Shown: positions 1 through 48,997 of the stretch, piece by piece
How the letters are laid out: every line of letters starts with the position of its first letter
How positions within the stretch are numbered: the first letter of the stretch is position 1
Assembly: GCA_017626145.1 (NCBI GenBank)
Contig: JAGAJK010000017.1
Span: 1-48,997 of the forward strand
Source of the DNA: Clostridia bacterium
Lineage (GTDB): Bacteria; Bacillota; Clostridia; RGIG6154
Length of the DNA stretch: 48,997 nt
Direction of reading: 5' to 3'
Position numbers and translations under genes: made by a program
Notes under the pieces: model-generated
Told to the model about the DNA's origin: nothing
What the model saw: only the letters and a program-made list of their open reading frames with translations
Databases searched by the model: none

Positions 1-10
1 TACCAGGAGT

Positions 11-38
11 AAAAATGCTTGCTTGCAAGGGCATTTTT
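11..38. terminator. Terminator-like hairpin at the left edge
   Basis: An 8-bp stem (AAAAATGC at 11-18 with GCATTTTT at 31-38) surrounds a GC-containing loop and has A- and T-rich flanks on both strands. This is the form of a bidirectional intrinsic terminator. It lies beyond the 3' end of the minus-strand accessory genes and may terminate them, or a gene outside the window. Confidence 0.5.
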
Positions 39-40
39 AC

Positions 41-121
41 GACGCCGTCAATATTGCAAAATGTACGAAGTACATTGGCGGCAAAGCCGCAAAGACTTGC
101 AACGCAAGGCTTGTTGCATAT
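41..121. repeat. Cloverleaf-like mini-hairpin cluster
   Basis: Three adjacent perfect hairpins (60-76 AATGTAC-gaa-GTACATT style, 78-90 GCGGC-aaa-GCCGC, 96-108 CTTGC-aac-GCAAG) sit inside an imperfect closing stem (ATATTGCAA at 51-59 with TTGCATAT at 114-121). A small GAC-gcc-GTC hairpin at 41-49 precedes it. All loops are three bases. The cluster lies downstream of the AbiTii-type gene, at the opposite end of the accessory genes from the larger palindrome at 3432-3613. Bases 122-206 are AT-rich and show no gene. Function unknown. Confidence 0.6.
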
Positions 122-206
122 ATTATAATTTATGTAAATATTATAAATCGGCAAACTATTCTTTTAAATTGTATGGACTTGACACAAGTAAAAACGTTAT
201 GGTCAA

Positions 207-1208
207 TTATTCTTCTTGCAAAGACAAAATATCTCCAATGCAAACATAAGTATGTATTATACATTGCATTGCATCTCTTTTTGTAATTTCATTATGAACT
301 CCTTTTGATTGAAGATTACTTAAGTACTCTATTCTATCTATCAAGTATACAATGTTACTACCAATAAGACTTTTCGACATTGACCTATCCGTTAAATTCT
401 CTATTACTGCTGAAAGTTTATTAAGATAATGATCCCCACTTACATCTATATCTTTTCCCGATTTAGTCTTGTAGGTTTTTTCGCTATAATTGGGAAAATA
501 TTTATCAAATAATTCTTTAGATATATTTTCAAATAATCTCCTACAAGTCATTAAGGCTTGCGAAAACATTTCCGGATTATCTGAATTTAGTTTATCTTCA
601 ATTGCCTGCAACTTCAACAATGCTGAAGTAGATATTTTAGAAAAATGATTATCAACTGATTCCCTGTATTGAGAAAAAACATCAGCTGTAACATTGCCAA
701 AGGTTAATTCTATTTGCTTTTTCAATGCATAGTCATAGTATTGTGATTTAAGTTTAGATAACTTGGTTTCATTTTCCGAGACTTGTTTCAATAATACTCC
801 TGTTGAACTTGTAACAGACCTAGTCAACGAATCCATTGCCCAGTGTGCATGCTCTCCTGCTGTAGAAACTCCCTCTGTTGTAAAATTATTAATAGCTTTA
901 CTTTGTGTTTCTATTCTTTTTTCCAATTCTGAAGCTAATTCAGTAAATATTATCTTTTCCTTCTTATCATTATAACTACCTCTGCCATTTTTATAAGCAA
1001 TCTCCCATGCTTCATGTTCTATATGTCCATCAGCTTTTCTTGGATATCCAGAATTTTCATATGTTAACCATTCTATAGCCTCAAAATCATTTAAAAGCCT
1101 AGCAATACGCATACAAAGCAGCAACGCTGATGAAACTGCTATTGTCCCAAGTTCAAATCCTTCCAGCACCTTATCGCAGGCTTCCAATGCGTGTTCTATT
1201 TTTGTCAT
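207..1208 (-). CDS. AbiTii-domain protein, putative phage-defence component
   Basis: A 333-residue soluble protein with no signal peptide or membrane segment. The N-terminal ~85 residues resemble the AbiTii domain: a short helical region, then a segment with EAIEWLTYENSGYP (around residues 43-56), matching the family pattern of a Trp/Glu-rich helix ending in GYP. The middle (about 90-200) is helical and charged. The C-terminal part has a Cys-Arg-Arg helix (around residue 225) and an SKGVHNEIT segment close to the end, as in other AbiTii/HEPN-like proteins. AbiTii proteins are predicted, mostly uncharacterised, abortive-infection factors. AAAGGA lies 8 nt before the ATG. It is the last of three co-oriented accessory genes, 93 bp after the nuclease-like gene. 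The family call is by eye; the defence role is inference. Confidence 0.6.
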   Translation of the reverse strand: MTKIEHALEACDKVLEGFELGTIAVSSALLLCMRIARLLNDFEAIEWLTYENSGYPRKADGHIEHEAWEIAYKNGRGSYNDKKEKIIFTELASELEKRIETQSKAINNFTTEGVSTAGEHAHWAMDSLTRSVTSSTGVLLKQVSENETKLSKLKSQYYDYALKKQIELTFGNVTADVFSQYRESVDNHFSKISTSALLKLQAIEDKLNSDNPEMFSQALMTCRRLFENISKELFDKYFPNYSEKTYKTKSGKDIDVSGDHYLNKLSAVIENLTDRSMSKSLIGSNIVYLIDRIEYLSNLQSKGVHNEITKRDAMQCIIHTYVCIGDILSLQEE

Positions 1209-1301
1209 TTGAATTATCCTTTCTATACTTTATCTGTATAATCAACCATCATCTTTGTTAATACAAAATTGTTCTATGTAGATATAAAACAAGTAAGATA
1301 T

Positions 1302-2984
1302 TTATTTTTGCTTACTTCGCTTTTCTCTATAACACTCTGGGCAGCCTCTGCCATTACTCCTATTATTTACTGATGTTTCCCATTCATGGCCTTTATCACA
1401 TATCCACCAATATTTTTTATTGCTGTGTTCGGTGACTTGTGAAGGCAAAACATTTTCATTTTTTGAATAGTTCCATGTTTTTGCAATATCAGGACGCAAT
1501 GTCTCCAAATCATTAAAGCCAGCTAACACCTTTTTCCCTGCACAAATAGGACAACCTTCGCCTCTAATTCTTTTTAAAATAGACTTTGTATAACTATGTC
1601 CTTTTTCACATTTCCAATGCACTACTCTTTCGCCACCACCATATATTTCCGATGGATTGACATCGTTCTTTGTATAGTCCCAATATTTTAGTAATTCTGG
1701 ATATTTTGATGCCAAATCGTTTCCTGCTCTTTTTAAAAGGTTACGATGTTTAGAACAAACGCTACCTTGGGCAATTTTGCTTGGCAACGCCAAATATGAT
1801 CTGTTGCATATTTTACACTTCCAATAAAACCGCTGTCCAGTACCAAGTGTTACCATTTCGGGGGTTATAGTCCCGTTTTTCTCATAATCCCACCTGTCAA
1901 CCAAATCAGGTCTGATAGTGGCAATACTGTTTTCTTTTCGTAAAGCAACATATTGATTTTTAATAGTAATGGCATCTCTTGAACAATCAATATTAATTGA
2001 GTTATCAACACCTAAAACTTCAAAAATATCCTTAACAAGGCAAGTCAAATCGTTGAAAGTGGTTCTTTCATTTATATAAAAATCTGCCTGTTCCTTTTCT
2101 TCGGTATACTTGTATTCTTTTACAACAAATAAGGCTATTCCAATAGATTTAAAGAACTCTTTTTTGAGAGCGTCCTTTTCGGTCTTTTCCTTATGTGAAA
2201 AATAGCCATTATATTCAATACCAACATTTTTTGAAGGAATAAATATATCAATTTCTCGTCCATCAAATATATATCTATTTACCGTATCCTGAAACACTTG
2301 TTTCAGATAAAAATAAATTGCTTGTTCTGGGAAGGATGTTTGGCTTTGCTGTGCACAAATTGGGCATCCTTGTCTATTACTTCTCTGTTTAACTGACATC
2401 AAATAATCATCATGCCCAAGAGGACAAATCCAATACACTTTTTTATTTGAATGAACAGTTACTTCTGTCGGTTTTGCAGTATTTTTTTTGCTCCACTCTG
2501 CTGCTAAATTCGGCAATTGCGACTGCAAATCATTATATCCATCAAGGACTTTTTGTCCTGCACAATAAGGGCATCCAACACCTTTAGTTGTTCGATTGCT
2601 TACATATGATTCATACTCACCGCCACACTTTTTACACTTCCACCAGACCTTTTTATTGCTTGCGAATGTAACTGTTTCGGGAGTGATATCGCCATTTTTT
2701 TCATAATTCCATTCGGTGGCAACTTGAGGATAAAACGTTTCTATATCATTATAACCTTTTAATACTTTTTTACCTGCACAGTAGGAACAACCGTTACCGC
2801 TAACTCTATTCTTTATTTGCGCTTCATAGGAATGTCCTTTTTTGCAAACCCACCATACTTTTGTGCGGCTTCCTTGGGTCAAAATCTGTGGATCGAATCC
2901 CAAATCATTATTCTTTTTCCAGTTCCACTCTGCCATAAGTTGAGCATTATCGCTCACATATCTTTTTTCTTTCTTTTCTGCCAT
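1302..2984 (-). CDS. Six-zinc-ribbon protein with central VSR/PD-(D/E)XK-like nuclease domain
   Basis: A 560-residue protein. It has three treble-clef/zinc-ribbon repeats (about 20-70, 92-141, 163-210), a nuclease-like domain (about 217-290), then three more ribbons (about 365-410, 435-481, 505-551). Each repeat begins with a W-[ND]-[YW]-x-K-N element, has W-x-C-xx-GH or W-x-C-xx-C, and ends in G-C-[PS]-x-C; this is the DUF4379/PF14311 pattern. The central block contains FPEQ, EIDIFIP and GIEYNG followed by SH, the acidic/core pattern of very-short-patch-repair-like restriction folds. The ATG at 2984 has AAAGGAG 9 nt upstream; the in-frame TTG at 2993 abuts the Shine-Dalgarno and is rejected. 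Ribbon 4 is atypical (C-SKH instead of C-P-x-C). Such proteins occur in mobile and defence regions; the substrate is unknown. Confidence 0.75.
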   Translation of the reverse strand: MAEKKEKRYVSDNAQLMAEWNWKKNNDLGFDPQILTQGSRTKVWWVCKKGHSYEAQIKNRVSGNGCSYCAGKKVLKGYNDIETFYPQVATEWNYEKNGDITPETVTFASNKKVWWKCKKCGGEYESYVSNRTTKGVGCPYCAGQKVLDGYNDLQSQLPNLAAEWSKKNTAKPTEVTVHSNKKVYWICPLGHDDYLMSVKQRSNRQGCPICAQQSQTSFPEQAIYFYLKQVFQDTVNRYIFDGREIDIFIPSKNVGIEYNGYFSHKEKTEKDALKKEFFKSIGIALFVVKEYKYTEEKEQADFYINERTTFNDLTCLVKDIFEVLGVDNSINIDCSRDAITIKNQYVALRKENSIATIRPDLVDRWDYEKNGTITPEMVTLGTGQRFYWKCKICNRSYLALPSKIAQGSVCSKHRNLLKRAGNDLASKYPELLKYWDYTKNDVNPSEIYGGGERVVHWKCEKGHSYTKSILKRIRGEGCPICAGKKVLAGFNDLETLRPDIAKTWNYSKNENVLPSQVTEHSNKKYWWICDKGHEWETSVNNRSNGRGCPECYREKRSKQK

Positions 2985-3058
2985 AATACTCAACTCCTTT
3001 TAATTTCATTTTTCAACACTATTTGGCACCATTCAGCATAATTCAACTTTTGTTAAAA

Positions 3059-3412
3059 TTATTGATTGCCCTTTGCAGTATTTATTGATGCAATTAACAG
3101 TTTACGAATCTTACTGCATTTATCATACATATCAGCATATTCTATTTCGGTTATCATTTTTGTTTCTTTAAACAATCCTAACCAATAATCACTTTCATAG
3201 CATTCTTTCAATGCAATCTGAAACTTATTGATGAAATCAGCTTTGCTTGATGCGTAGTTTGCTTCGTGGATATTTGCACCTATGCTCGTTCCACTTCTTA
3301 ACAACTGATTTAACAAAACATTTCCCTTCCGGTTTTCTTTTATATCAGTGCATAAATTAACAATATCAACTGCAAACATTTTTGATAATTCGATAAGTTT
3401 ATTTTCTTTCAT
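3059..3412 (-). CDS. Four-helix-bundle protein (S23 / 23S rRNA intervening-sequence protein family)
   Basis: A 117-residue helical protein of the usual length for the S23/IVP family. It has the family signature: a first helix, NQLLRSGTSIGANIHEA (about residues 35-51; R-S-x-S-I-x-x-N-I-x-E is diagnostic), then KADFINKFQIALKE and a Tyr/Trp-containing third helix with WLGL. The same fold is found in proteins encoded within 23S rRNA intervening sequences and in the Avd accessory protein of diversity-generating retroelements, which bind nucleic acid; no reverse transcriptase is present here. GGAGA precedes the ATG. It is the first gene after the promoter at 3662-3690, and its 5' leader contains the fishbone palindrome at 3432-3613. 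The neighbours suggest a role linked to that structure, but this is inference. Confidence 0.85.
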   Translation of the reverse strand: MKENKLIELSKMFAVDIVNLCTDIKENRKGNVLLNQLLRSGTSIGANIHEANYASSKADFINKFQIALKECYESDYWLGLFKETKMITEIEYADMYDKCSKIRKLLIASINTAKGNQ

Positions 3413-3431
3413 TGCTATTCTCCATTTCTTA

Positions 3432-3613
3432 ATGAATTGACAACTTTATTGTCATGAATTGGCTCCGCCATGAATTCTCGCTATCGCTCCATGAATTGAA
3501 TTGCCTTTTAATGCACCTCCAGTGCAATTCATGAGCCGCAAGGCTCAATTCGTGAAATCACAGATTTCAATTAATGCCGTCAGGCAATTCATTGAGTCTG
3601 CTTTGCAAACTCA
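3432..3613. repeat. Fishbone palindrome: heptamer-linked mini-hairpin array
   Basis: The heptamer ATGAATT occurs at 3432, 3454, 3470 and 3491. Its complement AATTCAT, or a one- to two-base variant, occurs at 3526, 3547, 3569 and 3586, mirror-symmetric about ~3512. The segments between heptamers are themselves small hairpins of unrelated sequence: 3439-3453, 3461-3469, a degenerate one at 3477-3490, 3516-3530 (central), 3533-3546, 3554-3568, 3576-3585 and 3592-3612. Folded, the strand makes one long interrupted stem of heptamer pairs with side hairpins on both sides. Bases 3413-3755 hold no gene. The array lies between the promoter and the start of the four-helix-bundle gene and would be transcribed as its leader. 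Confidence 0.85.
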
Positions 3614-3661
3614 TGTCAAGTCAGGGTAAAAAGTTAAACTGCATTTTTCATTATTTTATTT

Positions 3662-3690
3662 ATTATACCATAAACTTCTGCTACAGACAA
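3662..3690 (-). promoter_or_regulatory. Sigma-A-type promoter for the accessory operon
   Basis: On the minus strand, TTGTCT (3685-3690), a 17-bp spacer and TATAAT (3662-3667). Transcription would start near 3655, run through the fishbone palindrome and reach the four-helix-bundle ATG at 3412, giving a structured leader of about 240 nt. Confidence 0.6.
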
Positions 3691-3722
3691 TATATTTAAA
3701 TTTTATGGGCTGAAATATTATA

Positions 3723-3754
3723 CAAAACGGTCGGCGTCTTTGCCGACCGTTTTG
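3723..3754 (-). terminator. Intrinsic terminator of the PurH-like gene
   Basis: A 12-bp perfect stem (AAAACGGTCGGC with GCCGACCGTTTT) and six-base loop, two bases past the stop codon of the PurH-like gene, ending in TTTT on the minus strand. Confidence 0.85.
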
Positions 3755-3755
3755 G

Positions 3756-5264
3756 TTATGGATTTATTATTTTGACATTTGTCATAAGCATTGAAATTTC
3801 AGCTTCATTGCAGGAGCTTATAAGCTCCTCGTCTTTTGCGGAGCCGCCCGGCTGTATAATCGATGCTATTTTGTTTTCTACACATAATGAAATAACTTCA
3901 TCGTGCTCTATGCTTACATTTGTAGCAAGTATTGCTTTTTCGGATTTATTTCCTGCTGCACTTACAGCATTGTTGCAGGCTGTAATTCTATTTGTCTGAC
4001 CTGTGGAAACACCTACTGTCTGACCGTCTTTGACAACAATAACAGAATCACCTTTTGTATGTCTTATGATTTTCCACGCAAACATAAGGTCTAAAATCTG
4101 TTGCTCGTCAGGCTTAATGTCGGTTACGCACTGACTTTCGTTTACAGTAACGGAAATGTTATTAACATTCCTCATAAGGAGACCGCCCTGTATTTTCATT
4201 ACTTCAAATTTTCTTTCGGTAATATCGCTGGCATAAACATCGTAAGCAAATACACTTAAGCCTTCCTTTGAAGAGCATATATCAAGTGCTTCTTCTTCAT
4301 AAGAAAGAGCCACAACTGCGTGATACGGATTCTTTATAATTTCAAGAGCAATTTTTTTATCAACCTCTCCGCCGAGAACAATTATCGCTCCGTTGCAGGA
4401 AATACTGTCAGTTCTGCTTGCTTTTACGAAAGCATCGTTAAGTTCATCTGCTACAGCAACACCGCATACTGTTGAATGCTTTGATATTATGGCTGCATTC
4501 TGCCCTTTGAATTCCTTTAAAAGCTGCACCGCAAAGTCAATATCACGGTATGTATTGAATGATGCAGAGGGTCCGCACAGCAATTTCATATCGCACAAAC
4601 CCATTGAATCTGAAAGACAGCTTTTATAAAGTGCTGCGGTATGTGCTGAATTTACCTCCTCCGTAAGGTCGGAAACCTTATCATAGGTTGAGTTAAATAT
4701 TTCAGGATAAGCAAAGGTGCTTACCTTGGTTTTCATATAATCTGATATAATAGAATCAAAACGGCAAAGATAATCGATAGCTTTATGACAAAGAGCCAGC
4801 TTGGTATCCTTCGAAACTTCTCCTGAAGCTCTTATTTCCGACAAAACGATTTCATAATCAGCACTGCTTGTTACAGCAACAACGTCATTAACATTTTTAA
4901 CAGCTGAACGAAGTGCAGAGCTTGCGCCGAAATCAAGATTATCCATTACTGAATAAAAGTCCTCATAAACACCGAAAACATTAACCGGATTAAGCATATT
5001 TACCACTACAACATCTACAGGCTCAATACCCTTTTCAAGCAGACTGCTTATCTCGTCCGGATTTGAGCGGTCTACAAGTATTGCTTTATGCAAATTACTG
5101 TCAAAATCGGTATTATGAATTTCAAAAACCGCAACACCGTTTTCTCTTAAATAAACCGCAGTATCTGAATCAGCGATTATTTCGTAGCTGTTTTCCGACA
5201 ATGCCATTACAAATTCAAGAAGTCCGTCTTTGTTTTTGGCACTGATGAAAGCACATTTCTTCAT
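3756..5264 (-). CDS. Degenerate PurH paralogue (AICAR transformylase/IMP cyclohydrolase-like)
   Basis: 502 residues, collinear with bifunctional PurH, which makes IMP from AICAR. The C-terminal half is the clearest match: LMFAWKIIRHTKGD, VKDGQTVGVSTGQTNRI and IIQPGGSAKDEELI. The IMP cyclohydrolase half has lost the GRVKTLHPKIHGG motif, and STGGT has become ADSDT. VNLYPF has become VNMLNP, losing the conserved Tyr, while the Asp and Lys of the IDIGGP..RAAAKN region survive as LDFGAS..RSAVKN. In the transformylase half the RYGENPHQ element is missing. KHxNPCG is KHSTVCG, so the Lys-His pair is kept, and the Asn of the SNA/SNS segment is Asp. It is probably not a normal purine enzyme. It stands alone with its own strong promoter beside sporulation genes, with no other pur gene present. 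AAAGGAAG precedes the ATG. Confidence 0.75.
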   Translation of the reverse strand: MKKCAFISAKNKDGLLEFVMALSENSYEIIADSDTAVYLRENGVAVFEIHNTDFDSNLHKAILVDRSNPDEISSLLEKGIEPVDVVVVNMLNPVNVFGVYEDFYSVMDNLDFGASSALRSAVKNVNDVVAVTSSADYEIVLSEIRASGEVSKDTKLALCHKAIDYLCRFDSIISDYMKTKVSTFAYPEIFNSTYDKVSDLTEEVNSAHTAALYKSCLSDSMGLCDMKLLCGPSASFNTYRDIDFAVQLLKEFKGQNAAIISKHSTVCGVAVADELNDAFVKASRTDSISCNGAIIVLGGEVDKKIALEIIKNPYHAVVALSYEEEALDICSSKEGLSVFAYDVYASDITERKFEVMKIQGGLLMRNVNNISVTVNESQCVTDIKPDEQQILDLMFAWKIIRHTKGDSVIVVKDGQTVGVSTGQTNRITACNNAVSAAGNKSEKAILATNVSIEHDEVISLCVENKIASIIQPGGSAKDEELISSCNEAEISMLMTNVKIINP

Positions 5265-5310
5265 AATCTTCTTCCTTTCATATGAACACAGATACTATTC
5301 ATACACGTTA

Positions 5311-5339
5311 ATTCTACCATATTTATAAGCAGTTGTCAA
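5311..5339 (-). promoter_or_regulatory. Promoter of the PurH-like gene
   Basis: TTGACA (5334-5339), 17-bp spacer and TAGAAT (5311-5316) on the minus strand, about 45 bp before the ATG. This is a near-consensus vegetative promoter, so the gene looks actively expressed despite its degenerate motifs. Confidence 0.7.
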
Positions 5340-5349
5340 ATTTGAAGCA

Positions 5350-5388
5350 GGCGGCTCCTCCTTCTTTGGGGAAAGCCGCCTTGTTTTT
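5350..5388. terminator. GC-rich hairpin between sipL and the PurH-like gene
   Basis: GGCGGCT (5350-5356) pairs with AGCCGCC (5374-5380). The T-tract follows on the plus strand only. On the minus strand, where sipL ends at 5393, the hairpin lacks a good U-tract, so it is an imperfect sipL terminator that may allow read-through. Confidence 0.5.
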
Positions 5389-5392
5389 ATAT

Positions 5393-6943
5393 TTACTTTA
5401 AAGCTGTATCCACTTCAATCTTATGCTTGGGGATAAATAATTTCATACCTTTTTTCAATACATCCGATTCCATTTTATTCAGTGCTTTAACTTTATCTAT
5501 ACTTGTTAAATACTTCTTAGCAACTGACCAGAGGTCGTCGTTTTCCTGAACGAAATATACAGTTATCGATGCATTGTCATTCTGTTTTCCTCTTTCTTCA
5601 AAGGTTATATCGGTTATTAAACCTGTCTCCTTTGTTGTATACACAATACCGCTTACCGATACATTGCACCTGATTTCAATACTACCGTCGGAATTTAATG
5701 TATAGCTTGGGCCTGTAGCTTCACAGAACGCATCACATTCGGTATTTTGTATTGCTGTACTGCAATCTGCAGAATATGAGAAAGGAATAGTTTTTTTCAC
5801 CGTAGTAAGAGGCTGATTTGTGTCGGTACAGATACACAAAGCTTTTACATTTACGTTCCCTTTAAAAACAATCTTGCCGTCGGTAATATTAATGCTTTCA
5901 TTTTCCGCACTTGCCGATACATTAAGAACTGATGATATTTTCGAGCCGTTATCTACCCCTTCTTTTAAGCTTAACTGACCGCTGAAGCTTTTAAGCGGAA
6001 CGCGGAACGGTATGTTTTCACGTTTCATATCGCAAGTACTTGTTATACTGTAGCAATCGTCTACGAGAGTTACTGTATCATTTATGTAGCAATACACTCT
6101 CCCCTTAAGCTCTGTACATATTTCAAAATCACGGATTGCCAGCTGATCACAGGCACATTTCGTACTGCAAACAGATATATCGGTGTAAGAAAAGCTGTCC
6201 TCACGGATTCCGTCAACATCAAATATTTCAGTAAAGGGTGTAACCTTCGTCAGCTGACGTATTTCATCACTTTCAGTTTCTTTGTAAATAATATCTGTGG
6301 TTACTTCACCTTTTACTATTACTTTATTGTTAATAACTCTTACACTTTTATCGCTTATTGAAGAAATGGTATCAAGTATTTCCGAAGCACTTATTTTATC
6401 AATGGGGATTTCAGCACGGTCATTTACTTCAAAAATTTTTTCAAAGTCGGTCTTGGGACTTAAAAAACTGAACTGTGCAAACTTCTTTTCGGTATCGGTG
6501 GATACCAGATCGTAAACTAAAGACAGCTCCTGGCGGTTATATACATCAATATCCACATTAACAACTGATTTTAAAGAAAGCTTTCTGCCATTTAAAATTC
6601 TGCACTCCGAATCCTTAAGGCTGTAATCGAGAGATACCTCCATCCCCGGAGCAGCACCGGGCAGGTCAATAACATCAGTAAATGAGGATGTACATTTTAT
6701 ACTTTCAGTTATATTTTCTTCCGTGCTGTATATTATTTTATAATCCATACTTCCGTAAATAAGAATTCTGTCATTCTGTAATTCCCTGCCTGTTACCTTC
6801 GGCTGTGCATTCAACGACAATATACAGACAGCATCCGGATTCACATCAGGAACTATAACATCACCGTCTACGCTTATATTAGCTTTTGCTGAAACTATAT
6901 GACCGATATAATAAATATCTTTTTTCTTGATTTCTGTATCCAT
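5393..6943 (-). CDS. sipL: SipL-like spore coat morphogenesis protein (DUF3794/SPOCS + LysM)
   Basis: 516 residues, close to the length of C. difficile SipL, the partner of SpoIVA in attaching the coat to the forespore. SPOCS/DUF3794-type beta-rich segments cover roughly residues 20-140, 180-290 and 310-430, each with an alternating I/V pattern and motifs such as KVIVKGEVTTDIIY and GKIVFKGNVNVKALC. The C-terminal ~50 residues are a LysM domain (YFVQENDDLWSVAKKY to KKGMKLFIPK). No signal peptide, as expected for a mother-cell protein. AAAGGACG precedes the ATG. It is divergent from the germinant receptor operon across 87 bp. A sigma-E/K-like -10 lies upstream. Paralogous DUF3794 proteins exist in Clostridia, so identity as SipL itself is likely but unproven. 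Confidence 0.8.
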   Translation of the reverse strand: MDTEIKKKDIYYIGHIVSAKANISVDGDVIVPDVNPDAVCILSLNAQPKVTGRELQNDRILIYGSMDYKIIYSTEENITESIKCTSSFTDVIDLPGAAPGMEVSLDYSLKDSECRILNGRKLSLKSVVNVDIDVYNRQELSLVYDLVSTDTEKKFAQFSFLSPKTDFEKIFEVNDRAEIPIDKISASEILDTISSISDKSVRVINNKVIVKGEVTTDIIYKETESDEIRQLTKVTPFTEIFDVDGIREDSFSYTDISVCSTKCACDQLAIRDFEICTELKGRVYCYINDTVTLVDDCYSITSTCDMKRENIPFRVPLKSFSGQLSLKEGVDNGSKISSVLNVSASAENESINITDGKIVFKGNVNVKALCICTDTNQPLTTVKKTIPFSYSADCSTAIQNTECDAFCEATGPSYTLNSDGSIEIRCNVSVSGIVYTTKETGLITDITFEERGKQNDNASITVYFVQENDDLWSVAKKYLTSIDKVKALNKMESDVLKKGMKLFIPKHKIEVDTALK

Positions 6944-6994
6944 ATTAACGTCCTTTCATACAAATTCTTTATTCAATACTATTCTTTCACACTT

Positions 6995-7022
6995 TATTTT
7001 ATGAATAAATTTCATATTTTGT
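6995..7022 (-). promoter_or_regulatory. Possible sigma-E/sigma-K promoter of sipL
   Basis: On the minus strand, AC (7021-7022), 17 bp, then CATAAAATA (6995-7003), which fits the sigma-K pattern AC-N16/17-CATANNNTA. The region is very AT-rich, so a chance match is possible. Expression in the mother cell would fit the SipL assignment. Confidence 0.3.
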
Positions 7023-7030
7023 AAAACAAT

Positions 7031-8608
7031 ATGAATATGGATAATATATTGAATTTTTTAAAGAACGTATTCACAACAAATGAAGAAAAGTTTTCCATAA
7101 CATCGGCAGAAGGGATGTCTGAAAAAACATCCATAAAGGTTTTTACGGATATGGAAGAAAACTTGAAAACAATAAAAAATTATTTCTCATCGCCTTTAAA
7201 TTCTGACATAAAAATCAGAGAATTTATGACGTGTGGAAGAAAATCCTTTGCGGTATTTATAGAAAATCTTGTAAACTCAGAACTGTTGAACACACACATT
7301 CTTGCGCCGCTGATACTTTTGAAAAAAGATGCCGGCTCAGAGGATATTACTAAAACTCTTATTGTTCATAATCAGGTATCAACACAGACGGAATTTGAGA
7401 AAATACTCCTTTCTGTTAATATGGGTGACTGTGCCTTATTTATTGACGGTTTTGACAAATGTATTATATGTGATGTTAAGTTCTGGGTGCGAAGAGGAGT
7501 TGAACCGCCGGTTTCAGAGGCGGTTATTTACGGTCCTCACGAAGGCTTTAACGAAAACTTTAAAACCAATACTGCTCTTATAAGAAAAATCGTAAGAAAT
7601 GAAAATATGATTTGCGAAACTGTGAATGTAGGAAACGTAAGCAAGACCCCCTGCGCGCTTATATATATGAAAAATATAACCGACGAAAACACGGTAAACG
7701 AAATACGACATCGGCTGAACAATATTGATTCGGACTATATTTTTCAGCTCGGTGAGTTGGAGCAATATATAGAAGACAGTAATTATTCGTTAGTACCTCA
7801 GTTTCTTACAACTGAACGCCCTGATAAAGCTGCAAGTGAGCTTATTGAGGGAAAGATTGTTTTAATTCTTCAGGGAAGTCCGTTTGCCTTGATTGCCCCT
7901 GTTACTGCAGGAGAATTTATAACAACGGTTGAGGATGATTACATCCGCTTCCCTTTCGCAAACCTTATAAAAGTTATCAGAATTATTGGTATTATTATGT
8001 CCTTTCTTCTGTCGGGGCTTTATGTGGCGACAGTTAATTTTCATCACGAAATGATCCCAACAAGCCTTTTATTCGCAATTGAAGCATCACGCAACGCGGT
8101 ACCTTTATCGGCTTTTGGTGAAATTCTGCTGATGGAAATTGCCTTTGATATTATACGTGAAGCAAGTATACGTGTTCCCTCCTCTATTGGTTCAACCTTA
8201 GGAATTATAGGCGGTCTTATTATAGGTCAGGCTGCGGTAGAAGCAAAATTAGTAAGTCCTATTGCTATTATAATTGTCGCAGCAGTAGGAATCGGTTCCT
8301 TTGCAACACCTAATTATGGGTTTAATATGGCACTCAGATTTTCAAGATACATTTACCTTATTCTGGGAGCAACAGCAGGATTTTTCGGAATTACTCTCGG
8401 GCTTGTTATAAGTGCTTATATACTGTCACATATAAAATCATTAGGAGTGCCTCTTCTCAGCGGAACAGGTTCAAAAAGCGAGGATAATTTTACGGGGATG
8501 TTCTTTAAAGCGCCTGTATGGAAAAGAGAAATACGACACAAATATTTACACGCAAAGCAAGAAAGAACGCAGGCAAAAATAAGCAGAAAGTGGGTGGAGC
8601 CGAAGTGA
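7031..8608 (+). CDS. gerKA: Spore germinant receptor A subunit (GerA/GerKA family)
   Basis: 525 residues of the GerA-family A subunit, which senses germinants in the spore inner membrane together with B and C subunits. The N-terminal ~260 residues are soluble and contain CDVKFWVRRGVEPP (about 148-161), a family hallmark. The C-terminal half has the membrane core with PFALIAPVTAGEF, RVPSSIGSTLGIIGGLIIGQAAV and SFATPNYGFNMALR, followed by a basic tail. No Shine-Dalgarno is visible before the ATG. It heads an overlapping four-gene operon. The symbol is family-level; the germinant cannot be read from sequence. Confidence 0.9.
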   Translation: MNMDNILNFLKNVFTTNEEKFSITSAEGMSEKTSIKVFTDMEENLKTIKNYFSSPLNSDIKIREFMTCGRKSFAVFIENLVNSELLNTHILAPLILLKKDAGSEDITKTLIVHNQVSTQTEFEKILLSVNMGDCALFIDGFDKCIICDVKFWVRRGVEPPVSEAVIYGPHEGFNENFKTNTALIRKIVRNENMICETVNVGNVSKTPCALIYMKNITDENTVNEIRHRLNNIDSDYIFQLGELEQYIEDSNYSLVPQFLTTERPDKAASELIEGKIVLILQGSPFALIAPVTAGEFITTVEDDYIRFPFANLIKVIRIIGIIMSFLLSGLYVATVNFHHEMIPTSLLFAIEASRNAVPLSAFGEILLMEIAFDIIREASIRVPSSIGSTLGIIGGLIIGQAAVEAKLVSPIAIIIVAAVGIGSFATPNYGFNMALRFSRYIYLILGATAGFFGITLGLVISAYILSHIKSLGVPLLSGTGSKSEDNFTGMFFKAPVWKREIRHKYLHAKQERTQAKISRKWVEPK

Positions 8609-9633
8609 CTTGTAACAAAATTGGCACATTGGAATTAACTTTTTTGTTTGTTAATCTGATTTGCAACAAGTTTTTTCTGTTCGCTCCCGAATATTTTCGA
8701 GCTACAGCCGGAAGCGGAACAGGAATAATGATTTGCCTTATGTTTCTTCTTATGTTTGCGGTATGGTCATTTTACAAACGAAGAAACATAACTAAGACAA
8801 GCTTCGGAAAAATGGGCAGTATTTTTCTTATAGCAGTTTTTATTTTTTCGGTTGCTCTTACTCTGCGGCAATATACGGAAACAGTAAAGGTAATTTCCCT
8901 GACACAGGCGTCACTTTATTTCATAGAAGGTATTTTTATTATTGCTATGATTACAGGAGCGTATTCAGGTATAAAAGGAATATGCAAGGCTCATATTTTT
9001 TATGCTCCGTTAATTTTTGCAGTTATGCTTATTTTAATCGTTTCTGCATCAGGTAAGCTTGATTTTTATATGCTGACACCGGTATTCGGTAACGGTATTC
9101 AGTCCATAGCAACGAATGCTTTATTCCTTCTATCTACTTTTCTGGAGTTTACTTTATTCTTTACACTCAAGCCTTTCAGTAAGGATGAAAAAAGCTTTAT
9201 AAGAGCCGGGAATCTTACACTCTTAATTTCTTTTGCGGTTATTATGATAATTACCCTTTGCTACATTGCTTCTTTTTCCGAAAATGCATCCGTTGAAAAA
9301 TACCCACCTGTATTTCAGATAATACGGTTAATAAATTCAGGAGCTTATTTTCAGAGATTTGATTCGTTATTTCTTATTGCTTTTTCCCTTTCGGCATACC
9401 TTTATCTGGGGGCAATGTTGTTTCTAATATGGCATTTATTTAAAAATGCATTCGAAATAGAAGGAAAAAATGCTGTGCTGATGCCTTTTGCTTTTATAAT
9501 TATTTCAACATCGTTTATAAATGCTTTAAGTGATGTTATAACCGCAAGTATAAAACACGTTGATGTGTTTTTGTGGGCAATTCCCGTTCTTATGCCTCTG
9601 TTATTGATAAAGAAAGGTAATAAAATACAATGA
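8605..9633 (+). CDS. gerKB: Spore germinant receptor B subunit (GerKB-type permease)
   Basis: 342 residues, predicted to be almost entirely membrane-embedded (about ten hydrophobic helices). It is a member of the APC-like endospore germination permease family (GerAB/GerKB). The start is taken at GTG 8605, which overlaps the gerKA stop in a GTGA arrangement with GGTGGAG a few bases upstream. An in-frame ATG at 8518 lies within gerKA and would add a basic, non-membrane extension not expected in the family. Motifs include FRATAGSGTGI near the first loop. Translationally coupled to the genes on both sides. Confidence 0.88.
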   Translation: MTCNKIGTLELTFLFVNLICNKFFLFAPEYFRATAGSGTGIMICLMFLLMFAVWSFYKRRNITKTSFGKMGSIFLIAVFIFSVALTLRQYTETVKVISLTQASLYFIEGIFIIAMITGAYSGIKGICKAHIFYAPLIFAVMLILIVSASGKLDFYMLTPVFGNGIQSIATNALFLLSTFLEFTLFFTLKPFSKDEKSFIRAGNLTLLISFAVIMIITLCYIASFSENASVEKYPPVFQIIRLINSGAYFQRFDSLFLIAFSLSAYLYLGAMLFLIWHLFKNAFEIEGKNAVLMPFAFIIISTSFINALSDVITASIKHVDVFLWAIPVLMPLLLIKKGNKIQ

Positions 9634-10676
9634 AAAAACTGTTATGTGCTATTGTTTTTTGCATTTTTGTTCTGTGCGGGTGCTCCGGAGCTAAGGAGCT
9701 TGAGGAGCTTGCATACGTTATAGCAATTGGGATTGATGAAGGGGAAAATGACAAGCTTAATGTTACCTTTGTTACGGCAATACCATCAAATATAAGCTCA
9801 GAATCGGGAAACGGAAAACCGGTATCCTGTATTACTGTCGAATCGGAAAATGTACTTAGTGCAAGTGTTTCTGCCGGTGGGAAAATGAACAGAAATATTG
9901 ATTTTTCTCATTGCAGGCTTATTGCCTTTAATGAGAATATCGCCATCAAAGGTCTTGGAAAATTTAAAAAGACGCTTCTTAACGAAAAAAGCTTTCGCCC
10001 TGATACTTTAATTTCTGTTATAAAAGGAAAAACTTCGGACTTTTTTAATAATTCCTCCTCTGCCTTTGAAACTAACCCTGCCAAATATTTCGAGCTTATG
10101 TTCGGCAGTCAGGGTTCCAAAAATGCCGTTTCCTGTACAATCAAGGACTTTTCGGGAGGAAATCAGAGTATTTTGCCTTTGGCGGATAAAGAAGGTGTAA
10201 ACAGTTGTGTTATAATAAACAACGACCGTCTTGCGGCTGTTCTTCCGGAAAACAAGGTTGCAATTTACAAGCTTCTGTCCGGAAAAAAATTTCAGAGTTA
10301 TATGGATTTTGAAAATGACGAAGCCGTACTTTTTATAAGTAGAGAAAAGGCTCCCGAAATAAAAGTAGATACAAAAAATAATTTAAAGGTAACGGTTACA
10401 CTTTATCTTAACGGTGAACTGATTGCAGAAAACAAAAAGCTTTCACACAATAAATATACCGAAAACATTAAAGCTCAATGTGAGAATTTTCTTGAGTATA
10501 CATCCAAAGAATTAAAATGCGATATTTTAAATATAACAAGATTGACAAGACCGCATTTTTTTACTGTCTCCGATTATGAAAAATACAATCCCACGAAGAA
10601 GTACGAAAGAGCCGAATTTGATGTAAAAATAGTTTATTCTGACCTTAAAACAGGAGAAAGGAATCTTAAGCTATGA
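9630..10676 (+). CDS. gerKC: Spore germinant receptor C subunit (GerKC-type lipoprotein)
   Basis: 348 residues with a lipoprotein signal: MKKLLCAIVFCIFVLCGC, with a lipobox Cys at about residue 18. It is followed by the GerAC-type pattern ELEELAYVIAIGIDEG (normally 'xRxExxxLAxVxAIGID' in the family). The middle and end are alpha/beta, with the C-terminal part corresponding to the Ger(x)C domain. It is expected on the outer face of the spore inner membrane. The ATG overlaps the gerKB stop (ATGA), and its own stop overlaps the start of the next small gene in the same way. Confidence 0.9.
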   Translation: MKKLLCAIVFCIFVLCGCSGAKELEELAYVIAIGIDEGENDKLNVTFVTAIPSNISSESGNGKPVSCITVESENVLSASVSAGGKMNRNIDFSHCRLIAFNENIAIKGLGKFKKTLLNEKSFRPDTLISVIKGKTSDFFNNSSSAFETNPAKYFELMFGSQGSKNAVSCTIKDFSGGNQSILPLADKEGVNSCVIINNDRLAAVLPENKVAIYKLLSGKKFQSYMDFENDEAVLFISREKAPEIKVDTKNNLKVTVTLYLNGELIAENKKLSHNKYTENIKAQCENFLEYTSKELKCDILNITRLTRPHFFTVSDYEKYNPTKKYERAEFDVKIVYSDLKTGERNLKL

Positions 10677-10846
10677 TATATAAGATTATATTTATAACGG
10701 CTCTTATAATTTTCACATCGAGAAATATAAGCTTTGCTTTTTTATGCAGAAAAAAAGGACAGAAGGGGTTTTTACCTCTTCTTGTCCTGAGTATAATTAT
10801 GTTTATAAGTCCCGCTGTTGCTTACTTCCTGAACCGTTATTTATGA
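10673..10846 (+). CDS. Small two-helix membrane protein, possible germinant receptor D subunit
   Basis: 57 codons, starting at an ATG that overlaps the gerKC stop (ATGA), the same coupling used at the two earlier junctions of this operon. The product has two hydrophobic segments (about residues 3-22 and 34-53) separated by a basic loop CRKKGQKG, i.e. a membrane hairpin. Some Bacillus ger operons encode D subunits with this layout, which modulate germination. No sequence signature is recognised, so the link rests on position and topology. The last 10 bp overlap the convergent nrdR stop, and the nrdR terminator lies inside this reading frame. Confidence 0.6.
10750..10787 (-). terminator. nrdR terminator inside the convergent small ger gene
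   Basis: On the minus strand, AGGACAAGAAGAGG pairs with CCCCTTCT-GTCCT around a short A-rich loop and is followed by seven T. The stem lies about 50 bp beyond the nrdR stop, within codons of the 57-aa ger gene on the other strand. Confidence 0.75.
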
Positions 10847-11304
10847 ATATCTCTGTCCGAAAGCATCGTCTGCAATTCTTCCATAAAGGTTTTTATATCT
10901 TTAAACTGTCGATATACTGATGCAAAACGAACATAGGCAACATCATCAAGATTTTTAAGCTCATCCATCACCCTCTCACCGATGCGGGTGGTGGTTATTT
11001 CTTTATCAAGCATACTGTACGCTTCATTTTCAATGTCATCAACGATTTTCTGAATCTGCTCCATACTTACAGGTCTTTTCTCACACGCCTTTACAAGACC
11101 GTTAATAAGCTTCTGAGAATCAAACATTTCACGGGATTTGTCTTTTTTAACTACACGCAAAGGTATACTTTCAACCTTTTCATACGTAGTAAAACGCTTT
11201 CCGCATTCAACACATTCACGACGACGTCTTATATTGGTATTTTCTTCAGTTGGTCTTGAATCGATTACTTTGCTTTCGATATTCGAACAAAATGGACACT
11301 TCAC
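10837..11304 (-). CDS. nrdR: Transcriptional repressor NrdR
   Basis: 155 residues, the standard length. It has an N-terminal zinc ribbon (CPFC at 3-6 and CVEC around 31-34, with the RRRR-x-C basic run typical of NrdR), then an ATP-cone (about 46-136) beginning [14 protein letters not shown]. It senses dATP/ATP and represses ribonucleotide reductase genes. The start is set at GTG 11304, giving the canonical MKCPFC N-terminus with AGGCGG 8 nt upstream; the in-frame TTG at 11310 lies too close to the Shine-Dalgarno. No ribonucleotide reductase gene is present, so it acts in trans. Confidence 0.95.
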
Positions 11305-11421
11305 TGACAATTCCGCCTTTCAGATTTAATTATATTTTAGTGCGGTAAATTCAAAAATGAAAAATCCTGCTTGCATATGAATACTCATATTTGCAGCTTA
11401 CATAAAGATTACCTACTACAT

Positions 11422-11450
11422 ATTGTATCACAGAATATTTATATCGTCAA
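11422..11450 (-). promoter_or_regulatory. Promoter of nrdR
   Basis: TTGACG (11445-11450), 17-bp spacer and TACAAT (11422-11427) on the minus strand. Transcription would give a leader of about 110 nt containing an imperfect palindrome (ATATGA-N4-TCATAT, around 11370-11390) that could be an operator or a hairpin. Confidence 0.6.
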
Positions 11451-11490
11451 TGCAATTGTTAACAAAATAACCATCTTTCAGCAAAAACTC

Positions 11491-11502
11491 GTGTCCGGAC
11501 AC
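11491..11502. other. 12-bp perfect palindrome
   Basis: GTGTCCGGACAC stands next to the T-tract of the upp terminator. It is GC-rich in an AT-rich spacer and could be a protein-binding site; no partner is apparent. Confidence 0.3.
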
Positions 11503-11506
11503 AACT

Positions 11507-11543
11507 AAAAAACGCCCTGCAATTTGCAAAGCAAATTGCAGGG
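11507..11543 (-). terminator. Terminator of the uraA-upp operon
   Basis: A 13-bp perfect stem, CCCTGCAATTTGC with GCAAATTGCAGGG (11515-11543) and a three-base loop, followed on the minus strand by CG and a run of six T (11507-11512), about 50 bp after the upp stop. Confidence 0.85.
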
Positions 11544-11593
11544 TGTTGTAAACTGAAAATTTTCTGCAGCTGACAAAAAGAGACTGCATAATT

Positions 11594-12223
11594 TTATTTT
11601 GTGCCGAATATTCTGTCACCGGCGTCGCCGAGTCCGGGGACTATATACCCGTGTTCATTAAGCTTCTCGTCGATATTTGCACAATAGATATCAACATCAG
11701 GATGCGCTTTAGAAAGTGCATCGATTCCTTCAGGTGCCGCTATAAGACAAAGAAAACGTATCTGCTTTGCACCTTTTGCCTTAATCTGGGTGATTGCATC
11801 AATTGCAGAACCACCCGTTGCAAGCATTGGATCAACCACAACTACAATTCTTTCATCGATATCAGGCGGAAGCTTACAATAATAAGGATGAGGTATTAAG
11901 GTTTCTTCATCTCTGTACATACCGATATGTCCGATTTTAGCAATAGGCATAATATTCAAAAATCCGTTTACCATACCAAGACCTGCTCTTAAGATCGGAA
12001 CAACAGCAAGCTTTTTACCTGCAAGCATTTTACAGGTTGTCTTAACAAGAGGTGTTTCTATTTCCACATCTTCAAGAGGAAGATCGCGAAGCGCTTCATA
12101 GCACATAAGCATAGTGATTTCCTCTACAGATTCACGAAATTCCTTGTTTGAAGTTTCCTTCATACGCAAAACAGTTGTTTTGTGCTGAATAAGCGGATGA
12201 TCAAAAACTGTAACTTTACTCAT
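11594..12223 (-). CDS. upp: Uracil phosphoribosyltransferase
   Basis: 209 residues, the family length. It converts uracil and PRPP to UMP in pyrimidine salvage. It shows [14 protein letters not shown], the PRPP-binding loop [14 protein letters not shown] (about 122-135) and the C-terminal [14 protein letters not shown], which closes over uracil. It lies 14 bp downstream of the uracil permease, so uptake and phosphoribosylation are co-expressed. All key motifs are intact. Confidence 0.98.
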
Positions 12224-12237
12224 TGTTTCCTCCTGAA

Positions 12238-13581
12238 TTATTCTTCATTTTTTCCTTTTGATACTACCAAATTGGTAAGGATACCCAAAATCAAAGCACA
12301 AGCGATAGTTGTGATTTTAACAGCACCAATCTGAAGTGCCATACCACCGATACCTGTAATAAGAATAACAGATACTACAAACAAATTCTTGTTGTCCGAA
12401 AGGTTGACATCCTGAATCATTTTAAGACCTGATACAGCAATAAAACCATAAAGTGTAATACAAACACCACCCATTACGCAAGCAGGAATTGTTGCAAGGA
12501 ATGTTACGAATGGTGCAACAAAAGATGCTATAATTGCAATTATAGCGGTTGTTATAATAGTTACAACCGATGCATTTTTGGTGATAGCAACACAAGCTAC
12601 GGATTCACCGTATGTTGTGTTGGGACATCCGCCGAAAATTGCACCTGCAACTGAACCTACACCGTCGCCAAGTAATGTTCTGTGGAGTCCCGGATTTTCA
12701 AGAAGCTCCTGAGCGATTATGCTTGAAAGATTCTTATGGTCTGCGATATGCTCTGCAAATACAACAAAAGCAACCGGAATATACGCAACTGCAACTGTCG
12801 CTATATACTGACCATTAATCGCAGAAAAGCCCTTTATTGCTTTTAAGAATGTAAAATCAGGATACCACTGCATATTTTTAAAAAGACCGAAATTTATAAT
12901 CTGAAGTGTTTCATTACCTGTCTTAATACCAATAAATGTGAAAATTGCGGCAACAACATATCCTGCAAGGATACCGATAATAAAAGGAATAAGCTTCATT
13001 CCTTTTTTGCCGTATACCGAACTCAACATAACGCCAAGTATGGTAACAATTCCACAAAGGAAACCGATCCAGCCTTTTGCATCCATAACGTAAACCGAAT
13101 TAGCGGCATCGAAGGACGCGAATTTCAAAACGTCACCAACAGCATTTCCTGCAAGAGAAAGACCAATAATTGCAACTGTAGGTCCGATAACTACCGAAGG
13201 CATAAGACGGCTTATCCATTTAACACCGGCAAATTTTACAATAATTGCAATAATTACATAAACAAGACCTGCAAATGCGGCACCGATAATCAAGCCTGCA
13301 TATCCGGCTTCCACAGATACTGCACCTGCAAATGCAGCAAGCATAGATCCTATAAACGCAAATGAAGAACCGAGAAATACAGGACTTCTGAATTTAGTGA
13401 ATAACAAATAAATAATTGTGCCTACGCCTGCACCGAAAAGTGCCGCTGACTGTGACATACCGTTTCCGATAATTGCAGGAACAGCAATAGTTGCCGCAAG
13501 TATTGCCAACAGCTGCTGAAAAGCAAAAATCAGAACCTGTCCGAATTTGGGTTTGTCTTGAACCCCGTAAATCATTTTCAT
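12238..13581 (-). CDS. uraA: Uracil permease (UraA/PyrP, NCS2 family)
   Basis: 447 residues with about 14 membrane helices. It is a uracil:proton symporter of the nucleobase-ascorbate (NCS2) family. Recognisable elements are [14 protein letters not shown] near the N-terminus, an [10 protein letters not shown] segment with the substrate-binding Glu (about 277) and [17 protein letters not shown] (about 318-334), the family signature. GGGAG lies 7 nt before the ATG. It is followed by upp in a salvage operon. No PyrR-type attenuator is visible in the short leader. Confidence 0.95.
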
Positions 13582-13620
13582 AGTATTACTCCCTTTTTAA
13601 ATAAAATTCATCCATTAGTA

Positions 13621-13649
13621 ACTATAACAAAATTGCGAATATTTGTCAA
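13621..13649 (-). promoter_or_regulatory. Promoter of uraA-upp
   Basis: TTGACA (13644-13649), 17-bp spacer and TATAGT (13621-13626) on the minus strand, placing the start about 35 nt upstream of the uraA ATG, too short for an attenuator. The interval to the divergent uxuA promoter is AT-rich and otherwise featureless. Confidence 0.7.
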
Positions 13650-13793
13650 CTTAAAAAAATAAAACATTTTACAAAATTCTACATATATCTGTAAAAAGCT
13701 GTATACAAAAAACTTTATTGTATAACTATTATACGAAATTTAATAATCTTTCATAAATAAGCAAGATTTTCAATATAAATGTCAATTTTTGCA

Positions 13794-13822
13794 TTGTAAA
13801 TTTCCAAAAATTGATGTATAAT
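13794..13822 (+). promoter_or_regulatory. Promoter of the uxu operon
   Basis: TTGTAA (13794-13799), 17-bp spacer and TATAAT (13817-13822), about 30 nt before the uxuA ATG. No regulator gene or clear operator is adjacent. Confidence 0.6.
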
Positions 13823-13855
13823 TATTATAACTATGATAAAAGGAGTTGTGTTACT

Positions 13856-14896
13856 ATGAAAATGACTTTCAGATGGTACGGTAGTGACGATCCTGTTACA
13901 TTGGATAATATAAGACAGATTCCGTGTATGACAGGTGTTGTAACCGCTGTTTATTCTGTTCCCGTAGGACAGGTATGGCCACAGGAAGAAATTGATAAAA
14001 TGAAAGCTGAAATCAACGCTAAAGGCCTTGAAATGGAGGTTATTGAAAGCGTTCCCGTTCATGAAGATATTAAACTTAAAAGAGGCAACTATCAGCTTTA
14101 CATAGACAACTATAAAGAAAACATCAGAAGACTTGCAAAAGCGGGTGTAAAATGTATCTGCTACAACTTTATGCCTGTATTTGACTGGACACGTTCAAGA
14201 CTTGACCAGCCACTTCCGGACGGATCAAACGCACTTGTTTATTACAAGGAAGATGTTGACAAGATGGACCCTACAAAGATGACACTTCCCGGTTGGGATG
14301 CTTCATACTCACCTGAAGAAATGACAGGTCTGATTGAAGAATACAAGAAAATCGGTGAAGAAGGCTTATGGGCAAATCTTGAATATTTTATTAAAGAGAT
14401 TATTCCTGTTGCCGCAGAATGTGATGTTAACATGGCAATTCATCCGGATGATCCACCATGGCCTATTTTCGGTATTCCGAGAATTATTACAACAGAAGAA
14501 AACATTGACAGATTTTTATCACTCTACGATGATGTTCATCACGGACTTACACTTTGCAGCGGAAGTCTTGGATGTGCTAAATTCAACGACTATACTGCAA
14601 TGGTAAGAAAATACGGTGCTATGGGAAGAATTCATTTTGCTCACGTAAGAAATATCAAAATTTTAGAGGACGGGTCTTTCGAAGAAAGCGGTCACCTTTC
14701 AGAATGCGGTTCGTTGGATGTTGTTGAAATCTTAAAGGCTTACTATGAAACAGGCTTTAAAGGATATCTTCGTCCCGATCACGGCAGAATGATCTGGGGT
14801 GAAACAGGAAAGCCCGGCTATGGTCTTTACGACAGAGCACTTGGTGCTATGTATATGGCAGGTATCTGGGAAACTCTTGAAAAAGAAAGCAAATAA
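13856..14896 (+). CDS. uxuA: Mannonate dehydratase
   Basis: 346 residues. It dehydrates D-mannonate to 2-keto-3-deoxygluconate in hexuronate breakdown. It has the N-terminal [16 protein letters not shown] and the barrel motifs [34 protein letters not shown] and [11 protein letters not shown], carrying the metal-binding Glu/His/Asp/Cys residues of the UxuA family. The start at 13856 follows AAGGAG by 8-9 nt; an upstream ATG at 13811 lies at the promoter and is rejected. It is the first gene of an operon with uxuB and uxaC. Confidence 0.96.
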
Positions 14897-14912
14897 GAAA
14901 GGAAAATGAAAA

Positions 14913-15764
14913 ATGAAACTTCCATTTAATATTGATTTAAACAACAAGGTTGCAGTTGTAACAGGCGGTGGCGGTGTGCTTTGCGGAAGCTTCGCAAAGG
15001 CTATTGCTGCCTGCGGTGCAAAGGTTGCAATCTTAGACCTTAATGAAGAAGCGGCTAAAAAAGTTGCTGATGAAATTGTTGCAGACGGTGGCTGTGCAAT
15101 CGGCGTATCCGCAAACGTATTACAGAAGGAAAGCCTCGAAAATGCAAAAAAGGTTGTTAACGAAAAGTTAGGTTCAGTTGACATTCTTTTAAACGGTGCA
15201 GGCGGTAACAATCCCAAAGGCACAACAACAAAGGATTACTACAATATCGGTGACGAAGATTTAGAAGATGTTAAGACATTCTTTGACCTTGATCCCGACG
15301 GTGTAAGCTTTGTATTTAACCTGAACTTTTTGGGAACACTTCTCCCCACTCAGGTATTTGCTCACGATTTAATCGGCAAAAAGGATGCAACAATCTTAAA
15401 TGTTTCATCAATGAATGCTTTTACTCCTCTTACAAGAATTCCTGCATACAGCGGTGCTAAAGCGGCTATTTCAAACTTTACACAGTGGCTGGCAGTTCAT
15501 TTTTCAAAGGTTGGTATCAGAGTAAATGCAATCGCTCCCGGTTTCTTCCTTACGGCACAGAACCACGCTTTATTGATTGATGCAAATGGCGAATATACAG
15601 AACGTTCAAAGAAGATTCTTTCACAGACTCCTATGGACAGATTCGGTGATCCCGAAGAATTAATCGGTACACTTTTATGGCTTCTTTGCCATGATGCTTC
15701 AAGCTTCGTTAACGGTGTAGTTGTTCCTGTAGATGGTGGCTTTTCTGCATATAGTGGCGTATAA
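14913..15764 (+). CDS. uxuB: D-mannonate oxidoreductase, SDR type (UxuB/YjmF-like)
   Basis: 283-residue short-chain dehydrogenase. The N-terminal Rossmann motif is VAVVTGGGGVLCG (TGGxxxLG variant), followed by acidic D-L-N for NAD selectivity, NGAGG, the catalytic Ser in LNVSSMNA, and Y-x-x-x-K in YSGAKAAISNF. It ends with the SDR tail FVNGVVVPVDGG. In Bacillus-type hexuronate clusters the fructuronate-to-mannonate step is done by an SDR (YjmF) instead of the long-chain UxuB of E. coli. Its place between uxuA and uxaC supports that role. The spacing is 16 bp after uxuA. Confidence 0.85.
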   Translation: MKLPFNIDLNNKVAVVTGGGGVLCGSFAKAIAACGAKVAILDLNEEAAKKVADEIVADGGCAIGVSANVLQKESLENAKKVVNEKLGSVDILLNGAGGNNPKGTTTKDYYNIGDEDLEDVKTFFDLDPDGVSFVFNLNFLGTLLPTQVFAHDLIGKKDATILNVSSMNAFTPLTRIPAYSGAKAAISNFTQWLAVHFSKVGIRVNAIAPGFFLTAQNHALLIDANGEYTERSKKILSQTPMDRFGDPEELIGTLLWLLCHDASSFVNGVVVPVDGGFSAYSGV

Positions 15765-15815
15765 GGCTACTATAACATACGACGTTAAAATTCACTAAAT
15801 TAAAGGAGTTATCAT

Positions 15816-17183
15816 ATGAGTTTTATACACGATGATTTTATGCTTACAAATGAAACCGCAAAAAAGCTTTTTCACGAGTATGCTGAAAATTTACCAATAA
15901 TTGATTATCATTGCCACTTAAATCCACAGGCAATTTACGATAATAAGAATTTCAGAAATGCATTTGACTTGTTTTTAAGCGGCGACCACTACAAGTGGAG
16001 ACAGATGCGTTCAAACGGAACAGATGAAAGACTTATAACAGGTGACGGTGATGAATTTGAAAAGTGGATGGAATTTGCAAAAGCAATGCCATATTTAATC
16101 GGCAATCCGCTTTACCATTGGACACACCTTGAATTAAAGAGATATTTCGGAATTGATGAAGTATTATCTCCGGATACCGCTAAAGCAATATGGGATAAAT
16201 GTAACGAGCTTCTTGCAAAAGAAGAATTCAAGCCAAGAGAGCTTATTAAACGTTCAAAGGTTGAAACAATCTGTACAACAGATGACCCCGCAGACGATCT
16301 TAAGTATCACAAATTACTTGCGGAAGAAGGCTTTGAAACAAAGGTTCTTCCTACCTTCAGACCTGACAAGGCAGTTGAAATTTTAAATGACGGCTGGAAA
16401 GAATATATCGAAAAAACAGGTGCAAAAACCTTTGATGAATTACTTTCTTTCCTTACCGACAGAATTAACTATTTCCACGAAGCCGGTTGCAGAATTTCAG
16501 ACCACGGTCTTAACTACGTTCCTTATGAAGAGGGCGATGCAGCGTCAATATTTGAAAAGAAATTAAAGGGAGAAAAGATTTCTCAGCAGGAAGCAGATGC
16601 TTATAAGACAGCGGTAATCAAGCATTGCGGTGAAAATTATGCCCGTCTTGGCTGGGCAATGCAGCTACATATTGGTGCTGTAAGAAACAACAATACATTA
16701 ATGTTCAACAAGCTTGGTCCAGATACCGGCTTTGACTCAATTAACGATTTATGTATTGCAGAACGTCTTGCAAAGTTCCTTGACTGTCTTGAAGTTAACG
16801 ACAAGTTGCCAAAGACTATTCTTTACACATTAAATCCTAAGGACAATTACGTTTTAGGCACAATGCTTGGTAATTTCCAGAAAGCTCCTACCCCATCTAA
16901 AATCCAGTTCGGTTCAGGCTGGTGGTTTAACGACCAGCGTGACGGTATGGTAAATCAGATGTGCTCACTCGCAAATTTGGGTATGCTTGGTCGCTTTGTC
17001 GGTATGCTTACCGATTCAAGAAGCTTTGTTTCTTATCCAAGACACGAATACTTCAGAAGAATTATGTGTAATCTTATAGGAACATGGGTTGAAAACGGTG
17101 AATATCCTGACGATGAAAAGTCATTAAAGACAATTGTTGAAGGTATTTCATATTACAATGCAAAGGAATATTTTAAATTCTAA
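15816..17183 (+). CDS. uxaC: Glucuronate/uronate isomerase
   Basis: 455 residues, amidohydrolase-fold uronate isomerase converting D-glucuronate to D-fructuronate (and galacturonate to tagaturonate). Motifs include IDYHCHLNPQ with the metal-type His pair near residue 33, WRQMRSNG, CTTDDPADDL, LHIGAVRNNN and GSGWWFNDQRDGM near the C-terminus. AAAGGAG lies 6-7 nt before the ATG. With uxuA and uxuB it completes the path glucuronate - fructuronate - mannonate - KDG; kdgK and kdgA are not in the window. Confidence 0.97.
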   Translation: MSFIHDDFMLTNETAKKLFHEYAENLPIIDYHCHLNPQAIYDNKNFRNAFDLFLSGDHYKWRQMRSNGTDERLITGDGDEFEKWMEFAKAMPYLIGNPLYHWTHLELKRYFGIDEVLSPDTAKAIWDKCNELLAKEEFKPRELIKRSKVETICTTDDPADDLKYHKLLAEEGFETKVLPTFRPDKAVEILNDGWKEYIEKTGAKTFDELLSFLTDRINYFHEAGCRISDHGLNYVPYEEGDAASIFEKKLKGEKISQQEADAYKTAVIKHCGENYARLGWAMQLHIGAVRNNNTLMFNKLGPDTGFDSINDLCIAERLAKFLDCLEVNDKLPKTILYTLNPKDNYVLGTMLGNFQKAPTPSKIQFGSGWWFNDQRDGMVNQMCSLANLGMLGRFVGMLTDSRSFVSYPRHEYFRRIMCNLIGTWVENGEYPDDEKSLKTIVEGISYYNAKEYFKF

Positions 17184-17185
17184 AT

Positions 17186-17770
17186 ATGAAAATAAACATT
17201 ATTTCAGAGTTTAAGAAAAAATCAAAAGCTTTTAAAATCACTGCCGCAGTTGCGGCAGTGGTTATTGTTGTTCTGGGAATAATTATTTATATGCTTAACC
17301 CAAATATTCCTGCAGAAAGTATTTCTTTTGAGGACAGTAAAATTTACCTTCAGAAGGATATGACATACACTTTAAAGACTAATCTTAAGCCTTACAACAC
17401 AACTGAAAGTAATCTGATTTACCGCATTTCGGACCCGGATGTAATTTCCTTGAACGGTAATAAAGTAACGGCTTTAAGACGCGGCACAGCAGAAATTTAC
17501 TGCTACGATAAAAAGAGTAAGGTAAAAAGCAATGTAATAAGTTTTGAGGTTGTCAAAAGCATAGAAAAGCTTGTTCCTCAAACACCTTCGGAAAACGAAG
17601 AAGTGTATATCGCCGACGGTGACAAACCTGCCATCTACGTATACTACACCACCCATGGTGAGAAATATCATAAAAAGGATTGTTCTTTTTTGGGTGAAAA
17701 TCCTGTAAAAGGTATACTTAATAATGTAAAAGAAAGCGGTCTTACGCCCTGCTCAAGGTGTAATCCTTGA
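17186..17770 (+). CDS. Membrane-anchored protein with Ig-like domain and C-terminal Cys motif
   Basis: 194 residues. One membrane anchor (about 17-37) is followed by a BIG2-like Ig domain (about 42-125; note RISDPDVISLNGNKVTALRRGTA as two shorter matches, DPDVISLNGN and ALRRGTAEI). The C-terminus, about 152-194, has H-x-x-x-C-x-x-L and G-L-x-P-C-x-x-C, a pattern seen in Ada-like zinc-binding tails of surface proteins. It starts two bases after the uxaC stop, so it belongs to the uxu transcript, but no link to uronate metabolism is known. Its role is unknown. Confidence 0.6.
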   Translation: MKINIISEFKKKSKAFKITAAVAAVVIVVLGIIIYMLNPNIPAESISFEDSKIYLQKDMTYTLKTNLKPYNTTESNLIYRISDPDVISLNGNKVTALRRGTAEIYCYDKKSKVKSNVISFEVVKSIEKLVPQTPSENEEVYIADGDKPAIYVYYTTHGEKYHKKDCSFLGENPVKGILNNVKESGLTPCSRCNP

Positions 17771-17795
17771 CATAATTTTTAGTTTATGCTACACT
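17767..17795 (+). promoter_or_regulatory. Promoter for the DUF1836 gene
   Basis: TTGACA (17767-17772), overlapping the stop codon of the preceding gene, then a 17-bp spacer and TACACT (17790-17795). It gives a second transcript starting about 15 bp before the DUF1836 ATG. Confidence 0.6.
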
Positions 17796-17813
17796 AAATA
17801 AGGTGATAATTCA

Positions 17814-18311
17814 ATGAATACTAAGTACGATGAAATACTAAAATTCAAATGTCCGAGATGGAATGAGCTTCCTGAAATTGAGCTTTATATGGATCAGGTG
17901 GTAAATCTGCTTGATAAAAAGCTTTGCATTCTTGCTGATGATCCTGAAAAAACAGTTACTTCAACAATGATTAACAACTACGTTAAGCAGAAAATCATAA
18001 CACCACCTCAAAAGAAAAAATATGACAGAAAGCATGTTGCTTATCTTTTTATAATTCTGCTTCTTAAAAAAGCTTTTTCGGTTTCTGAAATTTCTGCTTT
18101 TTTGGAGCACCTTAACAAAAACGAAAATACCGGTGAGGTTTTTGACAACTTCTGTGAGCAGATTGAATATTGTATTGCGATGCTGTTTGGCAATCTTGAA
18201 GCAATGCCTCAGTCAAACGGTGATGATAAAATTACCGAAACGGTAGCTTTTGCTTTTGCATGCAAGCTATACGCACAAATACTTTTAAAGAAGGACGATA
18301 ATGATGAATGA
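17814..18311 (+). CDS. DUF1836 family protein, putative MerR-like HTH
   Basis: 165 residues of the DUF1836 family, common in Firmicutes. It has an N-terminal CPRWNELPEIELYMDQVV, TSTMINNYVKQKIITPPQKK (a winged-helix-like 'TxxMINNYVK' segment) and KKYDRKHVAYLFIILLLKK. The family resembles a MerR-type DNA-binding domain without the usual effector region, so a regulatory role is likely, but its targets are unknown. It overlaps the next gene by 11 bp, suggesting coupling. Confidence 0.8.
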   Translation: MNTKYDEILKFKCPRWNELPEIELYMDQVVNLLDKKLCILADDPEKTVTSTMINNYVKQKIITPPQKKKYDRKHVAYLFIILLLKKAFSVSEISAFLEHLNKNENTGEVFDNFCEQIEYCIAMLFGNLEAMPQSNGDDKITETVAFAFACKLYAQILLKKDDNDE

Positions 18312-18852
18312 TATTATAAAACAGGCAGAAACTGCCGCTGAAGAATTAATCGAAAAGGCAGGGCTTTCACAAGGCGAGTTGGTAGTTGTTGGTTGCTCCT
18401 CGAGCGAAATCTGCGGAGATAAAATAGGTTCAAACTCAAGTGTTGAAACAGCAAATGCAGTTTTTGGTTCAATTTACAAGGTTTTAAAAAATCACGGCAT
18501 TTTTCTCGCGGCACAATGCTGTGAACATCTGAACCGTGCTATAATTGTTGAAAAGGAATATGCAGCTTCACATAATCTTGAAATTGTTAATGTTGTCCCT
18601 CAGCCTAAAGCCGGCGGTTCATTTGCAACTGCTGCTTACAGTAATTTTGATGCTCCTGTTGCAGTCGAAGAAATAAAGGCTGATGCAGGAATGGATATCG
18701 GTGATACCCTGATAGGAATGCATTTAAAAAAGGTTGCTGTTCCTTTAAGAATTTCAGTTAAAAAAATTGGTTGTGCAAACCTTGTTTGTGCAAGAACGAG
18801 ACCGAAATTTATCGGTGGAATAAGAGCCAATTACAATGAAGATTTAATGTAA
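18301..18852 (+). CDS. TIGR01440/UPF0340 family protein (YwlG-like)
   Basis: 183 residues, the whole length of the DUF436/UPF0340 family. Recognisable stretches are VVVGCSSSEICGDKIG, LAAQCCEHLNRAIIVE (Cys-Cys-Glu-His-x-Asn-Arg-Ala, strongly conserved) and GGSFATAAY. The C-terminus holds RPKFIGGIRANY. The biochemical function is not established. There are two possible starts (18301 and 18304) inside the end of the DUF1836 gene. A hairpin terminator follows about 110 bp downstream. Confidence 0.88.
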   Translation: MMNDIIKQAETAAEELIEKAGLSQGELVVVGCSSSEICGDKIGSNSSVETANAVFGSIYKVLKNHGIFLAAQCCEHLNRAIIVEKEYAASHNLEIVNVVPQPKAGGSFATAAYSNFDAPVAVEEIKADAGMDIGDTLIGMHLKKVAVPLRISVKKIGCANLVCARTRPKFIGGIRANYNEDLM

Positions 18853-18868
18853 ACTATAAAGGGACTGT

Positions 18869-19083
18869 AAAAAAAGTCAAGAACCGCAAAAAGGCTAAAA
18901 TAAAAGAAAAATCAATATTGTAAAAACTATAAAATTCTAAATTTTATATATTACTTGTGGAAAAACATCGTCTTGCGATGTTTTTTCTATTTAATAAGCC
19001 TTTTTGCTACGAACGAACTTCGCCTAACTCGACGTACCCTCGTACGCCTTCGGGCTTAGTTCGTCCGTTCTTGAACATTTTTT
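18869..19083. repeat. Nested inverted-repeat element between convergent genes
   Basis: Outer arms at 18869-18884 (poly-A then GTCAAGAAC) and 19067-19083 (GTTCTTGAAC then poly-T) are inverted copies. Inner arms GCAAAAAGGCT (18886-18896) and AGCCTTTTTGC (18997-19007) are perfect. A terminator stem sits between them, and GC-rich hairpins (for example CGTAC-cctc-GTACG at 19033-19046) fill the right half. GGACTGT occurs just outside both ends (18862 and 19103 regions). It looks like a small non-autonomous mobile element or its remains. Confidence 0.55.
18961..18986. terminator. Bidirectional terminator
   Basis: AAAAACATCG pairs with CGATGTTTTTT around TCTTG, with T-runs on both strands. It can serve the UPF0340 gene from the left and the surface-type gene from the right. 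Confidence 0.8.
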
Positions 19084-19084
19084 C

Positions 19085-20629
19085 CTATTCCCTAAAAAAG
19101 GACTGTGAAATTGTAAATTTATGACAAAGAGGCTGCATATTCTCATCCCACAAAAATGCCGAATCATATTCTGTAAAGGCAAGCTTTTCAGAGCTGCCTG
19201 CAGTTATATTCTTAATAGTGGTTACTGATGATGTGCCATCAGGATTTAATGTCTTGATGTATAAAATACTGTCTTTGTCAGCCGTTACGGTTATTTCACC
19301 ATTTTCATATGTTATTTTTCCGGAAGGTGAAACAACTTCTTCATTACTTCCCGAAAGAACAAAGGTTGAAAATTTGTCAACCTCAAAGGTAACTGTATCC
19401 GGATTATCGTCAAGGTCTGTAAGCTCTGTTACTTCACCCTTGTGAACGTGAATGAAAGAATACTTATCATATCCCTTATATTCTTCAGGAATAGTAACAG
19501 TAATTCGCACCTTTCCCGTAGTATCGGTGTTTTTTGCTATACTTTCAATTCTGTATTCTTTACCGTCTGCTTTTTTAGTCAGTGTAATATCGTAATACTG
19601 AATTAAATTCCTGTCCCCTGCCATTTCTTCAATTGAATGCTGAATATAATCGTCGCTGTTTTTTATACCTGTTTCACTTTTCTGATAGGCATCGCTTTTT
19701 TGGATATCAAGTACGAAATCTACCTTTGTCTCATTTTCGATTTCTTCTCCCGATACAGCAAATCCACCATTTTCAACCTCAACATTTTCGTCATTTACAA
19801 TATACCCAACATCAGCTGTCCATTCAACAAACTTGTTAAGGGTTTCGGTATACTCTTTTGAAAACTGCTTCTTTTCTTTATGTGATAAGCTATCATAAAA
19901 TTCTTTTTCTTCTCTTATTCTGCCCTTTATAAGAAGTGCTTTTTCTTTATTGGTACAATCCCCAATATCCGACTTCCACTTCTCTTCACGGTCTGCAAAA
20001 CGCTGCTCTTTATGTACGGTAATATTTAAAGTGCCGTAAGCTTTGCCGTTTATTATTGTAATAACACAAAAACCGGAGCCATTTGAATCTGTTGTTGCAG
20101 TTATAAAATACAATCCGTCATTAAGTTTCTTAAACGTATATTTTCCGTTATTTCCTACTCTCTGACTGTCAATTTCTCTTCCTGATGCATCTGTTAATAC
20201 GACATTGCAATTCTGCGGTTCTCCGTGAGCGGTTACTTTTCCCGAAATATTCGTCCTGCTTTGCGTGCTTTCGTGAAGTATTATCGTACCAATTTCGTAA
20301 GTATCCGGATGCTCAACAAACACATATGCGTTCCCTGTCAGGTTGTAAGGTCTGTCGTAGCCGTGATCTGAATCAAACCTTATTTCGCTCGTTTGTCCGA
20401 TAATAAAATATTCACCAGGATTTAAATTATCAAATACAAAACTACCGTCAGCATCACTTTTTTTCGTATCAATCAGTATGCCGTCAGAATTATATAAAGA
20501 AATATCTGCCCATTTACACGGATATGTTTCATTGTTTCCGGCTTCGATGACAGCTTTACCGGAAATGCCTGCCGAAACATTACCAAGCTCAAATATTAAA
20601 TCTGTTATATGAAAACTTTTTTTAACCAT
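19085..20629 (-). CDS. Multi-domain beta-sandwich protein (CarboxypepD_reg/SdrD_B-like)
   Basis: 514 residues. Two Cna-B/carboxypeptidase-regulatory-like domains (about 15-110: SDADGSFVFDNLNPGEYFI; about 125-205: GNNGKYTFKKLNDGLYFIT) are followed by a charged helical linker (about 215-265). A larger beta-rich region has KFSTFVLSGSNEE near residue 430, a phrase typical of C-terminal repeats in clostridial surface proteins. There is no signal peptide, no LPxTG and no SLH domain, which is odd for such domains. The gene may be a truncated surface protein or be expressed with another anchor. The stop lies at the edge of the inverted-repeat element at 18869-19083. GGGAAG precedes the ATG. Confidence 0.6.
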   Translation of the reverse strand: MVKKSFHITDLIFELGNVSAGISGKAVIEAGNNETYPCKWADISLYNSDGILIDTKKSDADGSFVFDNLNPGEYFIIGQTSEIRFDSDHGYDRPYNLTGNAYVFVEHPDTYEIGTIILHESTQSRTNISGKVTAHGEPQNCNVVLTDASGREIDSQRVGNNGKYTFKKLNDGLYFITATTDSNGSGFCVITIINGKAYGTLNITVHKEQRFADREEKWKSDIGDCTNKEKALLIKGRIREEKEFYDSLSHKEKKQFSKEYTETLNKFVEWTADVGYIVNDENVEVENGGFAVSGEEIENETKVDFVLDIQKSDAYQKSETGIKNSDDYIQHSIEEMAGDRNLIQYYDITLTKKADGKEYRIESIAKNTDTTGKVRITVTIPEEYKGYDKYSFIHVHKGEVTELTDLDDNPDTVTFEVDKFSTFVLSGSNEEVVSPSGKITYENGEITVTADKDSILYIKTLNPDGTSSVTTIKNITAGSSEKLAFTEYDSAFLWDENMQPLCHKFTISQSFFRE

Positions 20630-20716
20630 TATTTTCTTCCCACGTCATTTATCTTTAATTTAATTCACATACAAAACAATATTATTTTACCACAAAAATT
20701 TTTTTATGGCAAGAGT

Positions 20717-20744
20717 GGAGGCTATGCTCTACAGCATAGCCTCC
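20717..20744 (-). terminator. Hairpin enclosing the stop codon of the MBL gene
   Basis: A 12-bp perfect stem GGAGGCTATGCT / AGCATAGCCTCC with loop CTAC. The stop codon of the metallo-hydrolase (20729-20731) lies in the loop, so the last four codons form one arm. The U-tract is displaced by about 10 bases on the minus strand. Confidence 0.6.
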
Positions 20745-21532
20745 TGATTAAGAACATTTTGGTAATTATTTATAACACCCGTCAGAAAATTCTTCCAGGC
20801 GGTGTTATCGATAAATGGGTTGAAATCTTCGGTTATCTGCAGACTCTTACCTACAGTATCGTTGTTTTCAACGTGATTTCCAAGCAGAATATCTACCTTT
20901 TCATCAATAAAAGTATTAATTGCAGGGACAAATTTTTCCCTTGTTTCGGTACCAAGACCGTAACGATCAAGAAATTCTTTCTTCATTGAATTCATACCTA
21001 CCCCACCGTGCATTGCAGCTCTGTATGTGATTTTGCCGTCCGTAACATCAAAGAAAAATGCTTTTGTTCCGGGAGTGTGACCGGGAGCATCCTTGCAAAG
21101 AATTTCAGTATTGCCAAGCTTTATTATATCGTTATTTGAAATTAAAACATCAGGTTCAAACGCTTCGTGGTACTCAAGTCCCAGTTCCTTTGCCCAGGTT
21201 AAATCATCTGTTCCGTTTGCATAGGTTACGTCCTCCTTGCCTATAAAGGTCGTAGCACCCGTAAGCTCCTTTAAAGCTTTAGCCGCTCCCAAGTGGTCAT
21301 AGTGACCGTGTGTATTAATTATATACTTTATATCCTTGATTTTAAAGCCAAGCTCACAGATATTGTTTATAACAATATAAAGACTCTGAGGGTAACCTGG
21401 GTCAAGAATTATCAATCCGTCACCTGTATCAATTAAATGAGTTGATGCAGGTGTGGTTCCTACAAAGTAAAGGTTTCCGAAAATTTTAAAGGGTTTTACA
21501 TATCCTTCCCATGGATGAAATAAATTTGCCAT
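20729..21532 (-). CDS. MBL-fold metallo-hydrolase (B3 beta-lactamase-like)
   Basis: 267 residues. Zinc ligands are visible: THGHYDHLGAAK (HxHxDH, about 75-86), GHTPGT (about 149-154) and the late His in LLGNHVENN (about 219-227). Overall order and length resemble class B3 metallo-beta-lactamases and related periplasmic-type MBL hydrolases, but no export signal is present, so a cytosolic hydrolase of unknown substrate is more likely than antibiotic resistance. It lies 13 bp downstream of mutS2, in the same operon. Confidence 0.8.
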   Translation of the reverse strand: MANLFHPWEGYVKPFKIFGNLYFVGTTPASTHLIDTGDGLIILDPGYPQSLYIVINNICELGFKIKDIKYIINTHGHYDHLGAAKALKELTGATTFIGKEDVTYANGTDDLTWAKELGLEYHEAFEPDVLISNNDIIKLGNTEILCKDAPGHTPGTKAFFFDVTDGKITYRAAMHGGVGMNSMKKEFLDRYGLGTETREKFVPAINTFIDEKVDILLGNHVENNDTVGKSLQITEDFNPFIDNTAWKNFLTGVINNYQNVLNQEAML

Positions 21533-21545
21533 AATCTTTTTCTCC

Positions 21546-23915
21546 TTAGTGATTTAATTCTACTACCGTTACGCCTGCATCACCTTCGCCGTAATTACCG
21601 AGACGATAGCTTTTTACATAACGGTGTGATTTCAGTAATGAATGTATTGCCGCTTTAAGTGCACCTGTTCCTTTGCCGTGAACTATACGCACCTGAGAAA
21701 GCGAAGAAATTGCAGCATCGTGAATAAAGCGGTCTGTTTTGTCCACAGCTTCTTCTGCATACAAGCCTCTCAAATCAAGCTCAGGTGAAATTGTACCTGT
21801 CTTATTAAAGCTTCTTGAAACAGTATAGTTTTTAACAGTTTCCTTTGTTTCGTCCTTTTCAGCTTTTCTTAACTTCGAAATATGAACCGTTAGTTTAAAA
21901 ATGCCTGATGAAACTGTTACATTGCCTTTTTTATCAGGCGGTGTCAACACAGTTCCTACTGTATCGGTTTCAGTTATATAAACATATTCTCCCTCTAAAA
22001 GAGTTTCGGGTATATCTCCCGCCTGCTGAGGTGCCTGCGAAATAACCTTTTTTCTTCTTTTCTTGCCTTTTGAATGAAGTTCTTTTCTTAAATCCTCTAA
22101 AGCTTTAACAGCTTCTTTGTCGCTTTGCTCCATACGGATTCTGTTTATATCACTTACTGCTTCATCTGCTTCTTTGGTTGCTTCGTCAATAATTCTCTGT
22201 GCTTCTTCGTGGGCTTTCAGAAGAATTTCTTCCCGAAGCTTGTCAATATCCTGCTTCTCCTTCTCAGCTTCCTGCTTTGCCATATATGCCTGTTTTTCAT
22301 GGATACGTGCTTTATCCTTATCACTTTGAGCACGTCTTCGGTTAGTTTCCATTTCCTCGAGAACGTCCTCAAAACGTATATTGTCGGAAGAAATAAACTT
22401 TTCAGCAGTTGAAATTATTTTATCGGAAAGACCTATTTTTTTCGAAATCGCAAAAGCATTGGATTTTCCGGGCATACCTATTATTAATTTATAAGTAGGT
22501 CTTAACGTTTCAACATCAAATTCGCAGGATGCATTGGAAACATTTTCTGTTGTAAGCGCATATAATTTAAGTTCGCTGTAGTGAGTAGTTGAAACTGTTC
22601 TTATTCCCTTACTCTTAAGCTCGTCAAGGATTGCCGTAGCAAGTGCCGCTCCCTCAACCGGATCAGTTCCTGCCCCAAGCTCGTCAAAGAGAACAAGAGA
22701 GTCTGCTTTAACATTTTTCATTATACCAACTATATTGGTCATATGAGATGAAAAGGTACTTAAATTCTGTTCAATACTCTGCTCATCACCTATATCTGCA
22801 AAAATTTCACCAAATACACAGGCGCTTGAGCCTGCATTTACGGGAATATGCAGTCCACTCTGAACCATCAACGATAACAAACCTATCGTTTTTAACGTTA
22901 CGGTTTTACCGCCCGTATTAGGCCCCGTTATAATCAGAGTTGAAAAATCGTTTCCAAGATTTACATCGATGGGAACAACATTTTTGGAGTCAATCAACGG
23001 ATGTCTTGCTTTCTTGAAATCAAGAGAAAGAGTTTTGTTTAAGACAGGCATAACTGCATCCATTTTAAGTGCAAGCTTACCTTTGGCAAAAGCAAAATCA
23101 AGCTTCAACAAATATTTTGCATTTACAAGCAGACTGTCTTTGTTTTCGCCAATCATAGAAGAAAGACTCTTTAAAATTTCAAATACCTCTTTTTGTTCAT
23201 CGATTTCAAGCTCACGAAGCTTATTATCTGCCTCAACAACAGCCTGAGGTTCAATAAATAACGTTGCGCCTGTTGCAGAGGTATCGTGAACAATACCGTT
23301 TATTTCACCTCTGTATTCTGCTTTAACGGGAACTACATACCTGCCGTTACGGGTTGTTACTATTTGCTCCTGAAGGCATTTTGAATATTTTGCTGAGCTT
23401 ATAAGAGAATTCAAGGTACTTTTTACTCTGTCGTTAAGAACACGGATTTCACGTCTTAACTGAGAAAGCTTAGCAGATGCATTATCCTTTAATTCTTCCT
23501 CATTTAAAATACATCTTTCAATTTCATTTTCAATATGAGTAAATGGCAAAAGTGCAAATACATATTCGGAAATAATGGGGTATTCCTCTATTTCCTCACA
23601 ATATTCTGTATATCTTCTGCACACTCCCAGAAAGGAGGAAATTGCCAGTAATTCTTTTATCTCAAGAACTCCGCCGTCTGCACTTCTTTTAATAAGTGCC
23701 TCCTGACCTGAAAGACCGCAGGCGGGCGGTGATGCATATTTAAGCAAAAGACGTACACATTCATCCGTTTCATTTAAAGCCTCCTGTACTCTTTCATACT
23801 CACAGAAAGGCTTTATTTTTTGAATAAATGCCCTTACGCTTTCACCCGTAGCAAGCTCGGCAAGCATTTGTGTTATTTTATTGTACTCAAGTACGGTTAA
23901 ACATTTCTGATTCAT
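21546..23915 (-). CDS. mutS2: Endonuclease MutS2 / RqcU
   Basis: 789 residues, full-length. The N-terminal clamp/lever region precedes the ATPase with Walker A GPNTGGKTVTLKT (about 333-345) and Walker B LVLFDELGAGTDP. A long coiled coil (about 510-620) is followed by a KOW-like segment and the C-terminal Smr nuclease domain with LDLRGL and HGKGTGALK. MutS2 splits collided ribosomes (RqcU) and suppresses recombination. Its ATG overlaps the stop of the upstream small gene. All expected motifs are intact. Confidence 0.97.
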   Translation of the reverse strand: MNQKCLTVLEYNKITQMLAELATGESVRAFIQKIKPFCEYERVQEALNETDECVRLLLKYASPPACGLSGQEALIKRSADGGVLEIKELLAISSFLGVCRRYTEYCEEIEEYPIISEYVFALLPFTHIENEIERCILNEEELKDNASAKLSQLRREIRVLNDRVKSTLNSLISSAKYSKCLQEQIVTTRNGRYVVPVKAEYRGEINGIVHDTSATGATLFIEPQAVVEADNKLRELEIDEQKEVFEILKSLSSMIGENKDSLLVNAKYLLKLDFAFAKGKLALKMDAVMPVLNKTLSLDFKKARHPLIDSKNVVPIDVNLGNDFSTLIITGPNTGGKTVTLKTIGLLSLMVQSGLHIPVNAGSSACVFGEIFADIGDEQSIEQNLSTFSSHMTNIVGIMKNVKADSLVLFDELGAGTDPVEGAALATAILDELKSKGIRTVSTTHYSELKLYALTTENVSNASCEFDVETLRPTYKLIIGMPGKSNAFAISKKIGLSDKIISTAEKFISSDNIRFEDVLEEMETNRRRAQSDKDKARIHEKQAYMAKQEAEKEKQDIDKLREEILLKAHEEAQRIIDEATKEADEAVSDINRIRMEQSDKEAVKALEDLRKELHSKGKKRRKKVISQAPQQAGDIPETLLEGEYVYITETDTVGTVLTPPDKKGNVTVSSGIFKLTVHISKLRKAEKDETKETVKNYTVSRSFNKTGTISPELDLRGLYAEEAVDKTDRFIHDAAISSLSQVRIVHGKGTGALKAAIHSLLKSHRYVKSYRLGNYGEGDAGVTVVELNH

Positions 23916-24193
23916 TTAATAATACCTCTGAATTCAAGCATATCTGTATAATCTTCACAATAATCTCTTAAATTTTCCTGTGTAATAAGTCCATCTGCAA
24001 GACAGTTTATAAAATCAATTATTCTTTCTTTTTCATAATCGACTTCATTTACACAGTAAAAGCCTTCCTTTTCGGAATCAACCCCAACTCCGTACATTTC
24101 AACTCCCGGGAACTTGCTTGATACAGTAAGAGTTAAGTAATATTCAAGCTTTTCTGAAAAGAGATTTGCATTTCTTATCAATATGCGTTTCAT
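23912..24193 (-). CDS. Small protein upstream of mutS2 (DUF6514-like)
   Basis: 93 residues, alpha/beta, acidic, with EYYLTLTVSSK and YGVGVDSEK, then a C-terminal helical half (DFINCLADGLITQENLRDYC) like DUF6514 proteins of Clostridia. The function is not known. A 4-bp ATGA overlap with mutS2 indicates translational coupling. The start codon follows a GGAGG-type site. Confidence 0.6.
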   Translation of the reverse strand: MKRILIRNANLFSEKLEYYLTLTVSSKFPGVEMYGVGVDSEKEGFYCVNEVDYEKERIIDFINCLADGLITQENLRDYCEDYTDMLEFRGIIK

Positions 24194-24401
24194 TCCGTCT
24201 AACCTCCACAGACAGGATTATATACGCATATTTGAAAATTAAAAACCGGCATACACCTTCATTTACAGTTATTTCAAAGATTTATGTAATCGGTTTTATA
24301 ATAAAATAACGATTTTTTCGTTCGTTTTCTTTAAATTTCTTCATTTTTCTTTCGCAAGCTTTGTAATTTTACTATACGATTCCTTTGTTTATAAGGGTTT
24401 T

Positions 24402-24438
24402 AAAACTCCAAGCTTCAGAAAATACGACTTGGAGTTTT
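24402..24438 (-). terminator. Terminator downstream of rnpB
   Basis: AAAACTCCAAG (24402-24412) pairs with CTTGGAGTTTT (24428-24438). It lies about 30 bp beyond the 3' end of RNase P RNA and can act on both strands. The rest of 24194-24470 is AT-rich without a gene. Confidence 0.7.
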
Positions 24439-24470
24439 TTGATATTTTTTGTAAATTTATTAATAAAATT

Positions 24471-24811
24471 GAGCAGGTCTGTAAGCCGGGTTCTGTATTT
24501 GACAATCATCTATCTAGACCGAATATCTCTAAACGGTTCAAGCCACCTACCCAGGAGCGTCGGGCCAACGTATTCTCCTAATGCGGTGTTGCTCCGGATG
24601 GGGTTTACACGAAAGGAGTGATTACCCACTCCCCAGTGAGCTCTTACCTCACTATTCCACCCTTACCGCAAAAATGCGGCGGTTTATTTTCTGTTGCACT
24701 TTCCTTAGAGTCGCCTCCACCGGGTAACTATCCGGCATCCTGCCCTATGGAGCCCGGACTTTCCTCACGCACATCCTTTCGGATTTGTGCCCGCGATTGT
24801 CTGGCCTGCTC
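24471..24811 (-). ncRNA. rnpB: RNase P RNA, class A
   Basis: About 341 nt. Read on the minus strand, the 5' end GAGCAGGCCAGACA pairs with the 3' end AGACCTGCTC (P1). The conserved core is present: GAGGAAAGTCCGGGCTCC, the GGATGCCGGATAGTTACC region, GGTAAGGGTGGAA and ACAGAACCCGGCTTA near the 3' end. It is the catalytic subunit that trims tRNA 5' ends. Its promoter lies in the end of the upstream Nif3-like gene. Confidence 0.97.
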
Positions 24812-24812
24812 A

Positions 24813-24842
24813 ATTATATTACTTTGTAAATATTTGTTTCAA
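24813..24842 (-). promoter_or_regulatory. rnpB promoter inside the Nif3-like gene
   Basis: TTGAAA (24837-24842), 18-bp spacer and TATAAT (24813-24818) on the minus strand. The -10 box overlaps the Nif3-like stop codon (24814-24816), and the RNA would start at or within a few bases of the mature 5' end. Confidence 0.75.
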
Positions 24843-25548
24843 TAAACGGATAAACCGTTAAATCTGTATTTTCTTTAAGGTAACTGTCAATAGCTTCTAC
24901 CATGAAAATTTCTGTTTCGTAATGTCCTGCTGCAATTAAAACTATACCGTTTTTCTGCGCCGTTTGTGCGTCGTGATACGCCGCTTCACCTGTTAAATAA
25001 ACATCGCAGCCAACTTCAAGTGCAAGATTCAATTCATCTCCGCCGCTACCGCCTAAAACACCTACAGTTGATATCTTTTTATCAGGATCACCGCAAATTC
25101 TTACTCCCTTGGTATCTAACTTTTCCTTAACATATTCTGCAAATTCAAGAGCTGTCATTTCATTTACTTTTCCGTAGCGAAGCATTCCGTTTGCCTTTAC
25201 CTCTGACAAACCAAGAGCCTTACACAAAGCATCGTTAACACCGCCTTCGGCTGTGTCAAAATTAGTATGTGCCGAATAAACGTTTATATTATTTCTTATA
25301 CAGTCAAGAAAATCCGTATCGGTAACAGAACTGAGCTTATTAAATATTGCAGGGTGATGAGTTACAATTAAATCTGCGTTCTTGCTTTTTGCAAATTCCA
25401 AAACCTCTGTATTAAAATCAAGAGAAACAACAACAGTTTTTATTTCTGCATTTTCGTCCCCTAACATTATACCAACGTTGTCCCATTCACATGCAAGCTC
25501 TTTTGGTGCCATTTTTTCAATTAATTCAGCTATATTTTTTAAAATCAT
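24814..25548 (-). CDS. Nif3-like dinuclear metal centre protein (YqfO/YbgI)
   Basis: 244 residues of the Nif3/DUF34 family, the short form without the PII-like insert. It has ACEWDNVGIMLGD near the N-terminus, VTHHPAIF with the metal-binding His pair (about 62-69), SAHTNFDTAEGG, and the C-terminal GHYETE. The family is annotated as GTP cyclohydrolase 1 type 2 homologue, but the true role is unclear. The start is placed at ATG 25548 (MILKNIAELIEKM), which fits the family and follows AAAGG; an in-frame ATG at 25605 lies well inside trmK. It overlaps the end of trmK by 23 bp. Confidence 0.88.
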   Translation of the reverse strand: MILKNIAELIEKMAPKELACEWDNVGIMLGDENAEIKTVVVSLDFNTEVLEFAKSKNADLIVTHHPAIFNKLSSVTDTDFLDCIRNNINVYSAHTNFDTAEGGVNDALCKALGLSEVKANGMLRYGKVNEMTALEFAEYVKEKLDTKGVRICGDPDKKISTVGVLGGSGGDELNLALEVGCDVYLTGEAAYHDAQTAQKNGIVLIAAGHYETEIFMVEAIDSYLKENTDLTVYPFIETNIYKVI

Positions 25549-26215
25549 ATTTATTAAGCCTTTCAGCAAGTTTTTTGTAATAATTATACCTTTCGGTATC
25601 CTCATTTTGAGAACCCGACATCCCCTTAAGGATTTTTGAGGTTTTATCCTGCATCTTCAGAACAAAGCTTTCAAAAAGCTCTCCGCCTTTTTTTTCAAGA
25701 ATCGGGGAAATTTCCAGGTCTGTTTCGTCACCAAGTATCATTTCACCTTTGCAGACTTTTATTATTGTGTAAATTCTTCTGTCCTCACGAACTAAAATTT
25801 CATCAGTTATCAAAAACGAATTTTCGTAAAGATATTTTCTTAATTTATCAATTCCGTTCATAGGCTGCAGAATTATTTCTTTTGCGGAATATGCAATATT
25901 TTTATGGGCGTTTAAGATATTCGAAATAAGCTCTCCACCCATTCCTGCAATTATTATACTTTCGGCTTCTCCAATGTTTAAAACAGATAAACCGCTGCCA
26001 AGTCTGCATTCAACTATATTTCCTGCTTTGTAATAGTTCACATTTTTCTGACAGGCACCCACAGGCCCTTTATTTATATCGCTTGCTATAACCTTATCCG
26101 CTTTATTATTAAGAGCTAAATACACGGGAATTTTACCGTGATCGGTTCCCACGTCGGAAACAGTTCTGTAACAAACTGCATCTGCTATAGCTTTAAGCCT
26201 TGGTGTAAGTTTCAA
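25526..26215 (-). CDS. trmK: tRNA (adenine-22-N1)-methyltransferase
   Basis: 229 residues. The SAM-binding motif VSDVGTDHGKIPVYLA (about 19-34) and the TrmK signatures ASDINKGPVGACQKN, IIAGMGGELI and LQPMNG are present. It methylates A22 in the D-arm of bacterial tRNAs. The start is a TTG at 26215 with GGAGG 7 nt upstream. It is co-transcribed with the Nif3-like gene, a pairing conserved in many Firmicutes. Confidence 0.93.
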   Translation of the reverse strand: MKLTPRLKAIADAVCYRTVSDVGTDHGKIPVYLALNNKADKVIASDINKGPVGACQKNVNYYKAGNIVECRLGSGLSVLNIGEAESIIIAGMGGELISNILNAHKNIAYSAKEIILQPMNGIDKLRKYLYENSFLITDEILVREDRRIYTIIKVCKGEMILGDETDLEISPILEKKGGELFESFVLKMQDKTSKILKGMSGSQNEDTERYNYYKKLAERLNKYDFKKYS

Positions 26216-26247
26216 TTACATTCCTCCGAACAGATTTTTCTTCTATA

Positions 26248-26276
26248 AGTATATACCAAAACCGTAATTTTGTAAA
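26248..26276 (-). promoter_or_regulatory. Promoter of trmK
   Basis: TTTACA (26271-26276), 17-bp spacer and TATACT (26248-26253) on the minus strand. Confidence 0.55.
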
Positions 26277-26315
26277 GAATTTAAAGGAATTTTTTAATAA
26301 TATTTTACCTTGCAG

Positions 26316-26345
26316 TTGACTTATTACCCCAAAAGGTGATATAAT
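26316..26345 (+). promoter_or_regulatory. Promoter of serS
   Basis: TTGACT (26316-26321), 18-bp spacer and TATAAT (26340-26345). The leader is only about 25 nt, so there is no room for a T-box. Confidence 0.7.
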
Positions 26346-26378
26346 TGTATTAATATACAAACAAAGGAAGGTTTAACG

Positions 26379-27674
26379 ATGTTAGATATTAAGTTTATTA
26401 AAGAAAATCCTGATATAGTTAAAGAAAATATTAAGAAGAAATTCAAAGATGCAAAGTTGCCATTAGTTGATGAAGCTATTGCACTTTACGATGAAAAATG
26501 TGCGGCAAACAGCAAGGCAAATGAGCTTCGTGCAAACCGTAACAAGGTAAGCAAGCAAATCGGCGCACTTATGGGTCAGGGCAAAAAAGATGAAGCTGAA
26601 GAAATGAAAAAGCTTGTTAACGAGCAGGCTGAAGAGCTTGCAGCTTTATCCGCTAAAGAAACGGAGCTTGAAGCAAAGCTTAAAGATGTTATGATGAAAA
26701 TTCCTAACATTGTAGACCCATCCGTTCCTGTTGGTAAGAACGATGAGGAAAATGTAGAAGTACAGCAGTACGGTGAAAAGACTTCCGTTGATTTTGAAAT
26801 TCCTTACCACACAGACATTATGGCTAAATTCAACGGTATTGATAAAGAAGCTGCCGGCAAAGTAGCAGGTGAAGGCTTTTACTATCTTATGGGTGATATT
26901 GCACGTCTTCACAGTGCGGTACTTGCTTACGCAAGAGATTTTATGATTAATAAGGGCTTTACCTACTGCATCCCTCCTTACATGATAAGAAGCAACGTTG
27001 TAACAGGCGTTATGAGCTTTGAGGAAATGGATGCTATGATGTATAAAATTGAAGGTCAGGACCTTTATTTAATAGGTACATCAGAGCATTCTATGATTGG
27101 TAAATTTATTGATACAACAACAGATGAAAATGCTCTCCCTCTTACACTTACAAGCTATTCACCATGCTTCAGAAAAGAAAAGGGTGCTCACGGTATTGAA
27201 GAAAGAGGAATTTATCGAATTCATCAGTTTGAAAAACAGGAAATGATTGTTATCTGCAAGCCTGAAGACAGTATGGAATGGTTTAACAAAATGTGGAGTT
27301 ACAGCGTTGAACTTTTCCGTTCAATGGATATTCCTGTAAGAACACTTGAATGCTGTACCGGAGACCTCGCCGACCTTAAGGTTAAATCTTACGATGTTGA
27401 AGCATGGTCACCAAAGCAGCAGAAATATTTTGAAGTATGTTCCTGCTCAAATCTTGGTGACGCTCAGGCAAGAAGACTTGGCATCCGTGTTAAAGGTGAA
27501 GACGGCAAGAAGTATCTTGCTCACACATTAAACAACACGGTTGTTGCTCCTCCAAGAATGCTTATTGCTTTCCTTGAAAATAACCTTGAATTTGACGGTG
27601 AAAAGTATTCGGTAAGAATTCCTGAAGCTTTAAGACCTTATATGGGTGGAATGGAAAAAATTGAAGAAAAATAA
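26379..27674 (+). CDS. serS: Seryl-tRNA synthetase
   Basis: 431 residues, class II synthetase charging tRNA-Ser. The N-terminal coiled-coil arm (about 25-100, with RANRNKVSKQIGALMGQGKK) contacts the tRNA. The catalytic domain follows with LIGTSEHSMIG (motif region), SPCFRKEKGAHG (motif 2) and NNTVVAPPRMLIAFLEN (motif 3). The length is normal. AAGGAAGG precedes the ATG. A strong terminator follows, so it is a single-gene unit. Confidence 0.97.
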   Translation: MLDIKFIKENPDIVKENIKKKFKDAKLPLVDEAIALYDEKCAANSKANELRANRNKVSKQIGALMGQGKKDEAEEMKKLVNEQAEELAALSAKETELEAKLKDVMMKIPNIVDPSVPVGKNDEENVEVQQYGEKTSVDFEIPYHTDIMAKFNGIDKEAAGKVAGEGFYYLMGDIARLHSAVLAYARDFMINKGFTYCIPPYMIRSNVVTGVMSFEEMDAMMYKIEGQDLYLIGTSEHSMIGKFIDTTTDENALPLTLTSYSPCFRKEKGAHGIEERGIYRIHQFEKQEMIVICKPEDSMEWFNKMWSYSVELFRSMDIPVRTLECCTGDLADLKVKSYDVEAWSPKQQKYFEVCSCSNLGDAQARRLGIRVKGEDGKKYLAHTLNNTVVAPPRMLIAFLENNLEFDGEKYSVRIPEALRPYMGGMEKIEEK

Positions 27675-27681
27675 AAATTTT

Positions 27682-27719
27682 AAGTGTGATAACCCAATTG
27701 GTGTTATCACACTTTTTTA
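27682..27719 (+). terminator. Terminator of serS
   Basis: AAGTGTGATAAC pairs with GTTATCACACTT, followed by six T, eight bases after the serS stop. Confidence 0.9.
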
Positions 27720-27742
27720 TACGATATTTTGCAGATGAATTA

Positions 27743-27771
27743 TTGATTTATATAAAATATTGTGCTATACT
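27743..27771 (+). promoter_or_regulatory. Promoter of the GH94 gene
   Basis: TTGATT (27743-27748), 17-bp spacer and TATACT (27766-27771), about 30 nt before the ATG. Confidence 0.6.
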
Positions 27772-27807
27772 GTAGGTACTTATAATAAAAAACAAGGGGG
27801 ATTTATA

Positions 27808-30069
27808 ATGGCACACAGACAAAACGGTCATTATGTGGAAGGAAGCCACGATTACTGCATAACTAAGGCTGACCTTCCGAGAAACTGGTATAATTATCTT
27901 TGGAACGATAATTATATCACATATACATCACAGACAGGTGCAGGTGAAAGCTTGTTGCAGGATTCTTTAGGAAGAAGAATTACATTAGTAAGCGACAGAG
28001 CTTTTTACATTATTGAGGGTGATAAAAACTGGGGCATTCACGGTCTTCCGGTAAATCAGGAAAACGATAAATTTACTTGCACACATTCCCATGGTGCAAC
28101 AACAGTTTATACAGAAAAGAATGGAATTTCTTCAACTGTTACAACTATTGTTCCCGATAAGGCAAATTGTGAATTGTGGAGTGTAAAATTAAAAAACACT
28201 TCAAACGAAACAAGAACTCTTAAGACTATTACTTTCTGCAACAGCTCACTTGACGGTACATATAAAAGACAAGGTTACAATACAGGCGTTGCAAAGTTTT
28301 CCGAGAGTCTTAACGGCATAATTACCCGCGAGCTTATACCTTTTGAAAGCACAGAAAAGAAAGAAGCTTACGGCTTTTTAGCCCTTTCCGAAAAGGCAGA
28401 CGGATTTAACTGTACATATAATTCAATAGTAGGTCCTTACGGCTCATTCTCACATCCTGTTATTTTGGAAAGAGGCGGATGTGATAATACCGAAGGTCTC
28501 GGTGAAAAGCTTTCTTACGCACTTGAAAAAAATGTAACTCTTGCTCCAAATGAAGAAAAAGAACTTGTTTACATTTGCGGTATCGCTTTCTCTCCTGCCG
28601 AAGCAGAAGAAATGAGAAACACATATGCAAATGCTGAAAAATTCGCAGAAGAAAAGGCTATCGTTTTAAAGAAATTTAAAAGCCAGATTGATATGGTTTC
28701 TATTGAAACTCCCGATGAAATGCTCAACAAGATGTTTGACTGGCTTAAGCATCAGTCTAATCTCGGTTCAAGATGGGCTCGTGTAAGACATAACGGATTC
28801 CGTGATTTAACAAGCGACACCGACTGTCTTGCTTGCGTTAACCCACAGCTTGCGCTTGAAAGATTCAAGAGAATTCTTACATATCAGTTCTCAAACGGTT
28901 ATGCACCAAGAACATTCATTGACGGACAGATTAAGCCTAACAATTTCTCTGATAACACAGTATGGCTTAACTTTACTGCAATGTCAATTATAAAAGAATT
29001 GGGCGACTTATCGATTTTAGATATTGAAGTTCCTTATAACGACGGAACAGTTGGAACAATTTACGAACACTTGTATCGTTCGGTTGACTATCTTTATAAT
29101 TTCAAAGGTCACCACGATTTAGTAAAAATCTGGGGCGGTGACTGGAACGACTGTATGGAAACAGCAGGTCTGGAAGGTAAAGGCGTTAGTATATGGCTTA
29201 GCATCGCCTGGTACCGTGCTAACAAGTTCTTTACAGAGCTTGCCGAAATGCTCGGAAAAACAGAGGACGCACAGCTTTGCTTCAAGCGTGGCGAAGAAAT
29301 GCGCGACATTATTGAAGAATATGGTTGGGATGGCGAATATTATATGTATGCCATAAACGACTGGGGCGAAAAAATCGGTTCAAAGGAAAGCGAGCAGGGT
29401 CAGATTTTCTTAAACCCACAGATATGGGCAGTATTTTCAGGCGTTTCAAGAACAGGCAGAGAGGTTCAGGCTATGGAAATTGCTCAGAAAAAGCTTGATT
29501 CAGAGCTTGGAACAATGGTTTCTTTAGGTTATACAAAGCACGATCCACACATTGGTCTTGTTACAATCAAGCCTGCAGGTGTTCACGAAAACGGCGGTGT
29601 TTACTTACATACAATTGCATGGAAAATTGCCGCAGATGCAATGCTCAAGCGAGCTGACTGGGTTGAAAAGGATATAGAAACAATTCTCCCGTTCCGTAAC
29701 AAGGTAGTAGCAGGAAGAGCTGAACCTTACATTATGTGTAATTCATACTTTGGTGAACAGACAGGCTACCGTCACGGCACACCGGGACAGAGCTGGAGAA
29801 CAGCGGCAGGTCAGTGGTTCCAGAAAGCACTTGTAAACTACGTTTACGGTCTTTTACCTGAAATGGAAGGCTTAAAGATTGATCCATGTCTCCCTGCAAG
29901 CTGGAAAAACTGCTCAATTAAAAAAGAATTCCGTGGCTGTACTTACAATATCAGTTACGAGAATAACGGTGTAAACGTTAAAGCTATTTATGTTAACGGC
30001 GAAAAGATTGAAGGCAATATCTTACCTGTACTTACAGGCGAAGTCGACGTAAAAGTTATAACGGAATAA
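27808..30069 (+). CDS. GH94 family glycoside phosphorylase
   Basis: 753 residues without a signal peptide, so it acts on imported oligosaccharides. The N-terminal beta-sandwich includes WYNYLWND. The (alpha/alpha)6 barrel carries the GH94 catalytic motif GGDWNDCM (Asp as general acid, about residue 447) and KGVSIWLSIAWY. The C-terminal part has GQSWRTAAGQWF and PCLPASWKN, as in cellobiose/chitobiose phosphorylases. The product would be a sugar 1-phosphate, saving ATP. GDWNDCM instead of GDWNDGM indicates that the exact substrate should not be assumed. The start at 27808 follows AAGGGGG; an in-frame ATG at 27760 overlaps the promoter. Confidence 0.88.
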   Translation: MAHRQNGHYVEGSHDYCITKADLPRNWYNYLWNDNYITYTSQTGAGESLLQDSLGRRITLVSDRAFYIIEGDKNWGIHGLPVNQENDKFTCTHSHGATTVYTEKNGISSTVTTIVPDKANCELWSVKLKNTSNETRTLKTITFCNSSLDGTYKRQGYNTGVAKFSESLNGIITRELIPFESTEKKEAYGFLALSEKADGFNCTYNSIVGPYGSFSHPVILERGGCDNTEGLGEKLSYALEKNVTLAPNEEKELVYICGIAFSPAEAEEMRNTYANAEKFAEEKAIVLKKFKSQIDMVSIETPDEMLNKMFDWLKHQSNLGSRWARVRHNGFRDLTSDTDCLACVNPQLALERFKRILTYQFSNGYAPRTFIDGQIKPNNFSDNTVWLNFTAMSIIKELGDLSILDIEVPYNDGTVGTIYEHLYRSVDYLYNFKGHHDLVKIWGGDWNDCMETAGLEGKGVSIWLSIAWYRANKFFTELAEMLGKTEDAQLCFKRGEEMRDIIEEYGWDGEYYMYAINDWGEKIGSKESEQGQIFLNPQIWAVFSGVSRTGREVQAMEIAQKKLDSELGTMVSLGYTKHDPHIGLVTIKPAGVHENGGVYLHTIAWKIAADAMLKRADWVEKDIETILPFRNKVVAGRAEPYIMCNSYFGEQTGYRHGTPGQSWRTAAGQWFQKALVNYVYGLLPEMEGLKIDPCLPASWKNCSIKKEFRGCTYNISYENNGVNVKAIYVNGEKIEGNILPVLTGEVDVKVITE

Positions 30070-30071
30070 AA

Positions 30072-30109
30072 AATTAATTCCCCGGAATTTTCCGGGGAAT
30101 TAATTTTTT
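30072..30109. terminator. Bidirectional terminator between GH94 and ECF genes
   Basis: A 14-bp perfect stem AATTAATTCCCCGG / CCGGGGAATTAATT with T/A tracts on both sides, between convergent genes. Confidence 0.88.
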
Positions 30110-30120
30110 ATAGTTCAGTT

Positions 30121-30687
30121 TTATTTGTTTCTGATATTAATAAGTCTTACAATAATAGGACTTAACACAATATTTACAGCAAGCTCTACAAGAAAATTAG
30201 CTCCTACAAGCACGAAAATCATATAATGACCTACTGCTTCACTTCCTGCCCATTCCGTGATCGTTGGCATAAAAAATGCAAGACAACCCAAAAGGAATAT
30301 TCCTGTGTTTACAAGAGGGCAAACTACTGCCGCTGCAATTACTGCTAAAATCGAGTTGAATTTTCTCAGTAATTCGTAGACTATACCTGACAACAAACCG
30401 CACAACGTACCTTTAGCAAGAACTGTTACAACCGTTCCAAACGGATTTACCGCCATAAAAGCAGCTGCATCTCCACTAATTAAAACAACGGCTCCAAATA
30501 TAAATCCAAGCCATGCACCCGTTTTATATCCGCAGGTTGCTGCTCCGATTACAATCGGCACAAGCACAAGTGAAATTGAAAAAGGGCCAAATTTCACAAA
30601 TGCACCCATAAACTGCAAAACAATCACCATTGCAGTCAATACCGCTGTCAAAACAAGTGTTTGTGTTGACATCTTCTGTGTTTTCAT
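30121..30687 (-). CDS. ECF transporter S component, probable pantothenate type
   Basis: 188 residues with about six membrane helices, the substrate-binding subunit of an energy-coupling-factor vitamin transporter. Hydrophobic runs alternate with glycine-rich turns such as GAATCGYKTGAWLGFIFGA. The start at 30687 (MKTQKMSTQ) has AAGGAGG 7 nt upstream; in-frame codons further upstream lie before this site. It is directly downstream of coaX in the same orientation, 83 bp apart. This suggests pantothenate or a precursor as substrate; the assignment rests on context. The shared EcfA/A'/T module is not in the window. Confidence 0.75.
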   Translation of the reverse strand: MKTQKMSTQTLVLTAVLTAMVIVLQFMGAFVKFGPFSISLVLVPIVIGAATCGYKTGAWLGFIFGAVVLISGDAAAFMAVNPFGTVVTVLAKGTLCGLLSGIVYELLRKFNSILAVIAAAVVCPLVNTGIFLLGCLAFFMPTITEWAGSEAVGHYMIFVLVGANFLVELAVNIVLSPIIVRLINIRNK

Positions 30688-30770
30688 AAAAAATTCCTCC
30701 TTGCTGTCGTTCGGTAAAACCGATACAACGCATATAAATTTTATATTATCCCGTTTACGGGTAATACACA

Positions 30771-31535
30771 TTAAGAATTCTTTTTGTAAAGTATATTAAG
30801 TCCCTTAAGAACCATATTTTCGTCAAGAGTAATTTCGTGCTTGCAATGGGGTACTATTGTCTGTGCAAGACCACCTGTTGCATACACTTTAAGTTCTTCT
30901 CCCGTTGCTTCGTTAAAACGATCTATCATTCCGTCAATCAAGCTTGCATTACCGAATACTACACCGGAAAGCATACAGTCTACGGTATTTTTACCTACTA
31001 CCGATTTAGGTGCTTCAAGTCCTATATGAGGAAGCTGTGCAGTTCCGCTGGCAAGGGCATTTAAGCCTATATTAACACCGGGAATAATTGCAGCTCCCGT
31101 AAATGCACCGTCTTTATCCATAAGCATCATTTTTGTCGCAGTTCCCATATCAATAATAAGTGACGGACTGCCGTAAAGGTAATGAGCGGCAACGCATCCG
31201 CATATTAAATCCGCTCCGACACTTGCCGGATTGTCACAATGAATTTTTATCCCTGTCTTTATTCCGGGGCCTACCATAACGGAATCGACACCGTAAATAA
31301 AGCTTATCGCTTTTTTCATAATGGTATTGAGAGCAGGTACAACTGAGGAAATAATAGCACCCTTGACATCGGATTTTACCACGTCGTGAAGATTTAAAAC
31401 ACTGCGGATTTTTCCTGCATATTCATCTTCGGTAGCCTTAATATTTGTTGCAATTCTTGAAACAAACCTTAACTCATCGCCGTCAAAACCACCGATAACA
31501 ATATTCGTATTTCCGATATCTACTGCAAGTATCAC
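30771..31535 (-). CDS. coaX: Type III pantothenate kinase
   Basis: 254 residues, ASKHA-fold kinase starting coenzyme A synthesis. The phosphate motif AVDIGNTNIVIGGFDG (1st strand), ISSVVPALN, GADLICGCVAA, IIDMGTATKMML and GGLAQTI are all present. The start is taken at GTG 31535 with GGGAG 8 nt upstream, giving MILAVDIGNTN; the TTG at 31550 is too close to the same site. It pairs with an ECF S component downstream. Confidence 0.95.
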   Translation of the reverse strand: MILAVDIGNTNIVIGGFDGDELRFVSRIATNIKATEDEYAGKIRSVLNLHDVVKSDVKGAIISSVVPALNTIMKKAISFIYGVDSVMVGPGIKTGIKIHCDNPASVGADLICGCVAAHYLYGSPSLIIDMGTATKMMLMDKDGAFTGAAIIPGVNIGLNALASGTAQLPHIGLEAPKSVVGKNTVDCMLSGVVFGNASLIDGMIDRFNEATGEELKVYATGGLAQTIVPHCKHEITLDENMVLKGLNILYKKNS

Positions 31536-31568
31536 TATTATCGCTCCCAACCAATATTTTACAGCGTA

Positions 31569-31597
31569 AGTATAACATATTTTTCAAAAAAACGCAA
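31569..31597 (-). promoter_or_regulatory. Possible promoter of coaX
   Basis: TTGCGT (31592-31597), 17-bp spacer and TATACT (31569-31574) on the minus strand, immediately after the bile salt hydrolase stop. The -35 is weak. Confidence 0.4.
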
Positions 31598-31600
31598 TAA

Positions 31601-32575
31601 TCAATTTATATATTTAATATTTTGCCTGTTCATCAGTTCATATGTGGCAAGTATATCTTTGTTTAAATCCTCATTATACATATTAATTGCACATATACGT
31701 CTGTTTTCGTAGGTTGTGTAATAATAAATACATTTGTCGGTATTACAGCACGAAGTGTAATAAGTTAAGTTATACTCACCGTTTTCTTTAACATTTACAC
31801 CTCGTATCTGCCCTATTGAATCCATTATATGAAAAAACTGACTCACACTTTCTGTTTCCACTTCACGGCAAACAGAGTTTTCTTTTATAAAGCAGGCACG
31901 TACAAATCTTGATGCCGACGAAAAGTCACCGGGAAGACCCAATAAACCAAGACCGTTGGAATATACGTCGAACTCTATATCTTCAGAAAATCTATTTTCC
32001 GGCATTTTTGAAGATAAGCTCATATAATTGTTAAGGTTAAACATCTGAATGTCAAATGGCGGATTGTTTGTTAATACACCCACTTTGTTTTCATATACCT
32101 TTAAACCGCTTTTTAAAGGTTCAACAGTAATACTTTTTTCTTTATCGGAAATAATCCAATGTAATGATGTAAGCGGAGTATTTTCATCAAAAGGAATATT
32201 TACAATATTAATGTTATCCAGAAGTGCTTTTGCCACATCCACACAATCTGCTCTCCCTAAAATCCACGGAATAAATTCAAATGGCGTTATATTGCTTTTT
32301 CCGACTTTTATTTCACTATAAAAAGCATTTTCCGGAAAATTAAGACCGGCAACAGACAAGCCTTTTTCATTTGTCGCATCGAAATACAAAGGATAATTAT
32401 TTTGTATTCTTGCCATACCAATCATTGCATAATGAGTTTTTATCTCATTCTGTTCTTTAAATACGAAACAATAATTACGGGGTGTTATAACCACCTTCTC
32501 GCCAAAATCACGTTCAAAATCCAAAGTCCTTCCAAAATAATGATCATTTGTTTTAAAATTAATTGCAGTACACAT
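31601..32575 (-). CDS. bsh: Choloylglycine (bile salt) hydrolase
   Basis: 324 residues, an Ntn-hydrolase that deconjugates glycine- or taurine-linked bile acids. The active set of the family can be read: catalytic Cys2 directly after Met, Arg and Asp in GRTLDFERDF, Asn in NEKGLSVAGLNFP (about 79), Asn in VLTNNPPFD (about 172) and Arg in SASRFVRA (about 226). There is no signal peptide, as usual for cytosolic BSH. Penicillin V acylases share the fold, but NNP and the LNFP loop favour a BSH. Its presence points to a gut habitat. It stands upstream of coaX without an obvious terminator between them. Confidence 0.85.
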   Translation of the reverse strand: MCTAINFKTNDHYFGRTLDFERDFGEKVVITPRNYCFVFKEQNEIKTHYAMIGMARIQNNYPLYFDATNEKGLSVAGLNFPENAFYSEIKVGKSNITPFEFIPWILGRADCVDVAKALLDNINIVNIPFDENTPLTSLHWIISDKEKSITVEPLKSGLKVYENKVGVLTNNPPFDIQMFNLNNYMSLSSKMPENRFSEDIEFDVYSNGLGLLGLPGDFSSASRFVRACFIKENSVCREVETESVSQFFHIMDSIGQIRGVNVKENGEYNLTYYTSCCNTDKCIYYYTTYENRRICAINMYNEDLNKDILATYELMNRQNIKYIN

Positions 32576-32668
32576 AAAAATACGCCTCCGATTTTTTAGT
32601 ATAAGAATAGTTTGGCAAATTTTAATATGTTTATGCTATACCACCTTAAAACAAAGTTCCACATAAAG

Positions 32669-32745
32669 CTTCATTCGCCCCACAAAAAAAGAACGCTTAC
32701 GCGTTGTTATTCTTGGTTTAATTCAAAATGAAGAGAGACTCTGCG
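32669..32745. repeat. Degenerate copy of the tRNA-His 3' end/terminator region
   Basis: CTTCATTCGCCCCACAAA (32669-32686), then an imperfect copy of the terminator hairpin (GAACGCTTACGCGTTGTT), then AATGAAGAGAG near 32730-32740. This repeats, with drift, the arrangement found at 32865-32930 about 196 bp away. The two identical 18-mers are inverted relative to the tRNA-His 3' end. The DNA between copies (32746-32864) has small hairpins and no credible gene. Confidence 0.7.
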
Positions 32746-32864
32746 CTCACTTATCTGTCGACCGCTCTCAGCGGTGCCCGACATCTTGCGTGTGCTCAAG
32801 ACACGACACTCCAAACTGCTTCGCATTTTGGCTGTCTCAACGAACCAAGTTTTCTCCATAAGTT

Positions 32865-32910
32865 CTTCATTCGCCCCACAAAAAAAAGAACGCTTTCGCG
32901 TTCTTATTTG

Positions 32911-32924
<14 letters not shown>
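32865..32924. repeat. 18-bp inverted repeat covering the 3' end of tRNA-His
   Basis: CTTCATTCGCCCCACAAA (32865-32882) is the exact reverse complement of 32907-32924, the latter being the T-arm edge, acceptor strand and CCA of tRNA-His plus four trailing bases. The terminator hairpin sits in the centre. A read-through transcript could pair with the tRNA 3' end. Confidence 0.85.
32877..32905 (-). terminator. Terminator of the tRNA operon
   Basis: AAGAACGC-gaaa-GCGTTCTT with eight T on the minus strand, directly after the encoded CCA of tRNA-His. Confidence 0.88.
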
Positions 32925-32988
<64 letters not shown>

Positions 32989-33012
32989 ATATTAAAATTA
33001 TGTCGCAAAGTG

Positions 33013-33089
<77 letters not shown>

Positions 33090-33092
33090 ACA

Positions 33093-33166
33093 TGGAGCGG
33101 GTGATGGGAATCGAACCCACACGACCAGCTTGGAAGGCTGGGGTTCTACCATTGAACTACACCCGC
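33093..33166 (-). tRNA. tRNA-Gly (TCC)
   Basis: Acceptor GCGGGTG/CACCCGC, anticodon loop CTTCCAA (TCC, reads GGA/GGG), T-loop GTTCGATTC and encoded CCA. It is the first tRNA after the promoter at 33186-33214. Confidence 0.96.
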
Positions 33167-33185
33167 TTATCTTTGCGACTTTATT

Positions 33186-33214
33186 ATTATATCAGTATAT
33201 TTTGAAATTGTCAA
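33186..33214 (-). promoter_or_regulatory. tRNA operon promoter
   Basis: A perfect consensus promoter on the minus strand: TTGACA (33209-33214), 17 bp, TATAAT (33186-33191), just before tRNA-Gly. Strength matches a stable-RNA operon. Confidence 0.85.
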
Positions 33215-33254
33215 GTGATTTTAAATATTTTTTTAATATTTTCCAAATTACTTA

Positions 33255-33881
33255 TCAGAATTTATTAAAATAATAGCTGATATACGGATTATGTCTTGAC
33301 TCAAAACCAATTGTTGTAGAATCTCCATGCCCTGTAAGAACTATTAATTTTTCATCAAGCTTTAGTATTTTATTTACAAAGGTTTCTTTCATCTGTTGCG
33401 GTGAACCTCCGTCAAGGTCAGTTCTTCCTATACTCTGATTAAACAGCAGATCCCCTGCAATCATATACTTGTCAGAAAAATAACACACAGAGCCTTGAGA
33501 ATGACCGGGAGTTTCCATTACGGTAAATTTCATATCCGCTAGTTCAATAACATCACCCTCAGACACAAATTTTACCATCTCAGAAGGAATTTCACCTTTC
33601 ATATAATACACGGATTCAATTTCACCGGTTGTTCTGTCATAATCCTTTTCTGATACGTAAACGGGCAGATTAAGCTTTCCGGATAATTCACTACATGCTC
33701 CTATATGGTCAAAATGTGTATGAGTAAGAAAGATAGCCAAAGGAGTAAGGTTCATATTTTCAATAGTTGTAATTATCTTTTCCGCCTCATCACCCGGGTC
33801 AACTATAACACAGTTACCGTTTTCATACATTATATGACAGTTTTCCCCAAGCATTCCGGTTACTACTGTTTTGTATTCCAT
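33255..33881 (-). CDS. MBL-fold hydrolase, glyoxalase II-like (YcbL type)
   Basis: 208 residues, the compact glyoxalase-II-like form. Zinc site motifs are THTHFDHIGAC (about 53-63), ETPGHSQGSVCY (about 123-134), AGDLLF and LTGHGDST. It begins with the family-typical VTGMLGENCHIMY strand. It probably hydrolyses thioesters such as S-lactoyl-thiols; the preferred thiol in this organism is unknown. It is downstream of, and separated from, clpX by a terminator. Confidence 0.85.
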   Translation of the reverse strand: MEYKTVVTGMLGENCHIMYENGNCVIVDPGDEAEKIITTIENMNLTPLAIFLTHTHFDHIGACSELSGKLNLPVYVSEKDYDRTTGEIESVYYMKGEIPSEMVKFVSEGDVIELADMKFTVMETPGHSQGSVCYFSDKYMIAGDLLFNQSIGRTDLDGGSPQQMKETFVNKILKLDEKLIVLTGHGDSTTIGFESRHNPYISYYFNKF

Positions 33882-33899
33882 ATATAATCTCCTTTTTTC

Positions 33900-33925
33900 A
33901 AAAAGAGGGCAATTGCCCTCTTTTT
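33900..33925 (-). terminator. Terminator of the thrC-clpX operon
   Basis: AAAAAGAGGGC-aatt-GCCCTCTTTTT. The stem overlaps the clpX stop codon (33924-33926), so the operon ends directly at the end of translation. Confidence 0.85.
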
Positions 33926-35177
33926 ATGCAGTTTCCTGATTTTCGCCAAATATTATTTCCGGTTTTGCTCCGTTGTTGATAACATCGGCTGTAACAATGC
34001 ATTTTTTAACATTTTCCATAGATGGTAATTCAAACATTATATCAGTCATAGCCTTTTCAATTATAGCTCTTAAGCCTCTTGCTCCGGTTTTTCTTGCAAT
34101 TGCTTTTTCTGCAATCGCAATTAATGCATCCTCTTTGAATTCCAGCTCACAGCCATCGATTTCGAACAACTTTTTATATTGCTTTACAAGTGAATTCTTA
34201 GGCTCTGTCAGAATTCTTATAAGAGAATCCTTATCAAGCTGATTAAGAGCAACTGTAACAGGAAGTCTGCCAATAAATTCAGGTATAAGACCGAATTTAA
34301 GTAAATCCTCTGCCTCTACATTCTGATAGCAAGCATCAATAGACTCTTCCTTAACAGACTTAACCATCGGGCCGAAGCCTAATATATTATTTCCCATTCT
34401 CTTCTTTACAATGCCGTCAATACCGTCAAAAGCACCACCGCATATAAAAAGAATATTTGATGTATCAATCTGGATAAACTCCTGATGCGGATGCTTTCTT
34501 CCACCCTGAGGCGGAACAGAAGCAACTGTACCTTCAAGAATTTTAAGAAGTGCCTGCTGAACCCCCTCGCCGCTTACATCTCTTGTAATGGAAGGATTCT
34601 CAGACTTACGGGAAATTTTATCAATTTCGTCAACATAAATAATTCCGCGTTCCGCAAGCTTAACATCATAATCAGCCGCCTGAATTAATTTCAAAAGAAT
34701 ATTTTCAACGTCTTCACCTACATAACCGGCTTCGGTAAGGCTTGTTGCGTCTGCAATAGCAAAAGGAACATCTAAAATCTTTGCAAGAGTTGATGCAAGA
34801 AGAGTTTTACCCGAACCGGTAGGTCCTATAAGCAAAATATTACTTTTCTGAATTTCCACATCGTCAAGCTCAATATCGCTGTAGGTTCTTTTATAGTGAT
34901 TATAAACAGCAACGGACAATGCTTTTTTTGCATCCTCCTGCCCTACTACATAATCAGACAGATGCTTCATTATTTCAGCAGGCTTTGGTATGCCTTCCGA
35001 TATATCGGCATTTTCGTCGAATATATTCTCTTCCTCTTTTTCGTAAAGGATATCAGAGCAAAGGTCTATACACTCGTTACAAATATAAACCCCGGGTCCG
35101 GCGATAATACGCTCAACCTGACTCTGAAGCTTTCCGCAGAACGAGCATTTTATAATGTTGTTGTCTTCATTAGACAT
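33924..35177 (-). CDS. clpX: ATP-dependent protease ATPase subunit ClpX
   Basis: 417 residues. The N-terminal zinc-binding domain has CSFCGK and CNECIDLC. The AAA+ core has Walker A GPTGSGKT, pore loop GYVGED, Walker [10 protein letters not shown], the RKH loop GGRKHPHQ, the ClpP-docking loop in NNILGFGP, and sensor 2 GARGLRAI. It unfolds tagged substrates for ClpP. It is the last gene of the thrC-phosphoesterase-tig-clpP-clpX series, 80 bp after clpP. Confidence 0.98.
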
Positions 35178-35214
35178 TTATTAAGCCACCTTTCCGATTC
35201 TTCGTTTAAAACAG

Positions 35215-35244
35215 ATTTTGCCTGCAAAAATTTGCAAGCAAAAT
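35215..35244 (-). promoter_or_regulatory. Hairpin in the clpP-clpX intergenic region
   Basis: ATTTTGC and TGCAA segments pair with TTGCA and GCAAAAT with one mismatch, in the 80-bp clpP-clpX gap. There is no U-tract directly after it. It may set relative expression or RNA processing between the two genes. Confidence 0.4.
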
Positions 35245-35257
35245 TTGTTTATAAAAA

Positions 35258-35839
35258 TTATCTGTGTTCAATAACTTTATCAATCAAACCATATTCAAGA
35301 GCTTCCTGAGCAGTCATAAAATTATCTCTGTCGGTATCTCTGCAAATGACATCAAGAGGCTTACCTGTTCTTTCACTTAAGATTTTATTAAGGTTATCCT
35401 TAATTCTCAAGATATGTTCAGCCTGAATCTTAATATCAGATGCCTGACCCTGTGCTCCGCCAAGTGGCTGATGAATCATAATTTCACTGTTTGGAAGTGC
35501 GATTCTCTTACCCTTTGTACCTGCCGCCAGCAAAAATGCACCCATTGAAGCTGCCATACCTATACAAATTGTAGAAACATCACATTTGATATACTGCATT
35601 GTATCGTAAATCGCCATACCTGCAGTAACCGAACCGCCCGGACTGTTTATATAAAGACTTATATCCTTATCAGGATCCGCTCCTTCAAGAAAGAGTAGCT
35701 GTGCCACAACTAAGCTTGCTGTTGCATCCGTAACCTGCTCTCCGAGAAAAATTATTCTGTCATTAAGCAAACGTGAAAAAATATCATAGCTTCTTTCGCC
35801 TCTGCCTGTCTGTTCTACTACCATTGGTACTAAACTCAT
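35258..35839 (-). CDS. clpP: ATP-dependent Clp protease proteolytic subunit
   Basis: 193 residues. Serine protease with catalytic Ser in [14 protein letters not shown] (about 97), His in [12 protein letters not shown] (about 122) and Asp in [18 protein letters not shown] (about 171). It forms the 14-mer degraded-protein chamber with ClpX. The start at ATG 35839 has AGGAGG 7 nt upstream; the adjacent in-frame GTG (35842) is only 4 nt from it. Confidence 0.98.
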
Positions 35840-35875
35840 CACAATACCTCCTATGCTGATAAATTTATTATTTTA

Positions 35876-37363
35876 TTAGTCTTCCTTCTTTTCTGCAGCT
35901 TTCTTTGTTGTTGTCTTCTTAGCTGTTGTTTTTGCTGCAGTTTCTTTCTTTGCGGTTGTTGTTTTTTTAGCAGTTGTTTTCTTTGCAGGCTCTTTGTCGT
36001 CGCTTGCTTTCTTTGTTGTTGTCTTCTTAGCTGCAGGCTTCTTTTCTTCAGCCTTTTCTTCCTTCTTTTCTGCTTCCTTTACAACATTTGCGTTTTTAAG
36101 GATAAGTGTAATTGCCTTTTCGATTCTGCAATCCTTCTTGATGTTTTCCTTATCGTTGTCGTTTAAGTTTTCTTTTGCTTTTTCAAGCTCCATACCGTAA
36201 GCTTTAGCCATTTCTTCAATCTTGGCATCAAGTTCTTTTTCTGTTACTTTAATCTTTTCAAGATCAGCAACCTTTTCAAGAGCGAGTGTGCACTTTACAG
36301 AATGTTCAGCCTGAGCTTTGAACTGTGTTCTTAACACATCTTCAGTCATACCTGTATATTTCATATACATTTCCATATTCATACCCTGCTGATAAAGACG
36401 CATTTCCATATCTCTTAAAAGGCTGTCAATTCTTGCTTCAATCATTCCGTTTGGAATGTCAACTGTTGTAACTTCAACGAGCTTTTCAACTGCTTCGTTT
36501 TCCATTTCATTCTTAGCTCTCTTAGCATTTGAATCGTTAATCTTTGCTTTAATATCCTTCTTAAGATCAGCAAGTGTATCAAATTCACTTACGTCCTTTG
36601 CAAATTCATCATCAAGTGCAGGAAGCTCTTTAAATTTAATCTGGTTTACCTTTACTTTGAAGAGTGCTGCCTTACCCTTTAATTCTTCTGCGTGATATTC
36701 TTCAGGGAATGTTACGTTTACATCGATTGAGTCGCCTATGTTTGCACCGATAATCTGTTCTTCAAAGCCGGGAATGAATGAACCTGAACCGATAACGAGT
36801 TCATGATTTTCTGCTTTTCCGCCTTCGAATGCTACACCGTCAACAAAGCCTTCAAAATCGATAACAGCTGTATCACCTTTTTTAACAGCTCTGTCTTCAA
36901 CAGTAATCATTCTTGAATTTCTTTCTCTCATTCTTTCAAGCTCAGCTTTAACATCGTCAGCTGTTGCAGTATACTTCTTTTCTACAACTTCAAGACCCTT
37001 GTATTCGCCAACCTCAACATCAGGTGTTACGTCAACCTTAACTGTTAAAACCAAATCCTTACCTTCGCCTACCTGCTTGATATCAACTTCAGGTCTGTCA
37101 ACAGGTTCAATCTTAAGCTCTGCAATTGCTGCTTCATATTCTTCAGGGAATACGAAGTTAATTGCATCATCATAGAAGATTGCTTCTGTGTAAATCTTTT
37201 CAATATATTTTCTTGGTGCTTTACCCTTTCTGAATCCAGGGATGTTAATCTGCTTTACATTCTTTATGTATGATTTCTGCATTCCCTTTTCAAAATTCTC
37301 TGCTGATACAGTCATTTCAAATTCAACTGTATAGCCTTCTTTTTTAGTAAAACTTACGCTCAT
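35876..37363 (-). CDS. tig: Trigger factor with long Lys/Ala/Thr-rich tail
   Basis: 495 residues, against about 430 usual. The N-terminal ribosome-binding domain contains the signature GFRKGKAPR (about 44-52), the FKBP-like PPIase domain covers about 155-245 (VIDFEGFVDGVAFEGG), and the chaperone helical domain follows. The last ~65 residues are a low-complexity run of K, A, T and E with repeated AKKTT units and no fold, resembling basic tails of nucleic-acid-binding proteins. GGAGG precedes the ATG by 8 nt. It is upstream of clpP/clpX, the usual order tig-clpP-clpX. Confidence 0.96.
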   Translation of the reverse strand: MSVSFTKKEGYTVEFEMTVSAENFEKGMQKSYIKNVKQINIPGFRKGKAPRKYIEKIYTEAIFYDDAINFVFPEEYEAAIAELKIEPVDRPEVDIKQVGEGKDLVLTVKVDVTPDVEVGEYKGLEVVEKKYTATADDVKAELERMRERNSRMITVEDRAVKKGDTAVIDFEGFVDGVAFEGGKAENHELVIGSGSFIPGFEEQIIGANIGDSIDVNVTFPEEYHAEELKGKAALFKVKVNQIKFKELPALDDEFAKDVSEFDTLADLKKDIKAKINDSNAKRAKNEMENEAVEKLVEVTTVDIPNGMIEARIDSLLRDMEMRLYQQGMNMEMYMKYTGMTEDVLRTQFKAQAEHSVKCTLALEKVADLEKIKVTEKELDAKIEEMAKAYGMELEKAKENLNDNDKENIKKDCRIEKAITLILKNANVVKEAEKKEEKAEEKKPAAKKTTTKKASDDKEPAKKTTAKKTTTAKKETAAKTTAKKTTTKKAAEKKED

Positions 37364-37414
37364 TTTTTATTCCTCCGTTAATTATATTTGAGTTTTAAAA
37401 TTTTATGTGTTTAG

Positions 37415-38095
37415 TTACGCTATTTTAACAGGCATAAAATCAAGAAAATCTGCCGAAACGAGTTTATATTCAACTCCGTCTATATTCTCATTTATACACT
37501 TTTTATGCCCTTCTGCGTGAAGGTGTCCGTATATACACACCTTTACGTTATATTTTTCAAGCAGTTCCTTAATATCAGGATACAGCCTGAGGCTTTTGTC
37601 AAAAGGCGGATAGTGAAGCATAGCAATTATAGGCTTTCCTAATTCAGCTCCCTGAGCCAGCGAAAGATTTAATCTTATACATTCGCGGTTCTGCAGCTTT
37701 TCTTCTACGCTTAAATCGTATCCTTTTGCCGAGCAAATCACATAATCTCCTGCATCAAAGCAGGTATTATGAAGAAACTGAACGGTTGAAAACTCATTTT
37801 CTTTTATAAATTCATTAAGCTTATTTAAAGTTTCCCACCAGTAATCATGATTGCCCTTTGATATTAATTTTAACCCATTCAGTTCATCAATAAACCTGAA
37901 ATCCTGTACTGCGCTCTGCAGATAGGTTGCCCACGATACATCGCCCGGTATGAGCACTATATCGCTTTTCTCAACAACCTCATTCCATTGAAACTTCATT
38001 TTCTCCTCATAGTCTGCCCAGACATTTCCAAATTTATTCATTGGTTTTTCTGTCTGAAAGGATAAATGAAGGTCGCTTATTGCATATATTGACAT
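37415..38095 (-). CDS. Calcineurin-like metallophosphoesterase
   Basis: 226 residues. Dinuclear metal motifs in order: ISDLHLS (D-x-H, about 6-12), IPGDVSWA (GD), SKGNHDYWW (GNHD, about 79-87), MLHYPPFD and IYGHLHAEGH (GHxH). It belongs to the YkuE-like/UCP033094 phosphoesterases of Firmicutes; the substrate is unknown. It is cytosolic. It begins one base after the thrC stop and lacks its own strong Shine-Dalgarno, so it is coupled to thrC. Confidence 0.85.
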   Translation of the reverse strand: MSIYAISDLHLSFQTEKPMNKFGNVWADYEEKMKFQWNEVVEKSDIVLIPGDVSWATYLQSAVQDFRFIDELNGLKLISKGNHDYWWETLNKLNEFIKENEFSTVQFLHNTCFDAGDYVICSAKGYDLSVEEKLQNRECIRLNLSLAQGAELGKPIIAMLHYPPFDKSLRLYPDIKELLEKYNVKVCIYGHLHAEGHKKCINENIDGVEYKLVSADFLDFMPVKIA

Positions 38096-38096
38096 A

Positions 38097-39599
38097 CTAC
38101 AGTCTTAAAAAGTCCTTTACCATTTGCTGCATCTCATCCTTTTCACAGGTTATGTCAAAAAGAACTGTTTTTGTTTTAAGCTCTGCAAGTGACTTTGGTA
38201 TTTCTTCGCCTGAAATCTCTGAAAGCTTATCGAGAATTTCAAACTCGTCCATACCGTCTCCGTAACACTCGTCATTTTTAATTGCCTGCATTACACTCTT
38301 GCTGAACTTAAACGGACTTGCAGTTGAAGCAATAACGGTTTTAGTTTCGTCGCCTGTTTCTTTTACATATTTTTCCTGTACAGAAACTGCAACAGCTGTA
38401 TGGGTATCAATTACATAATCATACTTTTCTTTAATCTCTCTGATGGTTGCTTTGGTTTCAGAATCGTCTGCAAAGCCGCCCCACATAACAGATTCGATTT
38501 TTTCCTTTATTGTATCGCTTACCTCGTATTTTCCTTCTTCCTTCAGAGCCTGCATATAAGAATTAACCTCATCTGCATTGTTACCTGAAAGGATATACAG
38601 GAATCTTTCAAGATTGCTTGAAATAAGAATATCCATAGAAGGAGAAATTGTAAGATTGAATTTTCTGTTTCTGTCGTAAATACCGGTCTTTATAAAATCG
38701 GTAAGAACGTTGTTGCTGTTCGATGAACAGATAAGCTTGTTAATTGGCAGACCCATCTGCTTTGCATAAAATGCTGCAAGGATATTACCAAAGTTACCTG
38801 TTGGAACATTTACATTTATTTTATCGCCAATTCTGATCTCACCTGCTTTAACCATATCGGCATAAGCTGAAAAATAATAAACGATCTGTGGAACGAGTCT
38901 GCCCCAGTTTATTGAATTGGCTGATGAAAGCGAGAAATTATGATTATTGGTAAGTGTGTTAAACTTTTCATCAGTAAACATCTGTTTAACACCGTTCTGT
39001 GCATCATCAAAATTACCCTTCACTGCCGAAACGTTTACATTATTACCTGACTGAGTAATCATCTGCAGCTTCTGAACCTTACTTACACCCTCCTGAGGGT
39101 AGAATACATTGATTCTTGTTCCTGCAACATCTGCAAAGCCTTCAAGAGCAGCTTTTCCTGTATCCCCCGATGTGGCAACAAGAATAACTATTTCTTTATC
39201 AATTTTATTCTTCTTAAGTGATGTTACCAAAAGATGCGGCAAAATCTGAAGTGCCATATCCTTGAATGCACAGGTAGGTCCGTGCCAGAGCTCAAGAATA
39301 TAACTGCTGTTATTAAGCTTATAAATGGGAGCGATAGAATCTGTACCAAACTTTTCCTTGGTATATGCTGAATTTACACAGTTATCTATCTCATCCTCTG
39401 TAAAGTCGGTTAAAAATCTGCTGAGAATATACTTTGCACGTTCTCTGTAGTTCATTTCCGACAGTTTACCTATTTCCTCAAAATTTACAAAAGGTATTGT
39501 ATCGGGAACAAACAAACCACCCTCGGGTGATAATCCTTTAATGATAGCTTTCGTTGATGTGTAGCTTATTTTATTATCTCTTGTACTCGAGTAATTCAT
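38097..39599 (-). CDS. thrC: Threonine synthase
   Basis: 500 residues, the long (class 2) PLP enzyme forming threonine from O-phosphohomoserine. The N-terminal SPEGGLFVPDTIP, the PLP lysine in GPTCAFKDMALQ (about 113), ATSGDTGKAALEGF and the phosphate-binding PTGNFGNILAA are intact. GGGAGG precedes the ATG. It heads the operon containing tig-clpP-clpX. No T-box or Thr attenuator is visible in the short leader. Confidence 0.96.
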   Translation of the reverse strand: MNYSSTRDNKISYTSTKAIIKGLSPEGGLFVPDTIPFVNFEEIGKLSEMNYRERAKYILSRFLTDFTEDEIDNCVNSAYTKEKFGTDSIAPIYKLNNSSYILELWHGPTCAFKDMALQILPHLLVTSLKKNKIDKEIVILVATSGDTGKAALEGFADVAGTRINVFYPQEGVSKVQKLQMITQSGNNVNVSAVKGNFDDAQNGVKQMFTDEKFNTLTNNHNFSLSSANSINWGRLVPQIVYYFSAYADMVKAGEIRIGDKINVNVPTGNFGNILAAFYAKQMGLPINKLICSSNSNNVLTDFIKTGIYDRNRKFNLTISPSMDILISSNLERFLYILSGNNADEVNSYMQALKEEGKYEVSDTIKEKIESVMWGGFADDSETKATIREIKEKYDYVIDTHTAVAVSVQEKYVKETGDETKTVIASTASPFKFSKSVMQAIKNDECYGDGMDEFEILDKLSEISGEEIPKSLAELKTKTVLFDITCEKDEMQQMVKDFLRL

Positions 39600-39630
39600 G
39601 TTTTCCTCCCAATAAGTATTTATCTTATTT

Positions 39631-39659
39631 ATAATACACTAAAATTCCAAAAAAATCAA
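39631..39659 (-). promoter_or_regulatory. Promoter of the thrC operon
   Basis: TTGATT (39654-39659), 17-bp spacer and TATTAT (39631-39636) on the minus strand, about 25 nt of leader. Confidence 0.55.
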
Positions 39660-39698
39660 GTTTTTTTCGATATTATTATTCATTATTTTAAAATACAG

Positions 39699-39727
39699 TT
39701 GAAAATTGCATTGAAATATGTTACAAT
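39699..39727 (+). promoter_or_regulatory. Promoter of the lacI-type gene
   Basis: TTGAAA (39699-39704), 17-bp spacer and TACAAT (39722-39727). Confidence 0.6.
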
Positions 39728-39731
39728 ACAA

Positions 39732-39749
39732 AATGTAAACCATTACATT
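39732..39749 (+). promoter_or_regulatory. Likely LacI-family operator
   Basis: Perfect 7-bp arms AATGTAA / TTACATT separated by ACCA, starting five bases after the -10 box, so bound repressor would block initiation. The size and symmetry match LacI-family operators. It implies self-repression of the lacI-isomerase pair. Confidence 0.6.
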
Positions 39750-39767
39750 ATTGTTGTGGAGGGATTT

Positions 39768-40760
39768 ATGAACATATCCGATGTTGCAAAAAAAGCAGGA
39801 GTTTCCGTTGCAACTGTATCGAGAGTTTTAAACAACAGCTCCTCGGTTACGCAAAAAACTGTAAAAAAGGTTCAGGATGCAATTGACACTCTTAACTACA
39901 AGCCAAATATTGCAGGCAGAAACCTGAGAATCAACAAAACCAACAACATACTTGTTATAGTAAATTCTCTTGTTAATACATTTTTTTCAAAACTTATAAA
40001 AGGTATTGAAGATACTGCTTTTGAAAAAGGCTACAATGTTTTAATATGCACCACAGACAACAGTCCGGAAAAAATGATGCACTATCTCGATCTTCTTGGT
40101 AAAAAGCTTGCTGATGGTGCCATACTTCTTGGAATAGAGGCTGACGGTGCGAATAAGGCGAGAATAAGAAAGATTTCAGAATCCGTTCCTCTGGTTCAAT
40201 GTTCTGAAAGGATTGACGATTCTATTCCCTACATTGCAATCAACAGCTTTAAAGCAATGTATGATGTTACGGATGCTTTAATAAAATCAGGCAGAAAAAG
40301 GATTCTGTACATAAGTGCTGATAACTCTTTGTTTTCAACTGAGCAACGTTTTGACGGCTACAAAACCGCACTTTCCGATAACGGCATAAAATTTGATTCA
40401 AAGCTTGTTATATACGGAAACTACGGTTACAGAACAGCCCTACAAATAACTGACAATTTTCTTAAGAAAAAGATTAAGATTGATGCTGTTGCAGCTGTCG
40501 GCGACAGAATGGCTTACGGAGCACTCAACGCACTTAAAAATAATGGTTTTAAAATTCCCGAAGATATTTCTGTTTTCGGATTTGATAACATAGACTTATG
40601 TCATATGTCATCACCTACCCTTTCGTCGGTTAACCAGAATCAGCAAATTATTGGCTCAAAAGCTATGGAAACATTATTTGCTATGATAAATGATGAACCT
40701 TACGAAATGGAAACAATTACGGATTACGAATTAATTTTTCGTGAATCCACAAACATATAA
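39768..40760 (+). CDS. LacI-family transcriptional regulator
   Basis: 330 residues. The N-terminal HTH is MNISDVAKKAGVSVATVSRV and continues into LN with the hinge helix (about 48-58), followed by a periplasmic-binding-protein-like sensor domain with VAAVGDRMAYGAL and FGFDNIDLCHM. The start at 39768 follows GGAGGG; an upstream ATG at 39699 overlaps the promoter. It is 16 bp upstream of the TIM-barrel gene, which it probably controls together with itself. The effector is probably a sugar or sugar phosphate; which one is not evident. Confidence 0.93.
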   Translation: MNISDVAKKAGVSVATVSRVLNNSSSVTQKTVKKVQDAIDTLNYKPNIAGRNLRINKTNNILVIVNSLVNTFFSKLIKGIEDTAFEKGYNVLICTTDNSPEKMMHYLDLLGKKLADGAILLGIEADGANKARIRKISESVPLVQCSERIDDSIPYIAINSFKAMYDVTDALIKSGRKRILYISADNSLFSTEQRFDGYKTALSDNGIKFDSKLVIYGNYGYRTALQITDNFLKKKIKIDAVAAVGDRMAYGALNALKNNGFKIPEDISVFGFDNIDLCHMSSPTLSSVNQNQQIIGSKAMETLFAMINDEPYEMETITDYELIFRESTNI

Positions 40761-40775
40761 AAGGAGGAATTTGTT

Positions 40776-41741
40776 ATGAAATTAGGTGTATTTACACCCG
40801 CAGTACAAAATATGAGTCTTGAGGAGGCTGTAAAATATTTAAAGTCAATAGGGGTTGAAACTCTCGAAATCGGTGCAGGCGGATTCCCGGGAAAAGCACA
40901 TCTTAACCCTGAGATTCTTCTTGCTGACGACAGCAAAATTGAAGAAGTTAAACGCATTATGAAAGACAACGAAATGGAAATTTGTGCTTTATCCTGTCAC
41001 GGTAACGCTGTTCACCCTGATAAAGCAATCGCAAAAACTTTCCACGATGATTGGGTAAACACCGTTCTTCTTGCGGAAAAGTTAGGTGTTAACAAAATTA
41101 TTACCTTCTCAGGCTGTCCCGGTGGTTCAAAGGATGACAAAACTCCTAACTGGGTAACCTGTCCATGGCCTGATGACTTTCTCGGAATTCTTGAATATCA
41201 GTGGAATGAAGTTTTAATTCCATACTGGAAAGAACAGGCTGATTTCGCTACAAAACACGGAATTGAAAAAATTGCGTTCGAAATGCATCCCGGTTTTTGT
41301 GTATATAATCCTTACACACTTCTTAAGCTTCGTGATGCAGTAGGTGAAATTATTGGTGCAAACTTCGACCCAAGTCACCTTTACTGGCAGGGCATGGACC
41401 CTTGTGAGGCACTTAAGGAATTAAAGGGCGCTGTTTATCATTTTCACGCAAAGGATACAAGAATTGATGGCGGCAACTGTGCAAAGAACGGTGTTCTTGA
41501 CACTCGTCACTACAGCGAAGTTTTAGACAGAAGCTGGGTATTCCGTACAATCGGGTACGGTCATGCTTATAAGGATTGGAAAGATATGATAAGTATGCTC
41601 AAGACAATCGGCTATGACGATGCCGTATCTATTGAACACGAGGATTCACTTATGTCTCCTAAGGAAGGTCTTGAAAAGGCTGTTTCTTTCTTAAGAGAAA
41701 TTATCATTTCAGAAGATGCAGGAGAAATGTGGTGGGCATAG
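40776..41741 (+). CDS. TIM-barrel sugar phosphate isomerase/epimerase
   Basis: 321 residues of the xylose-isomerase-like AP-endonuclease-2 fold. Metal-binding motifs are ALSCHGNAVHP (His), FEMHPGF (Glu/His), ANFDPSHLYWQG (Asp/His) and HAKDTRID (His/Asp), with SIEHED near the end. Similar proteins epimerise or isomerise keto-sugars, or are inosose-type isomerases. The substrate is unknown, but co-transcription with a LacI-type sensor supports carbohydrate metabolism. Confidence 0.88.
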   Translation: MKLGVFTPAVQNMSLEEAVKYLKSIGVETLEIGAGGFPGKAHLNPEILLADDSKIEEVKRIMKDNEMEICALSCHGNAVHPDKAIAKTFHDDWVNTVLLAEKLGVNKIITFSGCPGGSKDDKTPNWVTCPWPDDFLGILEYQWNEVLIPYWKEQADFATKHGIEKIAFEMHPGFCVYNPYTLLKLRDAVGEIIGANFDPSHLYWQGMDPCEALKELKGAVYHFHAKDTRIDGGNCAKNGVLDTRHYSEVLDRSWVFRTIGYGHAYKDWKDMISMLKTIGYDDAVSIEHEDSLMSPKEGLEKAVSFLREIIISEDAGEMWWA

Positions 41742-41785
41742 GTCCTGGCGGACGGCTATATGCCTTCGGCCTTCGTATATGAAAC

Positions 41786-41830
41786 ATAATTAATCCCGAC
41801 GGACGTAACAACTCCGTCGGGATTAATTAT
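41786..41830 (+). terminator. Terminator of the lacI-isomerase operon
   Basis: A 17-bp perfect stem ATAATTAATCCCGACGG / CCGTCGGGATTAATTAT with an 11-base loop, 45 bp after the stop. A small TATATG/CGTATA hairpin (about 41758-41780) precedes it. Confidence 0.8.
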
Positions 41831-41837
41831 ATTAAAA

Positions 41838-41862
41838 ACAGAGTGCCGAATCGGCACTCTGT
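41838..41862 (-). terminator. Terminator of the SLH protein gene
   Basis: ACAGAGTGCCG / CGGCACTCTGT with a three-base loop, followed on the minus strand by TTTTT, just past the stop at 41874. Confidence 0.88.
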
Positions 41863-41873
41863 CTTATTATTTA

Positions 41874-44297
41874 TCAATACTTAGTCCAGTCTCTGTTAGG
41901 AAGAAGTTCTGTCCAGTCTTCGTAAACTTCGCCATCAGCCTTTTCACACTTATGGCTGTTAGTTGCTTCAAGTACGTCGTATACGAACCAGTCTGTATCA
42001 TTTACATCCGGGAAGTATACTGTACCCTGGATAAGTCCGTCTGAATCAACACGACGGCAAAGGATTCTGTTGAAGATTGCCATTGCTTCAGCTCTTGTAA
42101 TATTATTATCAGGTTTGAAGGTGTTGTCTTCGTAACCGTTAATCCATGCTGCCTGGCTTGTTGCATCGATATATTCTTCTGCCCAATGACCTTCTACATC
42201 TTTGAATTCAGCTTCTGCTTCGCTCTCAGTTTCGAGGAATCTTGCAGCAATTGTTACAAACTCTGCTCTTGTGATAGCATCTTCAGGATTGAACTTACCG
42301 TCATAACCCTGAATGTATCCACCGTTAGCCATTGTTGAGATAGCCTTATTTGACCATCTTCCTTCTTCTACATCTTCAAAATCGTTTGTTGTTGAAAGAA
42401 TTTCATTTCTGTATTCATCTGTAAGCAATCTGTAGAAAATTGTTGCAATTTCTTCTCTTGAAATATTGTCGTTAGGTCTTACTGTGCCATCGGGATAACC
42501 GATAATATAAGCATAGTGTTCGTCAGATGTTTCAAATTTATCCGGAACCTGAACGCTTACGAACTTTGCATATAATTTTAATGTTTCACCATTCTTAATT
42601 GTAACTTCGCCTTCAACCTTTTCTGTACCATCGTACCAGCCTTCAAAAGCAAAGCCTTCCTTTTCAGGTGTTTCAATGTCCGCAACATCAACCTTGTTGT
42701 TAACAATTAATTCAGATACATCCTTCTCTTCGCCATCAACAACAATAATCAATTCAGGCTCTTCAACTACAGGCTTTGCTCCGCCACTTGTACTAGGTCT
42801 GTATGGTGGTGTGCTGTCGCCAAATGTGTAAATAACGAATTCATCGTTTGCGTCTCTTATATCATAACGCATACCTGTTGCACTCTTTGTATATACGCCA
42901 AAGTAATATGTACCGGGGTCAAGCTGTGTAAACTGCATTGCAAATATACCATTTTTATTCTTTGAAGGTGCTTTGAATGCAAGAGCTACTGTATCATCCC
43001 ATGTGCCTGTAAACTCAGTTGAATTTACTATGTTATCATACTGTCCGTTTTTTGATACTAAAACACCAAATTCATTTGATATAATCTGGTCAACTTTACC
43101 GTTTACAGTAAATGAACCTGTTGCAGTAGACTCGCCTTTACCAATCCACGATCTGAGTCTTGCGTCATCAGAGGTTACAACTGTAATTGTTATTCCGTCT
43201 GCATTGATAAGATCTGTATTTGCCTTAACAACACCATTTTCAACGTAGTAATCAATAGAAGTACCGTTAATTTTTATATCGGTAATTGCACCTGTATAAC
43301 CTGCCATAGGAATAATTCTCTCTACAGCGTAAGGTGTTTCTCCGTCAGCGTACTTTGGAAATTCTGCAGTTGTAGTTGTAACGCCCTGGATATCAAGTGT
43401 AACTGTATAATTTTCAGTTGAACTTAAATCCTGAAGTTCAATTGAATTTTCAGTCTGAACGCCATCCTGATATGTTACAATAGCATCTTCAACTGCTGCC
43501 AGAGACATAAGCTGTGCAGTCATTTCTTCTGTAACTGAAACTGTTTCACTTACACCCTGATTGCCATCTTCATCAACAGCATTAATAACAATAGTGTGAG
43601 TTACTTCATAGCTTTCAGGAGCAACTACTCTGATTGAGCCTTCAACACTGCCGAAAAGTCCGTATTCTGCAACATCTGTTACCTTAAAGCCTTCGCAGAT
43701 AAGAGAAAAGTCATCCAATGAGTTGATGTTTGCATCAAGCTGACCTTTGGTAAGACCATCCTTAACTTCAAAGATAATGGTAACTTCATTTTCTTCAACA
43801 ATTGTATCAACTTTATCAAAGAATAAAGAAACATTATTGCTGAAGCCATCACCTGTCTCAATAGCTGCCGGAATTGTCATACCGTCAGAAACTGCTATAG
43901 TAACAGTGATTTCACCCTGTACAAGCATACTGTCGAACTGTGAATTTAAATCAGCTGCTTCATCCGGATAATTTACAGAAAATAAATTCTCCACCGCACC
44001 GGTAAGTGTATCAAATGCATCCCTGACAATTGACATATCAAGAGTAGCCTTACCGTCAATAGACAGCTCTTCACCTGTGTACAGAACAGACAAACCATCA
44101 GTATAATCGGAATCAGTTGAATTCTTCAACTTAATATCAGCAGGAACCTCCAGCTGAAATACTCTGTTGGAAAATCCGTTTGCGTCAAGAACCCCAACAA
44201 TATTGATCTGCTGTTCATCTGTGAAAGCAAATACATTCACAAACATCATTAACGTAATTACCACAGACATTATTAAAATTGATAATGTCTTTTTCAT
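41874..44297 (-). CDS. SLH-domain surface protein
   Basis: 807 residues. A Sec signal peptide (about 1-24, ending VNVFA) is followed by a large beta-rich region (about 25-510), with one InlB-type repeat (EGFAFEGWYDGTEKVEG, about 550-590). Three C-terminal S-layer homology domains (about 620-790) carry IIGYPDGTVRPNDNISREE, IQGYDGKFNPEDAITRAE and INGYEDNTFKPDNNITRAE. SLH domains bind pyruvylated secondary cell-wall polymers, so this is an exported S-layer-like or adhesin protein. A perfect consensus promoter suggests high expression. AAGGGG precedes the ATG. Confidence 0.92.
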   Translation of the reverse strand: MKKTLSILIMSVVITLMMFVNVFAFTDEQQINIVGVLDANGFSNRVFQLEVPADIKLKNSTDSDYTDGLSVLYTGEELSIDGKATLDMSIVRDAFDTLTGAVENLFSVNYPDEAADLNSQFDSMLVQGEITVTIAVSDGMTIPAAIETGDGFSNNVSLFFDKVDTIVEENEVTIIFEVKDGLTKGQLDANINSLDDFSLICEGFKVTDVAEYGLFGSVEGSIRVVAPESYEVTHTIVINAVDEDGNQGVSETVSVTEEMTAQLMSLAAVEDAIVTYQDGVQTENSIELQDLSSTENYTVTLDIQGVTTTTAEFPKYADGETPYAVERIIPMAGYTGAITDIKINGTSIDYYVENGVVKANTDLINADGITITVVTSDDARLRSWIGKGESTATGSFTVNGKVDQIISNEFGVLVSKNGQYDNIVNSTEFTGTWDDTVALAFKAPSKNKNGIFAMQFTQLDPGTYYFGVYTKSATGMRYDIRDANDEFVIYTFGDSTPPYRPSTSGGAKPVVEEPELIIVVDGEEKDVSELIVNNKVDVADIETPEKEGFAFEGWYDGTEKVEGEVTIKNGETLKLYAKFVSVQVPDKFETSDEHYAYIIGYPDGTVRPNDNISREEIATIFYRLLTDEYRNEILSTTNDFEDVEEGRWSNKAISTMANGGYIQGYDGKFNPEDAITRAEFVTIAARFLETESEAEAEFKDVEGHWAEEYIDATSQAAWINGYEDNTFKPDNNITRAEAMAIFNRILCRRVDSDGLIQGTVYFPDVNDTDWFVYDVLEATNSHKCEKADGEVYEDWTELLPNRDWTKY

Positions 44298-44330
44298 AGT
44301 AACACCCCTTACATAAAATTGCTATTTATT

Positions 44331-44352
44331 TGTGCAGATATAAAACTGCACA
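44331..44352 (-). promoter_or_regulatory. 5' UTR hairpin of the SLH gene
   Basis: TGTGCAG pairs with CTGCACA around an eight-base AT loop, near the start of the transcript and upstream of the ribosome binding site. It may stabilise the mRNA. Confidence 0.45.
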
Positions 44353-44366
44353 TTATAATATACTTT

Positions 44367-44395
44367 ATTATATCATCACAAATTTGTTTTGTCAA
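44367..44395 (-). promoter_or_regulatory. Perfect consensus promoter of the SLH gene
   Basis: TTGACA (44390-44395), 17 bp, TATAAT (44367-44372) on the minus strand, about 65 nt before the ATG. Confidence 0.85.
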
Positions 44396-44407
44396 GAACT
44401 GAAAACG

Positions 44408-44581
44408 TTAATTTTGCTTCCTGACTATAGAATATTCATCCCCCGGGTGGTAATAAGGACAGACATTTTTGTTTGAGAAATTTACACGCCAGTATTCGTC
44501 TTCATCCATAGAAATTCCGCAACAATATTCTTCATATTCTTCATCATAGTAGTAATTCATACAGTTTTCACAATCATACAT
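44408..44581 (-). CDS. Small Cys-rich protein, DUF6472-like
   Basis: 57 residues, one base after the folC stop, with AAGGAG 10 nt before the ATG. The sequence has C-x-x-C near the start (CENC), a very acidic Tyr/Glu-rich middle (DEEYEEYCC), a WRV segment and CPYYHPGDEYSIVRKQN at the end. The C-x-x-C, C, C-P-[YF]-Y, D-E-Y and V-R-[HK]-Q spacing matches small clostridial DUF6472 proteins, possibly metal-binding. The function is unknown. It sits in the folate operon. Confidence 0.7.
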   Translation of the reverse strand: MYDCENCMNYYYDEEYEEYCCGISMDEDEYWRVNFSNKNVCPYYHPGDEYSIVRKQN

Positions 44582-44582
44582 A

Positions 44583-45776
44583 TCAGAACAGCTCCTTATA
44601 AGAATACAGTGAACCGCAAATAAACAAAGGGCGTCCCCGGGTGTTTTTAACTGCGGTCTTCATATCTTCAAACACCATAGCTTCAATTCCAAGCTTTTTT
44701 GCTGTTTCTGCCATATGTTTACCATCCATTGCTCTTGGATTATCCTGTACAGTTACGAAGATAAAATTACTATGTCCGTCATTTAAAATTTCAAGCATTC
44801 CGTCAAAGTCTTTATCCGCCATCACACCCATAATGAAATACTTTTCCGAATTTGGGATATATCTGTCAAGGCTTTTTCTGAGTGCCTTTGCACCGTCGGG
44901 ATTATGAGCACCGTCAAAATAAATTCCTTTTGAAAGCTTTTCAAAGCGTCCGGGGTTTTTTGTGTCTTCAAGTCCGCTGATTATATATTCCTCTTCTATG
45001 CCCAGAAGCTCTGCGGCTTTAACGGCAAGAGATGCATTTTCAATCTGATTTATTCCACACAATGAAAGAGTTACTTTTTTACCTTTATATTCTATGACCT
45101 CATTAAAATTTTTATGTGAAACAGATTCGAGCATTGACGCACAGCATATCTGCGCTCCGTTGTTACTGCATTTTTTCTCAATAACGGTAAAATCACCGTT
45201 TCCGTTTAAAGTAACAACCTTTGCCCCTCTTTTTATAATTCCGCTTTTAACTTTTGTTATTTCGGACACAGAATTTCCAAGATACTGCATATGGTCAAGG
45301 GCAATATGCGTAATAATGCAGATTTTACTGTTCTGTACTATATTGGTAGCATCTCCCTCGCCGCCCATACCTGTCTCAAGAATAACTATTTCGCAATTCT
45401 TTTCCTTGAAATACACAAATGCAACAGCACACATTATTTCAAAAGGAGACGGCATTTCTTCCATTTCTTCCGCAACCTCAGAAACAATATCAATAAGTTT
45501 TTTTAAATCATCATCAGAAATTTCTTTACCGCACACCCTTATGGTTTCATTTTTTTTAACAAGCTCGGGTGAAGAAAACCTTCCAACATTTGCTCCGCTT
45601 TTTACAAGCATTGACTCCAGAAAAGCACATACAGAACCTTTTCCGTTAGTACCTGCAACATGGATAAATTCCAAATCATCCTGAGGGTTGCCGAGTTTTT
45701 CAAGTAATATTCTGATTTTATTTAATTCAAGCTTTATATCTGTCTGAAAGCTTAATGCATATTTTTCTCTGTTCAT
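44583..45776 (-). CDS. folC: Folylpolyglutamate/dihydrofolate synthase
   Basis: 397 residues, Mur-ligase-like enzyme adding glutamate to folates. P-loop HVAGTNGKGSVCAFL (about 40-54), FSSPELV, ILETGMGGEGDATN with the metal/ATP residues, THIALDHMQYLG and the C-terminal FDGAHNPDGAKAL are intact. It lies 9 bp downstream of folT, under the THF riboswitch, so imported folate is trapped by polyglutamylation. Confidence 0.95.
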   Translation of the reverse strand: MNREKYALSFQTDIKLELNKIRILLEKLGNPQDDLEFIHVAGTNGKGSVCAFLESMLVKSGANVGRFSSPELVKKNETIRVCGKEISDDDLKKLIDIVSEVAEEMEEMPSPFEIMCAVAFVYFKEKNCEIVILETGMGGEGDATNIVQNSKICIITHIALDHMQYLGNSVSEITKVKSGIIKRGAKVVTLNGNGDFTVIEKKCSNNGAQICCASMLESVSHKNFNEVIEYKGKKVTLSLCGINQIENASLAVKAAELLGIEEEYIISGLEDTKNPGRFEKLSKGIYFDGAHNPDGAKALRKSLDRYIPNSEKYFIMGVMADKDFDGMLEILNDGHSNFIFVTVQDNPRAMDGKHMAETAKKLGIEAMVFEDMKTAVKNTRGRPLFICGSLYSYKELF

Positions 45777-45785
45777 ATTGTTCCC

Positions 45786-46334
45786 TTACTTTCTGACTAC
45801 CCTGATTATTCCCGGAACAAAACGTTCAAACAGGTTTAGCACTACAAAATTCAAAACGAAGGCTACCATACACCCGGGCAGACGCTGTATAAAGGCTACA
45901 TAAAAGTCTGCAGAAACAAATCCTACACTTTGTAAAATTAATGTTTTTATCACCATATTAATTGCAAACTGAATTACCGAATAAATTAAAATCTTCACAT
46001 TTAAATTGAGGTATGGTATACGAATTTGTTTTTTTCGTGAGAAAAAGACTCCGAAAAGAAATCCGAATATAAATTCTACCACCGTAAGCTGCCACAGATA
46101 CATACCGGTCGGATTAGCAAGAAAAGAAATAAAATCTGCCATTGCGGCAACAAAACCGCCAATCCATGGACCAAATGCTGCTGCCGCAAGGTATACCGAA
46201 ACAAAGCTTACCGAAATTTTACTTATGTTACCCACTCTTAAAAATCCGGATACATATCCTAAAATTACTGTAAGAGCTATAAACATCGCAATCAGACACA
46301 GCTCTTTTGTTGTTATTTTTTTTGAATTAAACAT
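45786..46334 (-). CDS. folT: Folate ECF transporter S component
   Basis: 182 residues with about six membrane helices. It has the FolT-like N-terminus TTKELCLIAMFIALTVILG, AAAAFGPWIGGFVAAMADF and a conserved RLPGC near helix 6. It captures folate for the shared EcfA/A'/T module. Identity is supported by the THF riboswitch upstream and folC downstream. Its ribosome binding site is the 3' arm of the terminator hairpin at 46342-46378. Confidence 0.92.
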   Translation of the reverse strand: MFNSKKITTKELCLIAMFIALTVILGYVSGFLRVGNISKISVSFVSVYLAAAAFGPWIGGFVAAMADFISFLANPTGMYLWQLTVVEFIFGFLFGVFFSRKKQIRIPYLNLNVKILIYSVIQFAINMVIKTLILQSVGFVSADFYVAFIQRLPGCMVAFVLNFVVLNLFERFVPGIIRVVRK

Positions 46335-46341
46335 AAAAAAC

Positions 46342-46378
46342 CTCCTTAAATATGTATTCTCGCTACATATTTAAGGAG
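46342..46378 (-). promoter_or_regulatory. Expression platform: terminator that also hides the folT RBS
   Basis: A 15-bp perfect stem, CTCCTTAAATATGTA with TACATATTTAAGGAG, loop of seven, then TTTTTT and the ATG. The AAGGAG of the 3' arm is the folT Shine-Dalgarno. UACAUA just after the riboswitch (about 46390-46396) can pair with UAUGUA of the 5' arm as an anti-terminator. Confidence 0.75.
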
Positions 46379-46396
46379 AGAAGCCTCAAGTATGTA

Positions 46397-46489
46397 CAGC
46401 GGGATGCAGATACCTTACCGCAACAATTGTTTTCGTCCGCAAAGCAACTCCCCGTCCCTGCGGCACTTAACGCAAAGTATCTTACTCTG
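46397..46489 (-). promoter_or_regulatory. Tetrahydrofolate (THF) riboswitch
   Basis: Read on the minus strand, the ~93-nt element has CAGAGTA at the 5' end, GCGTTAAGTG, a central GGGA/CGG region, GCGGTAAGGTATC and TGCATCCCGCTG at the 3' end. These are the conserved blocks of the folT-type THF riboswitch (class I). It binds reduced folates and turns off folT-folC. Confidence 0.92.
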
Positions 46490-46504
46490 ATTTATTACCC
46501 TAAA

Positions 46505-46533
46505 ATTATATCATATATCCGTAATTTTTGCAA
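46505..46533 (-). promoter_or_regulatory. Promoter of the folT operon
   Basis: TTGCAA (46528-46533), 17-bp spacer and TATAAT (46505-46510) on the minus strand. It ends three bases from the exonuclease stop and starts RNA about 8 nt before the riboswitch. Confidence 0.65.
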
Positions 46534-46535
46534 TA

Positions 46536-47438
46536 TCAAACTACTGTCCATTCTTTAAATTTTTCTTCAAAATAATCTCTGTTTGAATCATCAAGCCTGT
46601 ACAGATTTTTATTTGCAGTAACCATTTTTTCTTCATCCTTGGAAAATCTTATTCTTGATATGAAGAAACCGTGTTTTCTGCATTTATTTAAAATAACATA
46701 TTTATGTCTGCCCTGCTTCCATTTTTTAACTGTTTTACTTCTGCCGTTGCAAAATGGGCAATTGCTTTTAATTACACTTCTGTCCTTCATTGCCTGGGCA
46801 GGATTTTCATATCCTTCATACTGAAATCTCATAAGAAAATCCTCGCTTTGCATACTGATTTCCTTTACAGTATCGTAATTTTCAATTCCCTGCTTTACCT
46901 TAAGCTTTTTACATACCAAAGCAGTAAAGTAAGCATCGTTTAACGCATCGTGCCTGTCTAACTTACTTTCGATATTAAACGTTTCCATAGCATGGTCAAG
47001 AGAAAACTGACGTCCGTAGCAATGGGTATCGTAATTATATATACATTGGAGATTGTAGCATTCAGGAGCATCATCCCCCATACCAAAGAACTTCATATTC
47101 TTTGACAGCATATCGTAATCATCATCGCCCCAGGTAATAAAAGTTGAATCTTCACCGCACCAGTTCAAAAATGATTTATACGCAACATCTCTGTCAACAC
47201 CTGAATTTGAAATAACTTCATCTGTTATACCTGTGATTCTGGTTACACGTTTATTCATTTTTTTATATACTGTTGGTTTTACCGTTACCTTAAAGGTATC
47301 GGTTATGTTAAAACCGTCATCCATCTTGACAGCACCTATCTGAACAATCTCACCGTAAAGGGTAACATCGTTATTTGTTCTAAGCTGCTGCTTTGAATAT
47401 GGCTGATTCCACTCCATATCAAAGGAAATATAACTCAG
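46536..47438 (-). CDS. DEDD-type 3'-5' exonuclease with C-terminal Cys cluster
   Basis: 300 residues. The exonuclease domain (1-190) has the first DxE motif in SFDMEWNQ, then VQIGAVKMDD, TRITGITDEVI, WGDDDYDML and the late H-D-A-x-x-D in DRHDALNDAYFTALV (DEDDh). The C-terminal part has CPFCNG and NKCRKHGFF, possibly a zinc ribbon. The first ATG (47417) would begin at MEW and lose the catalytic Asp. In-frame codons continue upstream to CTG 47438, 7 nt after AAAGGAGG, and encode the expected SYISFD strand, so CTG is the likely start. It is 30 bp downstream of the Eis-like gene. Confidence 0.85.
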   Translation of the reverse strand: MSYISFDMEWNQPYSKQQLRTNNDVTLYGEIVQIGAVKMDDGFNITDTFKVTVKPTVYKKMNKRVTRITGITDEVISNSGVDRDVAYKSFLNWCGEDSTFITWGDDDYDMLSKNMKFFGMGDDAPECYNLQCIYNYDTHCYGRQFSLDHAMETFNIESKLDRHDALNDAYFTALVCKKLKVKQGIENYDTVKEISMQSEDFLMRFQYEGYENPAQAMKDRSVIKSNCPFCNGRSKTVKKWKQGRHKYVILNKCRKHGFFISRIRFSKDEEKMVTANKNLYRLDDSNRDYFEEKFKEWTVV

Positions 47439-47468
47439 AAGTATTCCTCCTTTCAGGATAATTATCTA

Positions 47469-48695
47469 TCAGAAATGACCTTCAATCCACACGTGCTTTT
47501 TATAAAACACCTTTTCTAAATTATCTTTATTAATCACTTTTATATCAGGGAAAATAAGAAGATTTTCAAAGCTCATTCTTCCCATAATTCCCGTTGTGAA
47601 AGATGTTATTTTCATCTCTATATCAGGAGCTCCGCCACGGGAAACTTTAGTTTCCTTACCAAACTCAACGGTAAAACAGTCGTTATTCCACGGAGCATAA
47701 ATATCGTCATAAATCTTTATACAGATTTTACCTTCACCATTATATTTTGCCATTTTAAGAACTTCCTCAACATCAATAACTCTTGTTGTACCCTGATTAA
47801 GAACCGTTCTTACAACATTTCTTTTTCCCCAGCCACCGCAGGAATCCAGAACAGGTGCTATATCAATTGATTCAGGCAAAGTAATTAAAAGGTGATCACA
47901 ATACGACCTCTGAGTTGCAAAATATGAAAGTATACCCTTAAGTCCGTTAAAATCTGTAAACCACAAACTGTTAACAACCATATTCTGCGGTCTGTCCGCC
48001 TGAGGAGATACAGAATAACTCATATAGGCATCGGCACTACCGCTTTCGTTATAATGAACAAAAGCATTTACTCCCGAAACATAAGGCTTTTTACTTTCAA
48101 AGAAAGCTTCCCATTCTTTGTCATTTCTGGTTATAAGAAGGTTTTTGTCTGCAGCAAATTTATTGAAAACAGATTTTACATCTTCTTTCATCTTATCTGT
48201 TCCATCGTAAGGCACTGCTATGCCTTCCTTATAAATACAAAGCTTTTCTATAGGAATTTTCCAGGTTTCAGACTGACACGTTACATCATAACCATACTGA
48301 CGGTAATAATTTTCTTCAAAAGGATACAGATGAGAAATATACTGCCCCTTCGCACGCATAATCTTAAAGCTTTCTGCGTATATCTGCTTCATTGCACCCT
48401 TCAACGGTGAGTTAAAATCTGAAATAACACCGCCTATGCCACTCATTTTACAAGGGGTTCCGTCAAAATTGGCATTAAAGCCGTACACTTCTATTGCAGC
48501 ATAAAGCTTTTCCTCGTAAAAAGCACCAAGACGGAAAAAGTCCGGCTCACGATTTAAATCCTCTTTTTTGAGAATTTCTTTATATGCATCCTCGTCCGAA
48601 AGCTGTTCATTCTTTGAACGGAACATAACAGTCGACAGCTTTTTGTATGGGATAACTTCTTCGCCGTAAAATTCTCTGATTAAATAGTTTTCCAT
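47469..48695 (-). CDS. Eis-family GNAT acetyltransferase
   Basis: 408 residues with the Eis layout. The N-terminal GNAT domain (about 1-150) holds the acetyl-CoA region GIGGVISDFNSPLKGAMKQI and YPFEENYYRQYGY. A second GNAT-like domain is followed by a C-terminal SCP2-like domain (about 300-408). Eis proteins acetylate amines such as aminoglycosides or protein lysines; the target here is unknown. The start at 48695 (MENYLIREF) has GGGAGA 8 nt upstream; an in-frame ATG at 48719 lies before this site. Confidence 0.85.
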   Translation of the reverse strand: MENYLIREFYGEEVIPYKKLSTVMFRSKNEQLSDEDAYKEILKKEDLNREPDFFRLGAFYEEKLYAAIEVYGFNANFDGTPCKMSGIGGVISDFNSPLKGAMKQIYAESFKIMRAKGQYISHLYPFEENYYRQYGYDVTCQSETWKIPIEKLCIYKEGIAVPYDGTDKMKEDVKSVFNKFAADKNLLITRNDKEWEAFFESKKPYVSGVNAFVHYNESGSADAYMSYSVSPQADRPQNMVVNSLWFTDFNGLKGILSYFATQRSYCDHLLITLPESIDIAPVLDSCGGWGKRNVVRTVLNQGTTRVIDVEEVLKMAKYNGEGKICIKIYDDIYAPWNNDCFTVEFGKETKVSRGGAPDIEMKITSFTTGIMGRMSFENLLIFPDIKVINKDNLEKVFYKKHVWIEGHF

Positions 48696-48738
48696 ATAGT
48701 TTATCTCCCGAAGAATCAAATTTTCCCCTTGAAATTTT

Positions 48739-48767
48739 ATTTTATCACATATGCATCAAAAAAGCAA
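48739..48767 (-). promoter_or_regulatory. Possible promoter of the Eis-like gene
   Basis: TTGCTT (48762-48767), 17 bp, TAAAAT (48739-48744) on the minus strand; the -35 lies in the arm of a hairpin. The match is only fair. Confidence 0.35.
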
Positions 48768-48940
48768 GTAGCAAAACTACTTGCTTCAGCGTGTCGATAA
48801 ACCTATCGACACGCTGACAGACAAGGAAAAAGAAAGTTATATTTTGGCGAACGGGGTGCAGACAGTACGATGGTACGGCAATAACCCGTTCGTCAAAAAG
48901 CAAGCAAAATGCCTATAAACTCGATGTTTATAGGCATTTT
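48762..48940. repeat. Cluster of four perfect hairpins at the right edge
   Basis: 48762-48786 (10-bp stem), 48787-48816 (13-bp stem CAGCGTGTCGATA), 48842-48898 (14-bp stem with one G-T pair, enclosing GTAC-gatg-GTAC at 48865-48876) and 48906-48940 (14-bp stem, terminator-like with T-run). They follow each other almost without spacers. This is a structured intergenic element; 48941-48997 is AT-rich with nothing recognised. Confidence 0.7.
48781..48918 (+). pseudogene. Orphan C-terminal reading frame, likely gene remnant
   Basis: About 45 codons are open to TAA at 48916-48918, in frame from TTG 48781, and encode a plausible protein end (DTLTDKEKESY, then VQTVRWYGNNPF and a basic tail). There is no ribosome binding site, the upstream frame is closed at 48769-48771, and the terminator-like hairpin at 48906-48940 follows the stop as in a real gene. 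It is best read as the 3' remnant of a lost gene, now folded into hairpins. The family is not recognised. Confidence 0.35.
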
Positions 48941-48997
48941 TAAGTAGTATTATTAAATTTGAATAATTAAAACTATAAATTAATATAATTCAAAAAA

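Follow-up and report, generated by a model that had tools for sequence, protein, structure and literature searches.

Inverted arrays of heptamer words beside S23 four-helix-bundle genes, a probable family of mobile elements

The hairpin array and its surroundings

We analysed a window of 48,997 bases, the complete contig C83 of a 2.78-Mb Clostridia genome (G000). An earlier note on this DNA had described a promoter-driven leader that folds into a heptamer-linked hairpin array, followed by three co-oriented genes, and had proposed a defence or mobile module bounded by structured ends. The hairpin array is confirmed, and so are three minus-strand genes 3' of it, separated by short gaps (Table 1). 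The naming of the three products also held: an S23/IVP four-helix-bundle protein, a zinc-ribbon protein whose REase-like middle is weak, and an AbiTii-like protein. The proposed promoter is present as sequence, but that it drives the leader is unproven, because similar sites are expected by chance: the consensus scan found two sigma-70-type sites in comparison with 1.5 in shuffles. The window contains no rRNA match, and the fishbone, as we call the array, matched no Rfam model above its gathering score. Ordinary RNA genes in the window are an RNase P RNA of class A, a THF riboswitch and three tRNAs (24466-24812, 46395-46491, 32911-33166).

Table 1. Features at the array locus, in window coordinates
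Feature	Position	Strand	Basis or remark
Part of unrelated MITE-like repeat	1..190		holds the 41-121 hairpins; end GGACTTGACACAAG at about 175-188; outside the element
AbiTii-like protein, 333 aa	207..1208	-	PADLOC 4.6e-11, slightly below Pfam's own cut-off; flanking gene, outside the element
Zinc-ribbon protein, DUF4379 x6, 563 aa, weak REase-like middle	1302..2993	-	Pfam; flanking gene, outside the element
S23/IVP four-helix-bundle protein, 117 aa	3059..3412	-	PF05635 1.6e-24, TIGR02436 2.3e-28, PDB 2rld 3.2e-26
Likely ribosome-binding site (RBS) GGAG of the S23 gene	3420..3423	-	sequence
Fishbone core, 163 nt	3431..3593	-	alignment of 31 loci, rib covariation, arm-swap test, CM match 148.8 bits
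hp0, leading hairpin GAGTTTGC-AAA-GCAGACTC	3594..3612	-	abuts the first linker on its 5' side
Possible promoter TTGTCT-17-TATAAT	3662..3690	-	consensus scan, 10/12
Terminator-like hairpin 3' of the upstream AICARFT/IMPCHase gene	3723..3754	-	13 pairs, 8 GC; separates that gene from the S23 unit

The left half of the fishbone core carries the linkers AATGAATTG, CATTAATTG, CACGAATTG and CATGAATTG, with the general form ATGAATTG, that is (A)TGAATTG, and the right half carries GGCAATTCAATTCAT, AATTCATG, CAATTCATG and CAATTCATT, with the general form CAATTCAT. Hairpin ribs stand between successive linkers in both halves, and the two outermost linkers form a perfect inverted repeat, AATGAATTG on one side and CAATTCATT on the other. 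A hairpin of varying sequence occupies the hp0 position in all fishbones inspected. Its origin depends on the family, being derived from the target in some (tRNA terminators) and repeated along with the element in others.

Core and hp0 together fold as RNA with z = -3.2, and 1 of 200 shuffles was equally stable. Aligning the array with its 31 relatives, we found that the linkers are almost unchanged, while rib sequences are free to vary. Nevertheless, 97% of rib pairs are kept, with a covariation score of 0.432 versus 0.146 +- 0.012 when shuffled; sliding the rib partners lowers pairing to 22-46%, and when rib arms are swapped among sequences, the average count of outer pairs drops from 5.0 to 3.4 of 6. 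On this comparative evidence the array is far beyond chance. Since the linkers are nearly invariant and the ribs change yet stay paired, selection evidently preserves hairpin formation in the ribs and the sequence itself in the words. Counts of G-U against A-C pairs, which bear on selection at the RNA or DNA level, were 16:9 (p 0.23) and 32:18 (p 0.065), with a control of 73:64, and were not significant. We rejected a complete nested backbone fold with four-way junctions, whose outer pairing has a probability of 0.56 and whose deeper pairing is energetically costly. In one relative (L130, G000:C29:24792-25023) the fifth rib is enlarged by a direct repeat of ~40 nt (GCGCCCTGAGCGAAGCGAGGAAGT...), which suggests that ribs can expand.

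The nuclease and AbiTii genes of the window are chance neighbours. No DUF4379 or AbiTii relative stands beside S23 at ~185 other S23-linked loci; S23 has neighbours of all sorts, among them prfB, GlnRS, V-ATPase D and ilvD, and the genes 3' of it are just as varied; and the DUF4379 protein is present in just 14 of 245 genomes of the class. The three-gene defence module is therefore unsupported. A joint anti-phage role for fishbone, S23, nuclease and AbiTii could draw on the shared orientation and short gaps of the genes, on AbiTii being a PADLOC model, and on the S23 genes found elsewhere within CRISPR or R-M operons. However, relatives of the nuclease and AbiTii proteins are missing from the other S23-linked loci, the neighbours at other loci are mainly housekeeping or unrelated genes, solo fishbones lie between housekeeping genes, and one of the supposed structured ends is part of another repeat; we consider such a role extremely improbable. 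For AbiTii itself, no PADLOC partner model matched the other two proteins of the locus. Rare co-occurrence, which the earlier note had named as telling against its proposal, was thus found for the module and not for the pair of S23 gene and array.

The second hairpin cluster (41-121) is real but only marginally stable (z = -2.0). It belongs to that other repeat and does not bound a module; the contig merely begins there. Positions 1-145 of the window occur 7 times in the genome and resemble a portion of a MITE whose ends are GACTTGACACAAG. The same MITE-like repeat is present in contigs C7, C10, C93, C47 and C75 of G000, where the assembly breaks at the repeat. Several fishbones are preceded by a GACTTGACAYGA sequence resembling it.

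S23 genes, array position and word types

A protein search returned 351 relatives, from which 80 loci were retained. The window fishbone ends ~16 nt before its S23 gene, and across the 80 loci the distance to the S23 ATG is 13-18 nt in most. Our array score was blind to motif: it looked for a 6-mer that recurs on the left side and is matched by its reverse complement on the right side, with a threshold of >=12 that 0.6% of control windows pass. Arrays were found upstream of 55 of the 80 genes and downstream of 3 of 78; in a class-wide S23 sample drawn via Pfam, they were upstream in 36/117 and downstream in 4/115. The special link between bundle protein and array therefore stands, with the fishbone directly 5' of the S23 ATG in most relatives. 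About two thirds of the class-sample genes stay below the threshold. Identity around S23 genes peaks at spacings of 7, 14 and 21, whereas control windows show the codon period of 3 only, and this periodicity suggests that part of the below-threshold genes have degraded or rib-free arms. In the S23 subfamily of the window dN/dS is ~0.03; this strong purifying selection on S23 in fishbone elements indicates that the protein is functional. At L236, L238, L259, L263, L274 and L034 the arrays begin straight after the intrinsic terminator of a tRNA gene, and a promoter-like site then lies between array and S23.

Within the loci compared, each S23 clade has its own word, other clades using CGATAT, GCTAAAT, TGAAAT, GTGATG, GTGAAGT or ATGATAT. 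Linker type tracks the S23 tree: on a tree of 51 S23 proteins, eight word types require 8 changes, with a minimum of 7, as against 29.7 for shuffled labels (0/200 as low). Several S23 clades, each with its own word, occur in single genomes (at least three in G000), which ties the word to the protein rather than to the host. The matching of word to clade is the strongest indirect evidence that S23 may recognise the array, although joint descent could explain co-diversification without binding. At L190, L187, L128 and L126, fishbones of different word types stand in tandem, with a conserved spacer between them that has a GCATCTAAA motif and often GGCATCTAAATCGTTCACTGATTTTATAATGA.

Beyond the class, we inspected a set of 22 plasmid and phage loci (one phage contig included) from Cyanobacteriota, Bacteroidota, Spirochaetota, Chloroflexota and Bacillota. 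Inverted tandem heptamers lie on both flanks of the S23 gene in 19 of them, compared with 2% in controls (p ~1e-10); one Nostoc plasmid, for example, reads TAATTCG x4 - gene - TTACGAA x4, and on two Nostoc plasmids (100 kb) four of six strong heptad arrays flank S23 genes. Genome G221 carries four identical S23 intervening sequences (IVSs) within 23S rRNA genes (G221:C1, L299-L302), whose arms are likewise heptamers (GGTTAGA AGTGAGA AGTTAGA ... TCTAACG TCTAACA TCTGACT). The kinship with rRNA IVSs suspected at the outset thus has a true 23S rRNA case behind it. Because inverted heptamers stand on both sides of S23 in plasmids and form the IVS arms, the fishbone is best seen as a Clostridial form of these arms in which ribs separate the heptamers. 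Some plasmid elements lie within CRISPR or R-M operons: L361, L368 (cas2|S23|cas1), L371 (hsdS|S23|hsdR), L373 (helicase|S23|methylase) and L381 (cas6|S23|cas4).

Heptameric repeats have been described in their own right: the STRR of Nostoc/Anabaena, TAACTGA of Beggiatoaceae (PMC4679880), and GGGAATC/GGGGATT of Xanthomonas and Nostoc (PMC4692102). For such repeats 'no mechanism is evident' (PMC4679880), they are unassociated with known mobile elements (PMC4692102), and neither paper names a linked gene in the sections searched. Apart from a single report of heptameric repeats in the Coxiella IVS (see below), no general link between S23 and heptamers appeared in the open-access literature searched. 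DNA-polymerase slippage on 7-nt units is proposed for such repeats (PMC4692102, PMC4679880), and passive, hairpin-rich or slippage-made repeats might accumulate near S23 with no role for the protein. Slippage, however, gives no inverted copies on the far side, covarying ribs, matching of linker to clade or solo copies elsewhere, and we judge this account improbable.

Solo copies and insertion sites

Gene-less solo arrays number from several to ~15 per genome. G000 has seven window-type fishbones, one matching an intact S23 gene and six without a matching S23, and G003, from a sister genus of the same family, has ~15 solo fishbones. The solo arrays are intergenic and often directly past a stop codon. 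Several in G003 sit only a few bases from the stop codon of an operon gene and just 5' of the next RBS, at atpG|atpD, rnfC|rnfD and pgk|tpiA; the TGA stop of the upstream gene is often part of the first word. Comparing junctions at genus level, we found the arrays absent from relatives: G000 has 26 nt and no fishbone between pgk and tpiA, the rnfC|rnfD junction of G001 and G002 is empty, and tpiA|gpmI, which has both an array and an S23 gene in G003, lacks both in G000, G001 and G002. The fits in operon gaps are clean, and a consistent target-site duplication was not recognised. Solo copies in gaps, empty junctions and tandem arrangement of different word types are the marks of a mobile element settling between genes, so the suggestion of mobility, unlike that of defence, is upheld for the array. 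As a multicopy inverted repeat without an ORF at unrelated sites in one genome, the fishbone resembles MITE- or REP-type elements in this respect. No mobilising enzyme was found, and S23 is the only linked protein seen; to our knowledge, transposase-like activity is neither known nor predicted for S23. We rejected a phage origin: no DNA match turned up in phages, and IMG/VR gave one relative.

We also weighed whether the fishbone could act as a 5' UTR through which the S23 protein regulates its own synthesis by binding the leader. The solo copies would then make up a regulon under S23, with intercistronic RNA elements that adjust translation or mRNA cleavage. The short, constant spacing to the S23 ATG in most loci fits this idea, as do the solo copies immediately 5' of RBSs inside operons and the TATAAT promoters that often lie directly 5' of hp0. 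Against it, in the tRNA-linked relatives a promoter-like site follows the array, which may thus lie outside the S23 mRNA; the plasmid arms flank both sides of the gene; and solo positions vary among related genera, where the adjoining genes share no function. We therefore regard cis-regulation as rather unlikely.

Roughly half of the 80 loci map to the 3' end of rlmD/rumA, where ICEs are known to integrate (PMC4701971), and tandem cassettes with att-like rlmD ends occur there. The elements might accordingly be passengers of site-specific recombination (ICE or cassette integration at the rlmD 3' end) that have no mobility of their own, but this leaves unexplained the solo copies in operons, beside tRNA terminators and in 23S rRNA, and fishbones are not limited to rlmD-type att sites; we find it very improbable. 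We rejected rlmD as a functional partner of S23: identical hp0 DNA is joined to rlmD genes that diverge from one another, and the sites differ in other families, so that rlmD is more plausibly a hotspot for insertion or recombination. At the rlmD/rumA 3' end the cassettes stand in tandem arrays (L045:2216-6052; also L049, L043, L068, L081, L058 and L060), where a stretch of ~150 nt, an RBS and a single small ORF, or an R-M system in L049, come after each att-like site (CACGTCGAGAGTGTCGTTTGTCTGAC...). They look like serial site-specific integration, and no recombinase was found in the sequenced stretches around them. DUF559-like endonuclease-type genes at L127:1850-2283 and L043:4280-4792 follow a hairpin leader (GGGAAGGGGGACCGC...GCGGTGGATGAG) and adjoin fishbone or att sites.

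A probable mobile family and its relation to known systems

Among the loci compared, S23 genes of several phyla have an array no more than tens of bases away, built on words of heptamer length that read as reverse complements between its left and right halves. In Clostridia, covarying hairpin ribs often separate the words and make the array a fishbone. Fishbone and S23 gene are probably two parts of a mobile, apparently selfish family, the 'S23 heptamer element', with the rRNA IVS as one of its forms and S23 as the putative cognate binding protein. S23p has been reported to have no known function, and a solved homologue is a homopentamer (PMC4990558). We infer that S23 would bind its own words, presented in folded RNA or in single-stranded DNA, and that the complex would be needed for spread or upkeep of the element. 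The solo arrays would then be derivatives mobilised in trans, as REPINs are by RAYTs. By analogy with the rRNA IVS, the transcribed arms would fold and likely be cut by RNase III, so that insertion into operons and rRNA would be tolerable. Group IIC introns insert just after hairpins. The position of arrays after hairpins such as tRNA terminators would, speculatively, fit an RNA- or single-strand-based route.

More tentatively, and with a good deal less confidence than in the family itself, the elements could form a pan-bacterial mobile class in which S23/IVP proteins are the partners of heptanucleotide repeats. Here a pentameric four-helix bundle would read a clade-specific 7-nt word, the rRNA IVSs, cyanobacterial STRRs and Clostridial fishbones would all be forms of one class, and spread would proceed by a nucleic-acid-chaperone mechanism without a transposase of its own.

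The closest known relative is the 23S rRNA IVS. In Coxiella burnetii the IVS (helix 45) carries an S23p (PF05635) ORF of the same protein family preceded by tandem heptameric repeats, and RNase III excises the element (PMC4990558). Like the fishbone locus, IVSs lie in transcribed DNA and can have complementary heptamer arms (G221). The window copy differs in being intergenic, between protein genes and outside any rRNA gene. Its arms are complementary yet both 5' of the ORF, with no stem around it, whereas the arms of plasmid relatives surround the ORF; in addition, fishbone arms are interrupted by ribs and there are many solo copies. REPIN/RAYT systems and bacterial MITEs (PMC3116915, PMC10969869) are likewise short, hairpin-forming, multicopy inverted repeats with solo copies in intergenic regions, and REPINs too have a linked protein family. 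The fishbone partner, in contrast, is an S23 four-helix bundle with no known catalytic motif and not a transposase, and the arrays have 7-8 ribs and a clade-specific heptamer.

The Avd protein of diversity-generating retroelements is an S23-related four-helix bundle that binds nucleic acid. PMC10053308 lists PF05635. The difference here is that none of the three genes of the locus encodes a reverse transcriptase. With the published heptanucleotide repeats the arrays share tandem 7-nt units, an intergenic location and a patchy distribution over phyla; the difference is that here the arrays are inverted and flank S23 genes. The strict positional and phylogenetic link between S23 and heptamer turns two puzzles into one question, whether each S23 binds its own heptamer, and gives a testable account of how the unexplained seven-letter repeats of many bacterial genomes may have arisen. 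Fishbones also add a class of highly structured intercistronic RNA element inside essential operons.

What the first reader, a model, noticed from the sequence alone, without database searches (positions are those of the whole stretch)
3432..3613. Palindrome built from variable mini-hairpins joined by a constant heptamer
Four ATGAATT copies (3432, 3454, 3470, 3491) face four inverted copies or variants (3526, 3547, 3569, 3586), with paired centres all at 3511-3515. The inserts are hairpins of unrelated sequence, so pairing is kept while sequence is not. This is not a CRISPR, REP or terminator. It resembles the logic of folded single-strand recombination sites such as attC, or a structured RNA.
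Basis: seen in the sequence. Interest (0 to 1): 0.75.

Follow-up and report, generated by a model that had tools for sequence, protein, structure and literature searches.

The report
Mobile array of DNA hairpins
The palindrome is one copy of a family of small mobile genetic elements, built from hairpins spaced by a repeated seven-letter word and partnered with a small helical protein, and a known but unexplained RNA family called Gut-1 appears to be half of one of its sister elements.

Summary
4+4 heptamers, inverted about 3511-3515 with unlike hairpins between them, score 7.1 against at most 4.1 in 200 shuffles, and only this place in the window scores 5 or more. The palindrome lies directly 5' (minus strand) of a PF05635 'four helix bundle' gene. 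Array plus gene form a ~583-bp block (3050-3632) that recurs between unrelated flanks in another genus. Arrays alone are scattered through Clostridia, and one has empty orthologous sites. Stems covary, loops are hypervariable. Sister families carry other 7-nt linkers, which follow the protein's phylogeny. Rfam's unexplained Gut-1 RNA matches the two halves of sister arrays on opposite strands. Loops are strand-typed: GNA on the right arm, TNC on the left. That points to a DNA-level inverted design. The wider protein family carries tandem heptamers upstream (held-out test: period 7 best in 23 of 34 loci), as published for the Coxiella 23S rRNA intervening sequence. Most likely this is a mobile DNA element whose heptamers are handled by the protein and whose hairpins act as single-stranded DNA, inserting just 3' of promoter -10 boxes or terminators. 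The moving enzyme is unknown; a reverse transcriptase in the genome is not required. RNA action remains the main rival.

The parts
3050..3632 (-). discrete repeated unit: array plus ORF
   Evidence: 90% identical block (527/584) in G001, a different genus of the same family, with unrelated flanks
3059..3412 (-). 117-aa four-helix-bundle protein, PF05635 23S_rRNA_IVP / TIGR02436
   Evidence: PDB 2rld E 3e-26
3420..3423 (-). GGAG ribosome-binding site of the ORF
   Evidence: sequence; inference
3432..3438 (+). heptamer ATGAATT, outermost left copy on the + strand
3439..3453 (.). hairpin GACAAC/GTTGTC (h8 in gene sense)
   Evidence: covariation, helix 6
3454..3460 (+). heptamer ATGAATT
3461..3469 (.). 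hairpin GGC/GCC (h7)
   Evidence: covariation, helix 5
3470..3476 (+). heptamer ATGAATT
3477..3490 (.). hairpin h6, in gene sense GGAGC-GATA-GCGAG (tandem G.A); homologues have GTTGC/GCAAC or GATGC/GCATC
   Evidence: alignment
3491..3497 (+). heptamer ATGAATT
3498..3525 (.). centre: hairpin GCAC/GTGC (h5) and the TGAATTGCC arm that pairs across the array
   Evidence: helices 1 and 4
3526..3532 (-). heptamer, inverted, AATTCAT
3533..3546 (.). hairpin GAGCC/GGCTC (h4)
   Evidence: helix 3
3547..3553 (-). heptamer, inverted variant AATTCGT
3554..3568 (.). hairpin GAAATC/GATTTC (h3)
   Evidence: helix 2
3569..3575 (-). heptamer, inverted variant AATTAAT
3576..3585 (.). hairpin GCC/GGC (h2)
3586..3592 (-). 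heptamer, inverted, AATTCAT
3593..3613 (.). hairpin 1, exchangeable between copies (GAGTTTGC, GATTTCATC, GCGGTC or terminator types)
3662..3690 (-). likely promoter of the unit: TTGTCT-N17-TATAAT
   Evidence: read from sequence; not tested

Best explanation
It is the non-coding half of a small mobile DNA element found in gut and rumen Clostridia. SHOWN: the element is an inverted-symmetric array of hairpins separated by a family-specific 7-nt word, followed in some copies by a PF05635 four-helix-bundle gene. It exists with and without the gene, in many copies, in many genomes, also in tandem, and orthologous sites without it exist. Selection keeps stems and linkers while loops change freely. 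Linker type tracks the protein's phylogeny. The right arm is the reverse complement of the left in loop type as well. Gut-1 RNA is the half-array of a sister family. INFERRED: the protein, a relative of the DGR accessory protein Avd, binds the heptamers. The hairpins act as single-stranded DNA mini-hairpins (C-GNA-G loops), one arm per strand, during copying or insertion. Insertion is directed to places where transcription opens DNA: just 3' of the -10 box, or just 3' of an intrinsic terminator. Gene-less arrays are moved in trans. The nuclease or polymerase that completes the move is not identified and may be a host enzyme.
For: Mobility: shared 583-nt block with unrelated flanks; gene-less array copies at 80-91% identity; multi-copy genomes (13 matches in G290, 14 in G197); array between a gene's -10 box and its ATG in G290 but absent from orthologous loci in 5 sibling species; three tandem arrays in L037. 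Structure. Constraint: L001 vs L010 differ at 3/72 paired, 4/75 linker and 11/23 loop columns, against 10/28 four-fold sites. Architecture upstream of 83 of 111 related ORFs at score 5 or more (0/111 shuffles, 0/97 downstream controls). Linker vs protein tree: 7 changes, minimum 5, shuffled mean 29, 0/200. Strand-typed loops: GNA 31/98 right vs 0/115 left, TNC 25/115 left vs 0/98 right. Gut-1 hits on opposite strands in the two halves of 5 arrays and at 13 of 20 Gut-1 loci. Targets: promoter abutting hairpin 1 in 17/33 copies vs 53/1980 random; terminator abutting Gut-1 arrays in 22/30 vs 20/1800. Protein partner: 31/36 Gut-1-positive vs 8/36 other genomes. Heptamer rule: and Coxiella IVS.
Against: No nuclease or transposase is encoded, and no single trans enzyme is always present (RT 9/36; RAYT 16/36). 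Protein-heptamer binding is untested; linker-protein agreement could be plain co-inheritance. Insertion sites differ between families. At a tRNA site the orthologous tRNA in G090 has an unrelated terminator, so terminators may travel with the element instead of being its target, and that site gave no clean empty copy. TATAAT-like hexamers at both ends are suggestive only, since right-hand copies include TATACT, TAGTAA and none. 28 of 111 ORF loci score below 5. The first heptamer survey found period 7 also in 3 of 30 downstream control stretches.
Confidence: 0.58

Rival explanations
1. A structured RNA: the array is transcribed from the promoter in front of it and works as RNA, either as the leader that the four-helix-bundle protein binds to control its own gene or as a free noncoding RNA (the published reading of Gut-1).
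For: Array lies between promoter and ribosome-binding site of the gene; 17 of 33 copies have a promoter abutting hairpin 1; covariation; Rfam lists Gut-1 as an sRNA and the source paper as a likely noncoding RNA; PF05635 relatives sit in 23S rRNA IVS and DGRs.
Against: Right-arm loops are reverse complements of left-arm loops, which an RNA does not need; G.T versus A.C mismatches are 2:3 in the left arm but 8:0 in the right, whereas a sense RNA should favour G.U in both; both strands fold equally well; Gut-1 model fits opposite strands in the two halves; many copies have no gene; Gut-1 arrays often lie just after a terminator.
Confidence: 0.27
2. REP/BIME-like repeats spread by a RAYT (Y1 transposase) encoded elsewhere.
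For: RAYT-type Y1 proteins in 16/36 Gut-1-positive vs 7/36 other genomes; inverted single-strand hairpins resemble BIMEs (recalled).
Against: No RAYT in array-bearing G000, G138, G090, G105; profile was built mostly from positive genomes, so the difference (p 0.04) is biased; the 15 RAYT loci read had no array beside the gene (scores 0-3.4).
Confidence: 0.07
3. A retroelement copied by a reverse transcriptase in trans, the protein acting like DGR Avd or the element like a group IIC intron inserting after terminators.
For: Avd homology (passages read); terminator-adjacent sites; group IIC preference is recalled.
Against: RVT_1 in 9/36 Gut-1-positive vs 18/36 other genomes and absent from array-rich G000, G001, G047, G127, G138, G197, G290.
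Confidence: 0.04
4. Degenerate or chance repeats without function.
For: Two of eight heptamers in the window are variants.
Against: Covariation and constraint, recurrence.
Confidence: 0.02

Closest known systems
Gut-1 RNA (Rfam RF01706; Weinberg 2010, PMC2864571)
   Same: Hairpins with CUUCG-type loops joined by UGAAAU linkers; CM matches half of the TGAAAT, ATGATAT and ATGAAAT sister arrays
   Different: Described as a human-gut-only noncoding RNA of one strand. Here it is half of an inverted array, dispersed in Clostridia, tied to a four-helix-bundle gene. The window's own array does not match the model
23S rRNA intervening sequences with S23 protein (Coxiella, Leptospira, Salmonella)
   Same: PF05635 ORF; selfish-element reading; Coxiella IVS has tandem heptamers GACAGAT before the ORF
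   Different: Sits in rRNA helices and is cut out by RNase III (passages). Here intergenic, with hairpins between the heptamers and gene-less copies
REP/BIME and RAYT
   Same: Palindromes in inverted pairs, one genome many copies
   Different: No conserved REP hairpin or GTAG foot seen; RAYT not required
Heptanucleotide tandem repeats (cyanobacterial STRR/LTRR, recalled; Beggiatoaceae TAACTGA repeats, PMC4679880)
   Same: 7-nt unit, intergenic, just 5' of genes
   Different: The term 'four helix' does not occur in the main text of PMC4679880 (passages read); no hairpins between units in the loci read here
DGR accessory protein Avd
   Same: Homologous to PF05635
   Different: No RT, no template/variable repeat pair seen; RT not required

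Membership tests
Gut-1 RNA RF01706 | covariance-model score at or above 50 bits | tested here: not met
   Not met by the window array (no Gut-1 row up to E 10); met by sister arrays in L030 and L127
23S rRNA IVS | inserted in a 23S rRNA helix | tested here: not met
   window copy is intergenic; no rRNA in the Rfam scan of 2900-3800
23S rRNA IVS | encodes PF05635 protein | tested here: met
23S rRNA IVS | heptamers before the ORF (Coxiella) | tested here: met
   heptamer ATGAATT/AATTCAT, but separated by hairpins
integron attC | R/L core sites recombined by an integron integrase, next to cassettes | not tested
   no integrase profile was run; none was seen among the ORFs of 1-9000
REP/BIME | RAYT in the genome | tested here: not met
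   no match of the RAYT profile in G000
CRISPR | direct repeats with non-palindromic spacers | tested here: not met
   repeats are inverted about a centre and inserts are hairpins
DGR / retroelement | reverse transcriptase in the genome | tested here: not met
   no RVT_1 in G000
non-autonomous mobile element (MITE-like) | short, dispersed, homologous copies with unrelated flanks and empty sites | tested here: met
non-autonomous mobile element (MITE-like) | target-site duplication | tested here: inconclusive
   TACAAT/TATAAT on both sides in some copies only

The most novel reading that the evidence does not exclude
A class of DNA transposable elements with no recognisable transposase: heptamer-binding four-helix-bundle proteins (the S23/IVP/Avd family at large) mobilise strand-specific DNA mini-hairpins into transcription bubbles at -10 boxes and terminators. 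Gut-1 RNA, 23S rRNA intervening sequences and many heptanucleotide repeat tracts would then be branches of this one system.
Probability: 0.3. Interest if true: 0.92.

Novelty: new variant of a known kind. Interest (0 to 1): 0.75.

Why it matters
It offers an explanation for Gut-1 RNA (in print since 2010 as an RNA of unknown function), gives the poorly understood S23/IVP protein family a testable partner (a 7-nt repeat), and exposes abundant mobile elements that sit on promoters and terminators of gut Clostridia with no known mover. A single binding experiment tests the core claim.

Tried and rejected
Rejected: chance or degenerate repeat; CRISPR; single terminator; reverse-transcriptase-driven copying as a general mechanism; RAYT as the required mover (enriched but absent from several array-rich genomes; the 15 RAYT genes read had no array beside them); phage carriage (IVP relatives rare in IMG/VR: 3, 0 and 3 loci; 2 of 50,697 phage records).

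Led nowhere: clean empty site for a tRNA-terminator insertion; right-end boundaries and target-site duplication remain unclear; most general PF05635 loci lack hairpin arrays (1 of 30 at score 4 or more), which then led to the tandem-heptamer survey.

Caveats on counts: one search used 39 copies with at least 80% identity over about 120 nt or more; A1 used 33 (near-duplicates L148 and L126, truncated L130, L150 and L157, and copies running off their locus left out). In some searches, 34 of 121 ORF loci had no canonical linker and were left out; the linker list was made after looking at the data. 'Gut-1-negative' genomes (36): 15 are printed as searched without a match; the other 21 are taken to be among its 222 unprinted ones. 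On the printed 15 alone: A3 protein 3/15, RT 8/15, RAYT 2/15. Profile A3 holds sequences from some of the positive genomes. Only 15 Gut-1 candidates per genome were scored.

Full report
OBSERVATION. The coordinates are right: four ATGAATT copies face AATTCAT, AATTCGT, AATTAAT and AATTCAT around 3511-3515, with unlike hairpins between them. A score that requires ordered inverted heptamers with a hairpin in each insert gives 7.1 here, at most 4.1 in 200 dinucleotide shuffles, and nothing else in the 48,997-base window reaches 5. Both strands fold equally well (z -2.58 and -2.59).

CONTEXT. On the minus strand the array runs straight into the ribosome-binding site of a 117-aa gene (3059-3412), PF05635 23S_rRNA_IVP / TIGR02436 four helix bundle, with one solved relative, 2rld (E 3e-26). 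The own genome holds 9 matches to that protein, the window's own copy included. Several of the others also follow an array of unlike hairpins, but with other linkers: CGATAT, GTGRTAT. Relatives in other genomes add ATGAAAT, GTGAAAT, GCTAAAT, ATGATAT and ATGATTT.

MOBILITY. L001 (window) and L010 (another genus of the same family) share a 583-nt block, array plus gene, at 90% identity with unrelated flanks. In 391 genomes of the class, 61 matched the unit, and many hits covered only the array. Such gene-less copies lie in front of unrelated genes. In the family of G290 single genomes hold 13 and 14 matches. One G290 copy sits between the -10 box and the start codon of a gene. The same intergenic region in G218, G257, G275, G362 and G344 has no array. 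L037 carries three arrays in a row before the gene; L120 and L127 carry arrays of two linker types in tandem.

STRUCTURE AND CONSTRAINT. In 33 aligned copies 98.8% of cells in 36 pairs form standard pairs. Twelve pairs have changes on both sides, against 2.4 in shuffles (0/500) and 0-4 in slid controls. Mean pairwise identity is 94% in paired columns, 85% in linkers and other unpaired columns, and 53% in hairpin loops. Between L001 and L010, 3 of 72 paired, 4 of 75 linker and 11 of 23 loop columns differ, against 10 of 28 four-fold sites in the gene. Stems and linkers are therefore under purifying selection and loops are free. Hairpin 1 is exchangeable between copies.

DNA-LEVEL SYMMETRY. In 87 array-bearing ORF loci, left-arm loops are pyrimidine-rich (252:158) and right-arm loops purine-rich (102:245) (p 9e-19). 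Triloops of form GNA occur in 31 of 98 right-arm and 0 of 115 left-arm hairpins; TNC in 25 of 115 left and 0 of 98 right. Within stems G.T versus A.C mismatches are 2:3 on the left and 8:0 on the right (few events). An RNA has no obvious reason to make one arm the reverse complement of the other in loop type. C-GNA-G loops are the classic stable DNA mini-hairpin (recalled, not looked up).

GUT-1. Rfam RF01706 (Gut-1) matches sister arrays with TGAAAT-like linkers. It fits the left half on one strand and the right half on the other in all 5 arrays examined: two in L127, one each in L030, L026 and L011. Among 20 Gut-1 loci, 13 best hits have an adjacent inward-facing partner on the other strand. 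It passes the cut-off in 32 of 291 genomes of the class. Weinberg 2010 (PMC2864571, passages read) lists it as human gut only and probably a noncoding RNA. The window's own array is not a Gut-1 member. Searches for 'Gut-1 RNA' and 'Gut-1 motif' found no paper in the held library; a wider one found only the 2010 paper.

INSERTION SITES. 17 of 33 ATGAATT-type copies have a sigma-A promoter whose -10 abuts hairpin 1, 16 of them with a 17-nt spacer, against 53 of 1980 random positions. Apart from these boxes the flanks are unrelated between copies. 22 of 30 Gut-1-type arrays start directly after a hairpin plus T-run, against 20 of 1800, often behind a tRNA gene (12 of 20). One orthologous tRNA has a quite different terminator in a sister species, so the terminator may travel with the element. 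The window copy fits neither class cleanly: its likely promoter lies about 50 nt upstream of hairpin 1.

PARTNER PROTEIN. The array architecture (score 5 or more) stands before 83 of 111 related ORFs, 0 of 111 shuffles and 0 of 97 downstream stretches. Linker type needs 7 changes on the protein tree, minimum 5, shuffled mean 29. The protein profile is found in 31 of 36 Gut-1-positive and 8 of 36 other genomes. The same sets give 9 versus 18 for reverse transcriptase and 16 versus 7 for RAYT (caveats in Tried and rejected).

HEPTAMER RULE. General PF05635 loci mostly lack hairpin arrays, yet 15 of 30 carry period-7 tandem repeats upstream (plus 2 of period 11; 3 of 30 downstream controls had period 7), as do 10 of 15 other array-less loci, including plasmid copies from Bernardetia, Treponema, Planktothrix and Nostoc. 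In 34 loci not looked at before, period 7 is the best of periods 4-12 in 23 (63 of 680 shuffles; 7 of 33 downstream), and passes the earlier threshold in 10 (1 of 680 shuffles at any period; 0 of 33 downstream). Independently, Warrier 2016 (PMC4990558, passages read) reports tandem GACAGAT heptamers before the S23 gene in the Coxiella 23S intervening sequence, varying between strains, without generalising in the passages read. My searches found no paper in the held library linking the family to heptamers at large.

MECHANISM. Best supported: a mobile DNA element whose heptamers are the address read by the four-helix-bundle protein and whose hairpins form on single-stranded DNA, one arm per strand. 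Binding, strand use and the moving enzyme are inferred. The RNA reading keeps real weight because the array is probably transcribed. Novelty: related to known intervening sequences and to Gut-1, but I found no description of the combination in the searches listed.

Noticed in passing
L328, L331: PF05635 genes sit between hsdS and hsdR (Monoglobus plasmid) and between drmD and pglX (Planktothrix plasmid): insertion in or membership of defence operons.
   Followed up: no
L122, L123, L125, L143, L156: Gene-less arrays are followed by a shared tail GGCATCTAAAYCG... and by paired TGTCGAA-like boxes 10 nt apart, resembling tandem Spo0A boxes (resemblance recalled).
   Followed up: partly
window 1302-2993 and 207-1208: Next to the element lie a six-finger DUF4379 protein and a weak AbiTii-like gene (below the Pfam cut-off), both on the same strand.
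   Followed up: no
L007, L014, L015, L018, L019, L021: A second layout of the same protein subfamily: close downstream of tRNA genes, with a long inverted repeat flanked by tandem CTATTCA-type heptamers in inverted halves, no hairpins between.
   Followed up: partly
L204: A solitary perfect hairpin carrying the -10 box in both arms (ATGTTATAATGAGTTTGC..) follows an array: possible remnant or intermediate.
   Followed up: no
L346, L185, L188: A few PF05635 loci have 11-nt instead of 7-nt tandem repeats upstream.
   Followed up: no
G013 genome: 29 matches to the RAYT profile, mostly fragments: an expanded, decayed Y1 family.
   Followed up: no
window 3723-3754: Perfect 13-bp inverted repeat just 3' of the purH-like gene, likely its terminator; weak sub-threshold sRNA matches there look like chance.
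   Followed up: no
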